Source: Streptomyces antimycoticus (GTDB lineage: Bacteria > Actinomycetota > Actinomycetes > Streptomycetales > Streptomycetaceae). From it: DNA of 64,000 bases. Position numbers and translations under genes: made by a program. Below the pieces are notes generated by a model. It was not told the origin of the DNA, searched no databases, and worked only from the letters and a program-made list of their open reading frames with translations. The DNA lies in contig NZ_BJHV01000001.1 in assembly GCF_005405925.1 (NCBI RefSeq), positions 3,038,001-3,102,000 on the forward strand. Reading direction: 5' to 3'. This document shows positions 1-64,000 of this stretch, one piece after another. Numbering within the stretch: the first letter of the stretch is position 1; each line of letters starts with the position of its first letter.

Positions 1-65
1 CGACCGGCGCCCCGCAGGACGAGACCCAGCGGGGCACCACAGCACGTACGGAGGACGGACAGTGA
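1..65 (+). CDS. C-terminal tail of the upstream gene (probably LivG ABC ATPase), partial
   Basis: An open frame enters from the left edge and ends at a TGA (63-65) that overlaps the GTG start of the next gene as GTGA. That is typical translational coupling inside a Streptomyces operon. The visible tail is about 20 residues, hydrophilic and rich in Thr, Gln, Glu and Asp. Identification as LivG rests only on position directly upstream of a LivF-type ATPase, where LivG normally lies. Nothing in the tail itself is diagnostic. Confidence 0.5.
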   Translation, partial: TGAPQDETQRGTTARTEDGQ

Positions 66-778
66 CCGCACTGCTCGAGGTCGAGGACCTGCGGGTCGCC
101 TACGGCAAGATCGAGGCCGTCAAGGGCATCTCGTTCAGCGTCGAGGCCGGCCAGGTCGTCACCCTCATCGGTACCAACGGCGCGGGCAAGACCACCACGC
201 TGCGCACCCTGTCCGGCCTGCTCGAACCCCTCGGCGGGGAGATCCGCTTCGACGGCCAACCGCTGAAGGGCGTCCCCGCGCACAAGATCGTCGCCCTGGG
301 GCTGGCCCACTCGCCCGAGGGCCGGCATATCTTCCCGCGGCTGTCGATCGCCGAGAACCTCCAGCTCGGAGCGTTTCTCCGGAAGGACGCGGACGGCATA
401 GCCGCCGACATCCGCCACGCGTACGAGCTCTTCCCCATCCTCGGCGAACGCCGCGCCCAGGCGGCCGGCACCCTCTCCGGCGGTGAGCAGCAGATGCTCG
501 CGATGGGGCGGGCGCTGATGTCCCGCCCCAAGCTGCTGATGCTCGACGAGCCCTCAATGGGCCTCTCGCCGATCATGATGCAGAAGATCATGCACACCAT
601 CGCCGAGCTCAAGTCCCAGGGCACGACGATCCTGCTGGTCGAACAGAACGCCCAGGCGGCCCTGTCGCTGGCCGATGAGGGCCATGTGATGGAGATCGGC
701 AAGATCGTGCTGTCGGGGACGGGGGATGCGCTGCTGCACGACGAGTCGGTGCGGAAGGCGTACCTCGGCGAGGACTGA
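62..778 (+). CDS. livF: Branched-chain amino-acid ABC transporter ATP-binding protein LivF
   Basis: This 238-residue cytoplasmic ATPase would energise uptake of leucine, isoleucine and valine together with LivG, the LivH/LivM permeases and a binding protein that must lie upstream. Walker A GTNGAGKTT is near residue 38, signature LSGGEQQ near 140 and Walker B LLMLDEPSMGLSP near 160. The LLVEQNAQAAL segment and short length are typical of LivF rather than LivG. The GTG start overlaps the preceding stop (GTGA). The stop codon lies inside a 7-bp repeat present three times (770-790), and a strong hairpin follows. Family assignment is secure; substrate is inferred from the family. Confidence 0.93.
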   Translation: MTALLEVEDLRVAYGKIEAVKGISFSVEAGQVVTLIGTNGAGKTTTLRTLSGLLEPLGGEIRFDGQPLKGVPAHKIVALGLAHSPEGRHIFPRLSIAENLQLGAFLRKDADGIAADIRHAYELFPILGERRAQAAGTLSGGEQQMLAMGRALMSRPKLLMLDEPSMGLSPIMMQKIMHTIAELKSQGTTILLVEQNAQAALSLADEGHVMEIGKIVLSGTGDALLHDESVRKAYLGED

Positions 779-790
779 GGACTGAGGACT
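770..790 (+). repeat. 7-bp tandem repeat (GAGGACT x3) spanning the livF stop codon
   Basis: Three perfect copies of GAGGACT lie head to tail, and the livF TGA (776-778) is formed at the junction of copies one and two. Period 7 is not a multiple of three, so later copies are out of frame. It is one of several stop-codon repeats in this window. Confidence 0.85.
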
Positions 791-803
791 GACAGACACG
801 GTG

Positions 804-844
804 AGGGGCCCGTACCGCCGACACGTTCGGCACAACGGGCCCCT
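804..844. terminator. Bidirectional hairpin between convergent livF and the ANTAR regulator gene
   Basis: Perfect 10-bp arms AGGGGCCCGT (804-813) and ACGGGCCCCT (835-844) enclose a 21-nt loop that contains a smaller GCCGA/TCGGC stem. It lies between two genes that converge, so it probably terminates both. No long T-run is present, as is usual in Streptomyces. Confidence 0.7.
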
Positions 845-856
845 TCCGCTCGTCCC

Positions 857-1492
857 CTACTGCTCCTTGGCCTTCTTCTCCGCCGCGTCCTCGATAACGG
901 CCTCGGCCACCTGCTGCATCGACAGCCGGCGGTCCATCGAGGTCTTCTGGATCCAGCGGAAGGCGGCGGGCTCGGTCAGCCCGTACTGCGTCTGCAGAAT
1001 GCTCTTGGCCCGGTCGACCAGCTTGCGGGTCTCCAGCCGCTGGGAGAGATCGGCGACCTCCTGCTCCAGGGTCTTCAGCTCGGTGAAGCGGGAGACGGCC
1101 ATCTCGATGGCCGGGACCACATCGCTCTTGCTGAACGGCTTCACGAGATACGCCATCGCCCCCGCGTCCCGGGCCCGCTCGACCAGCTCGCGCTGGGAGA
1201 AGGCGGTCAGCATCAGGACGGGGGCGATACGGTCGGCCGCGATCCGCTCGGCGGCGGAGATGCCGTCGAGAACCGGCATCTTCACATCGAGGATGACGAG
1301 GTCGGGGCGGTGCTCCTGGGCAAGCGCGACAGCCGTCTCACCATCACCCGCCTCGCCGACGACGGAGTACCCCTCCTCCTCGAGCATCTCCTTCAGGTCG
1401 AGGCGGATGAGTGCCTCGTCCTCGGCGATGACGACGCGGGTTGTCAGCGGTGGGACGTGCGACTGCGCGTCGGGGGCGTCAGCGGTGCTCAC
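857..1492 (-). CDS. pdtaR: ANTAR-domain response regulator (PdtaR/AmiR-NasT type)
   Basis: This 211-residue protein has an N-terminal receiver domain (about residues 18-130) with acidic pocket EDE, phospho-acceptor Asp in LVILDVKMP and the conserved Lys in YLVKPF. An ANTAR RNA-binding domain follows (about 150-205; LVDRAKSILQ ... AAFRWIQKTSMDRRLSMQ ... VAEAVI). Such proteins act by antitermination, binding paired hexaloop RNA hairpins when phosphorylated by a partner histidine kinase, which is not in this window. The start is GTG. In Streptomyces this gene normally sits between liv transport genes and pyruvate kinase, as here. Confidence 0.92.
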   Translation of the reverse strand: MSTADAPDAQSHVPPLTTRVVIAEDEALIRLDLKEMLEEEGYSVVGEAGDGETAVALAQEHRPDLVILDVKMPVLDGISAAERIAADRIAPVLMLTAFSQRELVERARDAGAMAYLVKPFSKSDVVPAIEMAVSRFTELKTLEQEVADLSQRLETRKLVDRAKSILQTQYGLTEPAAFRWIQKTSMDRRLSMQQVAEAVIEDAAEKKAKEQ

Positions 1493-1589
1493 TGTGCTCC
1501 TCGTTTTCCTGGCAGGTGGGCACCACGAGCCTACCTAGCTGCGGTAAGGTGGACGCGCAGCGGGTCATTGGTGACCTTCGAAACTGCAA

Positions 1590-1664
1590 GCCCCGGTAGC
1601 CCAATTGGCAGCAGGCAATGGATTCAAAACCCATACAGTGTCGGTTCGAGTCCGACCCGGGGCA
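1590..1664 (+). tRNA. Short (class I) tRNA with anticodon CAA; isotype uncertain, Leu by anticodon
   Basis: A 75-nt cloverleaf can be drawn by eye. The acceptor stem is GCCCCGG/CCGGGGC (1590-1596 with 1657-1663) with discriminator A1664; the T-stem is GTCGG/CCGAC with loop TTCGAGT (1640-1656). The D-loop contains AATTGGCAGC with G18-G19. The anticodon stem ATGGA/CCCAT has an A-C mismatch next to loop TTCAAAA (1623-1629), reading anticodon CAA for UUG. The variable loop has only five bases, whereas leucine tRNAs are class II with a long variable arm. The D-stem pairs at three positions only. CCA is not encoded. The fold is convincing; function as a charged leucine tRNA is doubtful. Confidence 0.75.
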
Positions 1665-1773
1665 CTTTTCCTTCGATTCCAAGGTCGCAAGGGAATGGGT
1701 CTTCTTCACTCGATGAAGTGAACAATGCTTCGAGCGCTCGCAGGATGACCACCCTACGGCCAGGCTCGCATTC

Positions 1774-2543
1774 GTGTACGACCTCGAAACGCGTGAGCGC
1801 ACACTCGCGCTCGTCCGCCAGGGCCGAAGTCTGAATTCCGTGAGCAAGCAGACCGGGATATCACGGTCCGCCATCCGCGAATGGCAGGTCCGTCCGCAAC
1901 CCGCCTCCACCGTGGCCCACTGCTCAAGATGTGCCCCCGAGCCCCGACCGCCAGAGGACACCTGCGCCTACGCATATCTGCTCGGGCTCTATCTCGGCGA
2001 CGGCTGCGTCAGCCGCCTGCCGAACGGCTCGTACTTCCTGCGCATCGCATGCGCGGATGCCTGGCCGGGCCTCATCGACGCCTGCGCGGCAGCGATGCGC
2101 GCGGTACGCCCGTACAACCGGGTCTACCGCGTCCAGCGACAGGGGTGCGTCGCGGTGACCGGCTACAGCAAACACTGGCCCTGCCTGCTTCCCCAGCACG
2201 GTCCCGGAAAGAAGCACCACCGCACCATCGCCCTCGATGCCTGGCAGCAGCGGATCGTGGACAGCCACCCTTGGCACTTCATCTGTGGACTGTTCCACTC
2301 GGACGGCTGTCGGATCACCAACTGGACCACCAAGATCATCGCGGGCGAGCGGAAGCGCTACGAATATCCCGATACTTCTTCACCAACAAGTCCGACGACA
2401 TCCGCAAGCTCTGCTCCGAGACCCTCACCAAGGTCGGCGTCGAGTGGACCACGCTCGCGCGCGGGAGCGAGCCGTTCAACATCTCCGTCGCCCGCCGGGC
2501 CTCCGTCTCCCTCATGGACAAGCACGTCGGGCCGAAGTACTGA
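1774..2543 (+). CDS. Helix-turn-helix / LAGLIDADG-like endonuclease-related protein (frameshifted)
   Basis: The N-terminus (residues 1-40, TRERTLALVRQGRSLNSVS ... ISRSAIREWQ) is a transposase-like helix-turn-helix. From residue about 68 the motif AYLLGLYLGDGCVS matches the LAGLIDADG core followed by the acidic residue, and a second similar block, HFICGLFHSDGCRI, lies near residue 170. Two such blocks are typical of a monomeric homing endonuclease fold. The frame breaks at the CCC at 2368-2370; restoring one C joins EYP to RYFFTNKSDDIRKLC and gives about 256 residues ending at 2543. The start is GTG with a weak ribosome site. It lies 110 bases after the unusual tRNA. DNA cleavage is inferred from the motifs and not shown. 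Confidence 0.7.
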
Positions 2544-2577
2544 GCCCAGCACTTCGGCCCCGGGGAGCGAGGGTCGG

Positions 2578-4007
2578 CTACCTCAGGTCGTCCGCGCCGA
2601 TGTGGTGGACGCGCACGAGGTTGGTGGAGCCGGAGACGCCGGGCGGGGAGCCGGCGGTGATGATGACGAGGTCGCCCTTGCGGCAGCGGCCGAGGCGCAG
2701 CAGTTCCTCGTCGACCTGGGCCACCATCTCGTCCGTGGAGTTGACCATCGGGCCGAGGAAGGTTTCGACGCCCCAGGTCAGATTGAGCTGGGAGCGGGTG
2801 CCCGGTTCGGGGGTGAAGGCCAGGAGGGGGATCGGGGAGCGGTAGCGGGAGAGGCGGCGGACGGTGTCGCCGGACTGGGTGAAGGCGACGAGGAACTTCG
2901 CGCCGAGGAAGTCGCCCATCTCGGCCGCCGCGCGGGCCACGGCGCCGCCCTGAGTGCGGGGCTTGTTGCGCTCGGTGAGCGGGGGAGGCCCTTGGCGAGG
3001 ATGTCCTCCTCGGCGGCCTCGACGATGCGGCCCATCGTCTTGACCGTGACGATCGGGTATTTGCCGACGCTGGTCTCGCCGGAGAGCATCACCGCGTCCG
3101 TGCCGTCGATGATCGCGTTGGCGACGTCGGACGCCTCGGCGCGGGTGGGGCGGGAGTTCTCGATCATCGAGTCGAGCATCTGGGTCGCGACGATCACCGG
3201 CTTGGCGTTCCGCTTGGCCAGCTTGATCGCGCGCTTCTGGACCATCGGCACCTGCTCCAGCGGCATCTCCACGCCGAGGTCGCCGCGGGCGACCATGATG
3301 CCGTCGAAGGCGTCGACGATGCTCTCGAGGTTCTCGACCGCCTGCGGCTTCTCGACCTTGGCGATGACGGGGAGCCGGCGGTCCTCCTCGTCCATCACCC
3401 GGTGGACGTCCACGACGTCGTTGCCGTTGCGGACGAAGGAGAGGGCGATGACGTCGGCGCCGGTGCGCAGTGCCCAGCGCAGGTCCTCGATGTCCTTCTT
3501 GGACAGCGCGGGGACGGAGACGGCCACACCGGGGAGGTTGAGCCCCTTGTGGTCGGAGATCATGCCGCCCTCGATGCAGATGGTGTGCACCCGGGGTCCG
3601 TCGATGTCGACGACCTCGAGGGTGACCCGGCCGTCGTCGACGAGGATCCGCTCACCCTTGCTGACGTCGCCGGCCAGCCCCTCGTAGGTGGTGCCGCAGC
3701 GGAACCGGTCGCCCTCGATGGGTTCGACGGTGATCGTGAACTCGTCTCCGCGTTCAAGGAGTACGGGTCCTTCATGGAAGCGGCCGAGCCGAATCTTCGG
3801 ACCTTGAAGGTCGGCGAGGATGCCGACGCTGCGGCCGGTTTCCAGCGAGGCTTTGCGCACTCGCCGATAACGCTCCTCATGCTCGGCATAGGTGCCGTGG
3901 CTGAGGTTGAGGCGGGCCACATCCATTCCGGCTTCGATGAGTGCCTTGATCTGCTCGTACGAGTCGGTGGCGGGTCCCAAAGTACAGACGATTTTTGCTC
4001 GGCGCAT
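2578..4007 (-). CDS. pyk: Pyruvate kinase (single-base frameshift)
   Basis: Catalyses phosphoenolpyruvate + ADP to pyruvate + ATP, the last step of glycolysis. The start ATG at 4007 gives [16 protein letters not shown], the usual N-terminus. Also visible are [10 protein letters not shown] (substrate/K+ region), VIAKVEKPQ with the catalytic Lys, [10 protein letters not shown] (metal ligands) and [18 protein letters not shown]. The frame breaks in the GGGGG run at 2981-2985. Restoring one base joins DILAKGLP to PLTERNKP and runs to the allosteric C-domain ending at 2578, about 476 residues, the normal length. Loss of the C-domain is unlikely in a central enzyme, so I read this as a sequence error. 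Confidence 0.93.
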
Positions 4008-4164
4008 GATGCCGAGCCTATGACTTACCGGCGAGTAAAGAGCCCGGAACTTCACACTCCTCCATGGCCTTTGGATGGCGGGCTATTGACAACTAATGAA
4101 ACGTGCAGCGGGGTGCTCCGATGAGCGTTTCGGAGGGTGGTTTCAAGACTCGGAAGAAGGGCCC

Positions 4165-4908
4165 TCAGAGCTCGGGAGGGGTGATCGTGAAGCGCGCGTT
4201 GACATGCGCATACACCGTCTGGCGCTGCGGTTCGAGGTCGAGCGCGGCGACGGCGTCCCGGTCCGCGGGGCCGCCGAAGGCGGACCGGCCGCGCGTGGCG
4301 GCGGCCACGGGCTGGAGCGGGCCCTGCTCCGCCTCGAGGTCGGCCAGCTCGGTGAGCGCGACCAGCCGGGAGCCGAGCGCTCCGGCGTACTCGCGGGCCC
4401 GCTGCACCGCCTCCCGCACCGCCTGCTGCCGGGCCCGGCCGTAGGCGGGCGAGTCGGGGCGCAGCCCCCACCAGGGGCCGTCGACGCGGGTGAGGTCGAG
4501 GTCGGCGAGGCGGGTGGTGAGCTCGCCGAGGGCGGTGAAGTCGGTGAGGGTCGCGGTGAGGTGCACCCGGCCGTGGTAGGCCCGTACGCGCTCATGGCGG
4601 CTCTTGGGGTTGATCTCGGGGGTGACCGAGAAGGCGCCGGTCTCCAGCTTCTCGACCGCTTCGCCGTAGGGCTTCACCAGCGCGAGGACCTGGTTGTTGC
4701 GGCGGGTGAGGTCGTCGAGCGCGGTGCGCCGGTCGGCGCCGCGGGCGCTGACGGTGATGGTGAGCCGGGCGATCTCGGGGTCGACCTCCAGCGTCGCCTC
4801 GCCGCGGACGGCGACGTGCGGGGTGTCGGGGGTGCCGTAGGGCACGGGGGCGGCGGGTACGGGGGCGGCGGGCTGCGGCGGCTGGGTGGGGTGGGCCGGC
4901 TGGTCCAT
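4165..4908 (-). CDS. SIMPL (DUF541) domain protein
   Basis: A 247-residue protein with a Pro/Ala-rich N-terminal 25 residues, then a SIMPL/DUF541 domain (about 30-230): VAVRGEATLEVDPEIARLTITVSARG, repeated ALDDLTRRNNQ and REAVQRAREYAGALGS. The family is a periplasmic/cytoplasmic trimerising fold of uncertain job. No signal peptide is visible here, so it is probably cytoplasmic. The start at 4908 is supported by AGGAG seven bases upstream; longer in-frame versions lack this. It is monocistronic, followed downstream by the pyk promoter region. Confidence 0.82.
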   Translation of the reverse strand: MDQPAHPTQPPQPAAPVPAAPVPYGTPDTPHVAVRGEATLEVDPEIARLTITVSARGADRRTALDDLTRRNNQVLALVKPYGEAVEKLETGAFSVTPEINPKSRHERVRAYHGRVHLTATLTDFTALGELTTRLADLDLTRVDGPWWGLRPDSPAYGRARQQAVREAVQRAREYAGALGSRLVALTELADLEAEQGPLQPVAAATRGRSAFGGPADRDAVAALDLEPQRQTVYAHVNARFTITPPEL

Positions 4909-5133
4909 GGCGGCTCCTGGTCGGGGGTGCGCGGAGTGGTGTCCGGAGCGTACGACGCCCGGGCCCTCGGCGGGGTGGGGCGACCCGGCCGTGGTTTTCC
5001 GGCCTGACCACCCCTCAAGGGGCGTCGGCAGCAACCTGATCGCAATCTGCCGGGGGTGGTGCGGAGTGGTGCGGCTGGGCCAGAATCTACGCGCGTTGTG
5101 CTCGTTTCGCAGGTATCTCGGAGGAGATCAGCC

Positions 5134-6930
5134 ATGCCGCTCAACCGTCGGAAGTTCCTGGGCCGCACCGCGGCGACCAGTGCGGGGGCCGCCCTCGGCT
5201 CGGCCGCGGCCGCCGTCCCGGCCGAGGCGCGGGGTCACGGGCGCCCCCGGCGGCGGTACGCCTTCACCGTGATGGGCACGACCGATCTGCACGGCAACGT
5301 CTTCAACTGGGACTACTTCACCGACGCCGAGTTCGACGACACGGCGCACAACGATGTGGGCCTGGCGAAGATCTCCACACTGGTCGACCAGGTCCGTAAG
5401 GAGAAGGGGCGCCGCAATACGCTGCTGATCGACGCGGGCGACACCATCCAGGGCACCCAGCTCTCGTACTACTACGCCAGGGTGGACCCGATCACCGGAG
5501 GAGACGGCCCGGTGCATCCCATGGCGCAGGCGATGAACGCGATCGGCTATGACGCGGCGGCGCTGGGCAACCATGAGTTCAACTACGGCATCCCGGTGCT
5601 GCGGAAGTTCGAGGAGCAGTGTGAGTTCCCGCTGCTGGGGGCGAACGCGCTGGACGCGAAGACGCTGCGGCCCGCCTTCGCACCGTACTGGATGACGCGG
5701 CTGCGCACCCCGTGCGGGCGGGATGTGAAGGTGGCGGTGCTGGGGCTGACCAACCCGGGCATCGCGATCTGGGACAAGGTCAATGTGCAGGGGAAGATGA
5801 CCTTCCCGGGTCTGGAGGAGCAGGCCGCGAAGTGGGTGCCGCGGCTGCGGTCGATGGGCGCGGACGTGGTGATCGTTTCGGCGCATTCGGGGACCAGCGG
5901 CACCTCCAGCTACGGCGACCAGGTGCCGTATGTGGAGAACGCGGCGGCGCTGGTGGCCGAGAAGGTGGCGGGGATCGACGCGATCCTGGTGGGCCACGCG
6001 CATGTGGAGATCCCGGAGTCACGGGTGGTCAACAAGGAGACCGGGCGCGAGGTCGTGCTGTCGGAGCCGCTCAAGTGGGGTCAGCGGCTGACTCTCTTCG
6101 ACTTCGAGCTGGAGTGGGAGCGGGGCCGCTGGCAGGTGGCGTCGGTGTCGGCGAAGGTGCTGAATTCCCATACGGCCGAGGAGGACCCGCGGATCGTGGG
6201 GCTGCTCGGTGATGAGCACAAGAAGGTCGTCGGCTATGTGAACCAGACCATCGGCACCTGCTCGGCGGCGATGACGGCGACCGAGGCGCCGTACAAGGAT
6301 GTGCCGATCCTCGACTTCATCAACCATGTGCAGTCGGAGACGGTGAAGGCGGCGCTGGCGGGGACGGAGTACGCGGCGCTGCCGGTGCTCTCGCAGGCGT
6401 CCTGCTTCTCCCGTACGGCGGCGATTCCGGCCGGGGAGGTCACGATCCGGCAGGTGGCGGGGTTGTATCCGTTCGAGAACACCCTGGAGGCACGGGTGCT
6501 GACGGGCGCCCAGCTCAAGGAGTATCTGGAGTTCTCGGCGCGGTACTACGTACAGACTCCGGCGGGCGGCGATGTGGACCCGTCGAAGCTGACGAACGCC
6601 GACAACACGCCCGACTACAACTACGACGCGGTCGGCGGCCTTACGTACGAGATCGACATCGCGAAGGCGCCGGGCTCACGGATCGCGAAGCTGAGCTTCG
6701 GGGGCAAGCCGATCGATGAGAAGGCGCAGTTCGTGCTGGCGGTCAACAACTACCGGGCGAGCGGGGGCGGCAACTTCCCGCATGTGGCCTCCGCGAAGCA
6801 GGTGTGGGCCAACTCGGAGGAGATTCGGAACACGATCATCGCCTGGGTGCAGGCGGAGAGGTCGATCGAGGTGTCGCGGTTCGCGTCGGTGGACTGGAAG
6901 CTGACCCGGGACGGCGTTCCGGTGTTCTAG
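5134..6930 (+). CDS. Tat-exported bifunctional metallophosphatase/5'-nucleotidase
   Basis: This 598-residue protein begins with a twin-arginine signal (NRRKFLGRTAATSAGAALGS, Ala-rich to about residue 35). The calcineurin-like metallophosphatase domain shows TDLHGN, IDAGDTIQGT, ALGNHEFNYG, VSAHSG and GHAHVEIP, the standard dimetal ligands. The C-terminal 5_nucleotid_C domain contains FYYVQTP-like and VNNYRASGGGNFPH substrate-binding segments. It would hydrolyse extracellular nucleotides or cyclic dinucleotides to salvage nucleoside and phosphate. ATG 5134 follows GGAGGAGA. PhoP control is common in this family, but I see no obvious pho box. Confidence 0.93.
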   Translation: MPLNRRKFLGRTAATSAGAALGSAAAAVPAEARGHGRPRRRYAFTVMGTTDLHGNVFNWDYFTDAEFDDTAHNDVGLAKISTLVDQVRKEKGRRNTLLIDAGDTIQGTQLSYYYARVDPITGGDGPVHPMAQAMNAIGYDAAALGNHEFNYGIPVLRKFEEQCEFPLLGANALDAKTLRPAFAPYWMTRLRTPCGRDVKVAVLGLTNPGIAIWDKVNVQGKMTFPGLEEQAAKWVPRLRSMGADVVIVSAHSGTSGTSSYGDQVPYVENAAALVAEKVAGIDAILVGHAHVEIPESRVVNKETGREVVLSEPLKWGQRLTLFDFELEWERGRWQVASVSAKVLNSHTAEEDPRIVGLLGDEHKKVVGYVNQTIGTCSAAMTATEAPYKDVPILDFINHVQSETVKAALAGTEYAALPVLSQASCFSRTAAIPAGEVTIRQVAGLYPFENTLEARVLTGAQLKEYLEFSARYYVQTPAGGDVDPSKLTNADNTPDYNYDAVGGLTYEIDIAKAPGSRIAKLSFGGKPIDEKAQFVLAVNNYRASGGGNFPHVASAKQVWANSEEIRNTIIAWVQAERSIEVSRFASVDWKLTRDGVPVF

Positions 6931-6934
6931 TCCT

Positions 6935-6988
6935 TCCGGTGTTCCAGTCCGGTCCGGTGTTCCAGTCCGGTCCGGTGTTCCGGGCCGG
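6935..6988 (+). repeat. 18-bp tandem repeat x3 immediately after the 5'-nucleotidase stop
   Basis: Two perfect and one imperfect copy of TCCGGTGTTCCAGTCCGG follow the TAG. The last codons of the gene (GGCGTTCCGGTGTTC) resemble the unit, so the array appears to have grown from the gene end. The period is a multiple of three. It contains no long open frame. Confidence 0.85.
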
Positions 6989-7027
6989 GCACAGGTTTCG
7001 GGGCACGGGATGCGGGGCCCCGCGCGG

Positions 7028-8536
7028 TCAGGTGCGCGTAGGGGCGAGGGGTGCGCGCTGGTCGGGGAGGTGCGGGCCGCCGATGACGGTGCCGCATCGC
7101 CCCGACGGCTGGAGGCCGAAGGCGGTGAACGCGGTGCGGGACGGCAGCCGATAGGCGGGTTCCGCGAGCAGTGAGTTGAGGATGACGGCGGAGCGCCAGG
7201 CGGCGAGGCCGAGGTCGGGGGTGCCGACGCCGTGGGTGTGGCGCTCGGCGTTCTGGACGTACACCGAGCCCTTGATCATGGGGTCGAGGACCAGGCGGTG
7301 GTCGGCGTCGACGCGGGGGCGCTCGGAGGCGTCCCGGCGGACGTAGGGGTCGAGGGCGGCGAGGAGGGTGTCGACGCGGCGCTCGCGGTAGCCGGTGGCG
7401 AGGACGACGGCCTCGGTGGTGTGGCGGGCGCGGGTGCCCTGCTCGGTGTGTTCCAGGTGGAGTTCGAGGCGGGCGGCGGCGATACGGCCTGCGGTGCGGA
7501 CGGTGACGCCGGGGGTGAGGACGACGCCGGGCCAGCCGTCGGCGTGGAGGGCGCGCCGGTAGAGCTCGTGGTGGATGGCGTCGAGGGTCTCGTGGGCGAT
7601 GCCCTTGTAGAGCTGCCACTGGCGGGGCAGCAGCTGGTCGCGGACGGGCTCGGGGAGGGTGTGGAAGTAGCGGGTGTAGTCGGGGCTGAACTGCTCCAGG
7701 CCGAGTTTGCTGTATTCCATGGGCGCGAAGGCGGGGGTGCGGGCCATCCAGTGGAGCCCTTCGGCGCCGAGCGGCCGGTTGCGCAGCAGGTCGAGGAAGA
7801 CCTCGGCGCCGGACTGGCCGGAGCCGACGACGGTGACGTGGCCGGTGGCCAGGAGCCGCTCGCGGTGTTCGAGGTAGTCGCAGGAGTGGAGGACGGGGAC
7901 GTTGGGTGCGTCGGCGAGGGGGCGCAGGGGTTCGGGGACGTACGGTTCGGTGCCGACGCCGAGGACGATGTTGCGGGCGTAGGCGCGGCCGAGGGCCCTG
8001 CCGTCCTCGTCGGCCCCGGTGGGGCGGGGCGCGTGGGCGTCGTCGGCCGGGCCGCCGAGTCGGGTGAAGTCGATTTCGAAGAGCTCGTATTCGTGGTCCC
8101 AGCGGACGGCGTCGACGCGGTGGTCGAAGTGGAGGCCGGGGAGCTGTTCGCTGACCCAGCGGCAGTAGGCGTCGTATTCGGCGCGCTCGATGTGGAAGCG
8201 CTCGGCGACGTAGAAGGGGAAGAGCCGCTCATGGGCCTTGAGGTATTGGAGGAAGGTCCAGGGGCTGCCGGGGTCGGCGAGGGTGACCAGGTCGGCGAGG
8301 AAGGGGACTTGGATGGTGGCGCCGTCGATGAGCAGGCCGGGGTGCCAGTGGAAGGCGGGCCGCTGTTCGTAGAAGGCGGTGCGCAGGGTGGGGACGCCGT
8401 GGGCGAGGGCGGCGAGGGAGAGGTTGAACGGGCCGATGCCGATACCGGCCAGGTCCAGGGGCCGGTCGACGCCGGGGGCGGTCCCGGCGGCGGTGGCGGG
8501 ATCGGCGGCGGGGGTGGGGGGTTGTTCGGTGCTCAT
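7028..8536 (-). CDS. L-lysine N6-monooxygenase (siderophore-type N-hydroxylase)
   Basis: This 502-residue flavoprotein of the SidA/IucD/PvdA family would hydroxylate lysine or cadaverine at the terminal amine using FAD, NADPH and O2. Evidence is the FAD site GIGIGPFNLSLAALAHG (residues about 33-49), the NADPH site VVGSGQSGAEVFLDLL (about 235), the conserved WHPGLLIDGATIQVPFLADLV block and LATGY near 410. ATG 8536 overlaps the stop of the upstream decarboxylase gene (ATGA), so the two are coupled. It resembles DesB of desferrioxamine biosynthesis, but no DesC or DesD gene lies nearby. The actual product is unknown. Confidence 0.9.
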   Translation of the reverse strand: MSTEQPPTPAADPATAAGTAPGVDRPLDLAGIGIGPFNLSLAALAHGVPTLRTAFYEQRPAFHWHPGLLIDGATIQVPFLADLVTLADPGSPWTFLQYLKAHERLFPFYVAERFHIERAEYDAYCRWVSEQLPGLHFDHRVDAVRWDHEYELFEIDFTRLGGPADDAHAPRPTGADEDGRALGRAYARNIVLGVGTEPYVPEPLRPLADAPNVPVLHSCDYLEHRERLLATGHVTVVGSGQSGAEVFLDLLRNRPLGAEGLHWMARTPAFAPMEYSKLGLEQFSPDYTRYFHTLPEPVRDQLLPRQWQLYKGIAHETLDAIHHELYRRALHADGWPGVVLTPGVTVRTAGRIAAARLELHLEHTEQGTRARHTTEAVVLATGYRERRVDTLLAALDPYVRRDASERPRVDADHRLVLDPMIKGSVYVQNAERHTHGVGTPDLGLAAWRSAVILNSLLAEPAYRLPSRTAFTAFGLQPSGRCGTVIGGPHLPDQRAPLAPTRT

Positions 8537-9945
8537 GGGGTGGTGTGGCCTTCCACGAGTTCGAGCAGCCCGCGCAGATCGTCGGGCTGGGTGTGCGGGT
8601 TGAGAAGGGTGGCCTTGAGCCACAGCCCCTCGGGGGTGGCGGCGCGGCCGAGGACGGCCGTGCCGCGGTGGAGGAGGCGGCGGCGCAGCGCGGCGACGGC
8701 GGCGGGCGGTGCCCCGGTGGGGCGGAAGAGGACGGTGCTGATGGTGGGGCGGGCGTAGAGCTCGAGCCCGGGGCGGGCCTCGATGAGGTCGGCGAGCTGC
8801 TGGGCGGCCGCGCAGACGTGGTCGACGAGGTCGCCGAGGCCGCGCCGGCCGAGTGCCCGCAGGGTGACGGCGATCTTGAAGATGTCGGGGCGGCGGGTGG
8901 TACGGAAGGAGCGGCCGAGCAGGTCGGGCAGCCCCGCTTCGGTGTCGTCGTCGGCGTTGAGGTACTCGGCGTGGTGGGCCAGGGGGGCGAGGGCGGCGCT
9001 GTCGGGGACGGCGAGCAGGCCCGCGGCCACCGGCTGCCAGCCGAGTTTGTGCAGGTCGAGGGCGACGGTAGGGGCGCGGTCGAGCCCGTGGAGCCGTTTG
9101 TGGAGGGTGTCGCTGAAGAGGAGGGGCGCGCCGTAGGCGGCGTCGATGTGGAGGGTGGCGGCGTGGTGGTCGCAGACGTCGGCGATGTCGGGGAGCGGGT
9201 CGATGGCTCCGGTGTCGGTGGTGCCGGCGGTGGCGACGACGAGGGTGGGGGCGTCGGCGTCGGGCAGCCGGTCCAGGGCGGTGTGGAGGGCGGCCGGGTC
9301 GAGGACGCCGGTGGGGGTGGGGAGGGTGTGGGGTGCGGGCAGCCCGAGGAACCAGGCGGCGCGGTGGATGCTGTGGTGGGCGTTGCCGCCGCAGATGATC
9401 CGCAGGGGGCTGCCGATGCCGCCCGCGGCTTCGCGGGCGAGGAGCAGCGCGAGCTGGTTGGACTCGGTGCCGCCGGTGGTGACGAGCGCGTCGGGCGCGG
9501 GGCCGTCGGGGTGGACGAGCTCCGCCAGGGCGCGGCAGGTCAGCGCCTCCAGTGCGCAGGCGGCGGGGGCCTGGTCCCAGGAGTCGAGGGAGGGGTTGAG
9601 CGCGGACACCGCGAAGTCCGCGGCGGTGGCCACGGCGAGCGGCGGGCAGTGCAGATGGGCGGCGCAGCGCGGGTCCGCGGGGTCGGCCGCGCCGTGGGTG
9701 AGGGCGCGGACGAGGGTGCGCAGCGCGTGGTGGGGCCCCTCCCCCTCGTCGGGGATGAGGGGCCGGGCCGCACCGCGTATCCGCCGGTCCACCGCGGCCG
9801 GTCCCCCGGCCGGGAGTGGCCCGCCGCGGTCGGCGGCCCCGTGGGCGAGGGCGTCGAGGACGGTGTCGACCATCGGGCGGAGTACGCCCGGTCCGCCATG
9901 GCCTCCGGCGAGGAGGCGGGCGGTTCCGGATGCGGGCACGGGCAT
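8533..9945 (-). CDS. PLP-dependent group II decarboxylase, DesA-like (lysine decarboxylase)
   Basis: A 470-residue fold-type I decarboxylase. The PLP-binding lysine is in ALDLHKLGW (about residue 300), the pyridine-nitrogen aspartate is in LHIDAAYG, and TTGGTESNQLALLLAREA is the cofactor phosphate region. CPPLAVATAADFAVSALNPSLDSWDQAPA is the typical substrate-entry segment of the DDC/DesA group. It probably makes cadaverine from lysine for the coupled N-hydroxylase. Upstream (9946-10110) I see no canonical iron box (TTAGGTTAGGCTAACC-like), unlike the classical desA promoter. Diaminobutyrate or another amino acid is an alternative substrate. Confidence 0.85.
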   Translation of the reverse strand: MPVPASGTARLLAGGHGGPGVLRPMVDTVLDALAHGAADRGGPLPAGGPAAVDRRIRGAARPLIPDEGEGPHHALRTLVRALTHGAADPADPRCAAHLHCPPLAVATAADFAVSALNPSLDSWDQAPAACALEALTCRALAELVHPDGPAPDALVTTGGTESNQLALLLAREAAGGIGSPLRIICGGNAHHSIHRAAWFLGLPAPHTLPTPTGVLDPAALHTALDRLPDADAPTLVVATAGTTDTGAIDPLPDIADVCDHHAATLHIDAAYGAPLLFSDTLHKRLHGLDRAPTVALDLHKLGWQPVAAGLLAVPDSAALAPLAHHAEYLNADDDTEAGLPDLLGRSFRTTRRPDIFKIAVTLRALGRRGLGDLVDHVCAAAQQLADLIEARPGLELYARPTISTVLFRPTGAPPAAVAALRRRLLHRGTAVLGRAATPEGLWLKATLLNPHTQPDDLRGLLELVEGHTTP

Positions 9946-10110
9946 GGGTGTGCCCCTAGGGGGTGTCTGGGAGTCGGGCAGGTGGAAGCGGTCGGGCGGC
10001 GGTCAGGGTTGCCCAAACTACTTCGCGCACCCGCGGTCCGGTCCGGGGTCGGCGGGAAGTGCACCCGTACGTGGTACGGCCCGGTCACACGGATTGATTC
10101 GCCCGCCCGG

Positions 10111-10344
10111 CTACTCGATATGCCCGGTGCCGGGGTCCACCTGGCCGAGGAACTCCCGCGCGGAGTCCTCCAGTTGCTGTGTGCTGAGGGAGTCGGCGCC
10201 ATGGACACGGGTGGTGAAGCCGTATCCGGGGTTCGGCCCGGTCACCCAGGTGAAGTCGTAGGTCCCGGGCTCGTCGGGACGCTCGGCGACGTCGAACCTC
10301 TCCCCGTCGACTGTCAACGTCCGCTCAAGAGTTTCTCGATCCAT
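10111..10344 (-). CDS. Conserved hypothetical protein, 77 residues
   Basis: A small acidic protein beginning MDRETLERTLTVDGERFDV and containing YDFTWVTGPNPGYGF and a helical ending (QQLEDSAREFLGQVD). It looks like a small beta-sheet-plus-helix domain. No membrane segment, cysteine pair or catalytic motif is present. The start at 10344 is the first ATG in frame; the ribosome site is weak. Codon use is normal for Streptomyces. I do not recognise the family. It lies between pepN and the decarboxylase pair on the same strand. Confidence 0.7.
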   Translation of the reverse strand: MDRETLERTLTVDGERFDVAERPDEPGTYDFTWVTGPNPGYGFTTRVHGADSLSTQQLEDSAREFLGQVDPGTGHIE

Positions 10345-10409
10345 GCCTGTCAGTCTGCCCCGTCCGTGCCGTGGCCCGGACGGGGCGGGGGCGGCCGCGT
10401 CGGAGGTGG

Positions 10410-12986
10410 CTATTCGCTCTGCTTCTCTCGTACGCGCAGGGCACGGCGCAGGTCGTCGAGTTGGTCGGCGAGGCGGCGGCGGAGGGCGGGGAGGGCGTCG
10501 GGGTTCGCGAGGCATTCCTCGCCCTGTCGCAGGGTTTCGGCGTCCACGGTGCTCGGGAAGCCGAAGCGGGCGACGGTGTCGGCGATGGCGGGGCCGCGGC
10601 GGGTGCCCAGGGTGACGGCGGCCGGGAAGTAGCGCGGCACGTAGTCGGCCAGGACGTCGTGGTGCTCGGGCTGCCAGAAGCCGGCGAGGGTCGCGGTGAC
10701 CAGGTAGTTGGAGAGTTCGGTTCCCTGGTCGTCCCGTTCAGGGTCGAAGAGGGTCTTCCACGCGGCCTCCTTGGCGGCGGCGTCGGGCAGGGCGGCCCGG
10801 CAGCGGGCCGCGCCCTCCTGGCCGGTGGCGCTGGAGTCGCGGGCGAGTTCGGCGTCGATGTGGGCGGGGCCGACGGCGCCGAGGACGGCCAGCCGGCCGA
10901 GGGTCTGCCAGCGCAGCTCGGGGTCGAGGGCGGGGCCGCCGGGGACGCTGTCGCCGTCGAGCCAGTCGGTGAGCTCGGCCGGGTCGGTGGCGCTGCTGAT
11001 GAACGTGCGCACGGCGGCGAGCCGCAGCCCGGCGCCGGTGCCGTCCTCGGTGCGGCGCAGCAGATCGCGGCAGGTGGCGCGGATGGCGGCCAGGGCGGCG
11101 GGGCGCCCGTCGGCGGGGAGGTAGCGGTCGGCGATCTGGGTGCGGGCGAAGGCGAGGACGCCCTGGACGATCGCTATGTCGGTCTCGTGCGGCAGATGGG
11201 CGCGGGCGGCCTCGAGGAAATCGGCGGGCGGGAGGTCGCCGTCGCGCACCATGTCGCGGGCGGCGTTCCAGACCACGGCGCGGCTGACGGCGTCGGGGAG
11301 GCCGGACAGGGCGCGGTGGACGGCCTTCCAGGAGCCGGGGTCGAGCCGGATCTTGGTGTAGGTGAGGTCGCCGTCGTTGAGGAGCAGCAGATCGGGGCGG
11401 GGCCCGGTGAAGGAGAGGCTGAGGGCGGGCTCGGCGCCGTCGAGCTCGGCCTCGACGCGTTCGCGCAGGACCAGCTGGTGCGGGGCGGCGGGCGCGTGGT
11501 CGTAGAGGCCGATGGCGATGCGGTGGGGGCGCCTGGTGGGGGCGTCGCCGTCCGGGCCGCCGCCCTGGTGGCGGATCTCGGCGCTCCACCGGTCGCCGTT
11601 GGCGGTGACGACGGGGGCCAGGGTGTCGACACCGGTGGTGCGCAGCCAGCGGTCGGCCCAGGCGTGGACGTCGCGGCCGGAGGAGCGGGCGAGGGAGTCG
11701 ATGAAGTCGGCGAGGGTGGCGTTGCCGAAGCGGTGCCGGGTGAAGTGGTCGTTGATGCCGTCGAGGAACGTTTTCTCACCGAGCCAGGTGACGAGCTGGC
11801 GCAGCGCGGAGGCGCCCTTGGCGTAGGAGATGCCGTCGAAGTTGAGGCGGGCGGCGGCGGTGTCGGGGACCAGCTCGGGCTCGGGGGCGACCGGGTGGGT
11901 GGAGGGGCGCTGGTCGGCGTCGTAGCCCCAGTTCTTGCGGCGGACGCCGAAGTCGGCCCAGGTGTCGGTGTAGCGGGTGGTCTCGGTGAGGATCTGGTAG
12001 CCCATGTACTCCGCGAAGGACTCGTTCAGCCAGATGTCGTCCCACCACTTCATGGTGACGAGGTCGCCGAACCACATATGGGCCATCTCATGGGCGATGA
12101 CCATGGCGCGGGTCTGGCGCTCGGCGTCGGTGACGGCGGAGCGGAAGACGAATTCGTCACGGAAGGTGACCAGGCCCGGGTTCTCCATGGCGCCGGAGTT
12201 GAATTCGGGGACGAACGCCTGGTCGTAGGAGTCGAAGGGGTACGGCTCCTCGAAGATCTCGTGGTAGCGGTCGAAGCAGCGCCGGGTGATGTCGAAGAGC
12301 TCGTCGGCGTCGGCCTCGAGGTAGGGCGCGAGGGAGCGGCGGACGTGCAGCCCGAAGGGCAGCCCGGCGTGCTCGGTGCGCACCGAGTGGTACGGGCCGG
12401 CGGCCAGGGCCATCAGATAGGTGCTGATGGGCGGGGTGGGCGCGAGCTGCCAGCGGCCCTCCTCGGGGGCGCCGACGCGGGTGGCGATGCCGTTGCCGAG
12501 CACGGTCCACTGGGGCGGGGCGGTGACGCGGACGTCGAAGACGGCCTTGAGGTCGGGCTGGTCGAAGGCGGCGAAGACGTCGTTCGCGTCCGCCATGCAG
12601 CACATGGTGTAGAGGTACGTCTCGCCGTCGGCGGGGTCGGTGAAGCGGTGCATGCCCTCGCCGGTGTGGGAGTAGCGCATGTCCGTCTCGACGCGCAGCT
12701 CGTGCTCGCCCTCGGTGAGGCCGGTGAGCGGAAGCCGGCCGTCCGCGAGCGCCTCGGCGGTGTCGCCGGTCAGGTCGAGTTCGCGGCCGTCGAGTACGGC
12801 ACGGTGGACCGCGGCCGGCGCGAGCTCGGCGAAGGTGTCCGCGCCCGCCTGGCGCGCGCTGAAGCGGATGGTCGTGGTGGAGCCGAAGAGCTCCTCCCCG
12901 CGGGTGAGGTCGAGGTCGATGGTGTAGCGGTGGACCTCGATCAGGCGGGCTCGGATCTGCGCTTCCTCGCGCGTCAGTACGGACAT
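10410..12986 (-). CDS. pepN: Aminopeptidase N (M1 metallopeptidase)
   Basis: An 858-residue zinc aminopeptidase that removes N-terminal residues from peptides in the cytoplasm. The GAMEN substrate motif appears as NSGAMENPGL, and the zinc site is HEMAHMWFGDLVTMKWWDDIWLNESFAEY (HExxH-18-E; about residues 290-320). The N-terminal beta-saddle and the long ERAP1-like C-terminal helical domain are present at full length. ATG 12986 (MSVLTREEAQIRARLIEV) is the usual start. It is monocistronic with a short intergenic region on both sides. Confidence 0.96.
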   Translation of the reverse strand: MSVLTREEAQIRARLIEVHRYTIDLDLTRGEELFGSTTTIRFSARQAGADTFAELAPAAVHRAVLDGRELDLTGDTAEALADGRLPLTGLTEGEHELRVETDMRYSHTGEGMHRFTDPADGETYLYTMCCMADANDVFAAFDQPDLKAVFDVRVTAPPQWTVLGNGIATRVGAPEEGRWQLAPTPPISTYLMALAAGPYHSVRTEHAGLPFGLHVRRSLAPYLEADADELFDITRRCFDRYHEIFEEPYPFDSYDQAFVPEFNSGAMENPGLVTFRDEFVFRSAVTDAERQTRAMVIAHEMAHMWFGDLVTMKWWDDIWLNESFAEYMGYQILTETTRYTDTWADFGVRRKNWGYDADQRPSTHPVAPEPELVPDTAAARLNFDGISYAKGASALRQLVTWLGEKTFLDGINDHFTRHRFGNATLADFIDSLARSSGRDVHAWADRWLRTTGVDTLAPVVTANGDRWSAEIRHQGGGPDGDAPTRRPHRIAIGLYDHAPAAPHQLVLRERVEAELDGAEPALSLSFTGPRPDLLLLNDGDLTYTKIRLDPGSWKAVHRALSGLPDAVSRAVVWNAARDMVRDGDLPPADFLEAARAHLPHETDIAIVQGVLAFARTQIADRYLPADGRPAALAAIRATCRDLLRRTEDGTGAGLRLAAVRTFISSATDPAELTDWLDGDSVPGGPALDPELRWQTLGRLAVLGAVGPAHIDAELARDSSATGQEGAARCRAALPDAAAKEAAWKTLFDPERDDQGTELSNYLVTATLAGFWQPEHHDVLADYVPRYFPAAVTLGTRRGPAIADTVARFGFPSTVDAETLRQGEECLANPDALPALRRRLADQLDDLRRALRVREKQSE

Positions 12987-13093
12987 GGGGACATGCTGCC
13001 CTACGTGCGGCGGGCCGCACACGGGTGGGAAGTGGTTGCCCGGGGCGGACAGCCGTACGGGCGCACCACCGGAGTGCGCCCTGGGGGCCGGTG

Positions 13094-13435
13094 TCAGGTG
13101 CGGGCGATGGTCTCGTGGTGCCGGATGACCTCGGCGATGATGAAGTTGAGCAGCTTCTCGGCGAAGCCGGGATCGAGCTTGGCGCTCTCGGCGAGCTGCC
13201 GCAGCCGGGTGATCTGGCGCGCCTCACGGGCCGGGTCGGCCGGGGGGAGCCGGTGGGCGGCCTTGAGGTGGCCGACCTGCTGGGTGCATTTGAAGCGCTC
13301 GGCGAGCATATGGACCACGGCCGCGTCGATGTTGTCGATGCTGTCACGCAACCTGGTCAGCTCGTCGAGGACGGACGGGTCGATCCCCTCGGGGTCTCCC
13401 GGCGTCGCCGGCTGCGCGGCGGTGTGGTCGCTCAT
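13094..13435 (-). CDS. Chorismate mutase (AroQ class)
   Basis: About 113 residues, all-helical AroQ fold. It converts chorismate to prephenate, the branch toward Phe/Tyr that competes with anthranilate synthase encoded further right. Visible features are LTRLRDSIDNIDAAVVHMLAERFKCTQQVG (helix 1 with the conserved Arg and Lys), the REARQITRLRQLAESAKLDPGFAEKLLNFI segment and the terminal IAEVIRHHETI. Two in-frame ATGs (13447 and 13435) are possible; GGGAGG lies too close to the first and 12 bases from the second, so the start is uncertain by four residues. Confidence 0.9.
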   Translation of the reverse strand: MSDHTAAQPATPGDPEGIDPSVLDELTRLRDSIDNIDAAVVHMLAERFKCTQQVGHLKAAHRLPPADPAREARQITRLRQLAESAKLDPGFAEKLLNFIIAEVIRHHETIART

Positions 13436-13447
13436 GCTGTGCGTCAT

Positions 13448-13868
13448 GCCTCCCGAGACTACTTTTTCTCGGGGCTCGGTTCCTCGCCGGGGCGTCCACG
13501 GCCCGCGCTCCGAAGCGCTATGGCCTGCGCTCCGAGCCGCTTGGCCTGCGCCTGCCGCCGCCGGGAGGTGGTCCAAGCCCCCGCGGCGCCCTGTGCCCGG
13601 GCCGGTCGCGGCCCTGGGCCCCGGACCGCCCCGACCCCTGTGGGGGGTTTCGGAACCGGCCCTCGAGGGGCCGGAAGGGGGCGGGGCGGTCATGGTGGAG
13701 GGCCGCTCCCGAGGCGGTGTCTCCACCGTGGAGGAGTCGCCTGGGCGGGGGAAGGTTCCACTTCCGGGCCGACTTTCCCGCGGCTGGTGCCGGGCGGAGC
13801 CGCTCCGGTCTGAGCAGTTCCGGGCAGGGCCGTTCCGGGCAGGGCCGTTCCGGGCTAGGGTCCGCAGC
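13448..13868. other. Gene-poor 420-bp region with two short tandem repeats
   Basis: Between the divergent chorismate mutase and VOC genes I find no credible coding frame; the open frames have the wrong third-position pattern. It contains a 21-22-bp imperfect tandem pair (GCTCCGA...GGCCTGC, about 13508-13550), an IR-rich stretch around 13640-13680, and a 15-bp repeat GTTCCGGGCAGGGCC in about 2.7 copies at 13817-13856, ending just before the VOC start. Promoters for both genes should lie here, but none could be assigned. Confidence 0.55.
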
Positions 13869-14246
13869 ATGATCGCGACGCTTCAGTGCACCGTCATCGA
13901 CTGTCCCGACCCCGCCGCGCTGGCCGCCTTCTACGGCCGGATCCTGGGTTGGCGGGTGGACGACAGCGATCCCGAGTGGGCGAACCTGACGGCCGAGGAC
14001 GGCCGGCGGCTGGCCTTCCAGCTCGCGCCGGATCATCAGCCGCCGCGCTGGCCGGACCCGGCGTATCCGCAGCAGCTCCATCTGGACTTCGACGTGGACA
14101 CGATCGAGGACGCGGAGCGGGCGCAGCAGGAGCTGATCGAGCTCGGGGCGACGTTCCTGCACGACAGCGGCGGGGTGCGGTCCGGGTTCCGGGTCTTCAA
14201 CGATCCGGCCGGGCACCCGTTCTGCATCTGCTACGGACAGAGCTGA
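13869..14246 (+). CDS. VOC-family (glyoxalase/bleomycin-resistance-like) protein
   Basis: A 125-residue protein with the paired beta-alpha-beta-beta-beta units of the VOC fold: TVIDCPDPAALAAFYGRILGW at the N-terminus, LHLDFDVDTIEDAERAQQELIELGA in the middle and RVFNDPAGHPFCIC at the end. The conserved metal-ligand-like His and Glu positions are partly present (LHLDF, FCICY). Substrate cannot be told from sequence. ATG 13869 lies directly after a 15-bp repeat array, and the stop (14244-14246) lies within a 9-bp tandem repeat. The gene is probably monocistronic and ends at a strong hairpin. Confidence 0.87.
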   Translation: MIATLQCTVIDCPDPAALAAFYGRILGWRVDDSDPEWANLTAEDGRRLAFQLAPDHQPPRWPDPAYPQQLHLDFDVDTIEDAERAQQELIELGATFLHDSGGVRSGFRVFNDPAGHPFCICYGQS

Positions 14247-14264
14247 CAGAGCTGACAGAGCTGA
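14236..14264 (+). repeat. 9-bp tandem repeat (GACAGAGCT x3) spanning the VOC gene stop
   Basis: Three perfect copies of GACAGAGCT are followed by GA. Because the period is nine, TGA recurs in frame three times, giving back-to-back stop codons. The first copy contains the last codons of the gene. Confidence 0.88.
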
Positions 14265-14292
14265 GGGCGCAGACGCAGCTCGGAGAACCGAC

Positions 14293-14337
14293 AGAGCCGA
14301 CCGGGGCCGGCCCGATGGCCGGACCCCGGTCAGCTCT
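14293..14337. terminator. Strong bidirectional hairpin between VOC gene and trypsin gene
   Basis: Arms centred on GACCGGGGCCGGCC (14299-14312) and GGCCGGACCCCGGTC (14317-14331) pair with one bulge and a four-base CGAT loop, and extend outward as AGAGC/GCTCT. The two flanking genes converge on it, so it should terminate both. Confidence 0.8.
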
Positions 14338-14362
14338 TGGCGGAGGCGAGGCTGAGGAGGCG

Positions 14363-15268
<906 letters not shown>

Positions 15269-15400
15269 TTATGTGGAGCGGGTGAACGGGGTGACAAGGG
15301 TCGGTTTTCAGCCAGCGCGGCCTACCCGCCGGCCCGCCGAACGACCGTAAGGTTGAGATGAGACAGGGCGCACGGCTGGCGACGGGCACGGGGTGACGGC

Positions 15401-16288
15401 GTGGCGGCACCGGGCAGCGACATCGAGCACGGCTATCCCCACCTGGACACCGTCCGGGCCTCGATCACCGCGCTTTACCACAGGCTGTCCCGCGACACGG
15501 TGGACACCTTCGGGCTCAGCGTGCTCCCCGGCGATGTGGCCTTCTCCGACCAGGACGACCTCTACCTGGGCGTTCAGCGGGTGGCCGGGGTGATGGTGCG
15601 GCATCTGCGGCTGCCCGACGCCCGGATGATCGTGAGCTTCCGGGAGATGCGGCATGCGGGAAACGTGGAGCTCGCCGCGGGCCCGGAGTACTTCATCGAG
15701 CTCAACTCCCGCTTCAAGACCCACCGTCGGGACATCGGCGCGGCCCTCGCCCATGAGGTCACGCATGTGTATCTGCACCGCCTCGACCTGTCGTTCCCCG
15801 GCACACGCGACAACGAAATCCTCACCGACACCACCGCCGCCTATCTCGGCACGGGCTGGTTGCTGCTCGACGCCTACCGCCAGGACTCGCTTTCCAGCCA
15901 GAAACTGGGCTATCTGACGCCGGAGGAGTTCGGCTACGTACTGGCCAAGCGGGCGCTGCTCTTCGATGAGGACCCCTCCCCCTGGTTCACCTCTCCGCAG
16001 GCGTACGAGGCATACGCGAAGGGGCTGGAGCTGGCGCGCCACGACCAGGCCCGGCCGCCGCTCGCCGCCGCCGGCTGGACCGGCCGCCGCCGCTACGCCA
16101 AGGACCGCCGGTCGGCCCAGTCCGGCGACCCCTCCCCCGCCGGAGGCGACTACGCCTTCGACAGCGGCCCTCCGCTCAGCGTCTCCTTCCCCTGCCCGAC
16201 CTGCCGTCAGCGCATCCGGGTCCCGGTACGCGGCCGGGTGCGGGCCCGCTGCGGGCTGTGCCGCACGGTGCTGGAGTGCGATACCTGA
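15401..16288 (+). CDS. Putative zinc metallopeptidase-like protein with C-terminal zinc ribbon
   Basis: A 295-residue protein without signal peptide. The centre carries HEVTHVYLH (about residues 127-135), an HExxH-type zinc site, followed by NEILTDTTAAYLGTG, which offers a downstream Glu/Asp ligand as in gluzincins. The C-terminal 45 residues contain CPTCRQRI and CGLCRTVLEC, a two-knuckle zinc ribbon. I do not recognise a named family; the combination suggests a cytoplasmic protease or a degenerate one used for binding. GTG 15401 is the earliest reasonable start. The TGA begins a 12-bp degenerate repeat array. Confidence 0.75.
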   Translation: MAAPGSDIEHGYPHLDTVRASITALYHRLSRDTVDTFGLSVLPGDVAFSDQDDLYLGVQRVAGVMVRHLRLPDARMIVSFREMRHAGNVELAAGPEYFIELNSRFKTHRRDIGAALAHEVTHVYLHRLDLSFPGTRDNEILTDTTAAYLGTGWLLLDAYRQDSLSSQKLGYLTPEEFGYVLAKRALLFDEDPSPWFTSPQAYEAYAKGLELARHDQARPPLAAAGWTGRRRYAKDRRSAQSGDPSPAGGDYAFDSGPPLSVSFPCPTCRQRIRVPVRGRVRARCGLCRTVLECDT

Positions 16289-16357
16289 CGGGACACTTGA
16301 CGCGCCAGGTGACGGGACATGTGACGCGGCACCTCACGCCACATCCGACGCGGCGCC
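16286..16357 (+). repeat. 12-bp degenerate repeat array starting at the stop codon
   Basis: About six units of the type TGACGSGRCAYN run head to tail, beginning with the TGA of the metallopeptidase-like gene. The first four units begin with TGA in the same frame, so the gene ends in several consecutive in-frame stops. The units have diverged more than those at the other gene ends. Confidence 0.65.
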
Positions 16358-16414
16358 GGTCCGGTCCGTGGCCCTGCGGGCTTGGAGCGCGCTCGACGTC
16401 GTACGCTCGCCTGC

Positions 16415-16888
16415 ATGAGCCCCTCCATCGCCACCAACACCCGTGTCGGCCTCGACGAACTGCTGGAGTTCGTACGCCCGCGCCACCGTGCGCTGCTGAT
16501 GACCCGCCGGGCGGACGGCTCGCCCCAGGCGTCCCCGCTGACCTGCGGAGTCGACGACTCCGGCCGTATCGTCATGTCCACCTACCCCGAGCGCGCCAAG
16601 GTGCGCAACGTGAAGCGTGAAGCGGCCGTGAGCCTCGTCGTGCTGTCCGACGAATGGAACGGCCCCTGGGTGCAGATCGACGGCACCGCCGAGGTGGTCG
16701 ACACCCCGGAGTCCGTCGAGCCGCTGGTCGAGTACTACCGCAATATCGCGGGCGAGCACCCGGACTGGGACGAGTACCGCGAGGCCATGCGCAAGCAGGG
16801 CAAGTCGCTGATCCGGGTCACCCCCGAGCGCTGGGGCCCGATCGCCACGGGCGGCTTCCCGGCCCGGCTGGTCGAGAACGAGGCGTGA
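16415..16888 (+). CDS. PPOX-class F420-dependent oxidoreductase
   Basis: A 157-residue split-barrel flavin/F420-binding protein (pyridoxamine 5'-phosphate oxidase-like fold). LDELLEFVRPRHRALLMTRRADGSPQASPL is the first beta hairpin; STYPERAKVRNVKRE carries the basic cofactor-phosphate contacts; GPWVQIDGTAEVVD is the next strand pair. Enzymes of this group reduce small substrates with deazaflavin F420 and are abundant in Actinobacteria; the substrate is unknown. ATG 16415 fits the family start. The stop lies in a 20-bp tandem repeat. Confidence 0.87.
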   Translation: MSPSIATNTRVGLDELLEFVRPRHRALLMTRRADGSPQASPLTCGVDDSGRIVMSTYPERAKVRNVKREAAVSLVVLSDEWNGPWVQIDGTAEVVDTPESVEPLVEYYRNIAGEHPDWDEYREAMRKQGKSLIRVTPERWGPIATGGFPARLVENEA

Positions 16889-16975
16889 GCACGCCCCACG
16901 AGGCGTGAGCACGCCCCGCGAGACCTAAAGCACGCCCGGCGAGACCTAAGCACGCCCCGCGAGGCGCGAGCGCTC
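16879..16975 (+). repeat. 20-bp degenerate tandem repeat spanning the PPOX gene stop
   Basis: Four copies (20, 20, 21 and 20 bp) and one partial copy of CGAGGCGTGAGCACGCCCC run from the last codons of the gene into the intergenic space. The first two copies are almost identical, and the third and fourth carry GAGACCTAA in place of GAGGCGTGA. The period is not a multiple of three. Confidence 0.8.
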
Positions 16976-17000
16976 AACCCGCCCTACGAGCCCCGGGCGC

Positions 17001-18482
17001 TCAGCACCGCCCCGCGCGCCCGTAGAGCACGATCCGCATCCCGGTGACGTCCCTGACGGCGCATCGGTGGAAGTGCTCCGCGAGCACCTCCCGTTTCACC
17101 CGCTCCTGAGGGGTGTCGTCCAGCGGCTGGCCGGGCGGGTCGTTCACCGTGACGATCCGCCCGGCCGTCAGCATCCGGGCCCGGATCCGCGGTGCGGGCA
17201 GCTCGATGCCGTGCAGCGTGCCCGAGGGGATCGCGTGCTGGGCCAGCGCCAGCTCCCGCAGGCCCCGGAAGTCCTCCGGGCTGGACATGATCGGCTCCCG
17301 GCGCCGCGCGGGCAGGAAGAGCACCCCGTCGCCGGGCCGCCCCAGTTCCCGTACGGCGCGCGCGGCCGCGATGGTGTCGTCGAGCCGGCTCCGCGGGGTC
17401 CGCAGCTGGAGCGAGTACGGCAGCAGGGCCGCCACGGCGGCCACCGCCAGTCCCCCGGCCAGCGCCCGCGGGACGACGACGGTGCGCGAGAGCGCGTCCA
17501 GCCGGGCGCCGATCAGCAGCGCGAGACCGACGTAGGCATAGAGCACATAGCGGTCGACGTAGAGCGGATGGAGATACGACACCGCCATCAGCACGGCCGG
17601 GGGCAGGATCAGCAGCGCCAGAGCGAGGTCGCGCAGCGGGACGGGGCCCCGGGCGGGCAGCGGCCCCCGGGCGCAGACGAGTCCGTTCAGGGCGAGCGCG
17701 CCGAAGCCGAGCAGTTCGGGCGGGCCCGGCGCGGAGATCCAGCCGACCAGCGCCGCCTGTTGCTGACTGACGATCACCAGCGGTGCCAGCACCACGGCCA
17801 CCACGGAGGCCGCCTGCGCCCATGCCCAGCCGGGCCGCGCCCCCACCCGGGCCCCGTACAGCGCGACGCCGTGCGCGGCGACGGCCAGGATCGCGAACTC
17901 GTGCAGCAGACAGGCCAGCGAGGCGACGGCGGCGTATCCGGCCCAGGTGCGCTTGCGGGGCCTGGCCACGGCGCTCAGCAGCAGATGCGTGGCCGCCACG
18001 ACGGCGGCGCTGACCAGGGCGTACGACCGCCCCTCCGGTGCGTACCGCTGCACCGCCGGGGCCAGTGGGAAGACCAGCCCGGCGATGAGTCCGGCGCGGG
18101 GTCCGGCGAGCCGGTGGCCGAGCAGGCCGACCCCGGCCGCGGTGGCGGCCATGGCCAGCACCGAGGGGAGCCGCAGGGCGAGCAGTCCGCCGTCCCAGAG
18201 GGCGAAGACGGCGTGCATCAGCAGGTAGTAGAGGCCGTGCGCCACGTCCGCGTTGCCGAGGAGATGGCCGATCTCGCCGACGCTACGGTGCGCGACCTGG
18301 TACGTCGTCGACTCGTCCCGCCACATGCTGTTCTCCCGGCGGATCCCCCACAGCCCGAGCGCCAGCGCCAGCCCGGCCGGGGCGAGCGCGACGACGGCCG
18401 GGCCGGGGCGGCGGCGCACCGGGGGCGCCGGGTGGACGCGTGGGGCGCCCCGGGCGGTGTCGAGGGCGGGCGAGATGGCCAT
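17001..18482 (-). CDS. Multi-pass membrane glycosyltransferase-like protein (GT39/PMT, ArnT-like)
   Basis: A 493-residue protein with about ten to twelve hydrophobic segments. The first luminal loop has the acidic motif MWRDESTTY after TM1, typical of the lipid-phosphosugar-dependent GT-C fold, and SVGEIGHLLGNADVAHGLYYLLMH is the usual second loop. It ends in a soluble C-terminal domain of about 130 residues. It would transfer sugar from polyprenyl-phosphate to an extracellular acceptor; the acceptor is not identifiable. It stands alone. Ribosome site before ATG 18482 is weak. Confidence 0.8.
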   Translation of the reverse strand: MAISPALDTARGAPRVHPAPPVRRRPGPAVVALAPAGLALALGLWGIRRENSMWRDESTTYQVAHRSVGEIGHLLGNADVAHGLYYLLMHAVFALWDGGLLALRLPSVLAMAATAAGVGLLGHRLAGPRAGLIAGLVFPLAPAVQRYAPEGRSYALVSAAVVAATHLLLSAVARPRKRTWAGYAAVASLACLLHEFAILAVAAHGVALYGARVGARPGWAWAQAASVVAVVLAPLVIVSQQQAALVGWISAPGPPELLGFGALALNGLVCARGPLPARGPVPLRDLALALLILPPAVLMAVSYLHPLYVDRYVLYAYVGLALLIGARLDALSRTVVVPRALAGGLAVAAVAALLPYSLQLRTPRSRLDDTIAAARAVRELGRPGDGVLFLPARRREPIMSSPEDFRGLRELALAQHAIPSGTLHGIELPAPRIRARMLTAGRIVTVNDPPGQPLDDTPQERVKREVLAEHFHRCAVRDVTGMRIVLYGRAGRC

Positions 18483-18590
18483 GGGAAAGGGGACTCCGAT
18501 CGGAGCGGAAGGGTGAGGAGCCGCGGACGGGTGATGTGTCGCGGAAGGTGACGATCCGTGGAAGGCGCCGAGCCTGGAAGGGGGCGCCGA

Positions 18591-19652
18591 TCAGGCCCGT
18601 CTGCGCCCGATCCACCACACGCAGAACGCGGCGAGCGCGACGGCCACGGCCAGGCAGATCCCGGCCTGCATCCACTGCATCGGCCAGAAGTGGCCGATGG
18701 GGTGGTAGTCCTCATACTCCTCGGCCAGGTGGCGGCGGTCGAGGCAGCGGAAGATGGCCGGCCACCCGCCGAGCCCCGTGCAGACCGACCCGTCGACCCT
18801 GGCACCGGTCCCGTCGAGATACCCCGAGCCGACGTACCACCCTCCGAACGGCGCCTCCGCGTGGACGTGGACGCCCGCTGTCACGGTGAGCCGGGGCATC
18901 AGATGCGGGCGCAGCTGCTGGAGGCCGTACACCACGCCGGCGGTGACGGCGAGGGTGCAGGCCATGGCGGGCAGCGTCCGCCGGAGCAGCAGGCCGAAGG
19001 CCGTGCCGAGCAAGAGGGACAGCAGGGACAGCGCCACGAAGGCCGGACCCATCACGTCGAAGGGCAGGGTGTCGCCCCAGTGGACGTCCGGGAAGGTGCC
19101 GCGCACCGGCCACCACCACCAGGTGAACAGCCCGGCCAGCAGGGTGGTGGCCGCCAGGGTGGCGACGACGGGGAGGGCGAGCGTGGCGATGAGCCAGCGC
19201 ACCCTGCCGACCGACTGGGTCCAGACGAGCGCGGCGGTGCCGCTCTCGAATTCGCGCGCGATCAGCGGGGCGCCGACGAAGGCCCCGATGACGGCCGGGA
19301 TCGCGAGCATCAGCCGTGCGGTGTCGAGCAGCGCCACACGGTAGGTCTCCAGCCGGACGAACGCCTCGGAGAGCCTGTCCGAGGACTCCAGGGGCGCCCC
19401 GTTGCAGTCGCGCCACAGCCGGCAGTCGGCGACGTCCCGGTCGTGGATCAGGGCGGCCATGCCGGTGCGCTGGTACACGAGATATCCGGCGAGGGCGAGG
19501 ATCAGCACGCCGCCCGTCACCAGAACGGTCCGCTGGCGGCGCCAGGCCAGCCAGAGCGGACCGCGCGGGCTCAGCGGGGAGCCGGTGTGCCGCGGCCTCG
19601 GCGGGGAGCCGGTCTGCGGCGGGCCCGGGCGCTGGGCGGTCCCGGTCTTCAT
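18591..19652 (-). CDS. ABC transporter permease (second of a tandem pair)
   Basis: A 353-residue membrane protein with six predicted spans (about residues 44-62, 115-140, 165-190, 205-225, 230-250 and 325-345). LIAREFESGTAALVWTQSVGRVRWL is the conserved cytoplasmic element of ABC-2-type permeases in YtrA-regulated exporters. ATG 19652 overlaps the preceding stop (ATGA) and has GGAGG upstream. Its last 25 residues, including QWMQAGICLAVAVALAAFCVWWI, are identical to those of the upstream permease, and so is the DNA (79 bp). It is the last gene of the GntR operon. Confidence 0.87.
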   Translation of the reverse strand: MKTGTAQRPGPPQTGSPPRPRHTGSPLSPRGPLWLAWRRQRTVLVTGGVLILALAGYLVYQRTGMAALIHDRDVADCRLWRDCNGAPLESSDRLSEAFVRLETYRVALLDTARLMLAIPAVIGAFVGAPLIAREFESGTAALVWTQSVGRVRWLIATLALPVVATLAATTLLAGLFTWWWWPVRGTFPDVHWGDTLPFDVMGPAFVALSLLSLLLGTAFGLLLRRTLPAMACTLAVTAGVVYGLQQLRPHLMPRLTVTAGVHVHAEAPFGGWYVGSGYLDGTGARVDGSVCTGLGGWPAIFRCLDRRHLAEEYEDYHPIGHFWPMQWMQAGICLAVAVALAAFCVWWIGRRRA

Positions 19653-20725
19653 GCCGCCTCCTTCACCGCGGGCCGCCGACGGATCCACCACACGCAGAAC
19701 GCGGCGAGCGCGACGGCCACGGCCAGGCAGATCCCGGCCTGCATCCACTGCATCGGCCAGTAGTGGCTCGCCGGGTGCAGCTCCTCGTACTGCCTCTCGG
19801 TGGCGCCGAATCGGGCGAGGCAGCGGTTCCAGCCGTCCTGGCCGATGGCGGACGAGCAGCGGTCCGAGGGGATCTTCGCCCCGGAGCGGGCCAGATAGCC
19901 GTCGCCGATGCCGCGCCAGGAGGTGAAGAAGACCTCAAGGGGGGTGTGCACGAAGTCGCCACTGGCGTCGGAGACGATCGTCCGCGGGGTCATCAGATGG
20001 GGGCGCAGGGCGGCGAGCCCGTACTGGACACCGGCGGTGACCCCCAGGGTGACGGCCATCGCGGGCACGGTGCGCCGCAGCAGCAGCCCGGCCGCCGCGC
20101 CGAGGAAGAAGGCCAGCGGGGCGAGGGCGACGGCGGCCGGGCCGGTCGCGTCGAACGGCACGGCGGTGCCCCAGGCGATGTCCTGGAACTGGGTCCGGGC
20201 CGCCCGCCACCACCAGGTGTAGAGGGCCGCGAGGACCGCGGTGCCGGCCGTGACGGCGACCAGGGGCAGGGCGAGTTTGGCGATGACCCAGCGGGTGCGG
20301 CTGACGGACTGGGTCCACACCAACTGGTGGGTGCCCATCTCCAGTTCCCGGGCGAACAGGGGCGCGCCGATGAAGACGCCGATCAGCGCGGGCAGCGCGA
20401 TGAGCAGCCGTCCGGTATGGAGCAGCGGCGTGCGGTAGGTGTCGGTGAGGTGGCGGAGCGCGTCGATCGTGGGGTCGGATCCCCGCTCCAGATGGGTGCG
20501 CCTGCCGTGGCAGAACCGCTTCCAGTCCGCGCAGTCCTGGATGTCGTGCGCCCGCAGATAGCCGACCATCCCGGCGCGCTGCCAGACGATGTACGCGGCG
20601 ATCGCCGCGACGGCGGCGAGGCCCGCCCAGAGGGCGGCCCGGTGCTGCCGCGCCACCAGCCACACCAGCCCTCGGGTGCGGGGCCGGGCGCCGGGGGCGC
20701 CGAGCCGTATGCCGACCGAGCTCAT
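19649..20725 (-). CDS. ABC transporter permease (first of a tandem pair)
   Basis: A 358-residue paralogue of the following gene. It shares the order of spans and the conserved LFARELEMGTHQLVWTQSVSRTRWV element. TM1 is near residues 30-48 and the last TM near 325-347; a long extracellular loop of about 90 residues precedes it. The two permeases probably form a heterodimer with the adjacent ATPase, exporting an unknown lipophilic compound or antibiotic. Start ATG 20725 overlaps the ATPase stop (ATGA). Confidence 0.87.
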   Translation of the reverse strand: MSSVGIRLGAPGARPRTRGLVWLVARQHRAALWAGLAAVAAIAAYIVWQRAGMVGYLRAHDIQDCADWKRFCHGRRTHLERGSDPTIDALRHLTDTYRTPLLHTGRLLIALPALIGVFIGAPLFARELEMGTHQLVWTQSVSRTRWVIAKLALPLVAVTAGTAVLAALYTWWWRAARTQFQDIAWGTAVPFDATGPAAVALAPLAFFLGAAAGLLLRRTVPAMAVTLGVTAGVQYGLAALRPHLMTPRTIVSDASGDFVHTPLEVFFTSWRGIGDGYLARSGAKIPSDRCSSAIGQDGWNRCLARFGATERQYEELHPASHYWPMQWMQAGICLAVAVALAAFCVWWIRRRPAVKEAA

Positions 20726-21654
20726 GCCCCCACCTCCGTATCGGGCGTCCGCGTGCCGTCCGCGAGCAGCGGCGGGGCGTCGGGAGCGCGCAGATAGCCG
20801 AGCAGGACCTCTTCGAGGGAGGGTTCGGTGACGATCCAGCCGTCTCCGCTCGGGGTGCCCTCCGGGCGTATCAGCGCGGTGAGCTGACGGCCCGTGGTGC
20901 GGGTATCGACCACCGTGTGGCGGGCGAGCGCGGCCGGTGTGCCGCCGCCGGTCGCGCTCGGGCCGGTGACGACGCGGTGGGCGGCCTGGATCTCGTCCGC
21001 CTCGCCCGCCAGGCGGATCCGGCCGCCGCCCATCAGCAGCAGGTAGTCGCAGACTCCGTCGAGTTCGGCGAGCACATGGGTGGAGATGACCACGCCGGTG
21101 CCGCGCTCGGCGGCCTCGGCCATCAGCACGCCCATCATCCGGTGGCGGCGCAGCGGGTCCTGATCGGACATCGGCTCGTCCAGCAGGAGCAGATCGGCGC
21201 GTTTGCCGAGGGCGAGGGCGAGGGCCACACAGGTGCGCTGGCCGCCGGAGAGCGAGCCGACGCGGGCGGACAGCGGCACCTCGGCCTCCTCCACCACCCG
21301 TTCGGCGGCCTTCTGGTCCCAGCGGGGGTTGAGCTCCCGGCCCAGGCGCAGGGTGTCGGCGACGGAGAAGCGTGGGTAGAGCGGCTTGTCCTGGGCGACG
21401 AAGGCGACGCGCTCGCGGGCGGCGGGCGCGGAGGGCTCCTGGCCGAAGACCCGCAGCGTGCCGGTGGTCGGGGTCAGCAGGCCGGCGGCGAGGGACAGCA
21501 GGGTGCTCTTGCCGGACCCGTTGGGGCCCACCAGCGCGCAGATCCGCCCGGCGGGCAGGTGGAAGGCGACATCTCTCAGGGCCCAGCCGCGCCGGTACGT
21601 CTTGCCCAGCCCAAACGCCTCCAGCGCGCCGGCCGCGTCGATCTCGTCGGTCAC
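20722..21654 (-). CDS. ABC transporter ATP-binding protein of the GntR-regulated exporter
   Basis: A 310-residue ATPase. Walker A GPNGSGKST is near residue 43, the Q-loop is in VAFVAQDKPLYPRF, the signature is LSGGQRTCVALALALG and Walker B is LLLLDEPMSDQDPLRR. The D-loop reads SDQDP where most have SxLDP; this may be a family trait. The region after 220 is a C-terminal extension ending in TEPSLEEVLLGYLR, typical of exporter ATPases. The GTG start overlaps the GntR stop (GTGA). Confidence 0.92.
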   Translation of the reverse strand: MTDEIDAAGALEAFGLGKTYRRGWALRDVAFHLPAGRICALVGPNGSGKSTLLSLAAGLLTPTTGTLRVFGQEPSAPAARERVAFVAQDKPLYPRFSVADTLRLGRELNPRWDQKAAERVVEEAEVPLSARVGSLSGGQRTCVALALALGKRADLLLLDEPMSDQDPLRRHRMMGVLMAEAAERGTGVVISTHVLAELDGVCDYLLLMGGGRIRLAGEADEIQAAHRVVTGPSATGGGTPAALARHTVVDTRTTGRQLTALIRPEGTPSGDGWIVTEPSLEEVLLGYLRAPDAPPLLADGTRTPDTEVGA

Positions 21655-22082
21655 CGGTTCTCACCGTCTTCCTCGTGGCCACGCTCGCTGAGGGTGGCGG
21701 TCTCGCCAAAGCGCTCTTCGAGGACCGAGGCGACCAGCGCCGTCACGTCCTCCCGGTCGAGCCCGGCGGCGCGGGCCCGGTCGGTCCAGTCGGCGAGCTC
21801 CGCGCGCAGCGGCGAGTCCGCGGCGGCACCGGGCCGGGCCAGCGACCGGCGGACGAAGGTGCCCAGGCCCGGCCGGGGTTCGACCAGGCCCTCGCGCTCC
21901 AGCTCGCGGTATGCCTTCAGGACGGTATTGGGGTTGATGGCGGTGGCCGCGACAACCTCCTTGGCCGTGGGCAGCCGGTCCCCGGGCTGCAGCAGTCCGA
22001 GGCGGAGCGCCTGTTTGGTCTGCTGGACGATCTGCAGATAGGTGGCGATGCCGCTGCGCCGGTCGATGCGGTACTCGACCAT
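21651..22082 (-). CDS. GntR-family repressor, YtrA subfamily
   Basis: A 143-residue regulator with an N-terminal winged helix (residues 1-75: YLQIVQQTKQALRLGLLQPGDRLPTAKEVVAATAINPNTVLKAYRELEREGLVEPRPGLGTFV) and only a short, charged helical C-terminus. This is the YtrA arrangement, which lacks an effector domain and governs adjacent ABC transporters. It is first in a four-gene operon in which each stop overlaps the next start. A perfect inverted repeat just upstream (22099-22114) is the likely operator, so autorepression is expected. Confidence 0.92.
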   Translation of the reverse strand: MVEYRIDRRSGIATYLQIVQQTKQALRLGLLQPGDRLPTAKEVVAATAINPNTVLKAYRELEREGLVEPRPGLGTFVRRSLARPGAAADSPLRAELADWTDRARAAGLDREDVTALVASVLEERFGETATLSERGHEEDGENR

Positions 22083-22098
22083 CCGTCCACCACCCTTT

Positions 22099-22114
22099 CA
22101 CTAATGAGTTAGTG
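22099..22114. promoter_or_regulatory. Probable GntR (YtrA-type) operator
   Basis: The perfect inverted repeat CACTAA-TGAG-TTAGTG lies 17 bp upstream of the GntR start. It is AT-rich compared with the surrounding DNA. YtrA-type regulators bind symmetrical sites overlapping their own promoter. Binding is inferred from position and symmetry. Confidence 0.75.
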
Positions 22115-22196
22115 GAATGATGGTGGAGCGCGCCCGAGCCAATGTCAACTCCTGAGCCACCGTCGACCAGTGAGCGAAGGCCGACCGCAAACGCCA

Positions 22197-22237
22197 CGCG
22201 GCGCCTGCCCCTGGTCGGGTAGGGGGAAGGCGCCGCG
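22197..22237. terminator. Hairpin downstream of gltD
   Basis: Arms CGCGGCGCCT (22197-22206) and AGGCGCCGCG (22228-22237) pair perfectly, and an inner CCCCT/AGGGG extends the stem. It lies between the end of gltD and the promoter of the divergent-side GntR operon, so it probably ends gltBD transcription. Confidence 0.7.
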
Positions 22238-22292
22238 CGGCCGGTCCGTACGCCGTTGTACGGGCGGAGATCCGGGAAGACCGGAGACCGGG

Positions 22293-23745
22293 TCAGACCA
22301 TGAGGGCCCGGTCGGTGGGGCGGATCGGGGCGGGCAGTTCGCTGGCCCCGGCCAGGTAGCGGTCCACCCCGCGCGCCGCGGAGCGGCCCTCGGCGATGGC
22401 CCAGACGATCAGCGACTGGCCGCGGCCCGCGTCACCGGCCACGAAGACGCCCGGCACATTGGTGGCGAAGTCGGCGTCGCGGGCGATGTTGCCGCGCTCG
22501 TCCAGTTCCAGGCCGAACTGCTCGACCAGGCCGTTCTTCTGGTCGGTGCCGGTGAAGCCCATGGCGAGGGTGACCAGCTGGGCCGGGATCTTCCGCTCGG
22601 TGCCCGGCTTCTGCTCCAGCTTGCCGTCCTTGAACTCCACCTCGATCAGGTGCAGCCACTGGACGTTGCCGTCCTCGTCGCCCTCGAAGTGGGTGGTGGA
22701 GACGGAGTAGATCCGCTCACCGCCCTCCTCGTGCGCCGAGGTGACCTTGTAGAGCATCGGGAAGGTCGGCCAGGGCTGGTTGGCGTTCCGCTCGTCGCCG
22801 GGCTTGGGCATGATCTCCAGCTGGGTGACGGAGGCGGCGCCCTGGCGGTGGGCGGTGCCGACGCAGTCCGCGCCGGTGTCGCCGCCGCCGATGACCACGA
22901 CATGCTTGCCCTCGGCGGTGATGGGGGCGGTGGTGAGGTCGCCCTCCTGCACCTTGTTGGCGAGCGGCAGGTACTCCATCGCGAAGTGGATGCCGTTCAG
23001 CTCCCGGCCGGGGGCCGGCAGGTCGCGCGAGGTGGTGGCGCCTGCCGCGATGACCACGGCGTCGTACCGCTTGCGCAGCTTGGCGGCGTCGATGTCGCGG
23101 CCGATCTCGGTCTCGGTGCGGAACTTGGTGCCCTCCGCGCGCATCTGCTCGATACGGCGGTTGATGTGCCGCTTCTCCATCTTGAACTCGGGGATGCCGT
23201 AGCGCAGCAGCCCGCCGATGCGGTCGGCCCGCTCATAGACGGCGACCGTGTGGCCGGCCCGGGTGAGCTGCTGGGCGGCGGCCAGGCCCGCGGGGCCCGA
23301 GCCGATGACGGCGACGGTCTTGCCGCTGAGCCGCTCGGGCGGCTGCGGGGTGACATCGCCCGCGTCCCACGCCTTGTCGATGATGGTGACCTCGACGTTC
23401 TTGATGGTCACCGCGGGCTGGTTGATGCCGAGCACACAGGCCGACTCGCACGGGGCCGGGCACAGCCGCCCGGTGAACTCCGGGAAGTTGTTGGTCGCGT
23501 GCAGCCGCTCGCTGGCCTCGCGCCAGTCCTGCCGGTAGGCGTAGTCGTTCCACTCGGGGATGAGGTTTCCCAGCGGACAGCCGTTGTGACAGAACGGGAT
23601 GCCGCAGTCCATGCACCGTCCGGCCTGCTTGCTGATGATCGGCAGCAGCGAACCGGGGACGTAGACCTCGTTCCAGTCCTTGACGCGCTCGTCCACCGGG
23701 CGGGTCTGGGCGACCTCGCGGCCAGTGGTCAGGAAGCCCTTGGGG

Positions 23746-23753
<8 letters not shown>
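22293..23753 (-). CDS. gltD: Glutamate synthase (NADPH) small subunit
   Basis: A 486-residue iron-sulfur flavoprotein that passes electrons from NADPH to the large subunit for 2-oxoglutarate + glutamine to two glutamate. N-terminal cysteines in [21 protein letters not shown] and [12 protein letters not shown] bind two 4Fe-4S clusters. The FAD site is [15 protein letters not shown] and the NADPH site [13 protein letters not shown]; the C-terminal [14 protein letters not shown] is a second FAD contact. Its start overlaps the gltB end by eight bases (23746-23753), consistent with one transcript gltB-gltD. Confidence 0.97.
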
Positions 23754-28296
<4,543 letters not shown>

Positions 28297-28597
28297 CGGC
28301 TCTCCCGTCGTCGTCATGGCATTTTGCGTGTGCCGAGGGACGACGTTGGCCCTCCGCGAGAATTTCGTGCAGGTTACATGATGGGTCGAATCTCGGGAAG
28401 CGGAAATTCCGTTCCATCATGCGGACACCCCAGGGGTGGGGCGATATCAGGCAATACGGGCAGTAGTGGATGGGGCGACCGACGTCGCCATAGCGCGGAC
28501 CGGGCGACTCTGCCCAAGCGCTTCCGGCTTATGCCCGCCCGCAAAAGGATCGAAACCGAGGAGTAACGGCGTAGTTATGCGGCTCACCGTATGCCTG
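28297..28597. other. Intergenic region upstream of gltB, about 300 bp
   Basis: This stretch is less GC-rich than the genes and holds the gltB promoter. A near-palindrome CGGAAATTCCG lies around 28400. I see no convincing riboswitch, small ORF with a ribosome site, or GlnR-type box. The neighbouring VIT gene also runs leftwards and ends at 28598. Confidence 0.5.
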
Positions 28598-29329
28598 TCA
28601 TCCTACGGCCGTTCCGAACAAAGCGCCCAGGGCATAGGTCACACCCGCCGCCGCGCCGCCCAGCGCCAGCTGCCGCAGCCCGCTGTACCACCAGGAACGG
28701 GCGGTCACCCGCGCCACCGCCGCACCACAGCCGAACAGCCCGATCAGCGCCAGCACCACGGCCGGCCACAGCGCCGTGGCGCCCAGCAGATACGGCAGCA
28801 CCGGCAGCAGCGCGCCCAGCGCGAAGGAGCCGAACGAGGACACCGCCGCGACCAGCGGTGAGGGCAGATCGTCCGGGTCCACGCCCAGCTCCTCGCGGGC
28901 ATGTATCTCCAGCGCCTGCTCGGGGTCACGGGAGAGCTGCTCGGCCACCTCACGGGCCAGCGCCGGCTCCACACCGCGCGACACATAGAGCGCCGCCAGC
29001 TCCTCCAGCTCGTCCACCGGGTGCTTGCGCAGCTCGCGCCGCTCCACCTCCAGCTCGGCCTGGACCAGCTCGCGCTGGGAGGCGACGGAGGTGTACTCAC
29101 CGGCGGCCATGGAGAAGGCACCGGCCGCGAGGCCCGCCAGACCGGTGATCACGATGGTCTGCCGGTCCATGGCGCCACCGGCCACACCGGTCATCAGGGC
29201 GAGGTTGGAGACCAGTCCGTCCATGGCTCCGAAGACGGCGGGGCGCAGCCAGCCGCCGGTCACATCACGGTGGGTGTGGTTGTCGCGGTGGGCGATGTGC
29301 GGGGGCTCGGCGGTATCGATGACGGACAT
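28598..29329 (-). CDS. VIT1/CCC1-family membrane transporter
   Basis: A 243-residue membrane protein. GGWLRPAVFGAMDGLVSNLALMTGVAGG is the conserved first span of the Fe2+/Mn2+ transporter family, followed by AAGAFSMAAGEYTSVASQRE (second span and metal-translocating motif). A cytoplasmic helical stretch rich in Glu (about residues 95-165) is the metal-binding domain, and three more spans complete the fold. It would move iron or manganese out of the cytoplasm. ATG 29329 has GGGAG ten bases upstream. Confidence 0.9.
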   Translation of the reverse strand: MSVIDTAEPPHIAHRDNHTHRDVTGGWLRPAVFGAMDGLVSNLALMTGVAGGAMDRQTIVITGLAGLAAGAFSMAAGEYTSVASQRELVQAELEVERRELRKHPVDELEELAALYVSRGVEPALAREVAEQLSRDPEQALEIHAREELGVDPDDLPSPLVAAVSSFGSFALGALLPVLPYLLGATALWPAVVLALIGLFGCGAAVARVTARSWWYSGLRQLALGGAAAGVTYALGALFGTAVG

Positions 29330-29457
29330 ATGAAGATGTGCTCCCTTCGAGAAGGGTGTGGCGATGCGGCCTCACCCCAACGGTTCGAAGGTACGCACGA
29401 GTTACCCCCCTCCGCCAGCAAGGAAGGCCGAACTTACCTCGCTGACCTGCGGAAACG

Positions 29458-29494
29458 TAAAAAGGCCGCCGAATCCCGAGGGGTCCGGCGGCCT
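29458..29494 (-). terminator. Rho-independent terminator of lgt
   Basis: On the minus strand, AGGCCGCC and GGCGGCCT form an 8-bp perfect stem (29463-29494), followed directly by TTTTTA. This is the clearest classical terminator in the window and lies just after the lgt stop. Confidence 0.85.
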
Positions 29495-29516
29495 GTTGGA
29501 CGCGACGCGACGCGCG

Positions 29517-30479
29517 TCAGAGCTTCTTGGAGGACTCCGCCTCGGCGGCCACCGCACCGGTCTCGTCCGCGCCACCGCTCCCGGCCGGAGCGCCGTCGCC
29601 CACCTCTGTGGCGGCAGCCGGGGCCGGTCCGCCGCTCGCGTCCGCGCCGTCCTCGACCGCGGCGGGCTCGACGACCTCCTCGCGGCCGGGGGACTTCTTC
29701 GCGGAGATCACCAGATAGGCCACCGCGGCCAGGAAGACCACGACGGACGTCCAGTTGTTGAGCCGCAGCCCGAGCACATGGTGGGCGTCGTCCACCCGGA
29801 GGTACTCGATCCAGAAGCGGCCCACGGTGTACGACGCGACGTAGAGGGCAAACGCACGGCCATGCCCCAGCTTGAAGCGGCGGTCCGCCCAGATCACCAG
29901 GAGGGCCACGCCGATGCACCACAGCGACTCGTACAGGAAGGTCGGGTGGTAGGTGCCGGCCACCCGGCCCGCGTCGGCGTCGCCGTCGATCTTCAGCGCC
30001 CACGGCAGGGTGGTCTCCTTGCCGTACAGCTCCTGGTTGAACCAGTTGCCCCAGCGGCCGATCGCCTGGGCGAAGGCGATGCCGGGCGCGATGGCGTCCG
30101 CGTAGGCCGGGAGCGGGATGCCCCGGCGGCGGCAGCCGATCCAGGCGCCCAGCGCGCCCAGCGCGATGGCCCCCCAGATCCCGAGGCCGCCCTGCCAGAT
30201 CTTGAAGGCGTCCACCCAGTCACGGCCGTCGGTGAAGTACAGCTCGTAATCGGTGATGACGTGGTAGAGGCGGCCTCCGACCAGGCCGAAGGGCACCGCC
30301 CAGACGGCGATGTCGGCAACGGTGCCGACGCGGCCGCCCCGGGCGACCCAGCGCCGCCCGCCGAGCCAGACCGCGACGAAGACGCCGATGATGATGCAGA
30401 AGGCATAGCCGCGCAGCGGGACCGGACCGAGATAGATCACGCCGGACGACGGGCTGGGGATGTAAGCGAGGAGGTCCAT
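29517..30479 (-). CDS. lgt: Prolipoprotein diacylglyceryl transferase
   Basis: A 320-residue membrane enzyme that transfers diacylglycerol from phosphatidylglycerol to the lipobox cysteine of prolipoproteins. Conserved elements are RGYAFCIIIG in TM1, GGRLYHVITDYELY, the signature WQGGLGIWGA, and FAQAIGRWGNWFNQELYG with the catalytic Arg. Seven spans are visible. The last 60 residues form an acidic, Ala/Gly-rich cytoplasmic tail of the kind seen in actinobacterial Lgt. A rho-independent terminator follows the stop. Confidence 0.96.
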   Translation of the reverse strand: MDLLAYIPSPSSGVIYLGPVPLRGYAFCIIIGVFVAVWLGGRRWVARGGRVGTVADIAVWAVPFGLVGGRLYHVITDYELYFTDGRDWVDAFKIWQGGLGIWGAIALGALGAWIGCRRRGIPLPAYADAIAPGIAFAQAIGRWGNWFNQELYGKETTLPWALKIDGDADAGRVAGTYHPTFLYESLWCIGVALLVIWADRRFKLGHGRAFALYVASYTVGRFWIEYLRVDDAHHVLGLRLNNWTSVVVFLAAVAYLVISAKKSPGREEVVEPAAVEDGADASGGPAPAAATEVGDGAPAGSGGADETGAVAAEAESSKKL

Positions 30480-30549
30480 GACAGGACCGACGCTACCGTG
30501 CCGGGCGGGAGATGCGGCAACCCACCCGGCAACGGCTGCGTAACAAGGA

Positions 30550-31377
30550 TCAGTCCCGGGCCGCCGCGAGGACCATGCGCTTGAGCTTGTTGGGGCTCAG
30601 CGGCTTGTCGGGGTCGCCGTACACGGACTTCCCGCCCAGCAGCACCGTCGGCGTGGACGCATAGCCGGAGTGGGCGAAGACATCGTTGGACTTGCGCACC
30701 CAGGCGTCGTGCCGGCCCTCCTCGACACACTTCCGGAAGGCGGCGGTGACCAGCCCGGGGACCTGGTCCGCGAGCTTGATCAGCCGGGCGTTCTTCGCGT
30801 AGCTGTCCCGGGTCTCCGCGGGCTGATGGCGGTAGAGCACATCGTGGTACGCCCGGAACTTCCCGGCGCCCTGGTCCTGGGCACAGGCCGCCGCGTTCGC
30901 CGCGCGGACCGAACCGGTGCCGCCGAGGTTTCCGTCGATGATCGTCACCAGGTGGTACTCGACCTTCATCCGGCCCTGGTCCTGCAGCTCATGGACGGTC
31001 TTGCGGAAGACGTCCTCGAACTGCTTGCACCCCGGGCAGCGGAAGTCCTCGTACACCGTCAGGGTCACCGGGGCCGGCTTCCCGGCCTTGTCCGCCCGCC
31101 CGGCCTTCCCCGCCTTGCCCACCGTCCCCGAGGGGATCACCAGGCGCCCCTTGCCGACCGCTCCGCGCGGTGGCACCACGGAGCTGCCCGACTTGCCCGA
31201 GTCGTCTTCGGTCCTGGAGGCGACCATGCCGACCCCCACGGCCCCGGCGAGGACGGCCACCACCGCCCCCAGGACGCCCAGCGTCCGCTTCCGCTTCGCA
31301 CGCGACCGCTCCCGCTCGCGCTGTTCCCTCAGGCGCTCTCGGGCGCCGCGCTTTCCCTCACGGTTTCTCTGACTCAC
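30550..31377 (-). CDS. Membrane-anchored DsbA-like thioredoxin-fold protein
   Basis: A 275-residue protein with a very basic cytoplasmic N-terminus (SQRNREGKRGARERLREQRE), one membrane span (about residues 33-55) and an extracytoplasmic thioredoxin fold. The redox motif CPGC in VYEDFRCPGCKQFE is followed by the inserted helical domain and the cis-Pro loop GYASTPTVLLGG. It belongs to the DsbA/BdbD group that oxidises exported proteins. GTG 31377 is chosen over an upstream frame that lacks a ribosome site. It lies downstream of trpA on the same strand, with an 86-base gap. Confidence 0.88.
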   Translation of the reverse strand: MSQRNREGKRGARERLREQRERERSRAKRKRTLGVLGAVVAVLAGAVGVGMVASRTEDDSGKSGSSVVPPRGAVGKGRLVIPSGTVGKAGKAGRADKAGKPAPVTLTVYEDFRCPGCKQFEDVFRKTVHELQDQGRMKVEYHLVTIIDGNLGGTGSVRAANAAACAQDQGAGKFRAYHDVLYRHQPAETRDSYAKNARLIKLADQVPGLVTAAFRKCVEEGRHDAWVRKSNDVFAHSGYASTPTVLLGGKSVYGDPDKPLSPNKLKRMVLAAARD

Positions 31378-31463
31378 GCCCTCGCCAACGAGGCGGAGGA
31401 GCACCGCTGAGCTCCTCCGCCCCGTTCTTCCCTCTAACGAGCGACCCTCCAACGGGCGAGTCG

Positions 31464-32282
31464 CTAGCGGGCGGCGCGCACGCCTTCCGCCAGCTCACCC
31501 GCGAGCTCGCGCAGCCCCGCCAGACCGGCCTCGGTGTCACCCTCGGCGTCCAGCAGCCGCTTGACGAAGGCCGAGCCCACGATGACCCCGTCGGCGAACG
31601 CCGCTACCTCGGTGGCCTGAGTGGCGTTGGAGACGCCGAGCCCCACGCACACCGGGAGCGTGGTGGTGCGGCGGGTGCGCTCCACCAGCTCGCGCGCCTC
31701 CTGGCCCACCGATTCCCTCGTTCCGGTGACGCCCATCAGGGACGCCGCGTAGACGAAACCGCTGCCCGCCGCCGTGATCTTCGCCAGCCGCTCATCACGG
31801 CTGCTGGGCGCGACCACGAACACGGTCGCCAGACCGTGCTGCCCGGCGGCCTTCCGCCAGATCTCCGACTCCTGGACCGGCAGATCGGGCAGGATGCAGC
31901 CCGCGCCGCCCGCTTCGGCGAGATCGGCGGCGAACCGCTCGACGCCGTACCGGTCCACCGGGTTCCAGTACGTCATGCACAGGATCGGGGCGCCCGTCCG
32001 GGCGTGCACCTCCCCCACCGTGCAGATCACATCGCGGATCTTGACCCCGCCGCGCAGCGCGATGTCGTCGGCGGTCTGGATCACGGGCCCGTCGAGGACC
32101 GGGTCGCTGTGCGGCAGCCCGACCTCGATGATGTCGCAGCCGCCCTCGATCATGGCGGTCATCGCGTCCACCCCGCCGTCGACGGAGGGGAAACCGGCGG
32201 GCAGATAGCCGACGAGCGCGGCGCGCCCCTCGTCCTTGGCGGCCGCCAGGACGGATCCCAGCAGTTCCAGATTCCCGGCCAT
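31464..32282 (-). CDS. trpA: Tryptophan synthase alpha subunit
   Basis: A 272-residue TIM barrel that splits indole-3-glycerol phosphate to indole and glyceraldehyde 3-phosphate. The catalytic Glu is in DIIEVGLPHSDP and the catalytic Asp in the same loop; GYLPAGFPS is the N-terminal phosphate-side segment. ATG 32282 overlaps the trpB stop (ATGA), coupling the two subunits that form the channelled complex. Phosphate is held by the GVGLGVS-like CVGLGVSN and ADGVIVGSAFVK segments. Confidence 0.96.
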   Translation of the reverse strand: MAGNLELLGSVLAAAKDEGRAALVGYLPAGFPSVDGGVDAMTAMIEGGCDIIEVGLPHSDPVLDGPVIQTADDIALRGGVKIRDVICTVGEVHARTGAPILCMTYWNPVDRYGVERFAADLAEAGGAGCILPDLPVQESEIWRKAAGQHGLATVFVVAPSSRDERLAKITAAGSGFVYAASLMGVTGTRESVGQEARELVERTRRTTTLPVCVGLGVSNATQATEVAAFADGVIVGSAFVKRLLDAEGDTEAGLAGLRELAGELAEGVRAAR

Positions 32283-33529
32283 CACTTCGCTCCCTGGTCG
32301 CTCTGCTGGTCGTAGAGCCCGAAGTACCGAGCCGCCGTGTCCATGTCCTTGTCGCCGCGCCCGGAGAGGTTGACCAGCACCAGGCCGTCGCTCCCCAGCT
32401 CACGGCCGAGGTCCAGGGCGCCCGCCAGCGCGTGGGCGCTCTCGATCGCCGGGATGATGCCCTCGGTCTCCGAGAGCAGCCGCAGCGCCCGCATCGCCTC
32501 GTCGTCGGTGACCGCCCGGTACTCGGCGCGGCCGATGTCCTTCAGATACGCGTGCTCCGGCCCGACGCCGGGGTAGTCGAGACCGGCCGAGATCGAGTAC
32601 GGCTCGGTGATCTGGCCGTCCTCGTCCTGGAGCACGAACGACCGGGAGCCGTGCAGGATCCCGGGCTCGCCCTGGCTCAGCGTGGCCGCGTGCTCCCCGG
32701 TCTCCACACCGTGTCCGGCGGGCTCGAAGCCGACGATGCGCACGCTCTCGTCCGGCAGGAAGGCGTGGAACAGCCCGATCGCGTTGGATCCGCCGCCCAC
32801 ACAGGCCGCGACCGCGTCCGGCAGCCGCCCGGTCCGCTCCAGGATCTGCCGCCGCGCCTCCACGCCGATCACCCGGTGGAAGTCGCGCACCAGCGCCGGG
32901 AAGGGGTGGGGGCCGGCCACCGTACCGAAGAGGTAGTGGGTGCGGTCCACATTGGCGACCCAGTCCCGGAACGCCTCGTTGATGGCGTCCTTCAGCGTGC
33001 GGCTGCCGGACGTCACGGAGATGACCTCGGCGCCCAGCATCCGCATCCGCGCCACATTGAGCGCCTGCCGCTGGGTGTCGACCTCGCCCATGTAGATGGT
33101 GCATTCGAGCCCGAACAGCGCACATGCGGTGGCCGTGGCCACGCCGTGCTGACCGGCGCCGGTCTCGGCGATGACCCGGGACTTGCCCATGCGCCTGGTG
33201 AGCAGGGCCTGCCCCAGCACATTGTTGATCTTGTGGGAGCCGGTGTGGTTGAGGTCCTCCCGCTTGAGGAAGACCCGGGCGCCCCCGGCGTGCTCGGCGA
33301 ACCGCTGCACCTCGGTCAGCGCACTGGGCCGGCCGGTGTAGTTGACCAGCAGATCCTCGAGCTCGGCCGCGAAGGCGGGATCCGTCTTGGCCTTCTCGTA
33401 CTCGGCCGCGACCTCGTCGACGGCGGCGACGAGCGCCTCGGGGATGAACTTGCCGCCGAAGGCGCCGAAATAGCCCTCGGCGCTGGGCACTCGACCCTCC
33501 GGGTCGGGGATGAAGAAATCAGAGGACAT
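32282..33529 (-). CDS. trpB: Tryptophan synthase beta subunit
   Basis: A 415-residue PLP enzyme that condenses indole with serine. The cofactor lysine is in [15 protein letters not shown], the catalytic Glu/Gln loop in [15 protein letters not shown], and the phosphate loop in [10 protein letters not shown]. The length and C-terminal LSGRGDKD are typical of TrpB1. ATG 33529 is preceded by GAGGAG. It is followed by trpA in overlap and preceded by the short trpM gene, a Streptomyces arrangement. Confidence 0.97.
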
Positions 33530-33646
33530 GGGTGGTACTCCTCGATCGGGGCAGCGCCCCGCAACGGATGTGATGGGTGGAAAAGCCATGGCCCGCCGGG
33601 CAGAACGCCCCGGATACGGCCCACGGCTACGGCCTGCAGCGCACTC

Positions 33647-33799
33647 TCAGCGCGTTGCCGTCCGACGCCATCGCCGCCCGTTGATCTGCCCCGGCTCACA
33701 TCCGATGTGGTAACGCACGCGCCGCCCCCGCACCCGCCTCGCGGGCGCGCGGCAGCCCCGGGGCCGACAGCCCCGGGCCAGGCGCGCGTACGTCTCCAC
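33647..33799 (-). CDS. trpM: Small Arg-rich protein TrpM
   Basis: A 50-residue very basic peptide (GTG start; ETYARLARGCRPRGCRAPA, then about ten further Arg) with two cysteines. It lies between trpC and trpB, the position of trpM (also called trpX) in S. coelicolor, where the product was reported to influence tryptophan formation and development. Its sequence is too short and biased for firm identification, so I rely on location and on a recollection of similar peptides. Gaps are 20 bp to trpC and 117 bp to trpB. Confidence 0.68.
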   Translation of the reverse strand: METYARLARGCRPRGCRAPARRVRGRRVRYHIGCEPGQINGRRWRRTATR

Positions 33800-33819
33800 G
33801 GTCCGCCGGTCCCGTCTCG

Positions 33820-34629
33820 TCAGTCCCGGCCGTGGCGCAGCGCCGGGTGGGCGCCCGCCGCCACCAGATCGGCCACCGCGGCCTTGGGGTCGCGCCCGGT
33901 CACCAGGGACTCGCCGACCAGCACCGCGTCCGCGCCGTCGTTCGCGTAGGCGATCAGGTCGTGCGGACCGCGCACCCCCGACTCCGCGATCTTGACGATG
34001 TGGTCCGGGATCTCCGGTGCGACGCGTGCGAAGGTCGAGCGGTCCACCTGGAGGGTCTTGAGGTCGCGCGCGTTGACGCCGATCACCCGGGCCCCGGCGT
34101 CGACCGCCCGGCCGACCTCGTCCTCGTCGTGCACCTCGACCAGCGGCGTCAGCCCGATCGACACGGCCCGCTCGATGAGCGAGACCAGCGCCTCCTGCTC
34201 CAGCGCGGAGACGATCAGCAGGATGACGTCGGCGCCGTACGCCCGCGCCTCCCACAGCTGGTAGGAGGTGACGATGAAGTCCTTACGGAGCACCGGAATG
34301 TCGACCTTGGCCCTTACGGCTTCCAGGTCGGCCAGCGAGCCGCCGAAGCGCCGCTGCTCGGTCAGCACACTGATGACGGATGCGCCGCCCGCCTCGTAAT
34401 CGGCGGCGAGCCCCGCGGGGTCGGCGATCGCGGCGAGCGCGCCCTTGGACGGGCTGGACCGCTTGACCTCGCAGATCACCTTGACGCTGTCGCCCTTGAG
34501 CGCCGCGACACCGTCCTTCGCCGGCCGGGCCTTGGCCGCCCGCTCCTTGAGCTCGTCGAGGGTGACGCGCGCCTGCCGCTCCGTGAGGTCGGCACGGACT
34601 CCGTCGATGATCTCGTCGAGCACACTCAT
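33820..34629 (-). CDS. trpC: Indole-3-glycerol phosphate synthase
   Basis: A 269-residue TIM barrel converting CdRP to indole-3-glycerol phosphate. The catalytic Lys and Glu are in [13 protein letters not shown] and VLRKDFIV; the other conserved pieces are [24 protein letters not shown] and the phosphate loop ESGVRG. Start ATG 34629 ([15 protein letters not shown]) is preceded by GGAAGGGGG. A 20-bp perfect palindrome (34682-34701) lies in its leader. The preceding pathway step (TrpF) is provided by PriA encoded in the his operon. Confidence 0.96.
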
Positions 34630-34681
34630 CGAGCGGGCCCCCTTCCGTGACGGGGATGAAGCTGGCTTTGAATCCGCCGGA

Positions 34682-34701
34682 TGAGGCGGCATGCCGCCTC
34701 A
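34682..34701. promoter_or_regulatory. Perfect 20-bp palindrome in the trpC leader
   Basis: TGAGGCGGC-AT-GCCGCCTCA lies about 52 bp upstream of the trpC start. It could be an operator, or the stem of a leader hairpin since the arms are GC-rich. I could not find a Trp-rich leader peptide, so attenuation is not supported. Confidence 0.5.
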
Positions 34702-34789
34702 CCTGGCACTGCGATGGTAGCCGCCAGGAGGCCGAGGTCTCGCATCCGGTTGACGCGGACGGCCCCCACATGCACATACACAACAGCGG

Positions 34790-35200
34790 TCACGGCGTCA
34801 GTAGTCCCCGGAACGGGAAATTCCGGATGAGGGTGAAGATCAGGGCCACCGCGCCGAGCGCCGCCGCATGCCACGGCCGCGCCGCCGGGAAGCGTCCGCG
34901 CACACACCACACCACCCAGCAGACGGCGAAGAGCGCGTAACAGCCGACGGCGAGGGCGTTGTCACGCAGCGCGGCCGCCAGATCGCCGTGGGCCAGGGCG
35001 TGGGCGCCGCGCAGCCCGCCGCAGCCGGGGCAGTACAGCCCGGTGAACCGCAGCAACGGGCAGACGGGGTAGTGACCGGGCTCCCGGGGGTCGACGACGC
35101 CGACGTAGCCGAAGGCGGCGAGAACGCCCGCGAGCACCCCGAAAGGTGCCGCGAGACGCCGCGCCACGGGGGCCGGGGCGGCCGGCAGTGGTTCGGTCAC
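34790..35200 (-). CDS. DUF2752 membrane protein
   Basis: A 136-residue protein with three spans (about residues 17-36, 85-103 and 110-127). The hallmark of the DUF2752 family is CPLLRFTGLYCPGCGGLRGAHAL, a cysteine-rich re-entrant loop. Function is unknown; the two Cys pairs suggest metal or redox binding at the membrane. The GTG start is at 35200. It is probably co-transcribed with the downstream trpC gene (160-bp gap). Confidence 0.86.
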   Translation of the reverse strand: MTEPLPAAPAPVARRLAAPFGVLAGVLAAFGYVGVVDPREPGHYPVCPLLRFTGLYCPGCGGLRGAHALAHGDLAAALRDNALAVGCYALFAVCWVVWCVRGRFPAARPWHAAALGAVALIFTLIRNFPFRGLLTP

Positions 35201-35317
35201 ACCGCCAAGTCTCCCCCGGGATCCACGAAGGCGCAGCTCAGGGCCGATGCGCCGGCCTCCGTACGGCTCAGTGCCGAGCGCGGTGGAGGCGGGCGCGGCC
35301 CCGGGCCGCGCCCGGGC

Positions 35318-35572
35318 TCACTGCTGGGTCTGTGCCTGCGCCTGCGCCGTGGGCTGCGGCTGCGGGAGCGAGTGCTGCGCCTTGGGCAGGCCCAGCCCGG
35401 CCGCGCGCATCGCCGCGCCGACGACACCGCCGAGGACGATGATCACCATGCCGACCCAGAAGCCGAGCGGGTTGGCCGCCACGGTGAACGCGCCGGCGAC
35501 GCAGAAGCCGATGAAGGCGATGGTGACACCGGTCCAGGCGGCCGGGGTGTGTCCGTGGTTGTGACCCGCCAT
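35318..35572 (-). CDS. Small two-span membrane protein, HGH N-terminus (Streptomyces trp-locus type)
   Basis: An 84-residue protein beginning MAGHNHGHTPAAWTGVTIAF with spans at about 13-33 and 37-57, followed by a Gln/Ala-rich cytoplasmic tail (QAQAQTQQ). The His-rich start could bind metal. It is conserved beside trp genes in Streptomyces and often called an HGxxPAAW-motif membrane protein. Function unknown. GAGGAG precedes ATG 35572. Confidence 0.8.
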   Translation of the reverse strand: MAGHNHGHTPAAWTGVTIAFIGFCVAGAFTVAANPLGFWVGMVIIVLGGVVGAAMRAAGLGLPKAQHSLPQPQPTAQAQAQTQQ

Positions 35573-35713
35573 GAATTCTCCTCGTAGCTGTACTGCGCCT
35601 GGTCCGGGCGCTCGGGGGCGAACGCTCCCAGGCCATTGTCCCCGACGCGCGAAATGCCCTTGAGCGGGGGTGGACATTGCGGTCCGAGACCGGACGGGGG
35701 CGCGAAGAAGCTG

Positions 35714-36409
35714 CTAGGCGCCCCGCTCGGCGTCCTGCCGCGCCGGGGCCTGGGTCGGGTCCTCGCCCCGGTCCAGGGCCTTCCACAGCTCCTCGGGGCG
35801 GTCCGGGTCGGGGGCGGGGCCGCCGCGCCGGGTGCGGGCCCGGCCCGCGGTGCCCGCGGTGCCCGCGCGCTCGTACCGGCCGGACATGGCCGGCCAGTGG
35901 CGGCCGTAGCCCAGGGCGAGCACGCCCGCGAGCAGCAGCAGCACGCCGCCGGCCGCGGCGACCCACGGCCAGGGGGTGTACGCCACGTCGTGGATGGGGC
36001 TGTGGGTCAGACCGCTCACCTTGGACGCCTTCTCCTCCAGCGCCGCCTTGTCGGTCGCGCCGAGGGCCGAGCTGACGACGATGCCCGCGCCACTGAGGGC
36101 GAGCAGCGCCGAGACGGCGCCACGGCCGAGGCCGCGCACGGCGAAGATCGCGACCAGCGCGGCGAGGCCGACGATCGCCAGCGCACCGGGCAGCCCGGTG
36201 ATGTCATCGCCGTTGGCGCTCTGCGGGAGAGAGCCCTGGGCGACGGAGGCGGTGCCCTCGGCCCACTTGCGGCTGGTGGCCAGCAGGACGAGGGCGGCGC
36301 CGAGCGCACCGGCGAGCAGGGCGATGGCAAGGCTGCTTCGGCGGCCGCGCGCGGCGGGGGCGGAGGGCTCGTTCTCGGCCCTTGGCTGGGGTACGGCTGC
36401 TGCAGTCAC
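35714..36409 (-). CDS. Trp-operon-associated membrane protein (TIGR02234 family)
   Basis: A 231-residue protein with four spans (about 28-48, 78-97, 105-124 and 155-174). LLATSRKWAEG after TM1 and SALLALSGAGIVVSSALG are the recognised segments of the Trp_oprn_chp family, which sits next to trpE in Actinobacteria. The C-terminus is a charged cytoplasmic tail. Role unknown; transport or membrane anchoring is guessed from context. Two GTGs (36409, 36418) are possible starts. It follows trpE by 66 bp and precedes the small HGH protein. Confidence 0.82.
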   Translation of the reverse strand: MTAAAVPQPRAENEPSAPAARGRRSSLAIALLAGALGAALVLLATSRKWAEGTASVAQGSLPQSANGDDITGLPGALAIVGLAALVAIFAVRGLGRGAVSALLALSGAGIVVSSALGATDKAALEEKASKVSGLTHSPIHDVAYTPWPWVAAAGGVLLLLAGVLALGYGRHWPAMSGRYERAGTAGTAGRARTRRGGPAPDPDRPEELWKALDRGEDPTQAPARQDAERGA

Positions 36410-36475
36410 GCCTACCACTATCCCCCACCCGGGTACGGGACCGTCCTCGGGTGGGGATATGGGAACTACCGGGAA

Positions 36476-37966
36476 CTACCGCCCCAGCCGGCCCGCCGCA
36501 TGCACCGCCCGCAGCACCGCCGCCGCCTTGTTGCGGCACTCCGCGTCCTCGGCGGCCGGCTCGGAGTCGGCGACGATCCCCGCGCCCGCCTGGACATAGG
36601 CCGTGCCCTCGCGCAGCAGCGCGGTACGGATGGCGATCGCGGTGTCGGAGTCGCCCGCGAAGTCGAGATAGCCGACACAGCCGCCGTAGAGCCCGCGGCG
36701 GCTCGGCTCCAGCTCCTCGATGATCTGCAGCGCCCGCGGCTTGGGGGCGCCGGAGAGGGTGCCCGCGGGGAAGCAGGCGGTGAGCACGTCGAAGGCCGTA
36801 CGGCCCTCGGCGAGGCTGCCGGTGACCGTCGAGACGATGTGCATGACATGGCTGTAGCGCTCGACCGACATGAAGTCGACGACCTCCACGCTGCCGGGCT
36901 CGCAGACCCGCCCGAGGTCATTGCGCCCGAGGTCGACGAGCATCAGATGCTCGGCCCGCTCCTTGGGGTCGGCCAGCAGCTCCTCGGCGAGGGCCGCGTC
37001 CTCCTGCGGGGTGGCCCCCCGGTGGCGGGTGCCGGCGATGGGGTGCAGCATCGCCCGGCCGTCCTCGACCTTGACCAGGGCCTCCGGGCTGGAGCCCACC
37101 ACATCGAAGCCCTCGAACCGGAAGAGGTACATATAGGGGCTCGGGTTGGTGGCGCGCAGCACCCGGTAGACGTCGAGGGCGCTGGCCGAGCACGGCGTCT
37201 CGAACCGCTGCGAGGGGACGACCTGGAACGCCTCGCCCGCGCGGATGCGCTCCTTGATGTCGTCCACGGCCGCCATGAAGTCCTCGCCGCCCCACAGCGC
37301 GGTGTACTCGGGCAGCTCGGACTCGGGCAGCGCGGTGGGGTCGGTCGGCACGGGGCGCACCAGGTCGGCGGCCATCGCGTCGAGCCGGGCCACGGCGTCC
37401 GCGTACGCCTCGTCCACCCCCGTGTCGAGGTCGTTGTGGTTGATCGCGTTGGCGATCAGCAGCACGGTGCCGTCCCAGTGGTCCAGCACCGCGAGGTCCG
37501 AGGTGAGCAGCATGGTCAGCTCGGGCAGGCGCAGATCGTCCCGCCCGTGCTCGCCGACCTTCTCCAGGCGGCGGACGATGTCATAGCCGAGGTAGCCGAC
37601 CATGCCGCCGGTGAACGGCGGCAGCTGGACCAGACCCCCGAGGTCGCGGGGGGTGTGCAGGGTCTCGACGGTGGCGCGCAGCGCCTGCAGGGGGTCGCCC
37701 TCGGTGGGCACGCCGACCGGCGGGGTGCCCAGCCAGTGGGTGCGGCCGTCGCGTTCGGTCAGGGTGGCGGAGCTGCGGACGCCGATGAAGGAGTAGCGGG
37801 ACCAGGAGCGGCCGTTCTCGGCGGATTCGAGGAGGAAGGTGCCGGGGCGCTCGGCGGCCAGCTTGCGGTAGAGGCCCACGGGGGTGTCGCCGTCCGCGAG
37901 CAGCTTGCGGCTGACGGGGATGACACGGCGGTCGGCCGCCAGCTTGCGGAAGGTCTCGAGATCCAT
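36476..37966 (-). CDS. trpE: Anthranilate synthase component I
   Basis: A 496-residue enzyme making anthranilate from chorismate. The feedback site LLES is present (FLLESAENG), and the chorismate-binding domain carries [35 protein letters not shown] and [11 protein letters not shown]. No TrpG glutaminase is fused; it must be encoded elsewhere. ATG 37966 ([14 protein letters not shown]) is preferred over the TTG 21 bases upstream. Between this start and hisI is a GC-rich region with the hairpin-forming CCGGCGGCCGGCCTGCCGGC. Confidence 0.95.
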
Positions 37967-38068
37967 CGTGACAACGTCCTGGGTCAAGGGCTGGGGAGCC
38001 CGGCGGGCGGGTGCTGTGATGGGGCGGGTGCGGGGTCGGCCGGTCCGGCGGCCGGCCTGCCGGCCGGT

Positions 38069-38434
38069 CTACGGGCCGAGCGGGAGGTCGTCGGCGTCGA
38101 AGCAGGTGCGGTCGCCGGTGTGGCACGCGGCGCCGACCTGGTCGACCTTGACGAGGATGGTGTCGGCGTCGCAGTCGAGGGCGACGGACTTGACCAGCTG
38201 GATATGGCCGGAGGTGTCGCCCTTGACCCAGTACTCCTGGCGGCTGCGGCTCCAGTAGGTGCAGCGGCCGGTGGTGAGGGTGCGGTGCAGCGCCTCGTCG
38301 TCCATCCAGCCGAGCATCAGCACCTCACCGGTGTCGTACTGCTGGGCGATGGCGGGAAGCAGCCCGTCGGCGCCGCGCTTGAGGCGGGCGGCGAGGGCCG
38401 GGTCGAGGGCGGAGGGGCGGTCGGAGCCGGTCAT
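38069..38434 (-). CDS. hisI: Phosphoribosyl-AMP cyclohydrolase
   Basis: A 121-residue zinc enzyme of histidine synthesis that opens the adenine ring of PR-AMP. Conserved are [31 protein letters not shown] (metal and substrate loop), [13 protein letters not shown] and [10 protein letters not shown] (zinc cysteines). It lies upstream of trpE on the same strand, away from the main his operon, as is usual in Streptomyces. ATG 38434 is the only good start. The HisE activity is not fused and is encoded elsewhere. Confidence 0.95.
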
Positions 38435-38541
38435 GCGACCATTCTGCACGCCCGGAGGGGGGTCTCCGCGAATGATCTCCGCCGGGCCGGTATCCCGGGC
38501 CCGATGGTCGGGTTGTCGGTGGAATGGGGCATGCTTCGGGC

Positions 38542-39570
38542 ATGACGTTTCCGCCGCCGTCGAATGACCCCAACCGGCCTGGAAACGGTGGGGGGTTCGG
38601 TCCACCGCCGCAGCCGCAGCAGCAACCACCGTCTCAGCCCCCGCAGGCTCCGCAGCAGCCGCAGCAGGGCTTCGGGCCGCCGCCCGCGGCGGACCAGCCC
38701 GCGCAGCCGGGCGGGCCCGGGCCGCAGGCCCAGCCCGGTCCGTACGCCCAGCCGGGGCCGCCCGGGCAGCCGAGCGGCGGTTTCGGCCCGCCCGCCCCAC
38801 CGGCCCTGCTGCCCGGCGGGCCACCTCCGGGCGCGCTGCCGCCGGGGGCCATACCCCCGGGCGCGCTGCCGCCGCCTCCCCCGCCGCCCGGCCCCGGCGG
38901 TTCCAAGGTCGCGGCGATCGTCATCGCGGCGGTGGTGGCCGTGGCGGTGGTGGTCGGCGCGATCGTCATCGGGACGAAGGACGACGGGGACAAGAAGACC
39001 TCGGCCGACGCCGGCCCGTCCGCCTCCGCCTCGGACCACCCCCTCTCCTCGCCCTCGGACGGCGGGGTATCCGCCGCCCCGCCGGGCTCGGAGGACCCCG
39101 GCCAGGGCGCGCCGCTGGGCGGTGGAAGCGATGCCCTCGACGCGGATCCGGACACCTCGGATTCGGCGGCCCCGGACGCGTCGGAGTCCGGTGAGCCCGG
39201 TGACAAGGTGCCGTATGTGGTGCTCGACCCCGGCCAGTGCTTCGACCACCCGGCGATGGACAGCAGCGTCACCAAGGTCGAGAAGCGCTCCTGCCACGGT
39301 CCGCACGACGGCGAGGTGATCGCCAACGAGAAGCTGAGCGGCGACTTCTCCTCCGAGAAGGCGATTCAGACCAAGGCGCTGTCGCTGTGCGGTACGGACG
39401 CCAAGAAGCGGCTCAAGACCATCCCCAACGACGGCCGGATGTATTACTACTACGCGCTGTATCCCGCCCTGGGCACCTACTCCATCCAGGGCGAGGACCA
39501 GGTCTCCTGCGCGCTCACGCTGAGCGCCGCGCGCGACGGCAAGAAGCTGAGCAAGCCCCTGCCGGGATAG
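38542..39570 (+). CDS. Proline-rich single-span membrane protein with septum-formation-like domain
   Basis: A 342-residue protein: about 110 residues of Pro/Gln/Gly-rich cytoplasmic sequence, one membrane span (about 120-142; [20 protein letters not shown]), an Asp/Ser/Pro-rich extracellular linker and a C-terminal domain (about 215-342) with [30 protein letters not shown] and QVSCALTL. The four cysteines probably form two disulfides. The folded domain resembles the Septum_form family. Role unknown, possibly cell-wall or septum associated. ATG 38542 is preferred over 38524. Confidence 0.8.
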
Positions 39571-39652
39571 GCCCGGGCAGGGCGGCCTCGGCGCGGCGCG
39601 CGCGGCGGCGCTTCTCATGGCAGCGGGCGGGCCCCGGTCGTAGGGTGGACGT

Positions 39653-40285
39653 ATGTCCACTCACGCGAAGCGCGAACGCCTGCTCCTCGCCGACCTCTTG
39701 GACGGCGCGGGCCCCGGGGCCCCGACGCTGTGCGAGGGCTGGAACACCCGCGATCTGGCGGCCCATCTGGTGGTCCGCGAGCGCCGCCCCGACGCGGCCG
39801 CCGGGGTGCTGGTCAAGCCGCTGGCCGCGCGGCTGGCCCGGGTCCAGGAGGAGTTCGCGGCGAAGCCGTACGAAGAACTGCTCCAGCTCTTCCGCACCGG
39901 TCCGCCGCGGATGTCGCCGTTCGCGCTGAAGCAGGTGGACGAGGCGGCCAACAGCTTCGAGTTCTACGTCCACGCCGAGGATGTGCGCCGCGCCCGCCCG
40001 GAGTGGACACCGCGCGAGCTGGACCCGGTCTTCGCCGACACGCTGTGGTCCCGTATCGAGCGCGGCGCCCGGATCTTCGGCCGCCGCTCCCCCGTCGGCC
40101 TGGTGCTGCGGCGTCCGGACGGCCGTACGGCGGTGGCCCACCGCGGCGTCCCGGTCGTCACGGTCACCGGCGAACCGGGCGAGCTGGCGCTCTTCCTCAG
40201 CGGCCGCCAGGAGGCCGCCCGGGTCGAGCTGGAGGGCGACAAGGAGGCCGTGGCCGCGGCGCGTGAGGCCAAGCTGGGCGTCTGA
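39653..40285 (+). CDS. TIGR03085-family metal-binding (DinB/maleylpyruvate isomerase-like) protein
   Basis: A 210-residue helical protein. LLADLLDGAGPGAPTLCEGWNTRDLAAHLVVRERRPDAA is the N-terminal metal-binding helix pair of the mycothiol-dependent maleylpyruvate isomerase superfamily (His in LAAHLV). EFYVHAEDVRRARPEW and VFADTLWSRI follow. The family may use mycothiol as thiol cofactor, but a substrate is not known. The start is ATG 39653 after a short upstream gap. Confidence 0.87.
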   Translation: MSTHAKRERLLLADLLDGAGPGAPTLCEGWNTRDLAAHLVVRERRPDAAAGVLVKPLAARLARVQEEFAAKPYEELLQLFRTGPPRMSPFALKQVDEAANSFEFYVHAEDVRRARPEWTPRELDPVFADTLWSRIERGARIFGRRSPVGLVLRRPDGRTAVAHRGVPVVTVTGEPGELALFLSGRQEAARVELEGDKEAVAAAREAKLGV

Positions 40286-40293
40286 GACCGAGG

Positions 40294-40321
40294 CGCATCC
40301 CCGCCGCCCGGCCGGGATGCG
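40294..40321. terminator. Hairpin between convergent TIGR03085 and GH114 genes
   Basis: CGCATCCC (40294-40301) and GGGATGCG (40314-40321) form an 8-bp perfect stem with a 12-base loop. Both neighbouring genes end within 20 bases, so it should serve both strands. Confidence 0.7.
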
Positions 40322-40339
40322 GTGATGCGCCGGGATTCC

Positions 40340-41170
40340 CTAACAGGTCTCGCGGACGTAATCCTCACCGTCGTCGGTCGAGACGTCCTCGTCCCGCAGG
40401 ACGATGCTGAGCCGGTCGCCCCAGCCCGCGCAGGCCTTGGCGAAGCCGTCCTCGCCGTACTCGACGACCACCACATGGTCGTCGTAGGCCTTGGCGAACT
40501 CACCGCACTCGTCGTACTGGCCGCACTCCTCGACCACCGCGAAGTCCAGCCCGGCCGCCTTACGGTCGGAGAGGAGCTCCGCGGCGTTCTTCTGCGCGAT
40601 GGCCAGCCCCTGGGCGTGCGCGTGCTCCGACAGCAGGGCCATGAACTCCTTGGCGTGAGTGGTGGTCAGCAGCTTCTGGGAGCGCTCGTAGCTGTCGTAG
40701 TTGTCGGGTTCGACGGCGTCGAAGCCGTCCTCGGCGCAGCCGTCGATCCAGCCGTTGACCTTCTCCGCCACGCGCTCGCGCTTCTTGGCGGTGCTGATGT
40801 CGAGCAGCGGTTCCTTCCAGTGGGTGTCGATGACGAGATCGCCGTCGCGGTCCCGCAGCAGCAGGTCGTCGGGCCACTGGTCGCGCTCGCCCGGCTGGAC
40901 CTGGAAGGCGTTGACGTAGCAGATGTTGTAGAGCCCGTCCGCCGGGGAGTCCGCGCGGTCGCGGCTGACGATGTCGACGCCCTTCGGCGGGGTGTACTCC
41001 CCGCCGATCTGGTAGTCGAAGCCGCCGTGGACGGGCGGCAGCGCCACCTCGGACGCGCTGGCCCCCGAGGACATGGACACGGCCACGACGGCGGCCGCGG
41101 CGGCCGCGGCCGTCGCCACCGACGCGAGGACCCAGCGGCGACGAAGGCGGGCGGCATGGCTGGCTGGCAT
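40340..41170 (-). CDS. Secreted GH114-type polygalactosaminidase-like protein
   Basis: A 276-residue exported protein: signal peptide of RLRRRWVLASVATAAAAAAAV type cut near SGASA, then a TIM-barrel domain of the endo-alpha-1,4-polygalactosaminidase/spherulin-4-like family. Supporting segments are GGFDYQIGGEYTPPKGVDIVSRD, ICYVNAFQVQP, DAVEPDNYDSY (carrying the catalytic acidic residue), AQKNAAEL and VVEECGQYDECGEF. It may cleave galactosaminogalactan-like polymers, though activity is not established for most bacterial members. ATG 41170 is placed at MPASHAARLRRR. Confidence 0.85.
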   Translation of the reverse strand: MPASHAARLRRRWVLASVATAAAAAAAVVAVSMSSGASASEVALPPVHGGFDYQIGGEYTPPKGVDIVSRDRADSPADGLYNICYVNAFQVQPGERDQWPDDLLLRDRDGDLVIDTHWKEPLLDISTAKKRERVAEKVNGWIDGCAEDGFDAVEPDNYDSYERSQKLLTTTHAKEFMALLSEHAHAQGLAIAQKNAAELLSDRKAAGLDFAVVEECGQYDECGEFAKAYDDHVVVVEYGEDGFAKACAGWGDRLSIVLRDEDVSTDDGEDYVRETC

Positions 41171-41446
41171 GAAAGCTCCAACACTCGCGGGTAACGGCCC
41201 CGCCTCGGATGGCATCCGCCGTCCTGGCGACTGTGTCCGGGTTCGGGACCGGAACCGGACCCCCTACCGGCTGGGCGTACCTCTTGGGCGGCACGGGGGC
41301 GGTACACCCGTGCGGCTGTGGTGATCAAAGCGGCCCCCGGCAGCGGCGTCAAGTCGACAGCCCACGGGGCCGGACCGCTGCCGCGGCCGTCATCCGACCG
41401 CCACGACGCCCGCCTCCCGCGGCAGTTCGCGCGCCCGCGCGGGCCC

Positions 41447-42190
41447 CTACTGGGCGCTCGCGACCGGGCGCACCACGATCTCGTTGACGTCGACCTCGGC
41501 CGGCCGGCTGATGGCGTACGCGATGGCATCGGCGATCGCGGAGGCGGGGAGGGCCACCGAGCGGTAGGTCTTCATGGCCTCACGGGCTGCCGGATCGGAG
41601 ATGGAGTCGGCGAGTTCGGACTCGGTCACGCCCGGGGAGACCAGGCTGACCCGGATGTCACCGGCCGATTCCTGGCGCAGCCCCTCCGAGATGGCGCGTA
41701 CGGCGAACTTGGTGGCGCAGTACACCGCGGCCGTGGGCGACACCTCGTACGCGCCGACCGAGGCGATGTTCACGACGTGCCCGCCGCCCTGCTCCTTCAT
41801 CACCGGCAGCGCCGCGGCGATGCCGTACAGCACACCGCGCACATTCACATCGAGCATCCGGTCCCATTCGTCGACCTTCAGCGCCTCGAGCGGCGACAGG
41901 GGCATCACCCCGGCGTTGTTGACCATCACATCCACCCGCCCGAACCGCTCCCGGGCGGCCGCCACAAAGGCCCGCATGTCCCCGGCCGCGGTGACATCCA
42001 GCCGCTGGTACGCCGCGCTGCCGCCCTCGGCGGTGATCTGCCCGGCCAGCTCCCCCAGCCGCTCGGTCCGCCGCGCCCCCAGATACACCCGGTGCCCCTC
42101 GGCGGCGAGCCGACGCGCGGTCGCCTCACCGATCCCGCTGCTGGCCCCGGTGATGAGCACGACCTTGCCCGTCTCGGTGATGGCGTTCAT
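41447..42190 (-). CDS. Short-chain dehydrogenase/reductase (SDR)
   Basis: A 247-residue classical SDR. The cofactor site is TGASSGIG and the following GARRTERL prefers NADPH. NNAGVMPLSP and the catalytic Ser in NIASVGAYEV, Tyr-x-x-x-Lys in YCATKFAV, and VSPGVTESEL are all present. Substrate unknown; small alcohols or ketones are likely. GGGAT precedes ATG 42190. The gene is divergent from a truncated GntR gene, which was probably its regulator. Confidence 0.94.
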   Translation of the reverse strand: MNAITETGKVVLITGASSGIGEATARRLAAEGHRVYLGARRTERLGELAGQITAEGGSAAYQRLDVTAAGDMRAFVAAARERFGRVDVMVNNAGVMPLSPLEALKVDEWDRMLDVNVRGVLYGIAAALPVMKEQGGGHVVNIASVGAYEVSPTAAVYCATKFAVRAISEGLRQESAGDIRVSLVSPGVTESELADSISDPAAREAMKTYRSVALPASAIADAIAYAISRPAEVDVNEIVVRPVASAQ

Positions 42191-42400
42191 GGCGATATCC
42201 CTTTCGCTCCTGATCCCGTTCTGCCCTGCCCCACCGAGTCTGGGCAGGTCAGCGGCCCTGTACCAGGACGCGCTTCTCCTGGGTGCGGGACACCCCGTCA
42301 GCGCCGACGCTGCCGTGCGCACTGCGGACTGCATCGGGAAGCCGACGACCGTGCCGCTGGGCCCGCGGCACCGACTCGTGGACCGGGCACAAGACCAGCG

Positions 42401-42415
42401 GACACCTAGGGTGTC
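42401..42415. promoter_or_regulatory. Probable GntR-type operator, GACACC-TAG-GGTGTC
   Basis: A perfect inverted repeat with 6-bp arms and a 3-bp spacer lies 26 bp upstream of the GntR remnant and within the divergent region that also serves the SDR gene. Half-sites of this kind are usual for small GntR regulators. The regulator itself is broken here, so the site may now be unused or bound by a paralogue. Confidence 0.6.
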
Positions 42416-42440
42416 TCTGGAGGAGATCGGAGGGTGCTCG

Positions 42441-42557
42441 GTGACAGCGGTGCAGGGCAGCGGCGGAGAGCGCAAGTACCAGCGGATCGCCAACGAACTC
42501 AAGGCGGCGATCACTGCTGGGGAGTACCGGCCGGTTGATCGTCGGTTTGACGCCTGA
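42441..42557 (+). pseudogene. Truncated GntR-family regulator (first ~33 codons)
   Basis: A GTG with an excellent ribosome site (GGAGGG) starts TAVQGSGGERKYQRIANELK, the normal N-terminus of a small GntR regulator. The expected continuation GEYRPGDRLPGE is lost after EYRP, and the frame ends at TGA 42555-42557. The remaining winged helix (about 35 residues) and any further domain are absent, and no rest of the gene is found nearby. The breakpoint is about 42531. Transcription and translation could still yield a 38-residue peptide. Confidence 0.8.
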
Positions 42558-42573
42558 GCGCGTGGGAGAGCCC

Positions 42574-43068
42574 ATGGACGACTGCGTTTTCTGCCGCATC
42601 GTGGAAGGGGTCGAGCCCGCGCGCATCGTCCACTCCGATCAGGAAACGGTCGCCTTCCTCCCGCTCACCCCGGCCGTCGCGGGCCATGTCCTGGTCATCC
42701 CACGGCAGCATGTGCGGGATGCCTGGGAGCTGGACGAGCCGACGAGTTTGGCGCTCACGCGTGCCGTACGGCAGGTCATGCACGCGGTGCGAAGCGCGTT
42801 CGAGCCCGAAGGGATGAACATCATCACCTCGGTCGGCTCCGTGGCGACACAGAGCGTCATGCACGTACACGTGCACATCGTTCCCCGCAACGAGAACGAT
42901 CGCATGGGCCGCGTCTGGCCGCCGCCGCGGAGTTCGGCACCCGAACACCTGGACCAACTGGCCGAGCGTCTGCGCGTTGCTCTGCGGAGTTCAGCCGAGA
43001 ACGACGGCGAGCAGCACGGCGAGGTGCGCGACCCCGATCCCGCCGTAGAAGAGCGAGAGAGTGACTGA
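42574..43068 (+). CDS. HIT-family nucleotide hydrolase/transferase
   Basis: A 164-residue HIT protein. CVFCRIVEGVEPARIVHSDQ is the usual N-terminus with two cysteines, PLTPAVAGHVLVIPRQHV follows, and the catalytic histidine triad is HVHVHIVPR (about residue 100). These proteins hydrolyse AMP-linked substrates such as adenosine 5'-phosphoramidate or dinucleoside polyphosphates. ATG 42574 is chosen because GGGAGAG lies just upstream. The last 25 residues overlap the convergent membrane-protein gene by 78 bp and look like opposite-strand sequence, so the C-terminus is longer than normal. Confidence 0.9.
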   Translation: MDDCVFCRIVEGVEPARIVHSDQETVAFLPLTPAVAGHVLVIPRQHVRDAWELDEPTSLALTRAVRQVMHAVRSAFEPEGMNIITSVGSVATQSVMHVHVHIVPRNENDRMGRVWPPPRSSAPEHLDQLAERLRVALRSSAENDGEQHGEVRDPDPAVEERESD

Positions 43069-43476
43069 GAAGGCGGCCTGCCGCCACCGCACCTGCCCCG
43101 CGTAGGGGTACGGATTCATGGAGAAGAGCTCCACCTCCGCACCTGGCTTCCGCGCTTGATCGTAGAGCTTGCGGAACAGCCGTTCCTGCCACAGGAAGTA
43201 GCCGTCGAGAAACCAGAACGCCACCAGGGGAACGAAGGCCGTCGCGGCCACCGACAAGCGCGAGCCTTCGGCGGCGAATACCAGCAGCCCTGCGGCCAGC
43301 GTCAGGCACCAGCCCTTGACCAGGAAGGAATTGGTGCCGAGCCGGGTGATGACGGCCTGGATGAACTCCAGGTGCTTGACCTGGTCCTGGCTGAGCGTCG
43401 GCCGGCTGCCGAGTATCCCTGTCGGTTCCGCTTCGCTTGTCACCCGACGAGAGTGTAATTCCTCGCCAATAGGCAT
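42991..43476 (-). CDS. Small membrane protein divergent from the TIR-NB-ARC gene
   Basis: A protein of up to 161 residues: soluble N-terminal 40, then helix KHLEFIQAVITRLGTNSFLVKGW leading into TM1 (about 62-80), TM2 (about 88-108, ending FWFLDGYFLWQERLFRKLYD), a basic/aromatic segment (ELFSMNPYPYAG) and TM3 (about 135-158). The NSFLVKGW and FLDGYFLWQERLFRKLY blocks recur in a family of uncharacterised bacterial membrane proteins I have seen in defence-like contexts; this is recollection only. Start is uncertain: ATG 43476 or GTG 43443. No clear ribosome site precedes either. Confidence 0.7.
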   Translation of the reverse strand: MPIGEELHSRRVTSEAEPTGILGSRPTLSQDQVKHLEFIQAVITRLGTNSFLVKGWCLTLAAGLLVFAAEGSRLSVAATAFVPLVAFWFLDGYFLWQERLFRKLYDQARKPGAEVELFSMNPYPYAGQVRWRQAAFSVTLSLFYGGIGVAHLAVLLAVVLG

Positions 43477-43488
43477 ACTGGAGGACCG

Positions 43489-46386
43489 TTGGCCTGGTGC
43501 AGGGGGTACATGGAGACGGTGTCGGGCGCTTCGGAGAAGGTCGATTTCTTCATCAGCTACGCCGGAGTGGAGCGGGCCTGGGCCGAATGGGTCGCCTGGC
43601 ACCTCCAGCAGCACGGCTTCAGCGTGGAGTTCGATCACTGGCACTGGCAGGCGGGGGACAACACCACGCTGCGCATGAGTGACGCACTGGCCCGCGCCGA
43701 CCGTTTCCTCGCGTTGCTGTCACGGTCGTACTTCGAGCGCCCCCGGTACACCCGGGACGAGTGGACCGCCGCGTTCGACGACCGTGAGCGGGGGACGGGC
43801 GGCTTCATCCCCTTGCATGTGGCCGAGCTGGAGAAGAGCGAGATCCCCGATCTGCTCCGCCCGATCAAGGCCGGCATCTTGTACGGGAAGAGCGAGGAGG
43901 AGGCGCTCACGGAGCTGCTGAGCGCCGTCGGTCGGCCCGCCGGGCCGCAGGGTAAGCCCGGCTTCCCCGGTTCGGCGGCCACGCTCCCGGACCGGGACGA
44001 AGCGGCCCCCCGGTTACCCGCGTCCACGCCGAAGGCATCGAACGTCCCGCCACGGCTTCCCCTGTTCACCGGCCGGGACGAGGTACTCGACCGCATTCGT
44101 ACGACGTTTCAGTCCCGGTCCCCCGTCCAGGCGTTGCACGGCATGGGCGGCGTGGGCAAGACACAGACCGCGGCGGAGTACTGCCATCGCTTCGCCTCGC
44201 AGTACGACACGGTCTGGTGGCTGGATGCCGAGCAGACCGTCACGCTCGACAGCCAGCTCGCGGACCTGGCTCATGCGCTCAAGACGGTGCCCGCCACCAT
44301 GCCGGTGGCGGACGCGGCCCAGAGCGCCCGCCAGTATCTGCGCACGAACGGTCGGTGGCTGCTGGTCTTCGACAACGCGGAGGACCCCGGCACCTTCAGG
44401 AGCCTCCTCCCCGAGGGCGGCGGTCATGTGCTGATCACCTCGCGCGACCCGGGCTGGCACAGCGCCGCCACCCCCATGGACATCGGCCTCTTCGCCCGCG
44501 CCGAGTCCCGGTCCCTGCTGGCCGCGTATGTGCCCAAGCTCCCGCAGACCGAGGCCGATCGGCTAGCCGAGGCTCTTGGGGATCTGCCGCTCGCCCTCGC
44601 CCAGGCGGGTGGCCTCATCGCCACCTCAGGCTTCTCCGTGGATACCTACCTCAAGGACCTCACTGCCACCAGCCGCCTCCTCGACCGCAGTGCCCCGATC
44701 ACCTACCGGCACAAGACACTCGGCGCGGCGGTACGGCTCTCCTCGGCTCACCTCGCCCGCACCGATCCCGTGGCATCGGAGCTCCTCCGGATCTGTGCCT
44801 TCCTCGCCCCCGAGCCCATCCCTCTTGACACATGGCTCACCAAAGTGGGCGTCGAGCTGCCGCCCTCGTTGAACGGCCTGGTCGGAGACCCGGTAGCGGT
44901 CGCCGACTCCATTGCCGCGATGGCCAGGCTTGGGCTGGTGCGGCCCCAACACGGCGGGCTGACGATCCACCGCCTCACCGCCGCGGTCCTGAGGGACCGT
45001 ACGGGTGCGAATGCGACCAGCGCCGCCCAGGAAAGCGCACACGAACACGCCAAGAACCTAGTGATCAGCGTGAGGCCCGATGACGAGGGGAGAGACCCAG
45101 CCACCTGGCAGGAGTGGGCCGGCCTTTTGCCGCATGTGATGACGCTGAGCGAGACCTGGACGCAAGATGACAACATGCGTGAGCTGTCGCTCGATGCCAC
45201 GCAGTATCTGCTGATGCGAGGGACGACCTCCGCGGCACACGATGCGGCGCGCGCACTGCACCAGCGGTGGTCAGCCGAGTTTCCCCCGGATCACCCGCAT
45301 TTGCTGACCGCCGAAACTCTTCTCACCGACAGTCTGAACATCCTGGGTCGGTACCGTCAGGCACTCGCGGTGATCGAGAACGTGGTGGAACTCAGCCGCA
45401 ACGCCCTGGGTGACGATCACGAGACAACGCTCGCCGCCAACACAGCACTCGCCACCGCATTCACCAACCTGGGTCAGTACCACGAGGCCCAAGTGATCGA
45501 GGAAGACGTCCTGCGGCGACGTCGAAGCACACTGGGCGAAGATCATCGCGACACCCTCACCTCAGGCAACAACCTCGCCGTCACCCTCGATACGCTCGGC
45601 GATCACCACGCCTCACGAGCACTCAAGGACGACGTTCTCAAGCGTCAACGCAGAGTCTTGGGAGAAAACCACCCCGACACGCTGATCAGCGCCACTAACC
45701 TCGCCGTCACTCTGATGGATCTCGGCGAGTTCGTCCAGGCCCGTGCGCTGCTCGAGGGCACCGTCGACCGCAGTCGCAAAACCCTCGGCGACAACCACCC
45801 CAACACCCTCAACGCCGCCAGCGGCCTGGCCGCTTCGTTGAAAGATCTGGGTCACCATCACAAAGCGCAGACGCTCAGAGAGGACGTCCTCACTCGGCGA
45901 CGCAAGGTCCTGGGCGAGGATCACCCCCACACTCTGGACTCCTACCGGGACCTCGCGTCCAGTCTGACCTACCTCGGTCACCATGCACGCGCTCGCTCAA
46001 TTCTCGATGACACGCTCAACCGAAGCCGCGCCATGCTCGGCGACACACATCCCGACACTCTTACTATCGCTCATAACCTTGCAACGGTCCTGATGCGCGT
46101 CAACCAGCACGTCCAAGCTCGCGCGCTGCTCCAGAGCACGCTCGACAAACACCGCGCGACCCTGGGCCCGGAGCACCCGAACACGCTCACCACCGCTGCC
46201 AATCTGGCCTCCGTGCTGAGCCATCTCGGGCGGCGCAAAGAAGCGCGCGTGCTTCTGCAGAACAGCCTCGAGGGATTTCGCAGAACACTCGGCGAAGAGC
46301 ATCCCAAGACCAAAGCCGTCGCCGAACAACTCGCCGGTTACAAGAAGGTCTTCGGGAAACGCAAGAAAAAGATCCGCCGCCCGTAG
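43489..46386 (+). CDS. TIR - NB-ARC - TPR protein (STAND-type, candidate immune sensor)
   Basis: A 965-residue multi-domain protein. TIR domain (about 17-140): KVDFFISYAGVERAWAEWVAWHLQQHG, then RADRFLALLSRSYFER. NB-ARC ATPase (about 185-470): FTGRDEVLDRI, P-loop HGMGGVGKTQTA near 218-225, Walker B WLLVFDNAED near 290, VLITSRD sensor and GDLPLALAQAGG (the GLPL-like motif). The C-terminal half carries eight TPR-like units of 42 residues with LGxxHPxTL caps (about 600-955). A TTA codon sits at 44014-44016, so translation would need bldA tRNA. TTG 43489 follows GGAGG; ATG 43510 is an alternative. It starts 13 bases from the divergent membrane gene. Function in defence is inferred. Confidence 0.9.
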   Translation: MAWCRGYMETVSGASEKVDFFISYAGVERAWAEWVAWHLQQHGFSVEFDHWHWQAGDNTTLRMSDALARADRFLALLSRSYFERPRYTRDEWTAAFDDRERGTGGFIPLHVAELEKSEIPDLLRPIKAGILYGKSEEEALTELLSAVGRPAGPQGKPGFPGSAATLPDRDEAAPRLPASTPKASNVPPRLPLFTGRDEVLDRIRTTFQSRSPVQALHGMGGVGKTQTAAEYCHRFASQYDTVWWLDAEQTVTLDSQLADLAHALKTVPATMPVADAAQSARQYLRTNGRWLLVFDNAEDPGTFRSLLPEGGGHVLITSRDPGWHSAATPMDIGLFARAESRSLLAAYVPKLPQTEADRLAEALGDLPLALAQAGGLIATSGFSVDTYLKDLTATSRLLDRSAPITYRHKTLGAAVRLSSAHLARTDPVASELLRICAFLAPEPIPLDTWLTKVGVELPPSLNGLVGDPVAVADSIAAMARLGLVRPQHGGLTIHRLTAAVLRDRTGANATSAAQESAHEHAKNLVISVRPDDEGRDPATWQEWAGLLPHVMTLSETWTQDDNMRELSLDATQYLLMRGTTSAAHDAARALHQRWSAEFPPDHPHLLTAETLLTDSLNILGRYRQALAVIENVVELSRNALGDDHETTLAANTALATAFTNLGQYHEAQVIEEDVLRRRRSTLGEDHRDTLTSGNNLAVTLDTLGDHHASRALKDDVLKRQRRVLGENHPDTLISATNLAVTLMDLGEFVQARALLEGTVDRSRKTLGDNHPNTLNAASGLAASLKDLGHHHKAQTLREDVLTRRRKVLGEDHPHTLDSYRDLASSLTYLGHHARARSILDDTLNRSRAMLGDTHPDTLTIAHNLATVLMRVNQHVQARALLQSTLDKHRATLGPEHPNTLTTAANLASVLSHLGRRKEARVLLQNSLEGFRRTLGEEHPKTKAVAEQLAGYKKVFGKRKKKIRRP

Positions 46387-46409
46387 ACACGACAGGGAGC
46401 ACACAGCCG

Positions 46410-46880
46410 ATGGGTCGACAGCACTCCTACCGCGCCACCGTCCGGTGGACCGGCAATACCGGTTCGGGGACGAGTGGTTACCGGGGCTACGAGCGGTCGC
46501 ACGACATTCTCGGGGACGGCAAGCCGACCCTGCGGGGCAGCGCCGATCCGGCGTTTCTGGGGGATCCGGGGTGCTGGAATCCGGAGGAGTTCCTGCTGGT
46601 CTCACTCTCGCAGTGCCACATGCTGACGTACCTGTCCGTATGCGCCCGGGACGGGGTGAGGATCACGGCGTACGAGGACGTGGCCACCGGGGTCATGGAG
46701 GAGGCGGCCGGGCACAGTGGGCGCTTTACCGAGGTGGTGCTGAACCCGGTGGTCACCGTCGCGGACGAGGCGATGGTGGAGCGGGCGCGTTCGGCGCACC
46801 ATGACGCCCATCAGGCGTGCTTCATCGCCAATTCGGTCAACTTTCCCGTCCGTCACGAGCCGACCATCCGGGTCGGCTGA
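46410..46880 (+). CDS. OsmC-family peroxiredoxin-like protein
   Basis: A 156-residue OsmC/Ohr-fold protein that would reduce organic hydroperoxides. The two redox cysteines are in VSLSQCHMLTYL and AHQACFIANSVNFPV, and NPEEFLLVSLSQCHM is the helical family signature. RATVRWTGN and LRGSADPAFLGDPGCWNPE are at the N-terminus. Starts at ATG 46410, 23 bp after the TIR gene stop with GGGAG upstream, so it may ride on the same transcript. It is usually part of the Streptomyces core. Confidence 0.9.
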   Translation: MGRQHSYRATVRWTGNTGSGTSGYRGYERSHDILGDGKPTLRGSADPAFLGDPGCWNPEEFLLVSLSQCHMLTYLSVCARDGVRITAYEDVATGVMEEAAGHSGRFTEVVLNPVVTVADEAMVERARSAHHDAHQACFIANSVNFPVRHEPTIRVG

Positions 46881-46896
46881 GCCGGGTCGGCCGAGC

Positions 46897-47240
46897 TCAG
46901 GCCGCCGTCAGCGTGGGGTAGTCCGTGTAGCCGGTCTCGCCGCCCACGTACATCAGATACGCGTCCCGGATGGGGTTGAGCGGGGCGCCGGTGCGCAGGC
47001 GGGTCACCAGGTCGGGATTGGCCAGGAAGGTGCGGCCAAGGGCGATCAGGTCGGCTCCGGCGGTCAGCAGCCGCTCGGCCTGGCGCATGCCGCCGTCGGC
47101 GGGGACGCCGTCGCCGGGCAGTGACGGGTTGGCGATCAGCGTGGCGGGCCAGGCGGTGCGCAGTTCCCGGAAGAGGGGGTGGTCCGGTTCGGCGCGGACG
47201 ATGTGGAGGTAGGTGAGGCCGGGGGTGTGGCGCAGGTCAC
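46897..47240 (-). pseudogene. C-terminal fragment of an NADH:flavin oxidoreductase (Old Yellow Enzyme family)
   Basis: About 115 residues remain of a protein that normally has 350-370. LTYLHIVRAEPDH, ATLIANPSLPGDG, LLTAGADLIALGRTFLANPDLVTRLRTG and the C-terminal YTDYPTL are the OYE ending with the second phosphate-binding loop (ADLIALGRTFLANP). Upstream, the FMN and substrate parts are missing. The homology ends near 47240, next to the ECF sigma gene on the other strand. The open frame to 47292 is only chance extension. Probably non-functional. Confidence 0.82.
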
Positions 47241-47290
47241 GGGAACTACCTCCGCCGTGCGGAGAGGCACGGGTGTGAGGTGTAAACAAC

Positions 47291-47932
47291 ATGAGCGATG
47301 ACCTGCGAGCGCGGGTACGAGCGGGTGACCGCGAGGCGTTCGCAGAGCTCTACGCAGAGTACGCGCGTGCGGTCTACAACCATGCCTACCGGCTGACCGG
47401 CGACTGGTCGGTGGCCGAAGAGGTGATGGGGGACACGTTCCTCGACGCCTGGCGTACCCGAGCGCAACTGGAGCCGGGCGACGGCACGCTGAAACCGTGG
47501 CTGCTGGGCGTGGCGACGAACAAGGCCCGCAACGCCAACCGCGGCATCGGCCGGCGCCTGGCCTTCCTGGCCCGCCGCCCGGCGCCCGCCCCGGTGGCGG
47601 ACTTCGCCGACGAGACCGCCGGGCGGATCGACGACGCCCGCCGGCTCGCCGCCGTGCGCACGGTGTACGGCCGGCTGCGGCGCGGCGAGCGGGAGGTGCT
47701 GGCGCTGTGCGTGTGGTCCGGGCTGGACTACGCGCAGGCCGCCCAGGCGCTGGGGATTCCGGTGGGCACCGTGCGCTCGCGGCTGTCCCGGGCCCGCGCC
47801 CGGCTGCGCAAGCTCGCCGATCAGCGGCTCGCGGAAGAAAAGACGGAACCGCCACGCCGTCGCGGAGAGGTACAGCGTGAGGCCGCGTTCGCGGCCCTGC
47901 CCTATCAGGAGTTTCAGGAGGAACCCCGATGA
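47291..47932 (+). CDS. ECF-type RNA polymerase sigma factor
   Basis: A 213-residue sigma-70 family factor. Region 2 (about residues 8-75): REAFAELYAEYARAVYNHAYRLTGDWSVAEEVMGDTFLDAWR. Region 4 (about 120-175): LRRGEREVLALCVWSGLDYAQAAQALGIPVGTVRSRLSRARARLR, a helix-turn-helix that reads the -35 element. The stop overlaps the following start (ATGA at 47929-47932). The pairing with a CU044_5270-type membrane protein is usual for this class; that protein probably acts as the anti-sigma partner or sensor. The target promoter is unknown. Confidence 0.93.
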   Translation: MSDDLRARVRAGDREAFAELYAEYARAVYNHAYRLTGDWSVAEEVMGDTFLDAWRTRAQLEPGDGTLKPWLLGVATNKARNANRGIGRRLAFLARRPAPAPVADFADETAGRIDDARRLAAVRTVYGRLRRGEREVLALCVWSGLDYAQAAQALGIPVGTVRSRLSRARARLRKLADQRLAEEKTEPPRRRGEVQREAAFAALPYQEFQEEPR

Positions 47933-48977
47933 ACGCCGCTGGCTCCGGGCCCGACCGGGCCGAGCACGAGAAAGCGGAGCACGAGGAAGCGGAGCGCGAG
48001 GAACTGGCCCGGCTGCTTCCCGCCCCGGCCGAGCGGGACGTTCCTTCCGAGCCCTACCTCCACCACAAGGACCGTTTGATGCAGCACATCGATGACGACC
48101 AGAACCGCACCCCCGCCCTCGCCCGGAAGGCCCGGCCGCGGCTGCTGCGCCCCGCGCTGGTGATGCCCGCCGCCGCCCTGGCGCTGGTCGGCGCGCTGGC
48201 CGTCACCTTCACCGGGGGCGGCGGGTCCGGCGACAGCGCCGCCCAGCCCCGCGAGACCGCCACCGTCCTGCTCGACCGGATCGCGGGGACCGCGGAGAAG
48301 TCGGACGTCCAGCCGGTGCGCCAGGATCAGTTCGTCTACGTCAAGAGCGTCGGGCCGGGGCCGAGATGAAGGAGAACGGCGCCTCCGAGCTGGAGCCGCG
48401 GAGCGAGCGCGAGGTCTGGAAGTCGCAGCGGGTGAAGCGGATCAACAAGACCGGCGAGATACACGATGACGAGGGCTACTCCCCCATGTACGAACTGGGA
48501 GGGTCTCCGGCGGGCATCGACCGCCCCACGTACCAGTGGCTGGCGTCCCTGCCGACCGACCCGGACGTCCTGCTCAAGGAGCTGTACCGGATGACCGAGG
48601 CGGAAGACGGCCAGGAGAAGGCGCAGGCCGTCTTCGAGCAGATCGGTCGGTTGCTGGGCGATGTGATGCCGCCGGAGAACGCCGCCGCCCTGTACAAGGC
48701 CGTCGCGAAGATCCCCGGTGTGACGCGGCAGGAGGACGCGGTGGACGCGGCGGGCCGCCACGGGTTCGCCATCGTCCGCGTCGACAAGCGGACGTGGGTC
48801 GCGAACGAGTGGATCTTCGACCGGGACAGCCTCGCCTACCTCGGTGAGCGCGAATACCGGACGAAGGACTTCGCGGCGGGCAAGAAGGGCGACGTCCTGT
48901 CGGAGTACGCCCTTTTGGAGCACGGGATCGTCGACCACTACCGCGAGCGGCCGCAGGGCGACGGCACCACGAAGTGA
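47929..48977 (+). CDS. CU044_5270-family membrane protein, sigma partner (frameshifted)
   Basis: The N-terminal half is acidic and cytoplasmic (AEHEKAEHEEAEREELARLLP), followed by one span (about 85-100; ALVMPAAALALVGALAV), then DQFVYVKSV. The frame then ends at 48369, while an overlapping ATGA start carries on in the next frame with KENGASELEPRSEREVW, DALYKAVAKIPGVT and the characteristic ending GREGHGFAIVRVD-like block (ending at 48977). Restoring one G in the GGGG at 48357-48360 would fuse both into one protein of about 350 residues. The family follows ECF sigma genes in Streptomyces. Translational coupling of two real ORFs is the less likely alternative. Confidence 0.82.
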
Positions 48978-49002
48978 CGCCCGTGACGTCCTGAAAGCCG
49001 AC

Positions 49003-49036
49003 GCGGCGGGGGTCACCGTACGGTGGCCCCCGCCGC
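49003..49036. terminator. Bidirectional hairpin downstream of hisF and the CU044_5270 gene
   Basis: GCGGCGGGGGTCACC (49003-49017) and GGTGGCCCCCGCCGC (49022-49036) pair with one G-T wobble around a short loop. The two genes converge, so the structure should terminate both. It marks the end of the his operon. Confidence 0.8.
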
Positions 49037-49049
49037 AGGCGTGGATTCC

Positions 49050-49820
49050 TCAGCGGACCGGGTGCCCCGCGTCCCGCAGCGCGCCCTTGACCTGGCCGAT
49101 CCGCAGATCGCCGAAGTGGAAGACGGACGCCGCCAGCACCGCGTCGGCACCCGCGGCGACCGCCGGCGGGAAGTCCGCGAGCTTCCCGGCGCCGCCGCTG
49201 GCGATGACCGGGATGGTCACATGCTTGCGGACGGCCTCGATCATGGCCGTGTCATAGCCATCCTTGGTGCCGTCCGCGTCCATGGAGTTCAGCAGGATCT
49301 CCCCCGCGCCCAGCTCCGCCGCGCGGTGGGCCCATTCGACGGCGTCGATGCCGGTGCCCCGGCGGCCGCCATGCGTGGTGACCTCGTAGCCGGAGGACGT
49401 CACCGTGCCTTCGGGACAGCGGCGGGCGTCGACCGAGAGGACGAGCACCTGGCTGCCGAAGCGCTGGGAGATCTCGCGGATGAGCTCGGGGCGGGCGATG
49501 GCGGCGGTGTTGACGCCGACCTTGTCCGCCCCGGCGCGCAGCAGCTTGTCGACGTCCTCCGGGGTGCGGACGCCCCCGCCGACCGTCAGCGGGATGAAGA
49601 CCTGCTCGGCGGTGCGGCGGACCACGTCGTAGGTGGTCTCGCGGTCGCCGGAGGAGGCGGTGATGTCGAGGAAGGTCAGCTCGTCCGCGCCCTCCTCGCC
49701 GTAGACCTTGGCCATCTCGACCGGGTCGCCCGCGTCACGCAGATTCTGGAAGTTGACGCCCTTGACGACCCGGCCGTTGTCCACGTCCAGGCAGGGGATG
49801 ACTCGGACCGCCAGGGTCAT
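49050..49820 (-). CDS. hisF: Imidazole glycerol phosphate synthase, cyclase subunit
   Basis: A 256-residue TIM barrel. The two catalytic Asp are in [15 protein letters not shown] and [27 protein letters not shown] and [11 protein letters not shown] hold the phosphates. It forms IGP and AICAR with ammonia from HisH. ATG 49820 overlaps the ridA stop. It is the last gene of the his operon and is followed by a strong hairpin. Confidence 0.97.
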
Positions 49821-50227
49821 GACTGTCGTGCTCCTCGGAATGCTTCCAGTTCGACTTCCACCAGGACGCGCGAGTCGACGAAACCGGACACCACGACCAG
49901 CGTCGCGGCCGGGCGCACGGCGTCGAAGAGCTCCTTATGGGCGCGGCCCACTTCGTCCACGTCACGGGCGTGGGTGAGATACATACGGGTGCGGACCACC
50001 GATTCGACGCCCAGGTCGAACTTCGTCAGCGCGTCCAGCGCATGGCGGAAGGCGGCGAGCGTCTGCTCGTACGGATCACCCTCGCCCTCCAGTACGCCGC
50101 GCTCCGCCAGCGGCATCGTCCCGGCGACGAGCACCAGGTCACCGACCTCGACGGCCCGGGCGAACCCGATGGTCTCCTCCCAGGGGCTTTCGGTCTGGAC
50201 CCGCCGCGCGGACTCGGGTGAGGTCAT
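49817..50227 (-). CDS. RidA/YjgF-family enamine deaminase-like protein
   Basis: A 136-residue RidA fold: [59 protein letters not shown], and [18 protein letters not shown]. The usual catalytic Arg is in VVRTRMYL. RidA-type proteins clear reactive enamines and imines from PLP enzymes; here the position between priA and hisF with overlapping starts and stops suggests a link to histidine synthesis. It keeps overlaps of four bases on both sides. Confidence 0.9.
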
Positions 50228-50955
50228 ACGGATACCGCCTCCAACGCCTCTTCCAAGGTGAACGCCTTGGCGTAGAGTGCCTTGCCCACGATGGCGCCCT
50301 CGACACCTTCCGGTACCAGAGTCGCAAGGGCACGCAGGTCGTCAAGCGAGGAAACGCCGCCGGAGGCGATGACGGGCTTTTCGGTCGCGGCGCAGACATT
50401 GCGCAGCAGCTCCAGGTTGGGGCCCTGGAGGGTGCCGTCCTTGGCGATGTCGGTGACGACGTAGCGGGCGCAGCCCTCGGAGTCCAGACGGGCCAGCGTC
50501 TCGTACAGATCGCCGCCGTCCCGGGTCCAGCCGCGGCCGCGCAGCGTGGTGCCGCGCACATCGAGGCCCACCGCGATGAGGTCGCCGTGCTCGGCGATGA
50601 CCTTGGCGACCCACTCCGGGGACTCCAGGGCGGCCGTGCCGAGGTTCACCCGGGCGCAGCCGGTGGCCAGGGCGGCGGACAGCGAGGCGTCGTCACGGAT
50701 GCCGCCGGACAGCTCGACCCTGAGGTTCATGGCGCGGGCCACCTCGGCGATCTGCTCGCGGTTGTCCCCGGTGCCGAAGGCGGCGTCGAGGTCCACCAGA
50801 TGCAGCCATTCGGCGCCCGCCCGCTGCCAGGCCAGGGCGGCCTCCATCGGGTCGCCGTACGACGTCTCGGAGCCGGACTCGCCGTGGACGAGGCGGACGG
50901 CCTGGCCGTCGCGGACATCGACGGCGGGGAGGAGTTCGAGGCGGTTCGAGCGCAT
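50224..50955 (-). CDS. priA: Bifunctional HisA/TrpF isomerase (PriA)
   Basis: A 243-residue TIM barrel that catalyses the Amadori step in both histidine (ProFAR) and tryptophan (PRA) synthesis in Actinobacteria. [21 protein letters not shown] gives the first catalytic Asp and [21 protein letters not shown] the second region with the PriA-type Arg; [13 protein letters not shown] and [10 protein letters not shown] hold the phosphates. No trpF is seen with the trp genes, which is consistent. Start ATG 50955 (GAAGG upstream) is preferred over TTG 50964. Four-base overlap with ridA. Confidence 0.95.
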
Positions 50956-50981
50956 TGCGGACAACCTTCGGTGAGAGCGTG

Positions 50982-51013
50982 AGGGCGGTGCGGGCGGTGC
51001 GGGCGGTGCGGGT
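50982..51013 (+). repeat. 9-bp tandem repeat (GCGGGCGGT, about 3 copies) between hisH and priA
   Basis: About three copies of the 9-bp unit followed by a diverged copy lie in the 87-bp gap between hisH stop and priA start, adjoining the priA ribosome site. Length may affect hisH-priA coupling. Confidence 0.75.
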
Positions 51014-51042
51014 GGGTGCGGACCGGGGCCGGCGCGGGCCGG

Positions 51043-51708
51043 TCAGAGCGTGTCGAGCCAGTTGCGGAGCAGCCGCGCTCCGGCGTCGCCCGACTTCTCG
51101 GGGTGGAACTGGGTGGCCCACAGCGGGCCGTTCTCCACGGCGGCGACGAACGGCTCGCCATGGGTGGCCCAGCCGACCTTGGGGGAGGGCATATGCGGGT
51201 TGGTGACCTCGAGCTCCCAGGTGCGGACCGCGTAGGAGTGGACGAAGTAGTACCGCTCGTCCTCGTCCAGGCCCGCGAAGAGCTGTGAGTCCTCGGGCGC
51301 CTTGACCGTGTTCCAGCCCATGTGGGGGACGACGGGGGCGCGCAGCGGCTCGACCGTGCCGGGCCATTCGTCCAGGCCCTCGGCCTCGACTCCGTGCTCG
51401 ATACCGCGCCCGAAGAGGATCTGCATGCCGACGCAGATGCCCATGACCGGGCGGCCGCCGGACAGCCGGCGCCCCACGATCCAGTCGCCGCGCGCATCGC
51501 GCAGCCCGTTCATGCAGGCGGCGAAGGCGCCGACACCGGGGACGAGGAGGCCGTCGGCGGCCATGGCCTTGTCGTAGTCGCGGGTGATCTCGACCCGCGC
51601 GCCGACATGGGCGAGGGCCCGCTCGGCGGAGCGTACGTTGCCGAATCCGTAGTCGAAGACGACGACGTTCTTCGTGGTCGTGCTGTGCGTCAGGTCGCTC
51701 AATTCCAT
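51043..51708 (-). CDS. hisH: Imidazole glycerol phosphate synthase, glutaminase subunit
   Basis: A 221-residue class I amidotransferase. The catalytic Cys is in [14 protein letters not shown], His and Glu in [11 protein letters not shown], and [17 protein letters not shown] is the N-terminus; the oxyanion strand [13 protein letters not shown] is present. It supplies ammonia to HisF. Its ATG 51708 lies within the end of the preceding small ORF (stop TGA at 51699), so translation is probably coupled to it. Confidence 0.96.
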
Positions 51709-51863
51709 ACCTCAAGCCGCAGGATCCCGGCGAGCAGCGCCATCGTGGCACCGATCCCGAGCAGCGTGACGATGCTCTTGGAGATGCCCTGCTTGACGAA
51801 GGAGATGACCCCGCCGAGCAGAAACAGCCCCACGAGGATGAACACGGTCGACAAGCCGTTCAA
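51699..51863 (-). CDS. 54-residue two-span membrane peptide coupled to hisH
   Basis: TTG at 51863 follows GAGGT seven bases upstream and gives [19 protein letters not shown], a span, then [28 protein letters not shown], a second span, ending LRLEVWN. The stop overlaps the hisH start by 10 bases. The compact hydrophobic product and coding signals argue for a real gene. Function unknown; small membrane ORFs at this his position are, as I recall, common in Streptomyces. Confidence 0.72.
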
Positions 51864-51948
51864 GACGCTACCTCGTTCGCTTCTCCGCCCGCGCGGCGAA
51901 AGCGCGGGTCGAGTGCCGTCTGCGGCCCGGCGGCCGCGCGCGCGACGC

Positions 51949-52542
51949 TCACAGGGCCCCCTTCGTGGAGGGTAGGATCCCGGCGGCGCGGGGGTCGCGC
52001 TCGCTGGCGTAGCGCAGGGCCCGCGCCAGGGCCTTGAACTGGCACTCCACGATGTGGTGCGCGTTGCGCCCGTAGGGGACGTGGACATGCAGGGCGATCT
52101 GCGCCTGGGCCACGAAGGACTCCAGGATGTGCCGGGTCATCGTGGTGTCATAGGTGCCGATCATCGGCGCGATGTTCTCCGGCTCGGTGTGCACCAGGTA
52201 CGGGCGGCCGGAGAGGTCGACCGTCACCTGGGCCAGCGACTCGTCGAGCGGCACCGTGCAGTTGCCGAACCGGTAGATGCCCACCTTGTCGCCGAGCGCC
52301 TGCTTGAAGGCGGCGCCGAGCGCGAGGGCGGTGTCCTCGATGGTGTGGTGGGTGTCGATGTGCAGGTCGCCCTCGGTCTTGACCGTGAGGTCGAAGAGGC
52401 CGTGGCGGCCGAGCTGGTCGAGCATGTGGTCGTAGAAGCCGACACCTGTTGATACCGCCACATCGCCCTTACCGTCGAGATCGATCTCGACGACGACCGA
52501 GGTCTCCTTGGTCGTGCGCTCCACACGTCCCACGCGGGTCAT
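51949..52542 (-). CDS. hisB: Imidazoleglycerol-phosphate dehydratase
   Basis: A 197-residue Mn-dependent enzyme. HxxHH-type metal sites: [18 protein letters not shown] and [18 protein letters not shown] in the first half; [37 protein letters not shown] and [10 protein letters not shown] in the second repeat. It is monofunctional (no phosphatase fusion). ATG 52542 overlaps hisC (ATGA), and an 85-base gap separates it from the small membrane ORF. Confidence 0.97.
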
Positions 52543-53657
52543 GCGCTCTTCTCCTTCATCAGCTCGCGTACCGCGTCGAGGAACGCGTCGTTCTCGGCCG
52601 GTGTGCCCGCGGTGACCCGCAGCCGGCCCGGTACGCCGTTGTCACGGACCAGGACGCCCCGGTCCAGCAGGCCCTGCCACGCCGCATGGGCGTCCTCGAA
52701 GCGGCCGAACTGGACGAAGTTGGCGTCGGAGTCGGTCACCTCGCAGCCGAGGGTGCGCAGCTCGCTCACCAGCCGGTCGCGCTCGGCCTTCAGCGCCTCG
52801 ACGTACCCCAGCAGCGTATCGGTGTGCTCCAGGGCGGCCAGCGCGGTGGCCTGGGTGACGGCGGACAGGTGGTACGGCAGGCGGACCAGTTGGACGGCGT
52901 CGACGACCGCCGGATCGGCGGCGAGATAGCCGAGCCGCAGCCCGGCCGCGCCGAACGCCTTGGACATGGTGCGCGAGAGCACCAGCCGCGGCCGCCCCTC
53001 GATCAGCGGCAGCAGCGAGGGGCGGTGGCTGAACTCCCCGTACGCCTCGTCCACGACGACCAGCGCCCCGGCGGCATCCGCCCTGGCGGCCTGCGCCGCC
53101 TCGTAGAGCGCCAGCACCGTCTCGGCCGCGACGGCGGTGCCCGTCGGATTGTTCGGCGAGGTGATGAAGACGACATCGGGGCGGTGCTCGGCGATGGCCT
53201 TACGGGCGGCATCGGCATCGATGGTGAAATCGGCGTTCCGCGGACCGGAAATCCAGCCGGTGCCGGTGCCGCGGGAGATCAGCGCGTGCATCGAGTACGA
53301 GGGCTCGAAGCCGATCGCGGTGCGCCCCGGCCCGCCGAAGGTCTGCAGCAGCTGCTGCAGCACCTCATTGGACCCGTTGGCCGCCCAGACCTGCGCGACG
53401 CCGACCTCCAGACCGGCCGTACGGCTGAGATAGCGGGCCAGCTCGGTGCGGAGCTCGACCGCGTCACGGTCCGGGTAGCGGTTGAGGTTCCGGGCCGCCT
53501 CGGTGACCCGCTCGGCGATGCGGGCGATCAGCGGCTCGGGCAGCGGATAGGGGTTCTCGTTGGTGTTCAGCCGTACGGGCACCTCGAGCTGCGGGGCGCC
53601 GTACGGGGATTTGCCACGGAGCTCTTCCCGGATCGGGAGATCGTCAATGCCGGTCAC
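52539..53657 (-). CDS. hisC: Histidinol-phosphate aminotransferase
   Basis: A 372-residue fold-type I PLP aminotransferase. The Schiff-base Lys is in [17 protein letters not shown], the pyridine Asp in [10 protein letters not shown], and the phosphate/substrate residues in [28 protein letters not shown] and RLRVTAG. GTG 53657 overlaps the hisD stop (GTGA), giving the coupled order hisD-hisC-hisB. Confidence 0.96.
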
Positions 53658-54978
53658 TTGCTCGGTGGCACCTTCCAGTCGAACCTTGCCTTCACCGCGG
53701 CGCCGTGGGCGGGCAGATCCTCCGCCTCGGCCAGCGTCACCACATGGCCGGCGATCTCGGCCAGCGCCTCCCGGCTGTAGTCCACCACATGGATGCCGCG
53801 CAGGAACGACTGCACGGACAGCCCGAGGAGTGGCAGGCGCAGCCGCCCGTGGGCAGCACATGGTTGGAGCCCGCCGCATAGTCGCCGAGCGACACCGGAG
53901 CGAACGCCCCGACGAAGATCGCCCCGGCGTTGCGCACCCGGGCCGCGACCGCCGCCGCGTCCTCGGTCTGGATCTCCAGGTGCTCGGCCGCGTACGCGTC
54001 CACGACGGCCAGGCCCTGCTTCAGACCGTCGACCAGCACGATGCCGGACTGCCGCCCGGACAGCGCCGGACGGATCCGGTCCTCGACGTGCTTGGTGGCC
54101 TCCAGCTGGACGTCCAGCTCCTTCTCGACCGCTGCGGCCAGCTCCTCGGAGTCGGTGACCAGCACGGAGGCGGCCAGCGGGTCGTGCTCGGCCTGGCTGA
54201 TCAGGTCCGCGGCCACATGCACCGGGTCGGCGGTGGCGTCGGCGAGGATGGCGATCTCGGTCGGCCCGGCCTCGGCATCGATGCCGATCCGGCCCTTGAG
54301 CAGCCGCTTGGCCGCGGCCACGTAGATATTGCCGGGACCGGTCACCATCGCGACCGGGCGGCAGTCCTCGGTGCCGTAGGCGAACATGGCGACGGCCTGG
54401 GCGCCGCCCGCCGCGTAGACCTCGTCCACGCCCAGCAGCGCGCACGCCGCGAGGATCGTGGGGTGCGGCAGCCCGCCGAACTCCGCCTGCGGCGGGGAGG
54501 CGACGGCCATCGAGCCGACCCCGGCCTCCTGCGCGGGCACCACGTTCATCACCACGGAGGAGGGGTAGACCGAGCGCCCGCCCGGTACGTACAGCCCGAC
54601 GCGCTCGACCGGCACCCAGCGCTCGGTGACCGTGCCGCCCGGCACCACCTGGGTGGTGTGGTCGGTGCGCCGCTGGTCGCGGTGGACCAGCCGGGCCCGC
54701 CGGATGGACTCCTCCAGGGCGGCGCGCACGGCCGGGTCCAGCTCCGCGAGGGCGCGCTCCAGCGCCTCCGCGGGGACCCGCACCCGCTCTATGGCGACGC
54801 CGTCGAACCGATGGGCATAGTCGATCAGCGCAGCGGTACCACGATGGCGCACGTCGTCACAGATGGGCCGCACCTTCTCCAGGGCGGCCTCGACGTCGAG
54901 CTCGGCACGGGGCAGCAGGTCGCGGTCGATCCCGCCTTCCGGGAAGGCGGCACCGCGCAGATCGATACGGGAGATCAC
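53654..54978 (-). CDS. hisD: Histidinol dehydrogenase (single-base frameshift)
   Basis: A zinc enzyme that oxidises L-histidinol to histidine with two NAD+. [64 protein letters not shown], and the zinc ligands in the [18 protein letters not shown] block are clear. The frame changes at about 53820; one added base joins HSSG to [15 protein letters not shown], and the protein then ends at 53654 with about 441 residues. Essential for prototrophy, so most likely a sequence error. It is first in the his operon. Confidence 0.94.
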
Positions 54979-55134
54979 GCGATCAATTGTCTCAGACCCG
55001 CCACGACGCCCCTCCCCCCGTATCAGTCAGTGATACGGACGCCCTAAGTTGACCCTGACCGTTGGCGTTCAACCGGTTACTCAGCGGGAATGTGCTCCGT
55101 ACGGGGACACGGAGAATCAGGAGGGGACACGGCT

Positions 55135-56730
55135 GTGACCGAGCCGCACGATGGCGACCCACCCCCGGGCCTCGATCTGACCACCGCCGAATGGGGCATG
55201 TGGCAGGCGTTCCGCAATGGCAGCACCCATGATCTGCGCACCTCGCACCCCCAGCGGAACGACCCCTCCGGCCCGTACGCCTGGGGCCCGGAGCGCAGTG
55301 TCCGTGCGCGTGTCGTGGCCCTCCTGCTGCTGGACGGACCGCCCGCGCAGCCGGGCCGGGTCGCCGCGCTCAAGCTCAACGGGGTGCACATCACCGGCAC
55401 GCTCGACCTGGCCGGCGGAAACATCGAGCCCTATGTGGAGCTGAAGAACTGCCGCTTCGAGCGGGAGGTGCTGCTTCCCGAGGCGCAGTTCACCACCCTG
55501 CGCCTGGTGGGCTGCGCCCTTCCCCGGCTGGAGGCGGCCCGGCTGCGCACCGAGGGCGATCTGCACTTGCCGCGCTGTGTGGTCGAACACGGGATCCGGC
55601 TCACCGACGCCCATATCGGCACGGATTTACTGCTCAACCAGCTCATCGTGCGCCGCGACCGCCGGGGCATGTCGATCAGCGCCGACGGGCTGACCGTCGC
55701 CCAGGACTTCCAGGCCGACATGATCGAGTCCTATGGCGAGCTGAGCCTGCGCGGGGCGCAGATCGGGGTGTCGCTCAGCCTGCGCGGCAGCCGGCTGCGC
55801 AACCCTTACGGCCGCCGCGCGCTCAACGCACCGCAGCTCACCGTGGAGCGCAGCCTCTATCTCACCGCGGGCGGGGTGAGCACGTACTCCAGCGGCTCCA
55901 CCCCGCCGTACGGCACCGCCTCCACCCCCACCCGGGGCACCCGGATCCAGCGCTTCGAATGCGAGGGCGGGATCCGGCTGGACGACGGGCGGATCGGCGA
56001 CGCCATCGACTTCGACCAGGCCCGCTTCATCATGGAGAACGACCAGGAGCTGTCGCTGCGCCGGGTCCAGACGCCCGAGCTGCGCTTCCTCGGGGAGCGG
56101 CCGCAGCGCGGACGGGTGATCCTCTCCGGCGCCCGAGTGGTCAATCTTGTCGACAAGTCGGTGAGCTGGCCGGGGCCGGGCGGGCTGACCATGGCCGGGT
56201 TCAGCTATGAGTGCCTGATCCCACGCGGCCACTTCCCGCTGGCCCGGCGGCTGGAGTGGGTGGCCGCGGCGACCCCCGAGTACGCGCCCGAGCCGTACGA
56301 GATGCTGGCCAACACGATGCGGGCCAGCGGCGAGGACGCCGACGCGCGCGAGGTGCAGCTCGCCAAGCAGCGCCGCCGCCGGGAGACGCTGCCGGTCGCC
56401 GGGAAGGTGTGGGGCTATCTCCAGGACTGGACGGTGGCCTACGGCTATCGCCCGGGCCGGGCCGCGGTGTGGATGGCGGTGCTGTGGGCGGTCGGCTCGG
56501 TGTTCTTCGCCCACAACCGGCCGGAGGCGCTGAAGCCGGGTGAATCCCCGAACTGGAACGCCTCGCTGTACACGCTCGATCTGCTGATCCCGGTGATCGA
56601 TCTGGGCATGGACGGCTACTGGAGACCGGACGGCGCCGTCCAATGGGCGTCCATCGTCATGATCCTGCTGGGCTGGGTGTTGGCCACCGCGGTAGCCGCC
56701 GGCGCGTCCCGGCTGCTGCGGCGCCAGTGA
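55135..56730 (+). CDS. Membrane-anchored beta-helix-like protein (pentapeptide/oxidoreductase-annotated type)
   Basis: A 531-residue protein. Residues about 60-400 contain repeated beta-like units (KLNGVHITGTLDLAGGNIEPYVELKNCRF, ADLHLPRCVVEHGIRLTDAHIGTDLLLNQL, LSLRGAQIGVSLSLRGSRL) that look like a right-handed beta-helix similar to pentapeptide or polymer-forming folds. Two membrane spans are at about 455-475 and 505-525, with a Cys-free loop between. The family is called membrane-associated oxidoreductase in Streptomyces databases, but I see no cofactor motif. GTG 55135 follows GAGGGG. Function unknown. Confidence 0.75.
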   Translation: MTEPHDGDPPPGLDLTTAEWGMWQAFRNGSTHDLRTSHPQRNDPSGPYAWGPERSVRARVVALLLLDGPPAQPGRVAALKLNGVHITGTLDLAGGNIEPYVELKNCRFEREVLLPEAQFTTLRLVGCALPRLEAARLRTEGDLHLPRCVVEHGIRLTDAHIGTDLLLNQLIVRRDRRGMSISADGLTVAQDFQADMIESYGELSLRGAQIGVSLSLRGSRLRNPYGRRALNAPQLTVERSLYLTAGGVSTYSSGSTPPYGTASTPTRGTRIQRFECEGGIRLDDGRIGDAIDFDQARFIMENDQELSLRRVQTPELRFLGERPQRGRVILSGARVVNLVDKSVSWPGPGGLTMAGFSYECLIPRGHFPLARRLEWVAAATPEYAPEPYEMLANTMRASGEDADAREVQLAKQRRRRETLPVAGKVWGYLQDWTVAYGYRPGRAAVWMAVLWAVGSVFFAHNRPEALKPGESPNWNASLYTLDLLIPVIDLGMDGYWRPDGAVQWASIVMILLGWVLATAVAAGASRLLRRQ

Positions 56731-56785
56731 CCGGCTGCCGCGGGCCAGTGAAAGGAAACGCGCGGGGCCATTAGGCTTACGCCCC

Positions 56786-57525
56786 GTGACCTCCGCGCGC
56801 CTTCCGCTCTTCCCGCTGAACACGGTGCTGTTCCCGGGGCTCGTCATGCCCCTGAACGTCTTCGAGCAGCGGTACCGCTCCCTGATGCGCGATTTGTCGG
56901 CGCTTCCCGAGGACGCGCCGCGCCGGTTCGGGGTGATCGCGATCCGGGACGGCCATGAGGTCGCCCGAGCGCGGTCGGCCTCCCGGACTCCGTCACGCGG
57001 CCGGACCCCGGCCCCACGGCCGGGTTCGGACCGGATCCCGCCAAGTCCTTCTACGCCGTGGGGTGCGTGGCGGACGCGGCCACCATCCGGGAGCAGGAGG
57101 ACGGCACCTTCGAGGTGCTGGCCACCGGCACCACCCGCTTCGAGCTGGTCTCCGTGGACTCCTCCGGCCCCTATCTGACGGCCGAGGTCAAGGAGCTGGA
57201 GGAGGAGCAGGGCGAGGGGGCCGGGGCGCTGGCCTCGGGGGTGGTACGGGCCTTCCGCATGTACCAGAAGCGGCTCGCGGGCGCCCGTGAGCGGACCCTG
57301 GCGAACGAGCAGGACCTGCCGGGGGAACCGTCCGTGCTCTCCTACCTGGTGGCGGCCGCGGCCGTGCTCGACACGCCCGCGAAGCAGCGGCTGCTGCAGG
57401 CGCCGGACACCGCGAGCCGGCTGGCCGACGAGCTGAAACTCCTTCGCGCCGAGAGCGCCGTGATCGGTAAGCTCCCGTCGCTCCCGGCCGTCGATCTGAC
57501 CCGCGGTCCCACCAGCCCCAACTGA
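56786..57525 (+). CDS. Lon N-terminal (PUA-like) domain protein (frameshifted)
   Basis: A standalone Lon substrate-binding domain: LPLFPLNTVLFPGLVMPLNVFEQRYRSLMRD at the N-terminus, then VIAIRDGHEVA. The frame breaks at CCC 56964-56966; restoring one C leads to PSAVGLPDSVTRPDPGPTAG and then the continuing frame VGCVADAATIREQEDGTFEVLATGTTRFELV, ending at 57525 (about 246 residues). No ATPase or protease domain is present. Such proteins are widespread in Actinobacteria with no firm function; a substrate-recognition role is inferred. The GTG start is at 56786. Confidence 0.87.
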
Positions 57526-57536
57526 CGCGGACGAAT

Positions 57537-58034
57537 ATGCCCAAGAAGACCAAGAAGACCTCGGCGGGCACCCCCGCCACGACCGCCCTCACCGCTGCGG
57601 GCACGGATTTCACCCTGCACTCCTACGAGCACGACCCGGCAGCCCCCTCCTACGGTGAGGAGGCCGCCCAGGCTCTCGGCGTCGAGCCGGGCCGGGTCTT
57701 CAAGACCCTTGTCGCGAGCGTCGATGACCGCCTTACGGTCGCCATCGTGCCGGTCTCGGCCACGCTCGACCTCAAGGCGCTCGCCTCGGCGGTGGGCGGC
57801 AAGCGCGCCACGATGGCGGACCCCGCGGCGGCCGAGCGCACCACGGGCTATGTGCGGGGCGGGATCTCCCCGCTCGGTCAGCGCAAGCGCCTTCCCACGG
57901 CCCTGGACGAGTCGGCCACGGGCTACGAGACGATCTGTGTCTCGGCCGGCCGCCGGGGGCTGGAGGTCGAGCTGTCGCCGGGGGACCTGGCATCGCTGAC
58001 GGACGCGGTACTGGCGCCGATCGCCCGCGTATAG
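57537..58034 (+). CDS. ybaK: YbaK/EbsC-type Cys-tRNA(Pro)/Cys-tRNA(Cys) deacylase
   Basis: A 165-residue editing protein that hydrolyses misacylated tRNA. The catalytic Lys is in RVFKTLVASVDDR; VAIVPVSATLDLKALA, GYVRGGISPLGQRK and the C-terminal GLEVELSPGDL are family segments. It begins 12 bases after the Lon-N gene stop, so the two are probably co-transcribed. MPKKTKKTSAG is a basic tail of the kind found in Streptomyces members. Confidence 0.92.
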   Translation: MPKKTKKTSAGTPATTALTAAGTDFTLHSYEHDPAAPSYGEEAAQALGVEPGRVFKTLVASVDDRLTVAIVPVSATLDLKALASAVGGKRATMADPAAAERTTGYVRGGISPLGQRKRLPTALDESATGYETICVSAGRRGLEVELSPGDLASLTDAVLAPIARV

Positions 58035-58102
58035 CGCTCACAGCGCTCTTGCGGGGCCGCTGGCGCCCGGCTCGTGCCGCCGGGGCTCCGCCCCGGACCC
58101 CG

Positions 58103-58152
58103 GTCCTCAAGCGCCGGACGGGCTGAAATCAGCCCGTCCGGCGCTTGAGGAC
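58103..58152. repeat. Perfect 24-bp-arm palindrome (Streptomyces REP-like element)
   Basis: Left arm 58103-58126 and right arm 58129-58152 (cores CAAGCGCCGGACGGGCTGA and its complement) are perfectly complementary around an AA spacer. This palindrome type is scattered in Streptomyces intergenic DNA. Here it lies after ybaK and before the convergent membrane protein gene and could act as a bidirectional terminator. Confidence 0.9.
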
Positions 58153-58202
58153 ACGTCCGAAGGGCGTCCAGGGGCAACAGGGGCAAGGGCGGGGCGGGGA
58201 AC

Positions 58203-58246
58203 AGCCCCCGCAGGCGTCACGAACCGCCGGACGTCTCCCCTAGCCG
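58203..58246. repeat. Copy A of a 44-bp repeated element near a stop codon
   Basis: This stretch, with CCGCAGGCGTCA, CCGCCGGA and CCCCTAGCCGC in order, matches the sequence at 62005-62047 in about 37 of 44 positions by eye. It adjoins the 24-bp-arm palindrome. See the separate finding. Confidence 0.7.
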
Positions 58247-58267
58247 CTTTGAGGCGGGCCGAACGCT

Positions 58268-58985
58268 CTAGCGCGCTTCCGGGTTCGCCACCGGCGGCAG
58301 GGCGGGCTCCGGGTCGCGGGGCCGAACAGCCCCGTCAGCGCCAGATGGATCACCATCGCCGCCACCGACCACGCCAGCAGCGCCCCCTTCGCGCCCAGCT
58401 TGAGCGGGCCGTCGAAGGTGACGCCCTTGCCGGCCTCCTTGGCGTGCGCCACGACGTCCGAGGTGGGCCCCATCCAGAGGCCCAGCCGCCAGGCGATCAC
58501 CGAGGCGAGCACCCCGCCGATCGCCAGGCCGATGACCAGCGCGATACCGCCGTGACGGAAGAGCAGAAAGACGATGAGGGCCGAGACGGCCCGAAGGCGA
58601 GCCCGAGCAGCGTGAACACACCGTCCGCGCCGATCGCGTCCTCCCCTTCCGAGTTCTTCAGATAGACGGCGGTGCCGTCCGAGACCAGGGGAACCTTGGG
58701 CGCCAACCACAGCCACAGCAGCCCCAGAAGCACCCCGGAGACCGCCACCGCGATGGCGACCACCGACGCCTGCACCAGTTCGGCGCGCAACTCGGGCCCC
58801 GGCTCGGAGTGCTCCGAGTGCCCCGCGTCCTCCGGATGCCCGGAAGGGGGCTCGGGGTGCTGCGGGTACCCCGAGGGATTCGGCACGGAGGAGTCCCCGG
58901 CAGGCTGCCCGTGGGCCGGGGGGCGGCCCTCGGCGGGATCCTCGTGCGGCGGAGGCGGATCATGTGGCGTCAACGGTGCGGTCAC
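58268..58985 (-). CDS. Membrane protein, DUF2567-like (two frameshifts)
   Basis: A protein of about 239 residues after repair. A Pro/Glu/Gly/His-rich cytoplasmic N-terminus of about 65 residues precedes RAELVQASVVAIAVAVSGVL (TM1), APKVPLVSDGTAVYLKNSEGEDAIGADGVF (extracellular), then TM2 (LLGLAFG/AVSALIVFLLF), TM3 and TM4 ending ALTGLFG. One base is missing near 58590-58592 and one in the GGGG at 58318-58321; repair gives the ending RDPEPALPPVANPEAR at 58268. The four-span fold with this loop resembles DUF2567 as I recall it. Function unknown. GTG 58985. Confidence 0.72.
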
Positions 58986-59044
58986 CCCGTCATCGTGCCA
59001 GGCGGACGGCGTACTTCGGTCGGCGGGACGTTCGCTGCGGCGCG

Positions 59045-59946
59045 TCACCGCACGGCCGCCCGCCGATAGGCCCAGGTCGCGGCGGCGAGGGACACCACGG
59101 CCACCCCGGCGCACACCCCGAGGTCGGCGCAGACCACCCACCAGTCGGGCTGCCCGTCGAAGGTCCGGGCCAGGGCCTCCACACCGTACGTCGACGGCAG
59201 CAGATCGCGCGCGTACGACACCACCTGCGGCATCCGGTCCGCGGGCAACACCCCCAGCAGCAGCGCGGCGGACATCCCCAACTGTCCGCACAGTGTGGCG
59301 AGTTCCTGACGCGGGGCGAGCAGCCCCAGCACGGCGCCGAGTCCGGCGAGGGCGGCGCCGGAGAGGGGGATCACGGCGAGGAGGATCCACAGATGCGTCA
59401 TGGGCAGTTGGAAGAGCACGCTGCCCATGACCGCGGTGACGATGGTTCCGGGCACCGTGAAGGAGGCGTAGGCGGCGGCCGCCCGAGCACCACGGCCGAG
59501 GGGGGCACCGGCAGGGTCGCGTAGTGGTCGAGCCCGCCGCTGGCCCGGAGCTGGCCGAAGTACTGGGCGAGCAGGTTGAGCGCCACGAAGGCGACGACCA
59601 GCACGCTCGACCCGGCCACCACCGACCGCGCCTCGCTCCCGCCGTCCACCACTCCGCGCATCAGGATCATGATCCCGATGGACTGGAAGGTCGCCACGAA
59701 GAGCAGCGGTATCCGGGCCACCCGGGCCCGGGAGAGCTGGGCGCGGTAGACCGCGGCGAGCGCGGGGAAGAGCCGCGCCCGCGCCGCCAGCGGCGCGGGG
59801 ATGTCCCCGGCCTCACCGGACGCCCCCGACGTACCGGAGGCACCGGGCGAGACACCGGGCGCACCGGGCAGCCCAGCGGAAGCACCGGACACACCAGGCA
59901 CACCGGTGGTCCCGGACACACCGGACACGGCGGGCATGACACTCAC
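59045..59946 (-). CDS. ABC-2 type transporter permease (frameshifted)
   Basis: The N-terminal 50 residues are a low-complexity Gly/Ser/Pro/Val tail made of degenerate 15-bp repeats. YRAQLSRARVARIPLLFVATFQSIGIMILMRGVVDGG is the first membrane part. The frame shifts at 59478-59484; with one base restored it continues as VPGTIVTAVMGSVLFQLPMTH and RQELATLCGQLGMSAALLLGVLPADRMP to the end, six spans in total, about 300 residues. GTG 59946 follows GAGGAG. It pairs with the upstream ATPase gene (75-bp gap) as an exporter of unknown substrate. Confidence 0.85.
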
Positions 59947-60021
59947 GTTGTGCGGCTCCTCTTCGCCTCTACGGCTCTTACGGTCACGGTCACCGACGTG
60001 TTCACCGGCTCGCCCCGGCGG

Positions 60022-61062
60022 TCACGCCTTCACCAGCCCCTCCGCGCCCTCCACACGGCCGCCCAGGGCGATGTACACATCCTCCAGGCTCGGCGTGGCA
60101 AGGGTGAAATCGTCCAGCGCCGCGAAGGCGGGGCCACCGGTCACGGTGGCGATGGCGGCGCGCGCCTCGTCCGGCGGGAGCCGGAGCGTCCAGCGCCGCC
60201 CGGAGACGCCGTCGGCGGCCCGGGCCGCCTCGGCGGCCTTCCGCAGGGCGGCGACCTCGGGCACGTCCAGCGGCGGCTCGGTGCGCCACACCAGCTCCAG
60301 CCGCACCTCGTCGGCGACCAGCGCCTTCAGCCCGGCGGGCGTGTCGCAGGCGATGACCTTGCCGCGGTCCAGCACGGCGACCCGGTCCAGAACCGTTTCC
60401 GCCTCGATCACATTGTGGGTGACCAGCACCACGGTCACGCCCCGCTCGGCCCGCCGCCGGTCCACGGCCGCCCATACGGCGCGCCGGGCGACGGGGTCCA
60501 TTCCGCTGGTGGGCTCGTCCAGCACCAGCAGCGGCCGCTCCCCCACCAGTGCGGCGGCGACGCAGGCCAGCCGCCGCTGGCCGCCGGAAAGCTTCTTGAG
60601 CGGGCGCCCGGCGATCTCCCCGAGCCCCAGCTCCTCGATCACCGCGTCCCGCTCGGCACGGGCCGCGCGGGCCTCCAGCCCGCGCAACCGCGCGGTGGTC
60701 TCGGCGGCGAGGGCGACGGTCAGCTCGTCCAGCGCGGTCGAGTCCTGGCCGAGGTAGCACAGCAGCCGGGCAGCGCGTTCGGGGTGGCGTACGAGATCGT
60801 GGCCGAGCACCCGCACGCTGCCCTCGTCGGGCCGCAGCAGGCCGGTGAGCTGCCGTACGAGGGTGGATTTGCCGGCGCCGTTGGGCCCGAGCAGCCCGAA
60901 GACCTCGCCGCGCACCACATCGAGGTCGATGCCGTCGCTGGCCCGGACGGCGGGCGTGGCGGGGGCGCCGCGGCGGCCGCGCGCCGCGGGATAGGTCTTG
61001 ACCAGGCCGCGCACGGTGCACACCACATCGCCGCTCGTCGCCTGTTTCGCGCCCGTCCTCAC
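60022..61062 (-). CDS. ABC transporter ATP-binding protein (ABC-2 exporter type)
   Basis: A 346-residue ATPase. Walker A GPNGAGKSTL near residue 58, Q-loop LCYLGQDSTALDELT, signature LSGGQRRLACVAAALVG, Walker B LLVLDEPTSGMDPVARR and H-loop VLVTHNVIEAETV. A C-terminal domain of about 120 residues is typical of exporter ATPases (daunorubicin-resistance type). Transcribed with the downstream ABC-2 permease; the exported compound cannot be inferred. Confidence 0.94.
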   Translation of the reverse strand: MRTGAKQATSGDVVCTVRGLVKTYPAARGRRGAPATPAVRASDGIDLDVVRGEVFGLLGPNGAGKSTLVRQLTGLLRPDEGSVRVLGHDLVRHPERAARLLCYLGQDSTALDELTVALAAETTARLRGLEARAARAERDAVIEELGLGEIAGRPLKKLSGGQRRLACVAAALVGERPLLVLDEPTSGMDPVARRAVWAAVDRRRAERGVTVVLVTHNVIEAETVLDRVAVLDRGKVIACDTPAGLKALVADEVRLELVWRTEPPLDVPEVAALRKAAEAARAADGVSGRRWTLRLPPDEARAAIATVTGGPAFAALDDFTLATPSLEDVYIALGGRVEGAEGLVKA

Positions 61063-61129
61063 GAGCTATGAGGGTACGCGCCCAAACACCCGCTCCCGTC
61101 CTCGGGGCCCTCGGGGACGGATCGGAGGA

Positions 61130-61765
61130 TCACAGGACGAGCAGGGTCGGCGGCGCGGTCGTGTCGGTGCCACCGGGGGTTGTGACGAGGACGGAGTACG
61201 TCCCGGGGAGCACCGCGGGCACGACGGCGAGGATCTGGGTCGGGGAGAGGTTCACAAAGGTGGCGGGGGCCTGGGTGAGCCCGTTGCCGAGGACCACCGC
61301 GGCGGCGTCGAGCAGACAGGTGCCGCCGATCGTGACGCGTTCTGGCCGGAAAGCTGCGCCGCCGGGGTGACGGAGTCGGCGCTGGGGGCGTCGTGGAAGG
61401 TGTACGCGCAGCCGCTCCCCCTGGGGACGCGGGTTCCGCCGAGGGAGGTGACGGTGACGTCCACCGTGTCGGTGCAGCCCGCGATGGGGGCGGTGTGGGC
61501 GGGCGTGGTGACCGTGAGCCGGCCGTCGGTCGACGGCGGGAACGTTCCGGTGGCCGCGCCGACGGATCCGAAGGTGACGCCGGTGGCGGTCAGGAACCCC
61601 GTGCCGAGGAGCGTGACCGTGGTGGGCCCGGCCGGTCCGGCATTGCTGCTCAGGCCGTGGCACGGGTGATGTCCGCCAGGCCCGAGCCGCTCAGCGTGAC
61701 CTTTCCCCGGCCCTGCCCTGGTCGGTGCCGGTGGCGGGGTTCACCAATGACGTGAGAATCGCCAT
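61130..61765 (-). pseudogene. IPT/TIG-domain protein with at least three frameshifts
   Basis: Starting at ATG 61765 (MAILTSLVNPATGTDQG), pieces in three frames line up as a two-domain IPT/TIG immunoglobulin-like protein: KVTLSGSGLADIT, then SNAGPAGPTTVTLLGTGFLTATGV and STDGRLTVTTPAHTAPIAG, then VTVTSLGGTRVPRGSGCAYTFHDAPS, then RPERVTIGGTCLLDAAAVVLGNGL ending near 61130 (about 212 residues). Breaks are near 61702-61704, 61653-61656 and 61340-61365. No signal peptide is visible. Three breaks in 640 bp is more than the neighbours show, so decay or a bad sequence patch are both possible. Confidence 0.62.
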
Positions 61766-62004
61766 GGTCATCCTCCTTGGCGCATACGGCCGGTGACCGC
61801 GCCGGGCCCTCGGCGAGCCGTCCCTGAAAGCCGATTGCCTCCCGGTTGCAGTCGATTGAAGCAATCAGATAAGAGGAACAACAGACGCAAGAGGCGCATT
61901 ATCGGCGGGCGCGGAGCGGCGCACCGCGCCCACAGCGAGCCCCCTCTTGACCACGGGGCTACCGCGTGTCCGGCGGGCTGCTCCCTTCCCGTTACCAGGT
62001 GCGC

Positions 62005-62047
62005 AGCCCGCCGCAGGCGTCAGATCCGCCGGATATCCCCTAGCCGC
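62005..62047. repeat. Copy B of a 44-bp repeated element at the NYN gene stop
   Basis: CCGCAGGCGTCAGATCCGCC and the following CCCCTAGCCGC match copy A at 58203-58246. The CTA (62040-62042) is the reverse of the NYN gene TAG stop, so the element includes the end of the gene. Confidence 0.7.
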
Positions 62048-63349
62048 CCGTCTGGGCGTGCTCCGCGGCCGAGCGGAGGTCGATTTCGCGCCAGAAGCCC
62101 GCCCGGATCGCATAGCGGTCGTGCTCGTCGATCTGGTCGTCCTTGTGGGCCAGCAGCCCGAAGCGGGCCGCGTAGCGCAGCAGTTCACCGTCGATGCGGT
62201 GCGGGATGCGGGGGTACTCCGTGGAGATCTGGCGCAAGGGCCCCGGATCCCCGAGCCGGTCGGTCCAGCGGCGGGCGAAGACCTGGCCGACCTCGAACGG
62301 GTCGCCGCTGACGGCCGTGATGTCCTCCTCGCGGTCGGCCCAGCGCTGCTCGGCACTGGTGAGCTGGGCCAGCATGGGGAGGTTGGCGGTCTCCGGCGGC
62401 TCTCCCACGGCGCCGGGGCCCCGGTCGATCCAGCCCTTGTCGGAGGACCAGCGCAGGGTGGCGCCGGCGGCCTGCTGCCGCTCCGTCTGGCCGCCGGGCG
62501 CGGCCGGGCCACGGCCCAGGTCGGCGAGGTCCTTGGGGGTGGGCACCCCCTTGCCGGCGCCCGCCGCCACGCCGTCCGCGCCCGCCTCGGGGGCCGCGGC
62601 GGGACGGCCGGGGGCGGCGGCCGGGCCGGTCACGTCGGCGCCGGGCCGGGCGGCGCCGTTACGGCCACCGGGGCCTCCGCCGTGCCGGGCGACCCGGTCG
62701 CGGCCGCGGCGGCAGCGGCGGCCGTCTCCGGGAGCGGGGCGGAGAGAATGGCCGCGATCTCCGGGCGCGGCTCGGAGACGGGCGCACAGGGCCCGGGAAG
62801 CTCCTTGGCGCGCACCGCCCTGGTGATCCAGGCGCGGTCGAGGACGCGCCGCTCATCGGCCTCGGCGACGAGGTCCTCGGACTGGTTGTAGTCGCCGTCG
62901 GCGGCCTGGACCGCCCAGAGGTGGACGGCGACGCCGTGCTCCTTGGCCGACATCAGCCCGGGCAGCAGGTCTCCGTCGCCGGTGACGAGGACGATGTCGG
63001 CGCAGGCCCGGTTGCGGGCGAGCTCGGTGAGCTCGGCGTGCATGGCGGCGTCCACGCCCTTCTGGGCCCAGCGGCCGTCACTGCGGGTGAGCGCGCCCAG
63101 CCGTACGGTCACCCGGGGCATCACGCGCAGCCGCCGGTGCTCGGGCTGGGGCACACGGTCGGGGGCGCCGTCGAACCAGTAGATGCGCAGCAGCGGGCAC
63201 TCCGTCTCGGCCTCGGCCCGCTCCCGCAAGCCCTGGATGAGGGTCGCGTGGTCGACGGAGATACGCGATCGGGCGGGCTCCCCGGCCAGCAGGCTCGCGG
63301 CGGCGCCCAGCAGATACCCGGCGTCCACCAGGACGACGCAGCGGTCCAC
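62040..63349 (-). CDS. NYN-domain (PIN-like) RNase-type protein (frameshifted)
   Basis: The N-terminal NYN domain (residues 1-165) starts CVVLVDAGYLLGAAASLL and has RIYWFDGAPD, WAQKGVDAAMHAEL and VLVTGDGDLLPGLMSAKEHG; these carry the metal-binding Asp of PIN-like nucleases. A Pro/Ala linker follows, then RWSSDKGWIDRGPGAV and ISTEYPRIPHRIDGELLRYAARFGLLAHK, a conserved C-terminal domain. The frame stops at 62630 and an overlapping GTG continues the C-terminus; one base restored near 62640-62660 gives one protein of about 436 residues. GTG 63349 follows GAGGGTGGAA. The role is probably RNA processing. Confidence 0.85.
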
Positions 63350-63637
63350 GTTCCACCCTCTTTCCTGACGGTCCAGTCCTCGGTCGCCCCCGCGCACAGC
63401 CGTACCCCGGATGTGGTTTTCGGCTTTCCTTCGAGTCTGCCCGACCGTGCGGGGGTTATCAGTCCGAACTGGATCACCGGCGTGGCGGATACGGCTTACC
63501 CGCCAATACTCTCCTTCTCACTCACCGTAATTGCCCGAAATGCACGGGTCACCGCGGCATGTCACTGTTTCTTCCCGAAGGGCTTCTCCCGGCAGGGCCC
63601 TTCGCCAGGGGCTGATCCCAACCGGAGGAACACCACC
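63350..63637. other. Divergent intergenic region between the NYN gene and a small gene
   Basis: Roughly 290 bp of moderately AT-rich DNA by local standards, containing the promoters of both genes. No open frame with proper codon bias or notable repeat was seen. Confidence 0.5.
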
Positions 63638-63817
63638 ATGGGCAAGAACAAGAACCGCGATCGCAAGCAGCAGCAGGAACAGCGCCAGGAGCGCGGCACC
63701 GCCGACCGCGGCGCCGAGCAGCAGCCGTCGATGGAGGGGCAGTCGCAGGCGATGCGGTCGGAGGGCAGCCCCTCGACGGCCCGCAAGGGCCGGCAGAAGA
63801 GCTTCGGCCACAACTGA
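63638..63817 (+). CDS. Small basic Gln/Arg/Lys-rich hypothetical protein, 59 residues
   Basis: ATG 63638 with a perfect GGAGG eight bases upstream encodes a hydrophilic peptide: MGKNKNRDRKQQQEQRQERG, then TADRGAEQQPSMEGQSQAMR and a basic ending. It lacks hydrophobic residues and is likely unfolded. Similar short, Lys/Arg/Gln-rich proteins are conserved in Streptomyces without known function. A strong hairpin follows. Confidence 0.78.
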   Translation: MGKNKNRDRKQQQEQRQERGTADRGAEQQPSMEGQSQAMRSEGSPSTARKGRQKSFGHN

Positions 63818-63872
63818 CGCACCGCGCACCGGCGCTGGGCCACCGCGGTGGCAGGCCGCGTGACCGTGGCCC

Positions 63873-63905
63873 CCAGGGGCGCGCCCGATGCGGGCGCGCC
63901 CCTGG
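63873..63905. terminator. Perfect 15-bp-arm hairpin
   Basis: CCAGGGGCGCGCCCG (63873-63887) and CGGGCGCGCCCCTGG (63891-63905) pair perfectly around ATG. It lies between the small plus-strand gene and the minus-strand gene ending at 63938, so it should terminate both. Confidence 0.85.
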
Positions 63906-63937
63906 TGCGCTTCGCCGACGTCAAGGACGCCGGGCGG

Positions 63938-64000
63938 TCATCCGGCCAGGCAGGACGCCCCCAACAGCACCTTGAGATCGCCGAAGAGCGCCGGGTCGGC
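63938..64000 (-). CDS. dnaE: C-terminus of a gene cut by the window edge, probably DNA polymerase III alpha (dnaE)
   Basis: A minus-strand frame enters from the right edge and ends at TGA (63938-63940) with the residues ADPALFGDLKVLLGASCLAG. The motif FGDLKVLLGASCL resembles the C-terminal end of actinobacterial DnaE as I recall it, and dnaE is expected at about this place in the conserved order. Only 20 residues are visible, so the call is tentative. Confidence 0.5.
   Translation of the reverse strand, partial: ADPALFGDLKVLLGASCLAG

Follow-up and report, generated by a model that had tools for sequence, protein, structure and literature searches.

The window analysed here is a 64,000-nucleotide stretch of the Streptomyces antimycoticus genome. 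Positions 42574-46386 hold three genes, for a HIT protein (164 aa), a three-span membrane protein on the minus strand (150 aa), and a divergently encoded TIR-NB-ARC-TPR protein (958 aa), with these features:

42574..43068, plus strand: HIT-family hydrolase with triad HVHVHI, ATG at 42574 and stop at 43068 (Pfam, PADLOC); proposed signal-processing enzyme
42991..43443, minus strand: three-span membrane protein of the PDC-M50A family, 150 aa (PADLOC); proposed signal receptor and membrane effector
42991..43068, no strand: tail-to-tail overlap of the membrane and HIT genes, 78 bp (gene coordinates), also 78 bp in locus L101
43444..43509, no strand: divergent spacer between the TIR and membrane genes, 66 bp (gap between the likelier starts)
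43510..46386, plus strand: TIR-NB-ARC-TPR (STAND) protein, 958 aa (Pfam, NCBIfam); proposed sensor and signal maker
43546..43917, plus strand: TIR domain, residues 13-136 (Pfam)
43759-43761, plus strand: candidate catalytic glutamate E84 (alignment to PDB TIR protein 3h16)
44125..44628, plus strand: NB-ARC ATPase, residues 206-373, with P-loop GMGGVGKT at residue 211 (Pfam)

The TIR gene, with its stop at 46386, may begin at ATG 43510 (958 aa) or TTG 43489. The membrane gene may begin at a GTG (42991-43443, 150 aa), the start used in relatives P0002 and P0003, or at an ATG (42991-43476, 161 aa). An initial sequence-only reading had rightly described the two genes as divergent but placed their starts 13-46 bp apart; the gap is 66 bp with the likelier starts. 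Two segments of this spacer, CGACGAGAGTGTAAT and CATACTGGAG, are preserved in a pairwise alignment with L101 (two genomes only), and could be back-to-back -10 boxes of divergent promoters. The 78-bp overlap of the HIT gene with the 3′ end of the membrane gene, also proposed in that reading, agrees with the coordinates. So do its domain calls with Pfam, which finds TIR_2 (E 2.3e-27), NB-ARC (5.3e-10) and TPR_10 in the TIR protein, the last in the predicted eight stretches when read from 43489 and in seven when read from 43510.

E84 of the TIR domain sits opposite a glutamate of 3h16 and is a candidate for the catalytic glutamate. Among PADLOC models the protein weakly matches bSEFIR, PDC-S66 and three Argonaute-TIR models, and has no match to the PDC-M50B or ThsB models at E up to 1. 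Across all 11.2 Mb of the genome there are two TIR_2 matches and five HIT matches. The window HIT protein matches Pfam HIT (E 2e-21), with its histidine triad at residue 97, and also the PADLOC ThsC model (59.5 bits).

The membrane protein matches PADLOC PDC-M50A (E 8.6e-42). Hydropathy peaks (51-69, 74-92 and 142-160) and the helices of an AlphaFold2 model (pLDDT 91) support a three-span protein. It matches no Pfam family at E up to 1, no recognised nucleotide-binding domain was found in it with Pfam, and structure comparison gave no confident match; among the matches listed, proteins of its family likewise carry no Pfam label. We found 1380 homologues, and at least 6900 by profile, ranging over Bacteria, Archaea and conjugative plasmids of enterobacteria. 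Near-invariant polar residues of the family are H35, E37, Q40, R45, S50, K54, D91, Q97, E98, R99, R102 and S137.

We examined the neighborhood of the membrane gene in 81 loci, using six-frame ORFs for the final counts because the gene caller missed the membrane gene in 27 of them. The 80 loci taken rank highest among 324 confirmed ones and are rich in Streptomyces; actinobacterial labels come from record titles. Counted with profiles seeded from genes in the same loci, 65 of the 81 loci have a TIR ORF no more than 1 kb from the membrane gene, and 34 have a HIT ORF. TIR density per 100 kb of flank is 46.7 within 1 kb, 0.65-7.4 between 1 and 6 kb and 0 between 6 and 8 kb. This arrangement is far beyond what chance could explain. 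There is no TIR within 6 kb at 15 of the 81 loci, and neither TIR nor HIT at nine. Some loci also lie near restriction, helicase or other TIR genes.

Pfam neighbor counts and record annotations are independent of the locus-seeded profiles. Among the first 25 families listed for 79 3′ neighbors, with models overlapping on some proteins, are 25 HIT, 17 ThsB_TIR, nine TIR_2, five SEFIR and four CAP12-PCTIR_TIR; 80 5′ neighbors include 12 TIR_2 and eight ThsB_TIR. The TIR partners thus span four Pfam families. PADLOC ThsB models match many of them, and the ThsB-like TIR adjoining relative L050 matches PDC-M50B (E 1e-62). A neighboring TIR gene is present in all 17 annotated plasmid or phage regions inspected, a non-random selection for spread from 139 matching records that takes in Bacteria, one archaeon and one Vibrio phage.

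These counts tie the membrane gene to TIR genes and place HIT in the same unit, as the sequence-only reading had supposed. It had set beforehand, as one observation that could refute it, a lack of conservation of the gene pair beyond the clade; the membrane-TIR tie extends far outside, and 32 of 35 non-actinobacterial loci have a TIR no more than 1 kb away. Tight divergence, to which it gave weight, is present here but is only one of several layouts. The most regular layout in actinobacteria is instead the tail-to-tail membrane-HIT pair, up to outright fusion. A dedicated HIT gene is present in 34 of 46 actinobacterial loci, tail to tail with the membrane gene in 30 of these 34. HIT is an optional part, since it is missing from all 35 non-actinobacterial loci of the set.

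The histidine-triad pattern fits 47 of 48 module HITs, and the other (L019) retains its three histidines. Distances among membrane proteins and among HITs correlate at 0.807 across 47 loci (the highest value among 2000 permutations was 0.298, with shared host ancestry ignored; L036 and L103, which are one genome, counted once), and at 0.878 over the 43 loci without fusions. Five HIT genes above 130 bits were found in 61 congeners, all adjoining M50A. Nudix was considered as a HIT substitute and rejected as too thin: it is carried by two of the 79 3′ neighbors (Pfam), and there is one convergent case (L034), with no TIR nearby.

Insertion of the cassette is patchy. It is absent from this site in all 20 congeners examined, while L101 has the same trio at the same site. 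Among 17 congeners that carry the membrane gene, five have no TIR closer than about 1.5 kb; this sample is not independent, since at least eight of its genomes, not counting that of the window, recur in the set of 80 loci. Between the window and L101, his proteins are 92-98% identical and module proteins 65-77%. We dropped faster module evolution as an argument, because other flanking proteins are equally divergent (63% for the gene at 40340, 69% for that at 38932).

The pairing had been thought to fall outside named systems. PADLOC-DB 2.0.0 already lists the membrane family as PDC-M50A and its ThsB-like partner as PDC-M50B; the window membrane protein and the L050 partner correspond to these two components of PDC-M50. 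The window differs in that its TIR protein is a 958-aa STAND protein unmatched by PDC-M50B, and in adding HIT as a third part. In the openly licensed literature we found no paper naming PDC-M50 or describing the trio of TIR, three-span and HIT proteins.

Thoeris is similar in placing a TIR protein beside a separate gene for an effector, the role we would give the membrane protein, and Thoeris type II in that the window HIT matches ThsC. PADLOC's authors suggested a role for ThsC in making or breaking down the signal, in which it might serve as an off-switch (PMC8565338). The window differs from Thoeris I, II and IV in its 150-aa three-span protein without a Pfam match, hence with no SIR2, macro or caspase domain found. 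The TIR-STAND protein resembles that of the FxSxx-COOH system, scoring above the cut-off of NCBIfam NF040586 (FxSxx_TPR; 666.4 vs. 300 bits), and Kaur et al. (2020) describe, downstream of the peptide-processing genes, an AP-ATPase that carries a TIR domain at its N terminus (PMC7159879). One query (L047) found no match at the locus to the radical SAM protein FxsB; the only FxsB-like match in the genome is about 6 Mb away (C1:9125417) and partial (35% over residues 391-772). With FxsB missing at the locus, membership in this system was dropped. The same source describes the SLATT proteins, small membrane effectors with two transmembrane spans and a predicted nucleotide-signal response, in some systems with TIR or other nucleotide-related domains (PMC7159879). 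The window membrane protein has three spans rather than two, and SLATT is not among the first 25 of 31 Pfam families weakly matched by 76 membrane-family members.

We favor, with a probability of about 0.6, a Thoeris-like signalling relay in which a TIR signal acts on the three-span protein as receptor and effector and HIT removes the signal. The TPR and NB-ARC parts would detect a phage component, upon which the TIR protein would oligomerise. The clustered TIR domains would, judging from what is known of the family, cleave NAD to give a diffusible ADP-ribose-type signal. The three-span PDC-M50A protein may bind it through the near-invariant polar residues, then oligomerise and perturb the membrane, so that phage growth stops. 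HIT, which may act on an ADP-ribose-like product, would cleave the signal and set a threshold, a step we propose less confidently than the binding. In Thoeris II, signals that TIR proteins derive from NAD are described as acting on membrane effectors (PMC12847820). The pairing of one membrane family with many kinds of TIR is easier to explain by a shared small signal than by specific protein contact. Telling against the relay are the loci that have no TIR nearby, the absence from the membrane protein of a recognised nucleotide-binding domain and of a confident structural match, the optional nature of HIT, and L002, where the membrane and HIT genes stand at the same site and the TIR gene does not.

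HIT might instead mature the signal, the TIR product being a precursor from which HIT makes the ligand of the membrane protein. At six of the 34 HIT loci there is no TIR within 6 kb, yet membrane protein and HIT remain together, and HIT-M50A fusions in four distinct genomes, with a TIR gene upstream, put HIT on the N-terminal side of the membrane protein, as expected if the enzyme feeds the receptor. TIR-membrane pairs without nearby HIT are nevertheless common, as the non-actinobacterial loci show, so the family does not need HIT in order to act, and we consider this version unlikely. More improbable still is that the membrane protein is an anchor or inhibitor restraining a TIR protein whose NADase itself kills. 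Tight gene coupling, including 4-bp overlaps with the TIR gene in L064, L071 and L078, would suit it, but partners from four Pfam TIR families are hard to reconcile with a specific inhibitor, and L002 at the same site retains the membrane and HIT genes with the TIR gene missing.

Compatible with the favored relay, the cassette could be a Thoeris type that has already been published and named differently, which we think somewhat unlikely. A "Thoeris type III" is named in PMC12390725, and there are the many ThsB matches among partner TIRs; against this, effectors of types I, II and IV are given in PMC12847820 as SIR2, TM-macro and caspase-like, and the window membrane protein matches no Pfam family. 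Mere co-location in defence islands with no common function, which the restriction, helicase and other TIR genes near some loci might suggest, is very improbable given the TIR distance profile, the HIT fusions, the distance correlation and the 17 annotated regions.

Going beyond the relay itself, we suggest tentatively, at a little under even odds, that TIR immunity has a separate branch here: a conserved three-span receptor-effector would serve interchangeable TIR sensors (ThsB-like, SEFIR, CAP12-type and STAND) and respond to their NAD-derived signals, which a dedicated, sometimes receptor-fused HIT would tune at the membrane.

The TIR and membrane pair is already known as a PADLOC candidate (PDC-M50A/B); what we add is HIT as a dedicated or fused partner, a sensor of the STAND type and the variety of sensors. 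Several TIR signals are known, with effectors known for only some (PMC12847820). Our findings point to a little-studied immune system, possibly signalling by a small molecule. If this large membrane family is a receptor of TIR signals, its ligand and killing step become directly testable, and the receptor-fused HIT is a candidate to supply what these systems may require, an off-switch or a step that matures the ligand.

The trio in the window is bounded by a short-chain dehydrogenase gene and an OsmC-like gene, on a Streptomyces-like chromosome in a genome of 11.17 Mb:

42574-43068, plus strand: HIT gene
42991-43443 (alternative start 43476), minus strand: three-span membrane protein gene
43510-46386, plus strand: TIR-NB-ARC-TPR gene (958 aa)

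The HIT and membrane genes are convergent, overlapping by 78 bp, and a 66-bp gap separates the divergent membrane and TIR genes. Pfam search gave no family name for the membrane protein, which was matched by the PDC-M50A models of PADLOC (E 8.6e-42); the TIR protein was matched by neither the ThsB nor the PDC-M50B models. Alignment shows glutamate E84 of the TIR domain kept at the aligned position, and the P-loop of the NB-ARC domain is also kept. Just 5′ of the HIT gene (42441-42554, plus strand) is a short ORF that by eye resembles the truncated start of a GntR-type regulator.

The membrane gene is linked to TIR genes. The counts cover 81 loci, namely the window and the best 80 of 324 confirmed relatives: a TIR ORF lies within 1 kb of the membrane gene in 65 and within 6 kb in 66. 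TIR density per 100 kb of flank is 46.7 in the nearest kilobase, 0.65-7.4 between 1 and 6 kb, and 0 between 6 and 8 kb; the entire window genome has two TIR_2 matches. Record annotation supports the association independently: 139 plasmid and phage records matched, regions from 17 of them were opened, and in all 17 a TIR gene lies within about 600 bp of the membrane gene (the phage record names ThsB in a note only). Their sources are Klebsiella, E. coli, Campylobacter, Lactiplantibacillus, Priestia, Deinococcus, Vibrio, Bradyrhizobium, Sulfitobacter, four Actinobacteria, a haloarchaeon and a Vibrio tailless phage. In that phage (10N.286.55.A5_PE002; 1347-2635) the ThsB-like TIR gene overlaps the PDC-M50A-like gene, whose product matches at 36% over residues 30-122, and an integrase-like gene adjoins; this is perhaps a phage-borne copy of the pair aimed at rival phages. 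A Vibrio chagasii plasmid (924-5135) has two PDC-M50A genes within about 4 kb, each adjoining a TIR gene. At another locus (L043, 7986-9413) a TMEM175-type potassium channel gene follows the membrane gene, and neither TIR nor HIT was found in the locus.

HIT is a dedicated third member of the cassette. It lies within 1 kb of the membrane gene in 34 of 46 actinobacterial loci, tail-to-tail in 30 of these, and in 0 of 35 others; outside Actinobacteria we found one case, in the haloarchaeon Natrinema. Among 17 congeners that have the membrane gene, an even sample overlapping with the 81 loci, HIT was found within about 1.5 kb in 15 and TIR in 12. Search of 61 congeners with the HIT protein yielded five matches above 130 bits, all adjoining the membrane gene, the next best scoring 88 bits; 25 of 41 lower-scoring places were checked, and none had a membrane or TIR partner within about 1.5 kb. 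HIT and the membrane protein share a single reading frame, HIT being the first part, in Mycolicibacterium vanbaalenii and in three genomes from the same genus as the window; a ThsB-like TIR lies directly upstream of the fusions. Pairwise distances of HIT and membrane proteins correlate, with r 0.807 over 47 loci; the highest value in 2000 permutations was 0.298. When fusions are left out, r is 0.878 (43 loci). At one locus (L034, 8007-8927) a Nudix hydrolase gene takes HIT's position in the tail-to-tail layout, 21 bp away; TIR was not found there.

The trio is an accessory insertion. A relative (L101) has all three genes, arranged and oriented as in the window, and there they lie between hisF and the gene corresponding to window gene 40340; in the window, extra genes flank the trio on both sides (OsmC-like to 48977; dehydrogenase). 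Identities between the two are 65% for TIR-STAND, 77% for the membrane protein and 75% for HIT, against 92-98% for the flanking his proteins and merely 63-69% for some other flanking proteins. Another relative (L002) has the membrane and HIT genes at the hisF site, without the TIR gene. In 20 further congeners, drawn from 40 others found, the 12 kb on the 3′ side of hisF lacked the trio genes in every case; beyond hisF, the next window gene matched was the one at 39653 in 19 and hisI (38069) in L224. Three of these 20 (G011, G020, G026) have the membrane gene elsewhere, and 17 of 150 sampled congeners have it, counting the window genome.

TIR partners of the membrane gene are varied, with ThsB_TIR, TIR_2, SEFIR and CAP12-type domains; some of ten partners examined have beta-propeller, sulfatase-modifying-like, NB-ARC-TPR or weak AAA/NACHT matches. 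A PADLOC scan of ten proteins (nine TIR partners from other loci and one HIT-membrane fusion) matched eight of the partners to a ThsB-type, PDC-M50B or CAP12/Pycsar-type model and one to bSEFIR. At seven loci (L005, L008, L012, L014, L030, L039, L040) same-strand FxsC-like TIR and, read by eye, ATPase-like genes adjoin the tail-to-tail membrane-HIT pair. At three others (L004, L009, L010) the membrane gene faces a TIR/SEFIR protein, with a gene that by eye is radical SAM-like about 1.6 kb away; these copies may lie inside FxSxx-type loci.

The AlphaFold2 model of the membrane protein is confident (pLDDT 91, pTM 0.79), with a long helix at 30-71, then 81-109 and 138-160; hydropathy spans are 51-69, 74-92 and 142-160. 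No confident match was found among solved and viral folds. In 76 relatives the near-invariant residues include many polar ones: K34, H35, E37, Q40, R45, S50, K54, T59, D91, Q97, E98, R99, R102, Y105 and S137. By span order these conserved polar residues precede span 1, follow span 2 and precede span 3, on or adjacent to one membrane side, an arrangement that does not resemble a passive anchor and would suit a ligand or gating site.

TIR domains make ADP-ribose-type signals that activate effectors, including membrane-perturbing ones, as described for Thoeris II (PMC12847820). The TIR protein would probably make such a signal, switching on the membrane protein. Since a single membrane family is paired with TIR proteins of many kinds, the link between the two is suggested to be a shared small molecule rather than a fitted protein surface. 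HIT enzymes cleave nucleotidyl bonds. For ThsC, related to HIT, PADLOC's authors (PMC8565338) proposed signal making or degrading, perhaps with an off-switch role. In the fusions, the HIT domain would place a signal-processing enzyme at the proposed receptor, where the signal is read; HIT might either destroy or mature the signal. The optional presence of HIT favours tuning over necessity.

The TIR-membrane pair is an already catalogued candidate (PDC-M50A and B); open literature search found no paper naming PDC-M50 and no description of the TIR/membrane/HIT trio. A 'Thoeris type III' named in PMC12390725 could be the TIR-membrane system described here. New here are the HIT partner and its fusions, a STAND-type sensor with FxsT-like sequence and without FxsB, the variety of the sensors, and the site of insertion.
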